A stretch of 64,000 nt of DNA, from positions 121,481,801 to 121,545,800 of the forward strand of contig NC_084663.1 in the NCBI RefSeq assembly GCF_028389875.1, given 5' to 3'. How positions within the stretch are numbered: the first letter of the stretch is position 1; each line of letters begins with the position of its first letter. The translations under genes and the position numbers were made by a program. Shown here in pieces: positions 1-64,000 of this stretch. The stretch is from Rhea pennata (lineage: Eukaryota > Chordata > Aves > Rheiformes > Rheidae). The notes beneath the pieces are model-generated. The model saw nothing but the letters and a program-made list of their open reading frames with translations. It was not told the origin of the DNA and did not search any database.

Positions 1-890
1 AGCTAAAAAAGTTACCATTTCCTATGTCTTGAGGGTGGGGGGAAAGCAGCTGCAGCTATGTGAAAGGAAATACTGGTTTCGTTTCAACATTCAAAAGGGT
101 CAGTGGTCTATGTAAAGCCATGTATCATCTAACAAATGCATGGCTTTTATATAAATCAGGCAAGTGTGAGGTAATACTAATACAAATAGTAAAAGGGCTG
201 TGTTTTCTTTCAGAAATGTTACTGACTACTTTCTCATCTGTGGGGCACTAATTTCCTGGGAAAGAAAAATATGAGGCTGTAAAATAAAGAATAATAGAAA
301 ATTTATGAATTGTATTAGTTCTTTTATTTCTTTGAAAAATTGCACAGTACTAGACTACTGAAAGAATAAAAGCTGTGATTAACTTTCATTAGAAAGGACT
401 CAATGTGAGGAAAAAAAAAAGACCTAGAAATCATAGCTATTATAGAGTATGAAGTTTGAGTTGGGATGTCTGGCTGATATTTCCTGTTTGAGTAGGTCCA
501 AAGATTGAGAAATTCTTGATGGAAGTTTCTAGTTTAACAAGCTGTGGTGGAAAAGAGGACAAACAGGTTAAGGGATGTATTTTTTTCCCCAGATTACAAG
601 AGGTGTTAGAAAGTACTTGTCTAGCTGTAGCATATCAAAAACAGTGTTGCGCATGTATTAGACAATTTTTAGCAATTGTTTTCCCACCTGTCTTTCAATG
701 TGCTTACTAACTATGATTCCAGTTAGTAAAACTGAATTATGGCGAATTGTTACAGGCACAAAATAGGCTATGAGGTGGATTGGAATCAAATGGGACTACT
801 TATCCATGTTAGATATGCTGAAAGGTGTTTCCCAATAAAAAAAAAATTAAAGAGGGCAGATATCAGAAATTTTTGTTAGGTTCCTATCAC
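1..890. other. No recognisable gene, downstream of TFF2
   Basis: AT-rich sequence with short A-runs (near 409 and 837). The open frames are under 65 codons and none resembles a known protein. If human synteny holds, TFF3 would lie further left, outside the window. Confidence 0.5.
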
Positions 891-910
891 GTTTCTAAAG
901 CAAAAAGTGC

Positions 911-916
911 TTTATT
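911..916 (-). terminator. TFF2: Poly(A) signal of TFF2
   Basis: AATAAA on the minus strand lies about 225 bases beyond the TFF2 stop codon. It is the first such signal after the stop, so the transcript probably ends near 890. Confidence 0.65.
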
Positions 917-1138
917 TCTCAGCATAAAGTAGATAGTTTGATAGCTACATCTCTACTGTCAAGTTTGTTGAGGACTTGAGCTTGCATATGAGCCCATCTG
1001 CCTGCACAGCCACATAACCTGTGAGTGATTGATCACTAACACCTGCCCTTTATGTGAGACTCTGGTATTTTTAGGATTAAGCTTTTTTCTCACACTCTGG
1101 GCAATACTCTGAACTCACACTGGTGAGGAAGGGAGATC

Positions 1139-1182
1139 TCATCCTGCACATTGCCTGTAACACGACCACTCCCAGCGTTTGA
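1139..1182 (-). CDS. TFF2: TFF2 exon 4 (C-terminal tail and stop)
   Basis: A TTGCTCTGCAAG acceptor, only 100 bases after the exon 3 donor, restores the frame and encodes [14 protein letters not shown] followed by TGA. Human TFF2 ends in a short tail with one cysteine that pairs with the N-terminal CQC motif. Here the tail is longer and has two cysteines. The exon is inferred from splice signals and phase. Confidence 0.7.
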
Positions 1183-4100
1183 CTTGCAGAGCAAGCCAAG
1201 AGCAGATACGGTATAATACCCTCCTAGGAGCTGTCATATGTCTCTGGGGAAGTACAGGAAAAGGTTTCATGCAGGTCCTTACCTTCACGCAATGTGCGGC
1301 GGTAGAAGCACCAGGGGACACCAGCGGGATGTGGCACAAAACAGCAGCCCTGCTTTTCACACTGCTGAGCTGTGATGCCAGGGTAGCCACAGTTTACTCT
1401 GGCTTCAACCTCAGAAGGACATACTTTCCTGACTGTGTAAAACAAACACAAAGGAAGAAGGCCATATTACTTTATGTTTCTTTTTACTGGTACAGTATTG
1501 TTCTTCTTACTCTGACCCCTAGTCAGGGATCCAAGGAGCTGTAAATGAGCAAAGCTGACAGCCCAGGTTAAAAGGCCCCTGCCACAGAATCTGTGGTTAT
1601 CTGTAACCTGCTCATTAAAACTCCTTAGTAGCATGATGGGTAGAGACCTAGGTTCCCTGCTGCACCAAGCGCAGGTAGTTGTGTGGATGATGGTGGGGGT
1701 TACAAATCCCTGGTGAAAAAGGGGTTATACCAGCTGGAGCTGCTGAGATGCAGCCAGCTGCCTTGCAGGGTGCAGGGTCTTTGTACCCCCCACGCCCTCA
1801 GGGGTACAGCTGGCTGCATTTGTGCCAGCAAACCCAAGAGAGGAACTCAGAGTGCTCACCCCAGAGGGGACCGTCTGCTGTGCTCTAGGGCTTAAAGCGG
1901 GGAAAATCCTGCCTGGCGGGCACAGATGCAGCTTTACATTTTTATAGATCTAGTGATGGAGTGAAAAGCCATATGTCCCCCATAACAGCACTAGGGATGT
2001 TGGCTTTGGACCAGGGTGTTGCCCAGAAGTGGCCCGATGCAAGGAGCTAACCCCAGTGCATCCTGGCCAATGTAAAAGAGTTGGCTGCAGGGAAGGGGTG
2101 GAAGGACCTGCCATCTCTGCATGAAGACTTCAGTTACAGAAAGGAGGTAAGTTGTTTAGGGGGAAAATCACTGTAACTATTCAAGAAAATGAAGGAAAAA
2201 ATTGATATAGGAGTTCAAATTTTCCAGTAGAGATTTACTGGAAATCCAAGGAGAAAAGGATCTGCCCTGGGGTAGTTTGGAGATTTCACTTGATGATGAC
2301 TGACAACAAAACAAGAGAGAGAGATAACAACTAAGGGAACTTATACTGTGAACTAGGCAGAAAGGGAAGTAAGTAGCAATTACCAAAAGAGCCTGAAGAA
2401 AAGAAAACAAAAAACTAGAAGTTGCAGAATGCAAGGGTCTTTTTAAAAGGCATTAAACAACTGCAGATGGACTCATCTACTGAGGACTTTCTGATTTCTT
2501 TGCTGTGCAGTACTAAAGTCCTCATTAGCTACTTAGAAAACCTATTTAAGTAGGTGCTAAAGATCCCTTGCTCAAGACAACAGCTGTCAGTGACACATTT
2601 TCAAATGATCAGCTTGGGTTAGTTGATAACTGGAAGCCCGAAGAGAAAGGAAATGGTTGCTGCAAGGAGAAGCAAGATTTGACTCTGCACAGTACTACCA
2701 GCAGTTTTCTAATAGATGTCTATGCCCATTTGGCTGGCCTTACAGTAAAAGCAGTTATTCCCTAGTTGTACATATTTCTGCATAATCAAGCAATAGGCAG
2801 ATCAGTGTTTCTAATATATTACCTCTCCTGTCTTTTGGAGAGAAGCACCAAGGAACGCCAGGGACTGAAGCATTGAAACAGCATCCAGCTCTCCGGCACT
2901 GTTCTGCTGTGATTCCTGGGTATCCGCAGTTCTTCCTCTCAGCGGGGGCCATATTACACTGGCATCTTGCTGTTGAGGACAAAACTAGTAAATTACTAGG
3001 TGTCTGTTTGTACACTTGCTGCTGAAAGTCCATTCATCAATTATCTATCGGGAACAACCAACTTTCCCTAGACTATGGCAGTCTTGCAAGTATACATTTT
3101 CTGTGGCTTGCTGAGATCAGTACATGAGCATTTTTAAATCTGCTACTGGTAAAAAGATAGCAGGTGAAATGCTAGACGTGTTACAGTTGGAGTGAAACTC
3201 CCACTGATTTCAGTAAGGTCTGTACTTCACTGATTGAGAATCTGTGGTCTCACCTGCAGCCAGCCCAGCTCAGCACAGTGAGGGTCAAGGATAAAATGGT
3301 AAAATATATAACTTCAAACGTTACACCAGTGAATGTTTGTTGTTTTGCCCATCTCACAGATTCGCAGAATATTTGGAGTAGGAAAGCACCTCTTGAGATC
3401 GTTAGGTCTAAGCCCTCTGCTCAAGTAGGTAAGCTAGAGCAGGCTGCCCAGGACTGTGTACGGTCAGATTTTGAGTATTTCCAAGGATGGATACTGCACA
3501 GTCTCTCTGGGCAACCTGTTTCAGTGTTCAGCCGCCCTCACAGTAAACAAGTTTTTTTCTCATACTCAGGTAGAATTATCTGTATTTCATTTTGTGCCCA
3601 TTGCCTCTCATCCCATCACTGGCACCACTGAGAATAGTCTATCTCTATCTTCCTTACTCCTCCCCACCAGATATCTCATTTGAAGAAAGAAAGAGTTAGA
3701 GATATTAAAATAGGTGGAAGGATGCAAAATCTCTGTCTTCAGATGACCATAAAAAACATACGATCATGTACAAATAGTTACAGGTGTGCTTTCAACATTT
3801 TAAGTCCACCTCACAGTCCTCCTCAACCTAGAAATTCTGGAGATACCACTAGAGCTCTGTTACTGAATTACCTACTTTGCACTTTTTGTCTAAATGATTG
3901 CCTTTTATTGAGGAGGCAGATAGATTTCTTTGAACTTGTATTCACATGACAAAGTAGCATAAAATAAATGTCAGAGGACTAGAGACAGAGCTAGTTCCTG
4001 CAGTCCTTCTGGAGGAAAGGTTTATTTAGTAAACTGGATAAATCATTTCAGGCATTTCTGCACCTCTACCTTTATAGCAGGCTCCTGGTTGTTCTGCTAA

Positions 4101-4423
4101 CATAAGAGTTCTCCTGGAGTCTGTTCCTGATGTCAATATACTACATACACAAGTGTATTTTTTTGCCACAGATTTCTCTGCAAAAATTAAAAAATAGACT
4201 CTAGCTTCTGGACAAGTACCAGAGCAAGATATTCACTATTTGATACATAGACTGGAGCTGTCCTCCTGCTGCAATTACAATATCAGTAGCATCAGGCCCA
4301 CATACATACCCATCAAGGCAACACCAAGCAAGCGTACTTACTTGGTGGCAACCTTGCTTCTGTCAAGGTGCTGAGAGCTACGACGAGGATGATGGAGAGC
4401 ACACAGATCCCTTTCAGATCCAT
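1139..4423 (-). CDS. TFF2: Trefoil factor 2, complete four-exon gene
   Basis: Coding exons are 4423-4342, 2969-2823, 1432-1283 and 1182-1139, and they join in one frame to about 140 residues (human TFF2 has 129). All introns are GT-AG and phase 1, as in the family. Residues 1-23 are a hydrophobic signal peptide starting [10 protein letters not shown]. Domain 1 (exon 2, about residues 30-72) has the CQC start, NCGYPG, AGCCF and GVPWCF. Domain 2 (exon 3, about residues 81-122) repeats NCGYPG, QGCCF and GVPWCF. Two tandem trefoils with the extra CQC cysteine identify TFF2 rather than TFF1 or TFF3. As known for the family, the product is a secreted, protease-resistant peptide that works with mucins in epithelial repair. 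It has a TATA box and a poly(A) signal and no lesions. The short last exon is the least certain part. Confidence 0.93.
1283..1432 (-). CDS. TFF2: TFF2 exon 3 (second trefoil domain)
   Basis: This 150-nt phase 1-1 exon follows a TTTGTTTTACACAG acceptor and ends at GTAAGG. All six cysteines and the WCF core are kept. If the donor were ignored, the frame would read on to a stop at 1224. Confidence 0.94.
2823..2969 (-). CDS. TFF2: TFF2 exon 2 (first trefoil domain)
   Basis: This 147-nt phase 1-1 exon follows a TTTTGTCCTCAACAG acceptor and ends at GTAATA. It encodes CQC and then a complete six-cysteine trefoil (NCGYPG, EQC, AGCCF, GVPWCF). NAS in the loop after CCF is a possible N-glycosylation site. 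Confidence 0.95.
3352..3680 (-). mobile_element. CR1 LINE 3' fragment, diverged
   Basis: The plus strand reads as the reverse complement of a CR1 3' region: TCACAGA-TTCGCAGAAT, then blocks resembling AGGCTGCCCAGGA, CTCTGGGCAACCTGTTTCAG and CCCTCACAGTAAA. The element is 5'-truncated, well diverged, and lies in TFF2 intron 1 in the same orientation as the gene. Confidence 0.75.
4342..4423 (-). CDS. TFF2: TFF2 exon 1 (signal peptide)
   Basis: The 82 coding nucleotides give 27 residues plus one base before a GTAAGT donor. The ATG lies 83 bases downstream of a TATAAAA box. The exon length and end phase equal those of the trefoil relic exon at 16220-16301 on the other strand. Confidence 0.93.
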
Positions 4424-4505
4424 TGCTGTCAAGAGCCCTCAGGCCACGGACTACTTTGAGCGGGAAGGCAGATGGAGGTGAGGTACTTTCCATTGAAGTA
4501 GCTGA

Positions 4506-4512
4506 TTTTATA
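4506..4512 (-). promoter_or_regulatory. TFF2: TATA box of TFF2
   Basis: TATAAAA reads toward the TFF2 ATG, 83 bases upstream. The expected start site, near 4480, would leave a 5' UTR of about 55-60 bases. Confidence 0.75.
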
Positions 4513-4762
4513 CACTCCTTGTGTTTGCACAGTAAGATCTGATAACATTGTTCCACACAGTACTTCATGTAGAGGTTGTGTTTTTTTTCTTTAATTAGGA
4601 AATGTTACCATGTGTATTCTGATATCTCTGATCCCTGAGATAAATTTGCAGGTTCTTGAGATCAATTATATTACTGTGCAACTCTAACTGCCTCAGTCGA
4701 CTTCATTAACATTAGAGCGTTTCAAATCTTTGAGCAGCTTTAAATGGTTGCCACTACTGAAA

Positions 4763-4763
4763 A

Positions 4764-4809
<46 letters not shown>

Positions 4810-4894
4810 AAAAAAACTACAATTTTTTTATATATATATATATATACACACATGCATGTACACACACACACACACACATTATATTTATATATAT

Positions 4895-4933
<39 letters not shown>

Positions 4934-4934
4934 C
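4763..4934. repeat. Compound microsatellite (CATA)n-(TA)n-(CA)n-(TA)n
   Basis: About 170 bases of tetranucleotide CATA repeats run into TA, then CA, then two further TA blocks. The tract starts about 250 bases upstream of the TFF2 TATA box. TA-rich blocks can form cruciforms and alternating CA can form Z-DNA. A regulatory effect is not shown. Confidence 0.95.
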
Positions 4935-7900
4935 TTCCTAAGTATATCCTTTCTGCTTCAGATTTACCCTGGCCTTAAGTCCAGTTCATATGACACTGAA
5001 AATAGTAAGGCAAGAGAAGCTGAAGGTCTGACACCTTCTAGCTTTGGAAGATATAGCATGTGCTGTGTTAGAAAACCAAGATCTTTGCTAGTTCAGGGGT
5101 TGGATTCAAACATCCCAGCTGATATATTGAATGATATGTCCAAAACAAAAAGGAAAGTTAGGCTCTCTGGAGCAAACCCATCATGCCCTGCAGGATTTTT
5201 CTTGGGAAAGTCATGGTAGAGTCTGCTTTCCATTTCCTCTGCCCTGTTACTGAACTAAATTATTCCTTCACAACTTGTCCAACATCAAGGCACATAATTT
5301 GCTGAAAACTAACTTCTGAAGCACTAGGTTTGGCCTAATAATTTCCTCATCGTTTCCTTCATGATTTAACAGATGACCTCCAATGCAGCCTTTGGAGTAT
5401 ATCAGGACATGGGACCTTTTGGATTGGACTGTTCATACAAGTTTTTATCTCCTTTTTCGATCTTTCCCACAAGTTTTTGTAACATTTCTTAACTTTTAAC
5501 TGCTTTCTAATGTTTGAACACAATTAGTCCAGCCAGATTTTCCACTTACTGGAAGAGAAGACATCATTTTCCTTGGGAAATGTGGTTCCTAACTCTGGTA
5601 GGTTGCATGATAGAACAACCAGAGTTCTCCACCAAAAGAGAACACAACTTAAGGTAAAGAACAAAGAAAAAAAAAAAAAGAAACTAGATCAAAGAAAAAT
5701 AGTTCCTCCTAGTAGCAACACTCCTTTGGAGAACAGGCGCTGTCAGCTGGGGGAAGCTGAGTGTGGTGCATTCCAGCAAGGTACATCAGGCTCCAAGGCA
5801 AAGAGGGCCCTATAGCTAGACTCATGAGACACTGGGGTGACATTTCCAGAGAAACTTCAAGTAATCAGTTGTTTTGCTAAGAAAAGTTCTGTTTACCCCA
5901 TGGAAATCTTGTTTTTTAGAGAATAGCTTTTCTTCCTTGAAAACCTTGTTGCCTGAGTTGTTTTTTCATTACTAGCCTCAGTTATGTCAAATTCAGTATA
6001 ATATATGTACTGTCAATATTAATAGCTCTGCTTTCTTGACCACCAGGGAGCTCTTCCTGTTCATCAGTAGGAAGACGATTCAATGTATTTTTTGATCTTT
6101 GACAGAACTATGTCTTTGTGTCTTTGGTTACTATATATGAGTTTATTTTGTGCCTCTTTTGTTGATAAAGATCAATGCAGAAACATTTAACTCCTACAGC
6201 TGTGTTTTGAGGATAATTTATCTGTTGAAAAGTATTTTGATCCGTGCAGGAGGGTGCTAGGTCTTCAAGGGCAAAAATAAGAGAGCTCATTTTCATGTGG
6301 TCCATCTCTGTTTAGTGCATTAATGGCATTTCATATACAAAGGCATGATTTATAAAAGAGACGTCTTGCATATTCTTTAGTTCACAAAATATCAAGCTGC
6401 AAGCAGAAGGGGACTGTGCTCCAACACTCAGTGATTCATATCATAATTTTTACTTCCATCAATGGGAGAAAACATTGGATCTAACCTTCAAAAATCCAGT
6501 CTTTTCCTTACACGCAATGTTGACAGCGGTCTTAAAGAATAACTGTGGTGCTAAGTCCAGTGAAGTCATTAGCAATTTTTCCGATGATTTTGTTTGGACC
6601 AATATCACGTCATGCAGAAGGTGTGTATGGCCGAAATGTTACCTTTGTACAAAACAAAAATGGTTATCCCAAAGGGGGAACTTCGGTGCTTTCACAGTAC
6701 TGCAAGTTCTCACCAGATTATCAGCCCGTAGTGTGAGTCAGGAAAAACTGCTGATAAAGTTTGTCACTCCTGCCTCTTACTGAATACTTAATTAAATCCT
6801 TATCCGTCAGCTGTCACCTATCCGGGCCTGATCCTACTACATTCACAAAGACAAATCTACCACTGAATTTTCACTGCGGAAAGAGTGTATGATTGTTATC
6901 TTAAACAAACACCCTGAAAGAAATAGGCTTCTTGCTTTTTGCCAGCAGATTACTTTAAAATCTTTAATATATTTATATATTAAAGCCTTGAAAATTGTTT
7001 TGGGTTTCACTGCTCAGGTTTTTCCTTCTCTTGGGCCAGCATCCATCTAGACCATTTGTTAACCCCACGTTGAGTGCCCAGGCTCTGCTAGTCCCCAAAG
7101 AGCTGACCAACTTAACTGCACCAAAAGTGCAGGCACCAGGCAGGAAAGTGTGCCAGAGGCAAAAGGGGCTTGAAGGGTTTCTTCCTCCTCTCCCAACATC
7201 TTTGTCCACCCTCTCCAGCCTCCTCTGGTTTCACAGGGCTTTTAATTGAACTGTACTGCCTATGACAGAGGCAAGCTGCTGCCTGCCTATTTTTCCTTCC
7301 CAGCAGTAGCACTGGAAAATGAGAAATTGCTATGACTGAGTGTGTTTACTAAGGATGCAATATTTTATTCTAGTATTTTAGAGCTTTTAAAGTGCATGAT
7401 TTTTTTCCCACTTCATTTAAAAACAAAGACCCAGCAACCAACAGCACAAATTAGTTTTTTGTGCTTGAGGATATTTCTGTCTGTAGTAACTACCATTATG
7501 AGTGTCAGCTTGAAAAATCTGTCATTTGGCCAACACTGTTGCACGTAATTCTGCAAAACACATCTTAAGTTTTCAATATTCCCTAAAATAAATCATCATA
7601 AAGGAAAAAAAAAAAAAAGGAGAGAGAGAAAGAAACAAAGAATCTCTCCATCAATTTTGTGTGGATTGGAGGTGGGTTTTTTTCCTTTCTTCTTGATGGG
7701 AGAAAAACATGCCACTGAAGGAGAGATTCAGAAGTGATAGTCAGACAATGCCACCTTGGGTGTAACTCACTTCATGCCACTCATTCATTGGAATACTATA
7801 TTTAAGAGACTATTTATAGAAAGTATAGCCATGAGCAATACTCTCCTCCCATATCATTAGGCTTACTGTTTGCCTTGCTCCCCTACGGTCACTTGTGTTG

Positions 7901-10289
7901 TCACCAGCCATCGACTATCTCTTGCTATCCTTCCTCTGGTCCATTTGTAGTTTTAATGGGTGGAGAAGAGACCATATAATGACTTCTGTCACCCATGCTG
8001 TGGCCAAGGCTGGTTTGCCTGCAGAGGTCTTGGGACTAGACCCGTGCCACATTCCTGTGCATGGCTTGTTCTTGCAAGACATGGTGCAGCAATGAGCTTC
8101 CTTGCTGCTGCTGTTAATGCTTAGAGAAAATTAAATAAAAGTAAAGCAGGGGGGCTGGATTTGAAGCTGTAGATTTCTGTGTGCAGTAGAAATCCCGGGC
8201 AATAGCAGAAAGTGTTCCAGTCTGCCCTGATCCCCAGTGTACATTAGAGTGACCTGGAAGCCAAGCAACTAGACGTTAGGTGACATTGTCGTCAGTTCCT
8301 GGTGTTTCTTCCTGTTCAGTGAAAGCTTAGAGCCAGTGCCCATTTATTTCAGTGCCAAACATATCTGGAGTTGGAAATTTCAAGAGACCAACAGGGACAT
8401 GTGGATTGTGCAGGGGTGTGCACAAATATCAGGAAGAGGCGCTTGGCTAGAGTTGCAGCTCACCTGTTTGGGTCAGTTGTGTGATGAACGAGTGGGCTCA
8501 GTGCCTGGTACCAGAAACTGCCGCTGCTCCAGTAGCATGCATCCTGATCTCAGATTTGCATTTGGCTCCTCTAGCAGGGGTTATTCTCTAGCTCAAGTAG
8601 CACATATATGTTTTTGAAGCTAAAAAGGCAGTACTCTGAGTGGGTGTGGGAGGAATTTTTGTTATTTGTAGAAATAGATTTGTCGCAAAACAGACCCAAG
8701 AATTTTGTTTTCCACAGAACAACAAGGAAGTTGTGCTGATGTTGTGCCACAGATTGGAGGTGTCTGCCCAGAGCACTAGGTACTGTGGTGCACACATGGG
8801 CCACCCTCCCCAGGCTTGACTAAGCCTTGCTTGTCACTATTTCAGGGCTTGCTGCGTTGCAAGCAATTAGACAAACCATGTTTCAGAGTGAAGCTTAAAA
8901 ATATCACTTCTGCAAAAATACAGGCAAGCCAAACTATAGAGTATAAATCCACACAGCTTGAAAATATCTGTGCACCCAGAGTGAAATCTGTGACAGGTGA
9001 GATTTTGGAAAAATTTAAATGCTTATTTATACATCTAAGAAAGCCCCTACTGTCCAGCAACAGATTTTGTAAGTCTCTAATTGCACGGCCACTGTCTGGC
9101 TTACTTCTGCAAGCCACACTGCAGAGAAACCTTTCTTTATTGCATAGAAATGTCAGACATGGGAACAGGGGTAGATATTTGTGATAAGGGAAAAGATAGG
9201 GAGGTGCTGGGTCAGGAGAAATAGGAAGTAGAGAGGAACTCTGTGACCCTACATGCACATGAGTACAGATTACATTACTGCAGCAAGGAGTGTCCCAGAG
9301 CTCTTTCTGTGTCCCTCAAGCTGCTAGGTGCACTGTCAAGGGGACCAAAATCTGAATCGGGTGGGATTGGAGAAAGGACTGCACGCCTCAAGCAGTAAAG
9401 AAAAAACAAAACTTGAAAGTGGTAGAGACAGAGCTATATACGGTCTCAGACAGGTCTATTCTCTAAGATTTTTTGATCAGTGTCTCCAGAGTAGTGAGAA
9501 AACCTTGGTATTTCCAGCGTAAATGAGGGAGGGCGATTAGCCTTGCACATATTTTAGCTAGATGACTTAGTACATAAAAGCTCTCAGCTCAGGCTGTTAT
9601 CTACCTATCTACCAAACAACACCGTGGATTCAAAAAATAATCAGAGAAAAACCCTGCATTTTATCTGTGGGAATGAACAGTTCAAAGTAAAAATTCAGAT
9701 CCATTCAAAAGTGTCCTATCGCTTAGATAAATATACCTACGTAAGATATACTAATGCAGATGCCAAAACCAACTTTGACTTGGTGTGTACAAGCTAATTC
9801 ATAGGACTTTTGTAAAAGAACGTATCATTTATGAAAAACAGAGGCATGGGTGGGAGAGGGCTTTTGTCACGTCGTGGTCAATATCCTCAAATGAGGTAAA
9901 ACGGAAAAAAATAATTATTTGAAGCTAATCAAATATACAAGCTGGAGATGAGGCAGATCGAAAGGTCTGAAATTAAACATCTAATGCATTGCAAAAAGAT
10001 TCAGTTTCAACTGCAAAGTTCAATGCCAATTTCAAAATACGTGAGTGTATTATTTTCCTAATGCTTCTGGATTCTCTAGACAGAACATGAAGCCTCCACC
10101 TCCATACCTCCATTGTCATCATCATTATTATTATTATTATTATTATTTTGTAAAAATGGAAGAAACACCAGCAAATGCTTGTTACTCCTGAGATGAGGCT
10201 GGAGCCTGTAGAAGAAATTAAAATTTACCCAAACATCTGAAACATTTTGAAAAATTACCCAAACATTGGCTGTGAACAGCTAGTCAGGG
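4935..10289. other. Gene-poor intergenic stretch
   Basis: No exon, RNA gene or young transposon could be recognised on either strand. It holds short A-runs (near 5668 and 7603) and chance open frames, of which the largest (about 138 codons near 8842-9258, minus) has no domain-like pattern. Confidence 0.5.
10114..10147. repeat. (ATT)n microsatellite
   Basis: About ten ATT/ATC trinucleotide units lie just upstream of the ancient CR1. Confidence 0.9.
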
Positions 10290-12530
10290 ACAAGTGCACT
10301 TGTTAGGTTTTTTTCTAGACCTCATCAATCAGTGCAGTGTGGATCAAATTGTCAGACACCCCAGAAGAGGAGAAGCAGCTCTCAAACTGGTCCTGAGAAA
10401 TGCAGAAGATCTCGCCACTGAGGAGCCTCTTTATGATAGTGGTCATTTGTATTCTAGTTTACCATGCCCTGAGAGCAAAAAAGTCCAAATCTTGAACTAT
10501 TAACTTCTAAAAGGGGAAATATATAAACCAGGTAAGGTTATTTAAAGGAACTTAAAAGAAGAGTAAAATGAATGAGCTGCTTGCAAAGAGCAGGATGCTA
10601 TTTAAAGACACAATACAAGAGGCTCAGAGTAAGTATTTACCACCAAATAAAAAAATAGAAAAAGGATGTCCTCAAGCATACACATAGAACCAGGACAGTT
10701 AGGTAGCTGAGAAAAAGAAGTTACTAGAAGCAAAAAGACTTTCTTCAAAAAGGACCCCACAGCCAAATAAGGAAAACAGAAAAACAGGCTTATTGTAAGG
10801 TAATAGAATAATAGAGAATAAATAACTTTTTTATGATAAGAGACAAAGGTCAGCTATCAAAAGGGAGAGAAGAGGATTTTTGCTGTTCAACGTATTCATA
10901 AATGATCAAGAAATGCTGATGAATAATGAGGTGATGAATTTGATGATGACTCATAATAATTATATTTTATATTTTTCAAAAGTGCAGGTAACTGTAAAGC
11001 TACAGAAACATCTTAAAAGACTGAGTGATTGGATGATAAATGGCAGGTGAAATGCAGGGTGAGGATGTGCAAAGTAATGCGCATGGAGGAAAAATAATCC
11101 TAATTATATAAACAAAAAATGGTCTTTAATTAACTATTGTAATTCAGAAAGAGACTTTAGCATAACTGTAGATATGCCAATGAATACTGAAAGTGTCAAA
11201 AAGGCAAACTGAGTTTTAGGAGCAATGGAATTGAGGACAAAACAGCAAATATCATTTTAATACTGAAATAATACTATGAATAATAATAATACTGAAATCG
11301 ATGCTGCACTCATGCCCAGATCACTTTGTAAAGTTCTGGTTGCCCTAAGTTGAAAAGGGAAAAAATATAATTGGAAGAATAACAAGAAGAGTTCTCTGGC
11401 TCATGATATGTATGAACTATGAAAAAAAGTTTTGAAAATTGTAAGGATTCTTGAAACTGAGTTGTCACAGAATAAAAGAAGTTTTCTCCTGAGTAAATAA
11501 CTGGGAAATAGGCAGAGGATGGGAGTCAGTGGTCAACTTTTGCTGTAGGGAGAGGCTATAAGGAGTCTCCTGCTGCTATGCTGGGATGTTTGCAGTGAAA
11601 CAAACTCACAAACCATTGGGAGAAAGAGGTGCAAGGGCTAGATTTGTTGACAAGATAAATTTTTCGTGATAGTAAAGATATAAGCCAAGATATAGGGTTT
11701 TTACAAAATTGAATGACTGCAGAATGAGCAGCTCTGAGCTGCTTATTATCTTCCAGGCCTGAGAGAGCATTTAAGTATCATATTAGCATATGGAGTACAA
11801 AAGACAGTTTTATGAAAACAGCAGGTTGGTGCTTAGCAACCACCAGAAAAGCAAATGGAAAGTTAACAGCTATCAGGGAAGGGATTGGGAATAACACAGA
11901 GAACATAGTTACACCATTGTGTGCTCACTTTTTTAATACTATATTCTTAGTTTCCAGCCTAGAGCTGTAAAAGGTCTCATGAAGGGTGGGAGGGAAGGTT
12001 AGAGGCACAGAACAGCATCCACGTGGAGAAAGGCCAAGCACATCAGGTCTCTCCAGGCTGTGAGGAAGCATGGCAGAGATCTGTAAAAATCAAAAGAGGC
12101 ACAAGAACGTAAAAATAATTCATTGTCTCATCTAATATAATAGTTATAGTACCTCAAAAAGTCAAAATTCTGAGTTGCAGATTTAAAACAAGTGAAAGAA
12201 GACAGTTCTTCACAGAATATGTAGGTAAGATGGAATTTAGCCGTGGAACTCCCTGCTGCACAATATTGTGAGTGCTGAAACTTTACATGCTTGAAAACCA
12301 GTGGGATGAATTCATAGAAAAAAAAAATCAGTTGAAGCTATTAAGTCCAAAAACTGTAAGTCTACCCCAGGAAATCTCCAAGCTGAAAATCACTGAAGGT
12401 TAGAAGCATATTCCAGGAGAGTATCACCGTCTGACTGGTCTTCAACTCTTTCCTTGACATCTACTCCTGCTACTCTTGAGGTCAAGGTAATGGCTGGCTG
12501 GACTTTAAGCAATGTTCCTCACTATTTCTC
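10290..12530 (+). mobile_element. Ancient, heavily decayed CR1-family LINE
   Basis: Several blocks follow CR1 order on the plus strand. At 10294-10500 there is an endonuclease-like stretch (RHPRRGEAALKLVLRNAEDL). At 10880-11130 there are reverse-transcriptase palm and thumb remnants (FNVFINDQ, LKRLSDW, and a CKVMHIG-like stretch). At 11310-11410 there are YCVQFW-like and RATKMI-like relics. At 12200-12330 the late ORF2 block resembling LWNSLP and KFMEE appears, and at 12365-12420 the 3' UTR block GAAATCTCCAAGCTGAAAAT. Many stops and frameshifts are present. About 11500-12170 aligns poorly and may hold other sequence. This copy is much older than those at 40.9 and 47.3 kb. Confidence 0.7.
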
Positions 12531-15500
12531 ATAATACTGTAACAGGAGAGCATTCAATACAGTGCTGAGGCTGTGGTTATAAATGAGAAAAATACAGTGT
12601 ATGAGTAGATTAAAACTCATTGCTCCAAAAGTAGAAGGCCAGAGGTATGAACCAAACAAATGAGAAGAATTCCTAAAGGAGAAGGCCATTCGCAGTTGTT
12701 ATTTACAGCAGTCCAGATATAAACTCTGTCTTCAGAAGACCCTAAAGTTCTGACTGTTGGTTCTGGGAAGATGTGCAAGGAGCATGGCTCTATAATGTTT
12801 CTTAAAATTTCCCTGCAAGCATCTGTAACTGACCATACCTGAGCATGGGAACTGGACTTTAGCCTGGCTTAGTCTGGCCAGTTCTATGTTTTAATCAAAA
12901 TATCTTCTGATTTTTTGTCATCTTTTTAGGAACACCTTTTCAGACTCTCCATTCAGATTGAGGAGGTTAATTATCTAGTGAAAGTTTTGAACCCAAAATC
13001 TAGAGACAGATTGTTTTTAATTCAGAATCCAGAAAAAAAAAAAAAAAAAAAAAGTTTCATAATGGAACATATTGCCATACCTAGAATTTCATAGTTGCTG
13101 CTGAAACTCAGCAAAAACCAAAGCAAACCCTCCCTCCTGGATCAATTATGTTTGCCAGAAGAAAGACACAAACCTAGAACTGCTCATGAAAAGTGGTGGT
13201 GGCTTTTCTGGATCAGTTTCTGTCAATGGTAATTAGCAGGAGGGACATATCCTTCCAGGTGCAGGGTAAATGGTTGCCTATGGTGCAGCAAATGAGGGAT
13301 ATGAGCAAGCCCACACTTCTAACCTCTGTTGGGGGGGGAGAGGATAGGGTATGTATGCAGGTGGGCCAGCTGCTTAGGAAGAAGTTATCCCTCCAGGCAG
13401 GCACTTTCCAGGTGCACTTCGTGAAAGATGTGAATCCCTGAACACAAACTGATTGCCCCTTGGGACTAAGCTGCAGCCTGTAGAGACCTCTCTGCTCCCA
13501 ACTCTTCAGAAGGATGGAGGGGAAAGTCATTTCGCAGTCCCAGAATCTTCCTTCTCTACAGGCGCACGGGGCCAGGTTGTACCCATCTGAGGTCCTCTTA
13601 ATGTCAGCACCACTGATATTCTGAAGGCAATTGTGTAGAGCAGGCAATAACTATTGTCTGTATCATATCATAATTTCCTACTACCATAGCAGGTGATAGT
13701 ATAAATAGGAACACTTGGGGTTAGTAGTCATTAATTCTGTACACTAAAAGTAAATGTTTTCCTTTTAATTTTCTTGCAGCTTCTTAGACCAGATTGTGAA
13801 CTCTGATTTTCAGCTTACATTTCAAGGACTGAATGTTATTCAGGACAGATGAGAAAAAAATGCCTGCTTCTTTAAAGGGCTGAGAATCTGTGGTTCTCAT
13901 TTGCTACTATAGGAAGAGTGGGCGATCAAAACCCTTGAGAAGGGGGCAATACAGGCAAAGGGCCATAAGGTTATTTATGGCACAGACAGCTAAAGAGAGA
14001 AATCCAAATGAGAAATTCTTGAGCTAGGAGAAGTAGGAAACCTAGGAAATAATAAGTGACCCTAAGACATCACATAGGAGGAAAAAGTCACTTCAGTGAA
14101 GTTTTATCTCCGTCATTCAAAAGAGGGGAGCAAGAAAATACTTCCTAAACCATTTTGTACCCAAGTAACAGTGAGGGTTGGAGATGGCTGAGCAGGAGGT
14201 ATGCTGTGGAAGAATCTGTACAAAATGAAAAAAAATAGAGATCCAAAATAGACCTGGACTGGCTGGAACCAAAGCTGAGCTGCTAATGAAAATTACCTAC
14301 AATGATGGCAGAGCTGATTCAAAACAATTGCTGTTTTCAATACTTTTCAATTACTGCTACTTGCATTAGTAACTGTGAATGGGGGAATTACCAGACAGAA
14401 AATGTTTCTTCTGTACCAATCAATTAAACTCTTATGTTAATTTGAGAATATGGGGAAAAATAGAAGAACTACTTCAGGGGAAAACCCATTCTCTATTCAT
14501 TTAAATTCTTCAAAGGAGTTAACAAATTAATGACAGAAATAAGTAGATGTGATGTATTTTAATTTCAAAAGGAAAAAGTGCTACTATAAAATACCTTTAA
14601 AAATTCTCCTTTTAAGATTCTTAAAGAGAGCGAGTGTATGAAGTAAACCGTTGTTTTGGCAAGAACAAGAAAGGGAAAAGAAATCAAACCACATACAGGA
14701 TTTTATTCCTCTCAAAACTAAGGAATCTTAATAAAAATATTTTCCTTTAGTGTCTTTTTGTATGTTACTGAAGGTGAAGGCATTATAGAAATCATGAAGA
14801 TATTTAGATCAGATATAGATAAGTGTGTTGGTGATCTCCAGTAGAGGTGGAGAATGGAAAGGCACATGAAATGGGACTTAATACCGCCCTTTCTGGATCC
14901 TGCTTTCCTGGTGTAACCTGACAACAGCTGACAAAATTCATTGGAGTGTAATTGAAGTGCAAGAACTAGATCGAAAGTACCCAGTAGGATTAAAACATTA
15001 AAATGTAGATTATTTTGGCAAAATACCACTGTGGAACTTCTTCTCAGTTCAGAAGGCATTTTGGGATAGGACAGAGAGCGAGAGAGTCCAGCCTAACAAA
15101 AAGAAATTTGCAACAACTCCTGAAAGGGAAAATCCATCGTCTTTTAAAATCAAAAATGTCACAGTTGGTTTGTGAATTCCCTGACTACAGTACCCAGAGG
15201 CTGAAAGTATATTAGAAGCAAGAGCTTGCCCTCTTGTCACAGTTGAGGCTGATGTCTGCAGCAGGTCTGTAAGCAGCAGGATCTTGGTTTGGCTCAACAC
15301 AGCCAAATATATCAAGATGGCCATTAGAGCTGTGAGAAAGGCAGGTTGAATTCCCTCATCCCACACAGTACAGTGTGAGCTTTCTGCAAATATTGGGATT
15401 TTTCTGATGCCAAATAAGAGAAAATGTCAAAAATCTTTTAAAAATTTGTCAGGGAAGTAAAGCATTTCCCATTCAATTTGTGCCTCCTCTATAACATGCA

Positions 15501-16219
15501 CCCAGGCAAAATAAGAAATGTATCATAATGCAATTTATACATAGCATATCATTAGCTTGCTTGAGAATGGTAATTTTTCTATATCGATAGAAAGGCAAAA
15601 TACAAGTGTAGTACTGCAAAAAGTATGTTTATGAGCTGCTATAGACTCCAGATTCTGATCACAAGTGTACTTGAGTTAATTGATGAAAAATGATAAAACT
15701 CCATCCAGAGACCTCTGAAATCAGTTCAGATCAGTCTCTTGGTCTTGATAGGATCTGGATGCCTTTCTTGTACAGGAGTGGCCAGCCGGTAGCTCTTGAA
15801 TAGTTTACATATAGCTCTTCTTACTCAAGAAGTAAATTTTGGTCCAAGGCTGAGCTGGAAATTGGAAATCCTGGCTGGGAGGAGTGAAGGTGGGATCAGA
15901 CCAATGCAGATGCTGAGGGTGACATCCTTGAGGCACCTGTGATCCTGCTGCATGCCCAGGTTCATCCAACAGTAGCGGAGTGAGCCCTGTTATGGGCTGC
16001 TTTCTTCTCCCATGTGTAATGTGGTTTCCAGCTGTCTGGACTGTATGGTCTGTGTTGTGTGGCCCTTTGGCTTGGGAAGACAGATTAAAAGGCAAGGTGG
16101 CTGGCCACCACAGTCCTAGGACATGAGTGCAAACAAGGGTCTGGAACAAGCCCTCTGGTGCAAATGATTTTCATTCTGTATGTTTAAGTACATCCAAAGG
16201 CTAAAGATGACAAACTACA
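12531..16219. other. Gene-poor intergenic stretch
   Basis: It contains an A-run at 13033-13053 and open frames up to 144 codons (13213-13647, minus) with no recognisable domain. Nothing else could be supported. Confidence 0.45.
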
Positions 16220-16301
16220 ATGGAGAGGAAGGGACTTTTGTTACTGTCTGTTCTCCTAGTACTGGGCTTCAACACTCTGATAGAAGGCTGTGAACTCTTG
16301 A
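16220..16301 (+). pseudogene. Relic exon 1: intact TFF-type signal peptide
   Basis: It is an open 27-codon leader plus one base before GTGAGT. The hydrophobic core SVLLVLGF and the tail LIEGCELL resemble the TFF2 leader exon in length, phase and layout. This exon alone has no lesion. Confidence 0.75.
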
Positions 16302-17707
16302 GTGAGTATACTTCATATTTAATTTCAAAATGACCTATGCTAGCTTTGTCATTCTGCTGTTAAATTCAATGACAAGACTCATGTTGACTTCTGTGCTGAC
16401 AAGTGTAGCCCCTGGATTCTTCTGAAAGTAAGCACATTAATGGAGAAGCCTATTTAGAGTTGGACTGTGTGTTGTAAAGCTGGAAAGAGATTTCTAAATT
16501 GCTTAAGATACCATATCTATCTGTCTACCAAGCTGCTGCTTTACAATTAGAGCCACCTCATTCTTCTCTATAACTGTACATTCATTATTGAGGAAAATCC
16601 TTGAGCTTCTTCCACACTCCTGTCATTTCCTAACTCAGAGAAATGATAGCAATTATGACTGAGGTCAGAGTAGCATTTTGCATGTTGACTGTAATCCTCC
16701 TTATTTGTCTGTGGTTAAAAGTAGGGAATACATTTGGATATTAACACCACAGCAAGACAAGGAGGGTACTTACACTACCTGTCTTGACCTTCCAGATAAG
16801 ATCACTTGAATCAGAGTCATCCTGTCAGTGTCCTTGGAGAAATGGACAAAGGAGTCCTCCAAGAGCAAGTCAGTGGAGGTCTAACCTGCATGTCCCATGT
16901 TATGTTCAAGAAAACCTAATCTCTCTGCATGGTCTACAAAATAAATCTAGGGAAATGAGGTCTGGCCACGCTGTGTGGTGATGTGTGGCATCTTCCCTGA
17001 AAGCAGAGTCATATATATCAAGCAAGGCACATGACAGCTTTCAATCCAGGCCCAGTACTGCCAATTTTACTGTGGCAGAGAAAAGGGGGACTGTGGGAGT
17101 CAATACATGTAGATACAGATAATCCCTCTTTGTACTGTTCTTAGGTGTGGAAGCTTCAGACCTCAGCCTCGGTGAAGCTATGTTGCAACTACACTGAAGC
17201 AAATGGAGCTCCGCTCTTTCACACTTCGTAAGAACATGGCACCATCTCAACTTCTTCCCCTTTAAAATAAAACCATATCTCAGTTCTGCGAGGCAAAGTG
17301 AGAGCTAAAGCCAGAAAACCCCTTTAATGGTGAGAACACAGGGCCTTTTCTTAGTGCAAATGGGATAGCAATCAAATTTTGATGATAAAAGACACCATTC
17401 ACATTTCCTGTATATGTCATACTGATAATACAGTAGCCTTGGAGGGCTCTTGCATTTGATCACTGGATTAAATCTCTCATTTGTAGCACAATCGCAAAAA
17501 TTTCTGCATTTCTGGCCACAGTATTAAAACAACCGTTGATTTGTGCTTCTAAAAGCAGGGGCAAAAATGTTAATATTTCAATGTCAATATTTAAATCAAG
17601 CAGCTTCCATCTCTATCACATTTTCTTTTTCAGAAGTGAGACCTGAATTCTCAGTGTCTCTCTGCTAGCGGAAAAATTCTGAAACGTAATTAAGAAGTCG
17701 CTATTCA

Positions 17708-18469
17708 ATGGGCTGTGAAGAATTTACAGCAGTGAAATTGTCTGTGTCAGACAAATATGCTATTGATAGTCCTGTGGGAAGTAGTGATGAAAGGACTACA
17801 AATAAGAATGAGGGAGAGAAAAAGGAAATATGCTGTAAGCTGGGCTTAGTTTCAAACAGCTGGATGCTAGTGTACAGGAAGACCAATGAAGAGAGAGGCC
17901 TGGGGGGTATGCTGGTGTCAGCACTAACAAGCACGACTCCAGGAGACGTTTTGATGGGAGAACTAGAGATGCTCTGTGAGGCTTTTCTTAAAGAAGGAGA
18001 TGTGGCTCATCTCTGTGTGAAAGCTTTCCACCGCTCCTGCCCGATGGGCTTTTGCAGTCTGACATGGATGCTGGTTGTGAAACGGACTAACATATCCATC
18101 AATATGTTTCTCTGGGACTGTCAGCCAGTGATAAACCAAAAGAGCTTTCTTCAGGTGAGAAATGTTCTGTGCCCATCCATAGTGGCCCCTCCAGCTTACA
18201 TGGGCAACCTGCCTTGCAGAGGACATGGCCACCTTTTCTCTGCTAATCTCAAGCTCTCAGGATGGCACCAATCATCCACTAGGCATCCCTGCCCAGCCAT
18301 ATGGAACCCACATGGAGGGCAAAGACAAATACTGAAACGGATCACCAGATGCCCTGCTGGGATCTGCTATGCACATGACCCAGGCTTTTCACGGCTCTTT
18401 CTCCCTGTGGCTCTCCAGGATCTGTCTTACAGATCTATTCCACTGCGAATACTTCCTGGTTGCACATGA
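17708..18469 (+). other. Unexplained 253-codon open frame
   Basis: It is the longest open frame in the window outside CR1, and it lies inside the intron of the inverted trefoil relic. The translation has no signal peptide, membrane segment or known motif that I recognise. A short internal similarity exists between SWMLVYRKTN and TWMLVVKRTN. No splice or promoter signal supports expression, so a chance frame is the simplest reading. Confidence 0.15.
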
Positions 18470-19260
18470 CTCCTCGCACGTCCTTGGACACCCGCTTTGC
18501 TGAGAGCAGGGTCACTTTGTCCAGCTTCCATTCTTAAAACCGCTTAAGATTTAGTAACATAAAAACTGACTGATGAGTTCTTGATTGCTAAAGCCCATAG
18601 TTACTTTGTTCCCCAAATGCTCTTCCTGGGTTTTAGTCTGGGGCTGACTGGGCAACCATTTTGCTTGGGGAAGGTTCAAAACTGTTTGTTAATCTCCACA
18701 AGAACAAAGTAGACCTTTCAAAATGAGGGAAACATGAGGCCCCTGTGAGAAAGGCCCTGATTTTTGAGCAGCATGTTAGGTGCCCCTACCTTCCTGCCAA
18801 ATGCCCTTCTCATTAGGCAGCAGCATCAACCAGTTTCACATAATGTATATTTAATTGTTTGCATTAAGGAGGGCCAGTTGCAAGAGGAGAAACTGAGAGG
18901 GGAACTTGGTGAGTCAGAGCATGGCCTTGGGAGCTAGGAGCCTCTGCCAGGTGCTCTAAGTTGTAGGTTTTGACTTTGCTGGTTTGGGCATTTTCTGCCC
19001 ATTCTCTACAAGTTTTTCCCGATGCTTCTGGAGAAATAACTTCTAAGTAGGCTTCAAATAGGAGATACCATCAACAAAGCTGAGTGGTGCTCCAGAGGAT
19101 AACTTAGAGTGACTTAATTAGGCTTATTCCTCTTCTGTGCTGTTTTCTGAAAGAGCCTCTCTTCCCACTGGATGTGGTCGGAGCCAAGAAGGAGAGAATC
19201 ACTTGCTTTAAATAAGCTTTTGTGACCAACCTCCAGCAGGCTGAACTTTGCCTTTAACAG

Positions 19261-19400
19261 CTACCAGTGAAAGTGGTGTGAGAGTAACAAGAAGCACTGC
19301 ATGTATCCAAATACCTGCGAAAGGGAATGCAAGAACTATGGGTGTTTTTATTCTCAGCACTCGGGAGTGCCCTGATATTTTCATCCTCTCATAAAAGCAG
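19261..19400 (+). pseudogene. Relic trefoil exon with stop at the core Trp
   Basis: Read in the frame of 19262, the segment HCMYPNTCEREC, then NYGCF, then SGVP, stop, YFHP aligns to a trefoil with only one codon deleted in the last loop and three codons missing before the second Cys. The loss of Trp and two Cys rules out a folding domain. Confidence 0.8.
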
Positions 19401-20645
19401 GTAAATTAACTGGCTGAAACATGTCAGCTAGATCTAATGGTTGAACACACACACACAAATCCTGCTGATGGAGAGTGTTTCCTTCATGACATCATCTTAC
19501 ATTTCTTGACTGCATTTTATGGGTTTTCCTCTGAACTGCTTAGCTTTCTTTTGCATATAGTCTTCTGGTCTACACAGCCATAAATCATCCAAAATTTTCT
19601 CCCTGTACAAATGGCTGATGTGCCAGTCCGAGAACATCCCCAGATGTCTAGTACTGTAAGGAACAGTAGTAGTACCTCTTAGCTGTATATGCTAGCATGT
19701 AAATACACTGTTGGGTATAAGAAAATAATTACTTTGTTTTCTTCATGAACTGTATAACTAGATAAAAAATGTAGGCAAAAATTTCTCATCAGTTGAAGCA
19801 GTGGTTGGAAACTTGAGGCCAGCGAGGGAAATAGTAAAATGAATAGGTTAAAAAATATTTGGTAATTTCTCCTTTAATTAGCTTTAGTGAAACTCCTGCC
19901 TTTATCAGCCAGAAAAATGATTTTCCCATGGACATCATAGCTCTACTGCCTAGATGGATATATAGCTCACTCAGACATAGGAGGCCCATGCACTGTAGGT
20001 ACTGTTGTTTTTCTGCTGAGTCTTTTTTGTCAGCGAACACTCTACTGTAGTGCCCTGGTGGTCAGGGCTTCAGTCCTGCATGAACATTTGGTTCCCATTC
20101 ATAGTAGGTGGGTAATCCTAGTTGCAGCAGGACTTACTGCTACTGGCTTGATCTCACCCATTTACCCTTTTAGTAGAAGGAAACAAAACAAGTTCATCCG
20201 TATTTTCGGAAAGACCTATTCCTGTGCTGTGGCTGTAGCAAAATGGGCAGAAGAGGATAAATGGCCCTCCATCTGTCATCATTAAGTTCCTCTGCCATAT
20301 AGAAATGTGAGTCATTTATCTGTAGGCCTGATTCAGGGAAAATAAACCCTTGTATTTTGTTTATTTCTCTCTCTCCTCCATCTCTTTTTTTCTTACTATT
20401 TTATAGGCGCTACACAAGCGAGCATGGGACTCAGGATGGTGGAGACTAGCGAAGAGGGGTTTGCTCTGGGGTGCTCCCCAGGAGTTAAAGAAACCATGGC
20501 CAGAGTTACCACACTCTGAGGTTGCTGCAGCCCTCCAATGACCTTGCGAGTGCTGAACAAATCCGGTCAGCAAAGGAGAAGTGATTCCACAGACTCACAC
20601 CGTAGCAGCTGGGTACTGTGGAACTTTGCACTGGGTTATACATTG

Positions 20646-20691
20646 AACATCCGCACTGTTATCTGTTCAACATCTGCACAGTTATCTGTTG
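20646..20691. repeat. Two copies of a 23-bp tandem unit
   Basis: AACATCCGCACTGTTATCTG and AACATCTGCACAGTTATCTG follow each other at a 23-base period, with two differences in this shared stretch. Confidence 0.8.
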
Positions 20692-22423
20692 ACCATTCTG
20701 TTATCTTCTGAGAACATCGGTTCTGCTGTGTAACTGTCATCCAACACTGATCGACTGGATGATGAACTAATCCTGAGGAGGATAAAAGAAAGCAAGTTGC
20801 ATACATCTGTGTGGACTCAGACTCATTGTCAGCTGGTTTGAGAACCTGACAACCCACCCATCAGCAGAGATGTCCCTGATACCAACTGCCAGGCAGAATA
20901 TGAATCATCCTGATGCAGCTTGAGTGTGGTTAGAACAATCTAAGGAAAACAATAGTGTAGGGGTGGTCCCACAGGAACAAGGAAAGGGCAAGATGGTCAT
21001 TGTGCTGTGCACCTGTGGCTTAACTGTAGAGCTCTGATATGTATATCAGTTTTTAGTTCTGTTGTATTTCTAGATTTACTATACTTTTTAGCTTTGTTAT
21101 ATTTGTATATTGTCTGATATTAATTATTTAATGTTGCCCAGTGTCCATCATACATGTAGAACTGCTTAGATCTAATAAATTTTTATGCTTGACAAATCAT
21201 GATGTCTTGAATTCAGCCTGACTAATCTCAGAATCTGAAAGAATCCTGAATGCCCCTCCATTGGCATGTCATACTGCTCCATCAGTTAAATTGCAGCAGC
21301 TCTAAGCATATAGACATCTATAAAGCAGAACTTTTTTAAATCTTGTGCTTTGTTACATTAATGTTCAGGTCATTCCTGCCTTGAACTTACTACAGCTAAT
21401 AACTAGGAGGAGAAATAGGTTTTCAAAAATAAATGCCTCTGAGCATCCTTTTACCCCTTTTGATATTTTAAAATAAAATTTAAACATGACATAACGAACA
21501 CTTGCTTTAATAGTTTTCAAGTTGCCTGTTGCACTGCGACAACAGTAGTGACCCTCTGACTGCATATGCCCTGAGCTGCAAGTGGAACAGTGGTGGCTTC
21601 AGAGAGCTTGATGTGACTGTATCTTGCAACATGGGAAAACAGCTCAACTATTTTTATTATTGTTTTATTATATATAAGAAGGTTTGCATTAGTGTTGCTG
21701 GCTGGTTCCCATTGGGCCTGGTGGATTCTAATGTGATGCAGCCTGAGCTGGTTTTCAGGAAAATGCTACAGCATCCCCAAACTTACAGGGCCAGTTGTCC
21801 TTTCACCTGCCTTAACAAATCAGGGAGTTGTGTGCAATTAATAAGGAAAAACTTCCTAATAAAGGCAGAAGTTTTGCATGCTGCCGCCTAAGGCCAGGTG
21901 TTTCTCACCAAAAGCCTCCACTTCATATGCCCCCCAATGAGTCCACACACTCCTTTTTGTGCAGGGGGCAGAGGAGAGGGAAGTTATGTTTGAGCCCTCC
22001 GACCACACAGGTTAGAGCTGGCTCCTGGGCAGGCAAGGTTGCATCTGCTGGATGAGCCCTCTGCCCTGAGCTCTGGGTACCAGACTTCCCCCAAGGCCTT
22101 GTTAGCCTAGTTTGCTCAGAGGACCTGCACAATAAACCCCTTCTGCAAGAGCATGATTGCTGTTCTGTGAGCCCATGCTGTTGCACAAGAAGTGCTGATA
22201 ATTGCAAACCCTGTATTTACCTCCTGATTTTTCTTCTTCAGCAATATTGGAACTGGAAATATGAAGAGACTAGTTATTGGAGACAGAGGTCTTAAATTTT
22301 TGTTTATCAGCTGAGCACACTGAATCAAGGGAGCGCTGATCTTGGAAAGTGCTGTGCTGTGGTTCATGAGTGGACTTGGGACTCCCTCTTCTGGTGTATG
22401 GACTGGGCACCACAGAGACGAAA

Positions 22424-22520
22424 AGAGGCGGGATGGTTATGGTCTTCTGCAGAGGAGATGTTGACTGCTCAGAGGCGGGATGGTTATGGTCTCCTGCAGA
22501 GGAGATGTTGACTGCTCAGA
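22424..22520. repeat. 47-bp tandem duplication
   Basis: The unit starting AGAGGCGGGATGGTTATGGT recurs at exactly 47 bases with about one mismatch (TTC versus TCC before TGCAGAGG), followed by the start of a third copy. Such low divergence points to a recent duplication. Confidence 0.9.
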
Positions 22521-23235
22521 GGTGTTACTGGCTAGGAGGGCAGGCCTGTCACAAGCCCCATACAGCCGCACAGCTACTTCCAAGCTCACCCTGGCAGCCC
22601 TCACCCTCTGTGTGGGCCCACAACTCAAAGGGGCTCCACTTATCTTGGTGAGAGAAACCACTTGTAAATTTTTTGACATGAGCCTCATGCCCCTGATGGG
22701 TAGTGAGGACGCTGAGGGGCTCCTGAAGGAGAAAGCTGGGGAAATGTCCTGAGGGTGTTTGCTCATGAGCTGGGTTTGCATGCTTGAAGGTCCCTGAAAG
22801 CTTTGTATCCCAGCTCGACTCGATTGTCTGCACCCTTAGTGCTGTCTGAGCTGCTCCAGGGCATCTGTGACACCTCTAGTTGCTGGTGGATATTAAAAAA
22901 GGACCCAGTGGCTGGGAGCTGGTGGCCTAGGGCACTCCAAATTTTTCTATGATGTGGTGCTCGATAACCGTATGTGAGCGACCTATTCCAGCCCTCAGCC
23001 TTGCTCTTCTCTGTCAGGGTTTCTGGGCATGCACTACCCTATATTCCTTTTTTAAAATGGTCCTCCATGATCCTGGTGCCAGGAGGTCCCAGATGGTCAT
23101 CCTCCTTTTCTCCCTTCCCCTCTCTCCCTCTATCAGCCATTGAGCACCCTGTGCTGAAGCACCACCACAAACATTCTAGCTTGCAGAAAGGGAAAGAAAA
23201 TGGTTATTTCTAGTAGTACTTAATGGCCTTAAGAT

Positions 23236-23347
23236 GTAATTGTTTCCTCTGACTTGGTCCAGTGTGTGGATACCCATGAGTTCCTCCTGACACTTGTTCT
23301 TGCTCCCCAGTCATCCTTGTGTTATTCTGGAAGAAATTTTTTCTCAG
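23236..23347 (+). pseudogene. Possible further decayed trefoil exon
   Basis: One plus-strand frame reads CNC, then VCGYP, stop, VPPDTC, with the C-(9)-C spacing and the VxPxxC pattern of a trefoil and a stop in place of the Gly after CGYP. It ends at a possible donor (CTCAG, then GTATTGG). The second half does not match (no CC pair and no WCF). It could be the second trefoil of the inverted relic that starts at 16220. Chance is a real alternative because CGYP alone is expected about once by accident in 64 kb. Confidence 0.28.
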
Positions 23348-24108
23348 GTATTGGCACATGACATATAGGGCTACTGTAGTTGTTCAGGTTGACTAAATTA
23401 TTTTTCTTGTGGGACATATCTTCGTCTATTTTTTCCTCTTCCTTTGGAACTGCCATGTGCAAATTTCAATGCTTGCCTTCATTTCTCATTGTGACCTTTC
23501 ACGGCCTCCCACTTTCTGTGCTCTTTTCCTAACTTTCTTCATCTTCTTTCACTGTGACTATTCACTGCAAACAGCTGATTTTGCAAGTGGCTGCCTTGCA
23601 GTGCTATTCTCCCTTAACTCTTGGTTGTCAGCTACACTCCACGGTGTTACCAGTCAAGCTAAGGAGGTTCCCTCCCATATTTACCAGTTCTTCCCATGTT
23701 GCAGCCCCAGCAAACCATGCGCTCAGATTGCACCATGCTACATCCTGCTTGGCATGACCTGAAGGGGGTATGTCCCAGGGCCCTGGTGCCGGCAGAACGG
23801 AGGGAAAGGTGCAGATTTTCCCATGGCCCCCCAGTCACACCAGGGCCAGGCTGGCCCCTGCTGCTGTGCCCATGAGCAGGTAAAAACAGGCATGTACTTA
23901 CATACCTCTCTCCTTCACCCTGTAGCACTGAGCTGTCAGTGAGGGAGCATGAGCTGCTGCAGGCGCGTTGATATTTAGTTGACCCTGGGATCCGTTATGC
24001 AAACTATGGTTTTGATCTTAAAGCAAAGATGCTCAACACCTATCCTGAGCCCTCAGTGCAACACAGATCCAGGAGCAGCCTGTAGGCAGAAAGGTAGGTG
24101 TTAAATAC

Positions 24109-24249
24109 TGAGGTTTAGCTCAGTTGGTTATAGCATGATGCTGCTAATGCCAAGATCGTGGGTTCAATCCCTGTATGAGGCTATGCTGAGGGTTGGACTA
24201 GATGATCTCCAGAGGTCCCTTCCAACCTTACCATTCTATGATTCTATGA
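24109..24249 (+). mobile_element. tRNA-Ile-headed SINE with CR1 tail (TguSINE1-like)
   Basis: The head (24109-24181) has the layout of tRNA-Ile with an A box (TAGCTCAGTTGG) and a B box (GGTTCAATCC), the latter with one CpG-type change. The tail (about 24190-24249) is nearly identical to the last 55-60 bases of both CR1 copies in this window, including GATGATCTCCAGAGGTCCCT and the ATTCTATG repeat. This is the structure expected of a SINE copied by CR1 machinery. From memory, the known family of this type, TguSINE1, is passerine. Confidence 0.85.
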
Positions 24250-24321
24250 ATATTGCTTAAGAAAAGAAAAAGAAAAAAAAAAAAAAAAAGAACCAGTGGT
24301 GCTTCTCATGGACACACTCAC

Positions 24322-24465
24322 CATCTGGGGACAGAGGTCTGAAGCACCAGGACACATCTGGAATGGCTGAATCAAAGCAGCAATTTTATTCTAAGCCTTC
24401 TGTCTCCATGATGCCTGCAAACCCAGTTTTCCCTGTTTTGGGGTGCACATTGCATTCACTAGGGT
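24322..24465 (-). pseudogene. TFF1: TFF1-like trefoil exon with stop and lost cysteines
   Basis: A CTTTGCTTTAAACAG acceptor gives the same phase as exon 1. The 144-nt exon aligns to a single trefoil over its full length with one codon missing before Cys2, and both splice sites are intact. The remaining CCF and WCF motifs make the identity firm even though the domain cannot fold. Confidence 0.82.
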
Positions 24466-26752
24466 CTGTTTAAAGCAAAGGATAGGCTAAAGAACATGCA
24501 TATTATGTATATGTCATGCAAACAGACGTGTGAATGCATAGAGATAAATACATATTTTTCCTAAGTAATCTGTGCTGCTACTCCAGTGTTATAAACCTGT
24601 GTGGTCACATATCAAACGTATCTGTCAGGATATGTTTGATACATTCCATGTCAGGTCACAGTCCTGAATTCAGGAATGTAATATCTTCTACTATAAACAG
24701 GCCCACCACAAGTAAGTCCTTTTAGCAAAGAGCTACGTAGTGAAGTGAGTTATGCTCTTGGCCTGATTTGAGGTGGAATAAGCTAATCTTCACAGTTTAA
24801 ATAGTTTCTCTGTCCTCATCATTAGCTATGATGGCCATAGCGCTGCTGCACAGATTGGTATGCCTGGAAATGTCACCCTGAAAAGCCTCCAAGGGGATGA
24901 CACTGTGCACTGCACTGCTTCACTAACGAAACACGCAGCTGATAGCGGTGGCAAGCTGCAAGTATGAGATATTATGTTGGTGAGGCATAAACATGAAGCA
25001 AGATGTGACTCTGCAGCTATAACATGAAAGTAACATCACTGAAACCAGGGGCGTTGTGTTATGGAATGTTTGTGTGAAAAGCGAAGTGGTGCTCACTCAG
25101 AAAGCTTCAGCTCCAACATACCAGTGGAGATGGGCTTACTCAGTGGGCTACCTATATCACCTCCTTGCACAAAAACATGCTTTATTGCCTTTATGTGTTG
25201 AAAATGCTCTGTTTCAGGCTTCTTCACTAAGGATGCCCCAGGGACAAGAGTTACCTGCACTGTCAGGAGGTCTGAATCCCCACAGCTAGTCTCCCCCTGT
25301 CTGGGCACTAAGTTCCCACAGCAGGAATCATTTATTTTGTATTTTGTATTGCACTGCCTACACATCATACTGCAAACACCTGAGAGACCCTCCAACTGAA
25401 CTGTTGACTCTTAGGCCCCTCTTCTCCGCCAGGGAAGCCAAAGGTATCTTCATAAACAACATTTCTGAGCTTTGTACAACAAGGATTATAGGTGATGTCA
25501 CCTTAGAAACTCACACACTTAAAAAAATCCTTACTTACTAGCACTTATATATTGTTAGCACTGGATTAACTAAACATTTGGCAAATCTCCTTTACTTCTC
25601 AATACTGGCTTATTTTTGGAGTTCATTTAACTTGAAGAATGAAAACTGATTAGACCTTTTGTAATGTAATCCTTTAAGGATGTTCCCAATGCCGCTTTAT
25701 TTTTCCTGATGTCACTTATGTAACAGTGAGAAGCAGTCATACACAGTTTGAAAACAGCTAAATAGCTTCACTCTCTGCTTCTCTGCTAGTAGAATAATGC
25801 TTGCCTTTTTCAGCTGCTGAATAATTTCAACTCAAAACAAAATTTGTTTTTTCATCAACTCAAAAGAGAAAAAAATCCACAGTAATTCCTGACAGGATTC
25901 AGAAAATTGTTAGTTTTGAGCTGTTAATTCCTAAAATCAATTCTCCCAGAGAATATGAAAATTGCTCTTATCAAAAGTCACATCTTACTTCATTACATTT
26001 TCATATTGTGTAAGCAGTTGTCTTGCACATACTGGGGCACACTGGTCTCAAAGATAATGTCATGTGAACTTTTTGTCTAAACCTTTTTGCAACACTGTCC
26101 TGTGGGCAGCATGACCCCACATGCCTATTGGAGACTATCTGGAGATGGGATGACAAAGCGGGAATCCCTCCACAGAGCAAATGCAGGCAGCTAACGCAGC
26201 AGCTTCATATGCCTCACCCCAGGCTAATATTGTGAGCAATTCCCCAGAAAGCAGTCTTCTCATGCCTTTTTGTCCCCTCAAATGAATGCAGCTTCCATGA
26301 AGGCGCAGGGAAGGTCAGACCACAAATCCCAGTCAAGATTTAGTCCTCAGAGGAAGGCTCAACATATAGTATTGCTGGAAGAACAGACCTACATATGGCT
26401 AAATTACCACAGCTAAGAGAAACATAAATGGTTTCCCAGACATCTTTGCTCCCTCTTTTCTCCCCTCCTTCTGAAGGAAGACCACTGAAAAGGTCTTAAA
26501 TTTCTGTGTCTGTCCAATTTTTTATGATCACGTACTATATTATGTCTTACCTCTGCATATAGCTTTATAATTATGAATCTAATGTTTGATTAAAGTTTAG
26601 TATTTCTTAATAATAAAGCAAACTCCTTATGAACCATGTTATTTGACAGCCCTCCCAAGCTAGCAGCATGCCTCATTAGGACAGGCTAGTTTCATACAGC
26701 TTGATTATCTTGTAAAGTTCTTGGATGGTGATATAGAAAGTTATGCACTTAC

Positions 26753-26852
26753 TCTCTGATGTACTGCTGAGCCCTACAATCAACGAGATGGTCAGGAGCC
26801 GGAAAACCTTGTTTTCCTTTGCTGTCTTCCAGGTAGACTTTAGGTAGAGCAT
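26753..26852 (-). pseudogene. TFF1: TFF1-like exon 1 (leader, ancestral ATG lost)
   Basis: It is open from the upstream ATG at 26852 to a GTAAGT donor. The upstream ATG would add 11 hydrophilic residues before the leader and lies only about 10 bases after the start site predicted from the TATA box, so it is a poor replacement. Confidence 0.72.
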
Positions 26853-26887
26853 GTGTCTATGGACCTAAGTCACTTTTAAGGCTTTTA

Positions 26888-26894
26888 TTTTATA
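26888..26894 (-). promoter_or_regulatory. Surviving TATA box of the TFF1-like pseudogene
   Basis: TATAAAA lies about 36-42 bases before the upstream ATG. The promoter core outlived the coding sequence, which suggests a fairly recent loss. Confidence 0.55.
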
Positions 26895-28998
26895 CTAGTT
26901 TTGTTGGTCCAAATACTCTGATTTACATTTGCCTAAGGAGGAGTTTTTGGGCTGCTCTATTTTTTTAATCACTCTTGATTAACATGTTGTTAGCACAGCC
27001 AGCATCCCATAAACAGCCAGGTAGCTGATACTGGGTGAAGACTAAGATACCCAATGTTGTGTAAGGTCAGTGTGGTAGAAAAGTTTGTTCTTCAAGCTGG
27101 TCATCCTAACTTGCCAGTCTAACTCTCTTTTATCATTGTATATGTTCTGCAATTTGCTACATAGGTTATTTTCAATACACCAATCAGTGTTTCTATGTGT
27201 ACATACAACAATTTTTTTTTATTTACTTTTTGAATTATGCAGGTGACAGGAAGTCTTCAAATAATGCTCAATCCAGGGACAAGATGAAAAGGGGAGAGAA
27301 CAGGAATAGAGATTTCTTCTTTACCAATTTAGGTACCTGTGTTTAGAGCCAGTTGCTAGTGGATTGGCAAAGGGAGCTATTGTTAACCCCTCCTTTCTTT
27401 TAACAGCACCTGGTAGATAAATTCTCCCAGGCACCAGTTAGGGGAGCAGTCGTGCAGCCCCTCGGTGGTCCCATCCTTCCTCTTCTCTGCTGGTTAATAC
27501 ACGCAGAATGTCCTTAACAGTGAGGGAAACAGGGAGGCAGTGCAAGTAGCATTGTAGTTCTCTCCTTCATGGTGCAAAAACATCAGCACCAAGAAATATC
27601 AGTTTCCTGCATATGTCTATGGTTCCTATTGCTTCTCAGAAACTTCTCTCTTAAGCATTAACAGCAGGGCCTAAAAAAGGCCTTTAGAACATTACATATG
27701 TTATAATTGCAAACGCTATCCAGAAGGGCTGATAAAGGCAGAGTCAACAGTACTGAGCTGGTGGCTTGGGTACAGTAGAAGGGGTGACAGTCAATGCACT
27801 GAAGTGGAGGGGTTATGCCTGCAGTGGGTGTAAGTTTAGTGGCGCAGGTCAGTGCACAGCAATATGGAGTTCTTTGTGGGACAATTCACACTGTTTTGGG
27901 GGAGAGAAAAATTACCCCCCAGGGAGCTCTGTGCTTCTTGGTTTATTTTCCACATTTCTGTACAGAAAAGCAGAATTTTTAAGCATCATTTGCAACACGT
28001 ACTTCACTCTGTTCTGGCAGTTTCTTGGGATGTTGCTATCTGCATACACTATTGGCACAGATATAGGCAAAAAAGGCCCAAGATGCCACAGCTCAGCATC
28101 ACAACTTGCTTTAGGCTCTCCCTAGGAAAGATTAGCCTCTGGTTTTGTCAAAATGGAAAAAAGTGATTGCAGCAGCAAGTGGGCTCAGAGATATCATTTT
28201 AATATTTTACAAAGGCAAAAGAGTCCTGCTATTAGTCACAGAAGGACTGGCGAGGTCAGCCCACATGTAGCAGGTTTGATGTCTGGGCAAGGGGCATCCC
28301 CACATCTGACACTTGGTATGACGTGGCTGTTTAGCAGTTGTGTAGAGATCAGACTGTAGCTCAGTGATGCTGAACCAGGAAGGGGAATCTCAGGGTGTCA
28401 CTGGGCTGGGCTATGGCCAAAGCCAGTGGTGCTGGTAGGGCCTCTCTGCTGGCTCCAAGTGGGTGCTGATCTTCTCCTGGGAAGGCCTTGGATCCGTGCT
28501 TGCTCTGCCATATTTTGATCATGAGGTCACAGAGTACAGTCTTCACAAAAACTACATTTCTTCTGCAACTCTGTTGTACAAGTCTGGGACAGCAAAGGGG
28601 TTGTGTGTAAACAAGAGGATAAAGCTGGGATGAGGAGGGGTGCTGCTGTTTCTTTAGCAATGCCTTGTACTAAACCATCTTGAAAGGTGTACTCTGGGCT
28701 GGTAGGCTATTCATAAGTGTGTGTGACAAATAAAATTCCAGTGAGTGACAAATCCCCATGACATGCAGGTCTGCATAATGTCAGGACTTGCAGTGACGTC
28801 CCTAGTGCCTTGGGAAGGGATGCTGTGAGAGCTCAAAGGGCTGCTCTGAACATCAATTGCCACTGTCTTCTCCAACATGTTTGTCTTAAAGGGGATGAGC
28901 AGTGTCAAATCCCATAGGAGTCAGCAGTCAGATTTTCTTACTATTCTATCACAGCATGAAGGGGAATTCACTCATCATCCGGAGCAGCATTTCTGCGC
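26895..28998. other. No gene recognised
   Basis: Two open frames of about 100-120 codons (27766-28125 plus, 28361-28660 minus) lack recognisable domains. No repeats of note. Confidence 0.45.
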
Positions 28999-29661
28999 CT
29001 ACAGAACCAGTCTGTTAGCAACCAGAAGGTGGTCTGCACCACACCTGAGAAAGAAAAAAAAGAAAAAAAAAAAGATAGAAAAAACAGTTCTTTCTAAACG
29101 TAAGCACATGTCCCTACATACAGGCAGGTGAATGAAATAAGGAAAGTAGTGGAAGCAAAGGAGCAAAACATGTGGGACACGTGGTGCAAGATGGTCCCTA
29201 GTTTTGTTCAAGATGATTGTGTGGTCCTCAGATTCAGAAAGGTAGGAAACACCAATCTGAGCACGGCACACATACAGTGCATCTAACATTTCACTGCAGT
29301 TAGGAAAAAGAGAGTTTGGCAACATGTAACCCAGGATGCTTCCAATTTGCTCTTCAGAGTGCTGGCAGAGATAGGGGCCGTAGCTGGGGCAAACGACTAG
29401 GAGTTCCTCCACCAAAGTCAGGGATTCACCATGAAGGTCCTCACAGCTGCCAGGGGCAGTGAAATGTGACCTATCTCTGTAACAGCTGACCTGGGTTTGA
29501 TTTTTCTCTGTGAAGTTCAACATCCACTGAGCATAGCCTTTGGGGCTGAGGGTGTCTGTAAACCACATAAGTAAGCTGTGAGGCCACTGAGGGATACGGA
29601 AAATGAAACACAGTGCTAAAGCTCTTAAAGCTGTTGGTCCAAGGCTATTTGTTTTGTTCAT
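28999..29661 (-). CDS. Unrecognised Cys-rich extracellular-type open frame
   Basis: This is a 220-codon minus-strand frame. From about 29555 to 29240 the translation looks like a secreted or extracellular domain: four N-glycosylation sequons (NFT, NQT, NCS, NKT further on) and well spaced cysteines (VSCYRD, GSCEDL, VVCPSYGPYLC, PNCSEMLDALYVC). The later LPVCRDMC resembles the C-terminal CRxxC of frizzled or folate-receptor type cysteine-rich domains, but the spacing before it is too long for a plain FZ domain. A TTTACAG acceptor at about 29550, or CCCTCAG near 29587, could start the exon. The last 30 codons run into a poly-T tract and a TTTCTTTCTCAG acceptor and are probably intronic. I do not recognise the gene. 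Confidence 0.35.
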   Translation of the reverse strand: MNKTNSLGPTALRALALCFIFRIPQWPHSLLMWFTDTLSPKGYAQWMLNFTEKNQTQVSCYRDRSHFTAPGSCEDLHGESLTLVEELLVVCPSYGPYLCQHSEEQIGSILGYMLPNSLFPNCSEMLDALYVCRAQIGVSYLSESEDHTIILNKTRDHLAPRVPHVLLLCFHYFPYFIHLPVCRDMCLRLERTVFSIFFFFFFFFLRCGADHLLVANRLVL

Positions 29662-32600
29662 TTGCTTACTTACTCTTATTTTTCAATTTCTCTGCCTTTC
29701 CGGAGCATTAGTTTTTCCTATTCATCCCAGAAGTGTCAAAAGTCTCAGTGACCTCAGGCACATGAAACCAGGCTCAAGTAACCTCAGTTGAAGGTGCTGA
29801 GGTTGCCCTAGGGATGAGGGGCACTTAGTACCTTGATTTTCCTCTCACCATGCTGGGATTCATGCGTGAGGTCCTCTCGCTGCAGTGGAGAGGCCCAGGC
29901 TTTTTTACACTTGTGCATCCTCAACCTGTGAGATCTTTTATATAAAGGTGAGAGAGAAACAGAAGTCTCAATAATATTAAGTTCTGGCAAGTTTTGTGCT
30001 AATTTGCAGCTGGGAGGAAGAAAGAGAATTTAATTACTGCCTGGGCTGAAGAAAAGGCAGGAAGGTTTCAGACTTTTTTCAGTATCAGATCAGCCACTCA
30101 GTTATTTTTTTGGCCAGTGCCTGTGCTGTGTCATGCCCGGCCATCAGGACAGATGATATAGGTAGAGGATATGAGGAGCAGCTAGAAGAATTTAGGTAGG
30201 TGAGGAATTTAGGAGGAAGATGGGTAATTAGGGTTATGGGGGCAGAGAAAGCAAAGGGTTTGTGAGGCAAGAAAGAGGTCCTGAGAGGTGGAGAGGATCA
30301 AGGGATATTGCAGAGGGGGACTATAAAAAGCAGAGAAAATCTGGGATTACTTTGGCATGGGTGGGCGTAGGAATGCAGAGCCTGATTTCATGAGTCCTGC
30401 TAAAAGAGCCACATGTTATTGCTGCCACAGAGATAAGTAGGTATCTAGGCAGTAGGTAGGAGGATGAGGTAAAAAGATCAAATTTAAAATGGGTGGCCAG
30501 CCTTTCCCTCCTATCTCATTACAGTCTATGTGGAGAGATTAATGGAACTATATTGATTTTAATTTATCAACGGAAAAGCTAGATATGGAGAATATCTCTG
30601 ATAATAAGGCTATTTTAGTCTTGCACATGTATAATGCAATCTTGCACCTTACAACAGAGGCTTGACAAATGTGAAACTTCAAAAGAGGTATAAGTTGTAA
30701 ATATTTAATGATAAAGGTAATTAGACTAATTAGACTTAACCGAACTGTTTAAGTGGAGATAACTTATATTTTCACTAAACTGTGTGAAATGGGCACTGTG
30801 ATCAAAATACTCAAAATGGTTCATTTTGGCTTCCTGTTGTGTGTTAGCTAGGATGGTGAGCAGGAAAGGTAAGCATCCATTTGCTTTTGACGGCTTCTGT
30901 TATATTTAGGTGTTAATGTACAGTTTCTACAAGCAGAATTACATAATTGTGCCAAAATATTTGATGTTTGTGAGGGAAAAGAAAGTCCATAGTGAGATGA
31001 AGTAAGTTGTTTCTGGGCATGCTTAACTTTTGTTTTTGTATCAGCTTCCATGTTTTGTATCAACTTCCTTAAAACTAAGCTATTTAAGGAGTATCTCCAC
31101 ATGGCTGTAAGTGTCTAGCTCTAGATACCTATACTGGAATATTTTTATGTGACAAGGTTTGTTTATGTGTCAAGGTTTTTGACCTGATGTCTCTAAGTGT
31201 GATACCATCACAAGCCCAGTGCTAGTAGACAGGTAGGTTGTTAAAACTTTAAAACCGCAGCTCCATAGTTTGGAGAGCCCCTATACGCAGCACCGTAAAT
31301 GAAAGCTTACAGGGCTTGCAGATGTGCTGGCCGTGCTCCTGGGTGTGTGGGAATGGCCCACCTCTGGTGTGGGCACTGTATGTCCACCTTAACCTCTCCT
31401 GAAAGAGCTATGAAAGTGTTTGTTCTCATTAACCATATTTTTATTCTCATTCTGGCTGTTGAGACACAAACTATTTTTTTTTTTGTTATTCTTATGGAAG
31501 ATACAGACAAAATGTTAATTTATACTGCCATCTGCTGTGGGCTTAATATTATTTTGAGCATTTTAACTCTGTTTCTGCAAGCTGGATTCATGCTGAGGAT
31601 GTGGGTGCCTGAATAAATGATACACAGTAGTCATGTTTGTTCTATAAAAATGATCTAAAACTCCCTTCCACTTGACCCTCTGTGCAAAACATATTTCAAA
31701 AAATGTTTTCAAGGTAAAGTGCTGATCATAGTTTACCTAGCTTACAAACATTAGCAAAGCCCTAAAAACAAAGGAAATGCTGCAAAATAGCGGTTGTGGA
31801 CCAGCTGTGATCCGGCAGCTCCTCTCCGCCAGATAAAAAGATTTGGGGGTGAGCTACAGGGGCAGCAGCACACAGCATGCTCTGCTCCCACTCACTCTGC
31901 CATAGCCAGCACCCATCTCCCTGCGGATGCATGGACACCCTGGCCAAGCTGCAGGGTGCCCAAGCCGTTTCACTGCCTCAAAGGATGAGGATCCCTTGCT
32001 GAGGATCTTACTGGCAGGGGAACCCAAAACAAAAGGGCAGTGAGAGCTGCTCCACAAAGAAGGGAGGGAAATTCATCCTTTAGTATACAGATACTGATGT
32101 TGTAAATCCTGATTATTCTGTCTGAGCAACAAGTAAGGGTCTGTTGCTTGAGGGGGCGTCTTCCAGGGAAACCTGTAGGAAGTTTTGTTAATGATTTTAT
32201 TTTTAAGTGCAAATTATTTTGCCGTCAAATTTTGTGCTGCGTAGTTTCAGGATATTCTTGTTCTTTATGCCTTCTTTCTTAACTCCCTTACTGCCCTTCC
32301 CCTCTGAGGCTTTGCTCTGTTAAGGTTAAGGTTAAGTGTCCCCCCTGGAAATGGGGACACTTCCAGGAATGCCATAAACCAAAGACTAGACGTCCAATGT
32401 ACAGGCCTGAAATGAGAGTTTTCAGCTGCTTGCTAGGCTCTTAATGCAGCCCCAGTCATGTGCCTGCATTTAGATTGCGTAAAGGCACTGCAGCATTAAT
32501 ATATGGGTTATCAGTATTTTTTTCCTCTTGCCCTTTATGCTGTGTACATTTGTATCACTAAGATTGGCACTTACCAAAGTGCTCTTCAGAAAAGTGTGTC

Positions 32601-35600
32601 AGGAACAGAGTCAATTCACTTTTAATCAGTAAAAATTAGCTTGACTTTTCTGTGCCATTCACAAAGCTGCATTTTTACCTCTTCCATGCCAATTTTGGTA
32701 GCAAATTGTTCAAAATCCTACCTAGCTAACTGATGTCTAGATTGATGATACAATCCTGTTGCATTGTACTGAGGCAGGAGTCCTACTAGCAAGAAAGCAT
32801 ATGTTAATAACAACAAAACAAACTGAGAAGCCTCAGTCCCCCTAAAACAGTAAAAACAGAGATTGAAGGCAATGATGGAGTGTATGTTTTCAGCTCAGAT
32901 AAGGAACACTTCCTCATACCTTCCCTGAAGTTAAACAGTTGATATAAGCTTATTTCTGATTGTTCTTTATGTAATCTCTTAGGTTTCTGCAGCATGTTAA
33001 TGTGATACTGCTTCTTATGAGGATATTTGTTGAAGGAAAAAAAAGTAGATCTGCATATCTTAAAACGGTAGTATGCTTGCAGAGATATTGAAAAACGTTA
33101 TACCTTTTAATCATCAAACTAGTTTTCCACCACAACACCAAAATTTACAGTGCAACATTTAGACTGTAAGATTCTGAACTCTTCTGTTTGAATGTTGAAG
33201 ACTGTCAAAAATTGGATCAGCTAGATTTTCTGGTTTTTAGTGTGCATTTGTATCCAATTTGCAAGACTTAACATGAATCTTGACAGAGAGACGCTTTCAG
33301 GAGCAGAGCTCTACAACTACCACTCCTTTCTGTGCATCAACTGCTTCTTGATGTAGAAAGTGTTAGTATGGAAAGGCATCCAGTGTCTCAGAAAACACTT
33401 TTGCTTTCTCAGACACTAAACTTACTTACTCATGCATTTGTTTTTGTGCTTATCTCTTCATCTTTAAAGAAAATGTCTGTTTTTTTAAATATCTCAAGTG
33501 AAAAAGAAAATTCCTAGACTGGCCAAAGGAGAAATTATCTCTGTGATATTTATCAGTTCTGAGGCATATCTCAGAAAACTGCATATTGAACAAAAATTAC
33601 ACCTGGTTCATCCAAACCTATCATCAGCTTTGTTTCAGTTTTCAGACTTAAATATTTCTCTTGACGACAGAGCAGGTGACGGCAAAGGAATATTTTTCAT
33701 ATGCTGGATGTTCGTTGTGAAGTTATACATTGGATTCCTTTTTGAAGACTATCACATGTTGTGGATGTAAGTTTGTGCCACAAGCTGCGCATACAAGCAG
33801 GTTGTATTTCTAAAGGATACTATGACTGTAGTGTAAGCCTGTGTCAAAGCAACCATTTTAACTAGTGATCTGAGTTCATAAGCTAGAAGCTGTTTCATCG
33901 GCCTCTTTAATAACGTAGTGGATGTACACCCCTCTAGTATAAAGATCTTAAGTACTTCCAAGATGTTTACCACAAAATTCTTAATCAGGAAACTTAGTTA
34001 AACTGGAGCTGTCCCCACCCCTACTTGATTTGGCAGGCCTCTGTATGTGCAAAAGTTGTGCAGCTAATCGTATGAATTGAATAGAAAAAAGAAAATCCAG
34101 AGGAAAGGAAGTGCTTGATAACCTGTAGTTACATCAACTCCTTACAAAGTTACTTTGCTGTCTGCCAGTTAGGCTTTCATTCCAGCTGTAGCATTGACTA
34201 CCAGCAGAGACTAAAAATTCAATTACAAATAATGGAGTTTTGGCTACTAACCTTTCTGGAGGCATTGCCCGAGGTTGGGGGTGATAGGGGAGGATATGAC
34301 AGAGGGTAGCTGCATCTGGTAGGTGCTACTTTAGTCTAAGGCATCGAGCAGTGCTCGTTTCTAAGGTATCAGATGATAGTCATTGCCCTAATCTTGGAGC
34401 ACAGTGGCCACAGTGGTGCCACGCAATGGCCCGTGCTCTGGCCAGGACATCCTGGACACGAGGCAGCTCCCACATCCCAGGCCACCATGGGCCCCTTCTC
34501 CCTCCTCACCCTCCTCCAAAAGCAGGGCATTTGCAGGTCATTTATAAATCATTTTTATATTGTCAGAAGAAAATAATCTTCTAAGTGTAAATGATATATA
34601 GTCCATTAATCTGACCTGTCTTTGAACAAAATGCCATGTCCATCTCTGTGCAAAATCCTTCCCACTGCAAAAGTCCTAAAATACTTTGTATATTCACCTG
34701 GGTGAATTCAAAGAAATATGCTTGTGCTGTGGTTATATCTATTTTTAAGTCCTCTGCAAGCATTAATAGTATAAACAGGAGGAGGAAAATCTAGCTTTAC
34801 AGACTGCCTTCTTTTAACAGCATTCTGCCTGTACCTAAAATAACACCGTCAGCGGCATAACAGAAACTGGGGAAAGGCTGGTTTTGCAGGCCAGGAAGAG
34901 TGGTGTAGGTCCACTGATCGTCACTGACTGTCGTTGACTTGGAGGTAAATGTGCCTTCTTGTACTTGTCCAAAAAAAATCTTTCTAAATTCTATATTAGA
35001 TTCCTTTTCAATATAGAGGTAAACCACAATGAGTATTTATTTTATAGCCTTACTGTGGAAGTAAAAGGAGTTGAAAAGAACATTTCAAGATGTTTTCAGA
35101 GATATAAAGTAGCATCTCTGTGAGCTTAGAGAGCAGTCCCCTCATCTCCTGATTGCTGATAACAGTAAAATGTAAATCATAATAACGCTGTGAGAATACT
35201 GGGGTAACAAACAATTACACTAAAACACTTCTGAAAACCTCTTATTTACACAAGAGTTTGACATACTTGGTTTTAATTTCGTCACAGTTCAGGTAAGTTG
35301 AAATTCCCATTTCACTATAATTTTTGTGTCAAATGGTCATGATTCCTTCTTTGCAACAACGTATGATTTTTGGAAATGTTATTTCCATTACACTTGCAGG
35401 CTTATTTATGGTGAAACATATTGGAGCAGTCACCTCTGATACCAAAGTGAATATCCACAGAACATGCTTGAGTTTGACAATTTGTTCTCGTTTGCTGATC
35501 TGTCTTGATTTTAAGCTAATTTGTTGCAGAGAAACTGTAGTTCAGATCTCTACTGTGCTTTCTTGCAGCAATGGTGGATATCTGTGATGCAGATATTGGT

Positions 35601-36312
35601 TTAGAGGCAAACAAATTGCATCCAAAACTTGATCTCAAGCAGACCAGCAGCATTTGATCAGACGATAAGATCAGTTTTGGCTCGTATTGAAAAGCTCTGA
35701 CAATATTCTCTGTTATTCAGTCTACCTAGTCCCCAGCACTCAGTTCTAAAATTGTTACTTGGATCCCATGATTTTTACAAAGAGCAGGTGCAAAATGATC
35801 AGGCACTTTGCAACCTAACCACAAGAGGCAGTTGCATTAGGACGGCTTGTAAAACAGGAAACCACAGCAGCACTTCGGATATTTTGCCCCTGCATTAGCT
35901 GCTTGCCTCACTGGCATCAGTTCACCTGCACCGCTGCTGTCGCTAGTAGGTACAAAGAGTGCAGGGTCTATACTGTGCTATCTGCAGAGAAAGGGAGAGA
36001 AAACAGAGAAGGTCATTGAGTGAGAGAGCCTTCATGAACTGTTACACGTGAGCTTGGGAGTACTGACTGCATTTGATAGGTATTGCCCTCCGCAGTACAC
36101 TATAAATAGAACACTGTTTTGGGCTTTATAGCCTTTATAGCTTATTGAAAAGCAGTAAAAAAGCTCCCTTTAAGGTTGTTTAGCAATCTCAGAATTTGTC
36201 AGTAAAGTTACAAGCTCACACGTTGCTTGTTCCAGAGCCGTTTACAGCAATAAAACATTTGAGGATTCGATTTTTAGGGACTGTGTTTGCAGCCTCATGA
36301 TAAAGATCTGAA

Positions 36313-36318
<6 letters not shown>
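29662..36318. other. Gene-poor stretch
   Basis: No conserved exon recognised. Open frames are short. One at 31299-31616 (plus) reads as hydrophobic but has no supporting signals. Confidence 0.45.

Positions 36319-36344
<26 letters not shown>
36319..36344. repeat. Poly-T run
   Basis: 26 consecutive T on the plus strand. Confidence 0.95.
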
Positions 36345-36969
36345 GTCCTAACAGGAGCTGAATGTACTCAGAAGATTGCCAGCTGCTTGCTTCCTGCTTG
36401 CTTTATGGCTTTAAAGAAAGCTGCTGATACCGCACAACAGAGCATGGACCTTACATATGAACACTTTTCAAGTCTTTTTATAGGCTGGTCCTTAGAAAAG
36501 AAGAACTAAAAGAGTAGCTAATAACCTGATTTTAAGTTCCTGTGGTCTTTGACTCATGTTACTTGCAAAACTTTAATTATGTCAGGATTCTGGTTTCTCA
36601 GTGTTAGCACTTTTTCTTTGTGTGAAATTTGTAGTTGACTGTAAATATGCATGCTCATCATCCAGACTCCTACTGGCTTCTTCTATCTGAAAGAGGCTGA
36701 ATGCACAACAGTTTCATTAAGTACAGTTACCAGTATCAAAAAGAGATGACAAAAAGTAGTTGCTGAAGGTAGAACGTTCAGAGCAAGTGTCCAAAAGACT
36801 GTAGTACATCCTTCTGGGCAGCTGGAGTTTGATGTGGATTTTCAGAAGAGTCCAGGGAATCAAGGCTGTCTTCAGGTTTGGAGCGCTTCTCTCTAGAAAT
36901 CAAAAACGATTATGCATCTATTCAAATAATCATGTTGTTCCCTATTGAATTCTGAAATGGAGTGAGGTT

Positions 36970-37052
36970 TTGGTTTTTTTGGTTGGTTGGTTGTTTTTTT
37001 TTTTTTGTTTTTTTTTTTTGTTTGTTTTTTTTTTTTGTTTGTTTTTTTTTTG
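36970..37052. repeat. T-rich (TTTG)n low-complexity tract
   Basis: Runs of T broken by G or GG. The lysine-rich frame read on the opposite strand is an artefact of this tract. Confidence 0.9.
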
Positions 37053-39844
37053 CACTGTGCTACAATTACTAAAGGAACCATGAAGCTGCTGAAGCCAGTG
37101 CTACTATCTGGCAGCATTCATTCTTCAGAAAAATGCACCACCTCTTTAAGAGAGATGTGGACAAATTCCCATTGCATGCATTGTGAACCTGAGCAAACAC
37201 AATCAGCTTCTGTCACCACCTCAATTCACTGATTTTCAGCCTTGTGTGGGCTGAGACAGGAACAGAAGATTCACACAGATATGCGGTTATGGGGGATGGA
37301 GGAATATATTAGCAGTAGTGATGGAGACTACGTGTGGGTCAAGTGAGTGAAACAGGGAGCTAAGCAGCCTTTGAAGGTGTTCGTTCTGTTTCTGCTCAGT
37401 TGTTCCATTGCTGGTTTTTCACTATGGTGGGGACCTTTTAGACCTATTCAGATTTAATAGTTGAAGCATAACATTTGTCAGCCAGTGATGTATGTAGGTC
37501 TCTGGTACTCCAGTTACATGCTATAAACTCTTTGCTTCCTCTGAAGTGGGAGAGCTATTCAAAATGGAGGCAGCATTCTGCTTGCAGTGTTGGAGAAACA
37601 TCTTGTTAAACAATATCAGCTGTTTTTCCCCAAGTAGGGGAAAGCAATAAAAAATTTTTTTTTTGGATTTGTGAGAGAGAGCAGGTAGCAAAATGGTTGT
37701 AGGAGACAGAAGATCAGAAAACACAATTGCCTCCTCCTTGACCATGCCTGGCATTAGATGATGGCCCTCAGCTGAAAGGTGAGCAGTTATTAATCTAATT
37801 TGCAGAAAGAAAGCCTTTAAGTGTGTACTCAGTGGCCAGATTCCTTACCTTTTAAATTTGTGTCGCTTTTACCTAAATGGATCTCTTTCCTAATTCCTTC
37901 AATAAATTTTAACCACAAGAGATAATTTAATCTGAAGAAGGTAGAGGAACTTCAGGAAAGACCAAGTAAGCCCCAACGCGAGGTGAGCAATGGCAGTTAA
38001 AAGCAGGTCAGGACTGTTCTACCACAATACAGACCTGTTAGGCATAAGCCATTCCCTCAGGCCTATTTTCAAAGGTACACTATCTTTACTGCACTTGCTG
38101 GTTTCTTTTGGAGCTCATTAATGCCAGAATTGAAAATCCTGGTTAAGAGGATAAGTTGAACTAATATTTACACCTCAGTGACGTCTCTGCAAAAACTTAG
38201 AACATGTTAGCATCTATTGAACAAAGATTTAACCATACTTTTCCCCCTCCTTGATTATTTATTTATAATGGAGACTTGTGCATTTGAAATGTCTGCATTT
38301 CAATGGTATACGCAAAATACCAGCCATTCCAGGAACCTATATTTGAACTTGGGGGAATTACAATGAAAAAGATATTTACGGAAAAAAATTAGAAATAAAG
38401 CTGACATTCTTTAGGATTGTTATTCAGACTTATTTAGCCTTGTTGAGTAATGGTTAGCCATGTGGTAATAGAAACCTGTGTGTAATACAGGTCATGAGGG
38501 CAGTGTATGTGTCATACAGAATACAGATCAGAGCTGAACTAAATTTGCATATATAACCTTATTTCTGGCATTTCCTTGTCTCTCAAGGCTTGGCATGGAC
38601 ACTTCAGTTTGAAGAGGAAGTCTTAAATATTTCATAAATCAGGAAGGGAGGGGCTAATTCAGTAGAATTAGCATAGCATATTGTGGTTGCGCACACCAAC
38701 GTCAAGGCTGAAGATGAAGCAATATTGCTCCCTGCAGCCCCCTAGTCTTGGTGGTGGTGGAATAGCAGCACTGTAGCCTTGCGTGAGGACTGAGGCTAGA
38801 GTAGGCTGGGTCATACACTTTGGTGCCTAGGGTGGTTTTGACTTGATACTAAGAAAATGACATTTCAGAAGCTGCACATAGGTGTCAACCTGTGAGCTAT
38901 GTGTCTAAGAGCCTGCTAGAGCAGTGGAGGCAGGTTCAGTTGCCTGCACATACACTACCCAGTGCCATCTAAGGTGCCCTACGGCACTTTGCCTGACCTG
39001 CTGGCCCAGGAAGGCCCAGATCTCCCATAGAACCTGGGTCATATCTGCCAGCCCCAAGCAGGTCTCTCAGATACCTTAAGGTGTCATCTGCAATGTTAGC
39101 AGTTACTTCCATGTGAACCACTGAACTGAGCCCTGGAGATTGTGTCTGTGATGTCCGTAGGGCCTAGAGAGCTTTCCCACTAATCAGCCACCTGAGGCAT
39201 GATTCAACCACCTACACATTATGTCTGGCAGCACTCAAGACACTGCAGTGTACCTGAGACACCCCCACAGCAATGGGAGATATGACCCAGGGATGGCCGG
39301 AGATCCCTGCTATCTGCAAGGACAACTGGAAGCCGTGCAGGCACCCTTGGGTGTCTAAAATGGCTCTAGGTGCCTCTCCTTGGGCAACAGACCCCTGCCT
39401 GAGGACCACCTAGAGCAAAATGATTCTCTTGGCTCTGCTAGCTGTGCCCATCAGCTCTCCAGTGGTACTGGAGGGGAACTGAGGGCTCAAGCTTCAGGGA
39501 GCGGGTCATTCTTGGGGAGCTGGCAAAGGCAGCTGTAGTGTCCCCTTGCTTTTGTCACACTGCGCTCCTTTCCTCCCAGCTAGCCCAGTTTTTTCCCTTT
39601 CCCAATTCTCTTCTCTCCATTCAGCTTCCACTTTCTCAGCTGCTTTGCAGTAACCTCACAGCTCCAGGTAAAATCCCCAGGCATCGCTTCCCTTGTTCCC
39701 AGTCTCCTTGCTCAGCCATTTCATACCTCCCCACCCCCTGTTCACCACTGCTGACCTTCCTCCCAGTCATGTCCACACACCTTTTTCCTCTCTGTCCCAC
39801 TCCCAGTCCTACTTGCACCTCCATAAGACCCCCATCCCAAGCCA
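37053..39844. other. No gene recognised, possible 3' part of TMPRSS3
   Basis: If TMPRSS3 has a further small exon or a long 3' UTR it must lie here. Minus-strand AATAAA sites occur near 38250. From 39540 to 39905 the plus strand is strongly C+T-rich. Confidence 0.35.
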
Positions 39845-40051
39845 CTACCCCACCTCCAGCCTTTGCCATGCAGACCTGCCACCTTCCCTCACTCCAGCCT
39901 GCCATGGGGATAACAGGATAAATGGGCTCCACACTCTCAGTTCATGTTGCCATACAGCATAAATCAGTTGTGACAAATGCGAGCTAAATTCTGTGCAGCA
40001 CAGGTGACACAAAGCCGTTATCGGACATGAAGAGACAGGGCAAAGCCACAC

Positions 40052-58277
<18,226 letters not shown>

Positions 58278-60414
58278 AGCTAAAAGCAAAACTATTTTCT
58301 CTCTTCATTATCAAAAGAAACCAAAAGGAAATTCTGACGTCTCTAAGCCAGTCTGCTCTGGAAATGTTTTCACTGAGCTGCCAGTTCAGTCATTTGTTGC
58401 ATATGGCATTATTGTAGCAGTCTGTGTAATTCAACCTGGTGAGAGATATCAGGTAGCCTTGGATGACATGGCTACGGAAAGGGGAAGATTAAAAAATCAG
58501 CAAGCTTTTTAATTAGCGCAAGAGCGTAAGATAATATTGTCATATTTGCAAACCTTTCTGTAACCTCCCAGCTAAGAAACTCTACAGAGGTTAAGCCACA
58601 GGCTTGCGCTTGCTTGTCATTTATCAGAAGCTGCACAGCCGAAGAGACAAGCCTGTCAAAATCTGCGAGAGGCAGGGCAGAAGGCAGAAGCCCCAGGTGT
58701 TTCACCTCTCCGGCAAACAAGGCCTTACGCTGATGTTGCTTGATTCATTGGCTTGATTTCCCCTTAGTGCAGGCAGCAAATAACACGCTTAAAGAGAGTT
58801 TTTGAAACAGACCCATGCTTTAATTATGAATAATTTCAATTATTACACATTTGACAATGTTTGGGGAGCATTTTGCAAGCAAGAACTCATAATCCTGAAA
58901 ATAGTGTGTTTGATTTGATAGGGTAAGGATCAGCTCATCTGTGCTCTGTGATTTAGAAACTGAAAATACACGGTCAGCCTCAGAGAGCACTCACATATAA
59001 GCACAATTCGGCTTGGCTTTCTTTTAAGAAGAGAGGGAGGCAGCAGAGGGGAGAGTGGAGGGAAGGAGGAGGAGGAGAGGTGGAGTAAAAACCTATAGCA
59101 AGACTAAGTAAAACAAGGCTTCTGAGTGACCAGAAAAATTTCCATGGTTTTCCACATTAAGCTCAGGCTCCCTCGAGCTTGGTACTGATGAGGGAAGCCA
59201 TTCAATCCCTTCACTGTGCAAGACAGAAAGGGGCATTTCCAAACGACAGGAGGTCACATAACACTCCCATCAACCTCCTATTTCTGGTGCAAATCTAGGC
59301 TGTGGCATGCAGAGTTTTCCCTCATCTGTTATGTCACCTTTTCAGCAGCCTTCCCTGCAAATAGGAATTGAAGGAGGATGTAAAAAGCAAAGCGGATGTA
59401 CAAAGAAACCAGGATATACGAAGAAACCGCTGTGCTTTAATCGCTCTCTGTGCTCTGACTCTCTCCCCGTTGCTGCTGAGGTAGCCCGCTGTTGGGAGAG
59501 AGCCTACTGCGATGCCCCTAAGGAAACCTCGGCTGCGGGGGAGAGTCAGGGCTTGTTTCAGCACGCTGGCCCCATCCTCCGGTGTCTCTTTCTGTCCAGC
59601 AGATGCAAGGAGCAGCATGGGTCAGAGGTGCCTCTCTGCAGGCACATCCCAGACCGAGGACCACCTGAGGGCCCTCCCCAGGAGGGGGAACACTGACCCC
59701 TGGCCTCAGGAAGGCCTTGGGATCAGCCAGCGCATCTCTGTGAAGGCATCATTAAATCATGGTCCCTTGCCAAGAGCAGCACCGACAGAGGAAGAAAAGG
59801 GTTTTCCCAATTGCCTCTTTTACCTGCCCCAAGTCTGGCTTCAGGTGATCACATCTATAAAGGGAAATTTGATTTTATCTTCCAGAGTTGGCAAGTTCAT
59901 GGTCTTTTGGCTGAGGACACCAAAATGGGAGCTGTGTACAGTAGGGGCTGGAGGACTAGCTAGCTAAGGATTGGAAGTCTAACTGAAAAGGAGTTAATTC
60001 CACCCACTAGCTAACTTCATACATGCCACAGGATATCCCCTCAGTAGCAGCTCAAGCAGATTTCTTAGAAAACTTAAAATGAAGTGCTGAGAGAAGGAAA
60101 TCCAGTCTCTCACTCCTGGCAAGCCTACGCTGACTGTGATATTTACCTTTGGACTTGTTCTGCTGGAGACGACAGAAAAAGACTGTAGAGCTTTTGCTTT
60201 TTTAGATGCCCTAAAACAAAAGTCTAGAGATGCACACACTCTATGTGCATGCTATGAAAACAGGATATCAGCTTTTGTCAGAGAGATCACAGGAGGTTTG
60301 AGGGTGTTTTTATTTTAGCTACCTCTTTCTCTCATTTTCTCTCTCTCCCGCCCTCATCCTCCCACCCCAGTTTCTGTGAGCACTGAACACACATTTGGAG
60401 GAGGAGTGGAAGAG
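58278..60414. promoter_or_regulatory. Divergent TMPRSS3/UBASH3A intergenic region
   Basis: The two start codons point away from each other, 2.1 kb apart. The region holds a purine-rich tract at 59030-59086 and a GC-richer part at 59450-59720, where two plus-strand frames of 129 and 151 codons overlap without recognisable domains. No TATA box is evident near either gene. Untranslated first exons probably lie here. Confidence 0.5.
60370..60371 (+). promoter_or_regulatory. UBASH3A: Possible splice acceptor upstream of UBASH3A ATG
   Basis: A strong pyrimidine tract (60320-60367) ends in CCCCAG at 60370, 44 bases before the ATG. This is either a true 3' splice site, making the coding exon the second exon, or a pyrimidine-rich initiator. 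Confidence 0.4.
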
Positions 60415-63400
60415 ATGGCGGTGGCTGAGACACAGCTGTATGCAAAGGTGTCCAACAAACACAGGAACAAAAACACCTCTTCTCTCCTTGAGTCCCTCTT
60501 AGCCAAAGGATTCCCAGCTCATATTGCGTGAGTAATGTGCTTCAGCTCCTTTACATAGCAAGAGGTATTTCTGGTAAGAACTTGAACACAGAGAGCCTGG
60601 TTTGTAATCAAGAAAGTGTGCCCTTTCTGGGTGGTGATGTCTCTACACAGGGATCAGATGTGTCTTGCTTTGAATTTCTTGTAGAGCAGAGTTTTGTTCG
60701 TATTCTGAAAAAAACCTGCTCTGTATACATTTCTTAAAATACTGTGTGTATCTCTGAAGACCATACTCTTCCATGTCTTGAGGTTGAGAGGCTTCAAAGT
60801 GACTTAAGAAGCTGATGTCCATAGCTAACTCTTGGGATAATTAGCCAGCATTTGGGATAATTCCTCTTTTATTTTTGGTCTTATCACCATCATTATAAAG
60901 AGTTAAATGTGGGAGTATCTTTTATACAAAGTTGTATAAAGCCTGACAAAGATCTCTTGTTGGGTTTTGTCACTAGAAACTATTTTAAAAGAGTAAGCTT
61001 TTTTTAACAAAATGCCATATTTAATATGATTAGGATTTTTTATGTTAATAAGATTGTAAAAAAGTCTATCACTTTTTATTCCTGTCTTGAATCAGGATCT
61101 TTTTCTAAAAGCATGTCCTAACAGGAAATACCGTATAATAATAAAGAATCAGACGCTATTCTTGGTGACATCAGTTGAGGAAAGATTAACCGGATTAGCT
61201 CATCTGCAACTGAGCTGATAAAAAAGAAACATGATGGTCATTCCCTCCCCAAACGTTGTTCAGATTCAATAGTCAAGTTTTATGTGGGAGTTTCAAATTT
61301 CTGGAGGACAACTCTTGAGTGCTTCTGTGATGGCCAGTTGAACCATGTAATTGTCAACATCAACGTCTCCAGAAAATAACTCCTTTTTATTTAAATGTCA
61401 AAGAACTCCTCACCAAAATTATTTGAAAAGGGGGAGAGCAGTATGTGTTTGTGGCCTCCATTTTGACTTTTCATTGAAAATTAGACCAGTTGAAAAGGTG
61501 AAGTTCAGAAATACTGTGTTGATTTTTCTAGGAACACCTGTTTAATGGAACAGCCACAGATGTAATGGGCATAATTTACAAAAATACTCTGGGCCTCTTA
61601 TCCCCAGTCATGCCCAGTGGAATTTTAGTGGTAGAGCTTATCGGGAAATCTGGTTTACTGTTTGTCTAATAAGTACTGTAAGTTTCATCACCCCAGAGTA
61701 ATGGCTAGTTTTAAAACTTTGGGTTCTGAAGGCGATGTTCTTCAAATTCCCTTTGAAACATTTTCTGCTGTTACTGAGACGGATTTGTGCTTCCCAAGTC
61801 AAAAACAACAAACAGTGGCCAAAGTACCATGTACAACATAAAATAACAAAATGTCCAAAAGTCTTTTTTTTTTCCTTTTCAGCTTTAGTTTCCCTTTAAC
61901 AATTTTTAGATCTTCAAAATTTGGAACACATTTTATAAAACCTTTTAACTTTCTCTGCAGTTCCTGGTTTCAGCTGTAAGTGAAAGTACTGAAAGATTCT
62001 TCTTTTGTGATATCCTGGCCTGAGCAAAACAAGGCTGGGTAGAAATATCACAATATCTCTCATAATGTAGAACTGACATGCCAAAGCAACTTTTCCTGAA
62101 AGAGCAATGTTTCTAGCGTTTCTTCATACTTTCTATCTGAGAGAATTCTGTAGATACAGGATTTATTTTATGTATTATCTTTCCACCTTTACTACTCAGC
62201 TCGGAAGCAGGGGTTGCTCAGCCACAGCCTACTGCTCATGTTAAGGACTGTACAAGCTCTGCTGGAAGCCACCCTACAACCAGCATAGCTGATGAGACAA
62301 AAGGCAGGTACAGACTGAGAGAGGAGCAGGGGGGAGCAAGGAGATAATACTGGCCCAGGATAACAGTCCATGGTCTCAGGCAGCCACTTGTTATATTACT
62401 CTTATGATTGTAAAGACACTGTGGTAAAGAGAAGTTAGAGTCAGGCTCAGCTTGGCTTCAGGGCTGTTCGTAGAGAGCTTCTCTCCTAGTGGGAGGAGCA
62501 GCATGACATAAAGTGGCAAAATGCTCGCCTTGAGACTTAACAAGTGAGCGATAAAGGCTGGCATCTCTGGCAGAGCAGCTGCAGGCATTGGCTTTTCAAC
62601 AGCATACAACCCAAAAGGCTGCGTGGGGAGAACGACACAAACACAAGTTGTTCATGTTTGATGTGATGGAGAAGGGGAAGCCAGAGGAAGGACAGAAAGA
62701 AAGAGTGCAGGAGTACTTCAGTCACAGAAGATGCAAACTAGTTTTACGCTGGATAGCTTATGTTTTTGACATTGATTTGGACATATCAGCTAATTTACTA
62801 TATGAAAAAGGAAAGCAGGAGGTAAAGCTGAAGCTGAAAAACGCTCATAAGCATTCAGCCATGTCAAGTCCCCACTAATGAGCCAAGAACAGTTTATCAT
62901 GTATATAAGTACATTTAATTGTTTTTAACAAGCCATATGTAACTTCTGTATTAGAGAGAAGGCAGAAGGCTGGGAGGAAGCACTCGGGATGAGTCTGGAT
63001 CCTGCTATTTAATGCCCTGCTGGCACATGCTCAGATGCCACGGGGATGAAAGGAAGATAAGAACTTAAGAAGACTAGGTTAAACAAACCAATGCCTTCAA
63101 CATCCAGCTACCAGAAAGTATGGCTTCAGGAGAGAAGGAAAGGGCAAAAGATGAACTGATGCCAAGTAGTTTAGTATTTTTCCCCCATGTCTGCTGTTTC
63201 TCATTCACCTTCGCGTCTTCTGAAAAGTTTCTAAATGGGTTCCAGGGCTGAAAATGGGATGCATGTGTACAGGTGCTACTTAAATAATGGAATTTCTTCA
63301 CTCTGCAAAAATCTTGGGTTTAGCCACAACAATTTGTTCACGTGAAGGACATTGGTGGCATTTTGAAAGCCTTTGTGAGAAAAGGAAATGTAAAGGAAAT

Positions 63401-64000
63401 TTGTTTCCAGAGAGAATGACAGTTGCATATGGGAGAGAAATTTGAGACATTGTCGCTTACCTTGGACTGAGTTTGCATCTGAACTGTGGTTCAGATCTGG
63501 TTCTCTGCTGGGCTATGGGAAATTTTCAACACAGATCTTCAAGCCCTGAGTATGAGCATGTTTTGCTTTGGTTGTACAAATAAAATATGGGCTTGGAATT
63601 TATCATTAGCAAGAACACTGTCCTACGAATAGAGCAAACCTTGCTCTCACAATCTGTGCACAGACGTGCTACCCAACCCTAAGTAAATCCAGATAGTCAG
63701 GAACGGTGCTAACAAAATATCTCCAGAATACAAAGGAGGACATCCTGTGGGGAGGACAGGAAAATTGTCTTTAGGGAATTAAAGCCTTTCAGTGGAAAAT
63801 ACAGTCTGGTGGGCTTTACAAATGTATTACATAAAACATCTTCTGGGAATAACCTAGTCACAGTAGGTCCTATTTGTGCTGGAAAATAGACTGGAGGTCT
63901 GCAGAATGTCCATTCCTTTTTATGTTCCTGGAGTGATGGAAAATCATTTTAATTTTCTCTATTATTCTGATGAATATACTTTGTTTTTTCTAGGCAAAAA
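60415..64000 (+). CDS. UBASH3A: UBASH3A (STS-2/TULA), 5' part only
   Basis: The first coding exon, 60415-60527, encodes 37 residues beginning MAVAETQLYAKVSNK and containing SLLESLLAKGFPAH, the start of the UBA domain. It ends in phase 2 at GTGAGT. TTTGTTTTTTCTAG at 63980-63993 is the matching acceptor: the last seven bases complete the split Ala codon and add Gln-Lys, in line with the ALKALAATG stretch that follows in mammals. In known homologues the rest is a UBA, an SH3 and a histidine-phosphatase-like domain, and the protein dampens T-cell receptor signalling. Only the N-terminus is in this window. Confidence 0.92.
60528..63993 (+). other. UBASH3A intron 1
   Basis: No other exon, LINE copy or RNA gene seen in 3.5 kb. 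The open frames (for example 62588-62878) have no recognisable domain. Confidence 0.55.

Follow-up and report, generated by a model that had tools for sequence, protein, structure and literature searches.

This analysis indicated that the minus strand between positions 26852 and 24322 of the window, i.e., the whole 64,000-base stretch of vertebrate DNA under study, which is free of any N, very probably carries a pseudogene that once encoded a secreted TFF-family peptide with a single trefoil, in the place where TFF1 sits in human. As it stands, the sequence of this locus (relic A) cannot make a six-cysteine trefoil. A second trefoil relic (relic B), absent from an earlier note on this DNA, lies between TFF2 and relic A on the plus strand. 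The features on which this reading is based are collected in Table 1. Human TFF, TMPRSS3 and UBASH3A proteins were used as probes, 41 residues of the TFF1 probe agreeing with PDB 6v1d.

Table 1. Position, strand and basis of the features identified in the window.
Feature	Position	Strand	Basis or remark
TFF2	540..4423	minus	looks intact; left end of window
TFF2 leader	ATG at 4423	minus	
TFF2 trefoil domains	2827-2958 and 1290-1421	minus	
Relic B leader exon	16220..16301	plus	ATG intact, phase-1 donor GTGAGT, TFF2-like leader
Relic B trefoil exon	19261..19400	plus	profile, tblastn
TguSINE1-type SINE	24110..24249 (ends approximate)	plus	just beyond relic A trefoil exon
Relic A trefoil exon	24322..24465 (144 nt, phase 1-1)	minus	profile, tblastn, Pfam, splice sites
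Relic A leader (signal-peptide) exon	26753..26852	minus	upstream ATG to phase-1 donor
Relic A upstream in-frame ATG	26850..26852	minus	frame open through leader exon to donor
Relic A TATA box	26888..26894	minus	TATAAAA
TMPRSS3	40052..54758	minus	eight matched segments; tblastn with human protein
UBASH3A first coding exon	60415..60528	plus	tblastn E 4e-10, human protein

Relic A is flanked by TFF2 (minus) on one side, and by TMPRSS3 (minus), whose last exon was matched by Pfam Trypsin, and the UBASH3A exon (plus) on the other. Human TFF1 is presumably on the same strand as here, with TMPRSS3 adjoining. The mammalian gene order is given as TFF1-TFF2-TFF3 in the consulted part of Jiang et al. (2011, PMC3146476). 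The apparently intact neighbour of the relics, TFF2, scored 111.2 bits with Pfam Trefoil. A profile built from eight trefoil domains, its own two among them, gave 82.0 and 76.6 bits for these two, values that are thus partly self-matches. Its last exon probably lies near 542, as suggested by an acceptor and by an alignment of a published chicken TFF2 3′ primer at 377-355; this position was picked from four candidates given by a looser acceptor/Cys/stop pattern, and the primer had no match in the window when at most three mismatches were allowed. Apart from the two TFF2 domains, a scan of the six frames with the strict six-cysteine pattern found no intact trefoil in the window. The Rfam gathering scan and ARAGORN each returned no match in the window. 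In viral contigs, relatives of TFF2 amounted to two weak loci covering residues 43-105, with 48% identity in the best segment, and these were left aside here.

The trefoil exon of relic A reached 33.0 bits with the eight-domain profile, two domains of which are those of the window's own TFF2, against a per-window best with a median of 4.7 and a maximum of 9.4 bits in 100 dinucleotide-shuffled windows. It was indeed found by tblastn with human TFF1 (E 1.8e-7), TFF2 (6.1e-8) and TFF3 (1.1e-7), and it passed the Pfam Trefoil cut-off of 21 with 25.6 bits when the stop was read as X, with a best stretch that spans positions 14-43 of the 43 in the profile; the part after the stop, taken alone, scored 20.4, just under this cut-off. 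Both splice sites are present, with an acceptor (AACAG/AC) before 24465 and a donor (G/GTGAGT) after 24322, and the phases of the exon are those of the TFF2 trefoil exons. The lesions are of several kinds. Thr stands at the position of Cys2 and Gly at that of Cys3, Cys1 and Cys4-6 being kept; an in-frame TAA (24388-24386) lies just ahead of the CC pair; two conserved prolines are gone, and near Cys2 the exon has a net deficit of one codon. When near-invariant trefoil positions were picked by eye and scored by hand, 13 of 19 proved to be kept. The six-cysteine spacing of a trefoil is accordingly not found in one open frame of relic A.

The leader exon of relic A lies below a TATA box and ends in a phase-1 donor (A/GTAAGT after 26753), so that the architecture of the family, a leader and a trefoil exon joined in phase 1, is complete in relic A and in TFF2. 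Local alignment of the leader regions of relic A and TFF2 scored 38, a value that none of 300 simple shuffles reached (largest 36), and it paired the two TATA boxes. At the ancestral start (26819-26817), relic A has AAG and TFF2 has ATG, in a common ACAGCAA-GGA context. An in-frame ATG is nevertheless found 11 codons before this AAG and 42 bases past the first base of the TATA box, and the loss of the start alone may therefore not silence relic A; a clean silencing by start loss was rejected on this ground. In a scan with the window's own TFF2 leader and the human TFF1 leader as queries, and with a phase-1 donor required, TFF2 scored 106 (a self-match), relic B 54 and relic A 31, against 29 for the best of 30 shuffled windows. 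When the donor condition was dropped, the leader of relic A kept its third rank in the window, but the bests of the shuffled windows then ranged from 24 to 39. Taken alone, its sequence is thus within the noise, and the leader is backed by its context more than by its own sequence. The earlier note had described a leader exon with a TATA box and a good donor, a trefoil exon with both splice sites, the loss of Cys2 and Cys3 with a TAA just before the CC pair, and a position and orientation like those of human TFF1; all of these were recovered here. It had also read the aligned start codon as AAG, which is correct, but the clean start loss that this would imply is weakened by the in-frame ATG at 26852.

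Relic B is a dead trefoil gene as well. Its leader score of 54 exceeds the best of the 30 shuffled windows both without the donor condition (39) and with it (29). Its trefoil exon reached 16.3 bits with the profile (E 1.2e-4), above the shuffled maximum of 9.4, and was found by tblastn with TFF3 (E 1.2e-5); with Pfam Trefoil it scored 16.7 bits, under the cut-off of 21. Phase-1 donors are present, yet the trefoil frame is offset from the acceptor, the offset lying between the acceptor and Cys2; a stop stands at the Trp position, and Cys5 and Cys6 are lost. By hand scoring, 9 of 18 near-invariant positions are kept, one further position being unscored owing to the frame offset. Relic B is more decayed than relic A. 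The two relics are oriented tail to tail. A search for a larger duplication joining them gave only short inverted pairs (28 and 31 nt, 71-74% complementary), and relics A and B thus look like old paralogues, not like the arms of a recent inversion. Since relic B is dead too, the trefoil genes lost from the interval number at least two, with TFF2 retained.

Repeats were also observed in the window. Two LINE copies on the plus strand (47569-49640 and 40859-41997), which we take to be CR1, are 89.6% identical over 1,170 aligned bases, and one copy holds an open frame of 447 codons with reverse-transcriptase-like sequence. An older LINE fragment (3378-3638, minus), inside intron 1 of TFF2, is about 69-70% identical to both copies. 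A tandem duplication of a 47-base unit, with copies 98% identical, occupies 22424-22517. The head of the SINE next to the trefoil exon of relic A scored 84 with tRNA-Ile and 20 with tRNA-Asp, and its tail is 98% identical over 58 columns to the CR1-like end at 41940-41997. A tRNA-Ile head and a CR1-derived tail are the make-up of TguSINE1, and the SINE was typed by this make-up. In the consulted part of Suh et al. (PMC5729268), TguSINE1, with its tRNA-Ile head and CR1 tail, is reported to have arisen in Eupasseres. On that basis the SINE would make a passerine probable, one outside the New Zealand wrens.

Regarding the identity of relic A, TFF1 orthology appears, from its position, to be the somewhat likelier label, the sequence itself not deciding. 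Relic A lies between TFF2 and TMPRSS3 on the strand expected of TFF1; relic B, however, is found in the same interval on the opposite strand, and position no longer singles out one gene. The closest sequence is not TFF1, this comparison being a weak test on a short and decayed exon. As protein, exon 2 of relic A indeed scored 97.0 with domain 1 of the window's own TFF2 and 92.5 with domain 1 of human TFF2, above TFF1 (86.0) and TFF3 (84.0), and 70.0 and 47.0 with the second domains of human and own TFF2, respectively. The earlier note had named the locus as TFF1, dead in its syntenic place: the presence, between TFF2 and TMPRSS3, of a dead trefoil gene with one domain is borne out, while the name TFF1 is positional only, and a firm TFF1 name drawn from sequence was rejected in view of the higher score of TFF2 domain 1. 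For relic B, the protein scores were 76.5 with TFF3, 71.5 with domain 1 of human TFF2, 69.5 with domain 1 of the window's own TFF2, and 51.0 with TFF1.

These scores lend some weight to another reading, to which we give a substantial minority of our confidence, in which relic A is not TFF1 but a partial duplicate of TFF2 (leader plus one domain) or a TFF3-like sauropsid paralogue, and birds may either never have possessed TFF1 or have lost it with nothing left behind. This reading overlaps with that of a TFF-family pseudogene, which itself leaves it a slightly larger share, still short of half. Besides the ranking of the protein scores, it is in line with the short tail of exon 2, as in TFF2 domain 1 and TFF3 and unlike the long tail of TFF1, and with relic B, by which at least two extra TFF genes are shown to have stood in the interval. 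Position and strand, by contrast, agree with human TFF1, a single trefoil exon was found in relic A, and its leader ties between TFF1 and TFF2 (protein scores of 30 and 31). Moreover, protein and DNA disagree on which TFF2 domain is nearer to relic A. In DNA-level alignments, each assessed with 300 simple shuffles, relic A scored 35 with TFF2 domain 1 (reached by one shuffle) and 49 with domain 2 (reached by none), while relic B scored 48 with domain 1 (none) and 22 with domain 2 (90 shuffles). The trefoil exons of relics A and B scored 36 with each other (none) and the two TFF2 domains 76 (none); among the leaders, the score was 34 for TFF2 and relic B (one shuffle) and 30 for relics A and B (10 shuffles). 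Part of these alignments are thus non-significant, and they rank the relatives differently from the protein scores. As protein favours TFF2 domain 1 (97.0 vs 47.0 for domain 2) and DNA favours domain 2 (49 vs 35), scores on a short decayed exon do not place relic A.

Like TFF1 (pS2; PDB 6v1d, 1hi7, 1ps2), relic A has a leader exon and a single trefoil exon on the minus strand between TFF2 and TMPRSS3; it differs in the loss of Cys2 and Cys3, in the internal stop and in the shorter tail of exon 2, and TFF1 is not its best protein match. An exon 3 of relic A, the last exon, which in TFF1 carries the seventh cysteine, was not found by pattern search: the acceptor/Cys/stop pattern gave one unconvincing candidate, at 21890, with 9 of 20 pyrimidines and a peptide unlike TFF, and gave none for relic B nor for TFF2 itself. 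With TFF2 domain 1 (that of the window; porcine TFF2, PDB 1pos and 2psp), relic A shares the best protein score, the start context and the TATA region. TFF2 nevertheless has two trefoil domains and looks intact, while relic A has one and is dead, and at the DNA level it is domain 2 that scores higher with relic A.

The age of the loss was approached through a rough model of neutral decay. For relic A its best values were 0.11-0.185 substitutions per site (widest 95% range under the different assumptions 0.055-0.365), and for relic B 0.165-0.22 (range 0.09-0.435). The inputs were the state of the trefoil positions (kept or lost) and of the splice nucleotides, together with the start, the stop and the breaks in frame, with the 19 positions picked by eye from the eight domains and scored by hand, and with round codon numbers of 70 and 75. 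The model assumes an ancestor with all positions, Jukes-Cantor substitution and indel ratios of 0.03-0.12, which have no source, and the one-codon shortening of relic A near Cys2 was modelled both as one event and as two compensating events. A rate of 2-3.9e-9 substitutions per site per year is given for chicken-turkey introns (PMC2946954, consulted in part). At that rate, which may not be that of this bird, the best values would put relic A at about 28-93 My, and the extremes would put it at 14-183 My. The earlier note had argued from the kept promoter and splice signals that the loss was not ancient. The signals are indeed kept, but this conclusion does not follow from them. Under neutrality, the chance that all six splice nucleotides persist is 0.55, 0.42 and 0.31 at 0.1, 0.15 and 0.2 substitutions per site, respectively; such survival is common at the decay estimated here, so that the presence of the signals is no proof of a recent loss, and a recent loss argued on this basis was rejected.

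From a mechanistic point of view, relic A would once have made a mucosal trefoil peptide and, after losing constraint, would have gone into decay. If the surviving promoter is still used, the spliced transcript, as read by hand, would be translated from the upstream ATG into no more than a truncated peptide of about 59 residues. Nonsense-mediated decay follows a rule on the distance from stop to junction, and with the stop 64 nt before the donor of exon 2, such decay would be likely provided that splicing still joins a third exon to it. TFF2 would be the natural substitute for the lost trefoil peptide, in line with its strong expression in chicken proventriculus and gizzard (Jiang et al., 2011, in the part consulted). 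It seems improbable that a transcript is still made from this promoter, with the upstream ATG, and has gained a new use, either as a short secreted peptide that is not a trefoil or as a regulatory RNA. The TATA box, the donor and the acceptor all survive, together with an in-frame ATG followed by an open leader, as such a use would have it, but the six splice nucleotides would survive by chance with a probability of 0.31-0.55 over the same range of decay (d = 0.2-0.1), and the peptide would carry one cysteine of the trefoil set. Less probable still is that the lesions are errors of assembly or sequencing in a working gene: the analysis covers one sequence only, but relic A holds several kinds of lesion, relic B has lesions of its own, and the TFF2 exons are apparently intact. 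A chance resemblance has a negligible probability, as the leader of relic A without the donor condition is inside the shuffled range but its trefoil exon, with the exon phases of the family on both sides, is far over the best of 100 shuffled windows, on which chance was rejected for both trefoil exons (33.0 and 16.3 vs 9.4 bits).

The preferred reading, a dead TFF-family gene, has to be set beside what is published on birds. In chicken, no TFF gene but TFF2 was found, with assembly gaps allowed for, according to the consulted part of Jiang et al. (2011, PMC3146476). A repertoire of TFF2 only in chicken would be in keeping with an older loss or with independent losses. TFF2 was the sole working trefoil factor gene reported there, as it is the sole apparently intact one in this window, and relics are not mentioned in that part of the chicken report. 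Another report, in the sections consulted (PMC12372087), places Tff1 and Tff2 in a conserved block in tetrapods, with platypus lacking both and echidna lacking Tff1, and lists chicken, among the species covered, as gastric. As it reads there, TFF1 is kept in tetrapods generally, which speaks against the pseudogene reading, and these two reports, as far as consulted, sit poorly together on the TFF genes of birds. The monotremes and agastric fishes treated in the consulted sections of PMC12372087 are alike in having lost trefoil genes from the syntenic block, but their loss is tied there to that of the stomach, while this bird keeps TFF2. We found no earlier report of trefoil relics in birds in the literature covered, most subscription papers lying outside this scope, and the main text of PMC4290089 does not mention TFF1, TFF3, trefoil, TMPRSS3 or UBASH3A.

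The loss at this locus is of an ordinary kind, and relic A is a pseudogene of a known kind. With a second relic, the case is one of cluster reduction more than of the loss of one gene. Tentatively, and with rather less than even confidence, a trefoil cluster of birds, or at least of passerines, with at least three genes in both orientations from TFF2 to TMPRSS3, may have collapsed in that stretch to TFF2, which would have taken over the role of TFF1. Relics A and B would then be the remains of that collapse, and birds with a working glandular stomach would live without TFF1. Members of the trefoil family protect the gut lining, and these relics help to trace how trefoils dwindled in the ancestry of this bird. 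If other birds share the lesions, the reported lack of other TFF genes in chicken would become a traceable and datable loss. A lineage with a glandular stomach but without TFF1 would offer a natural test of the need for TFF1 and of its replacement by TFF2.
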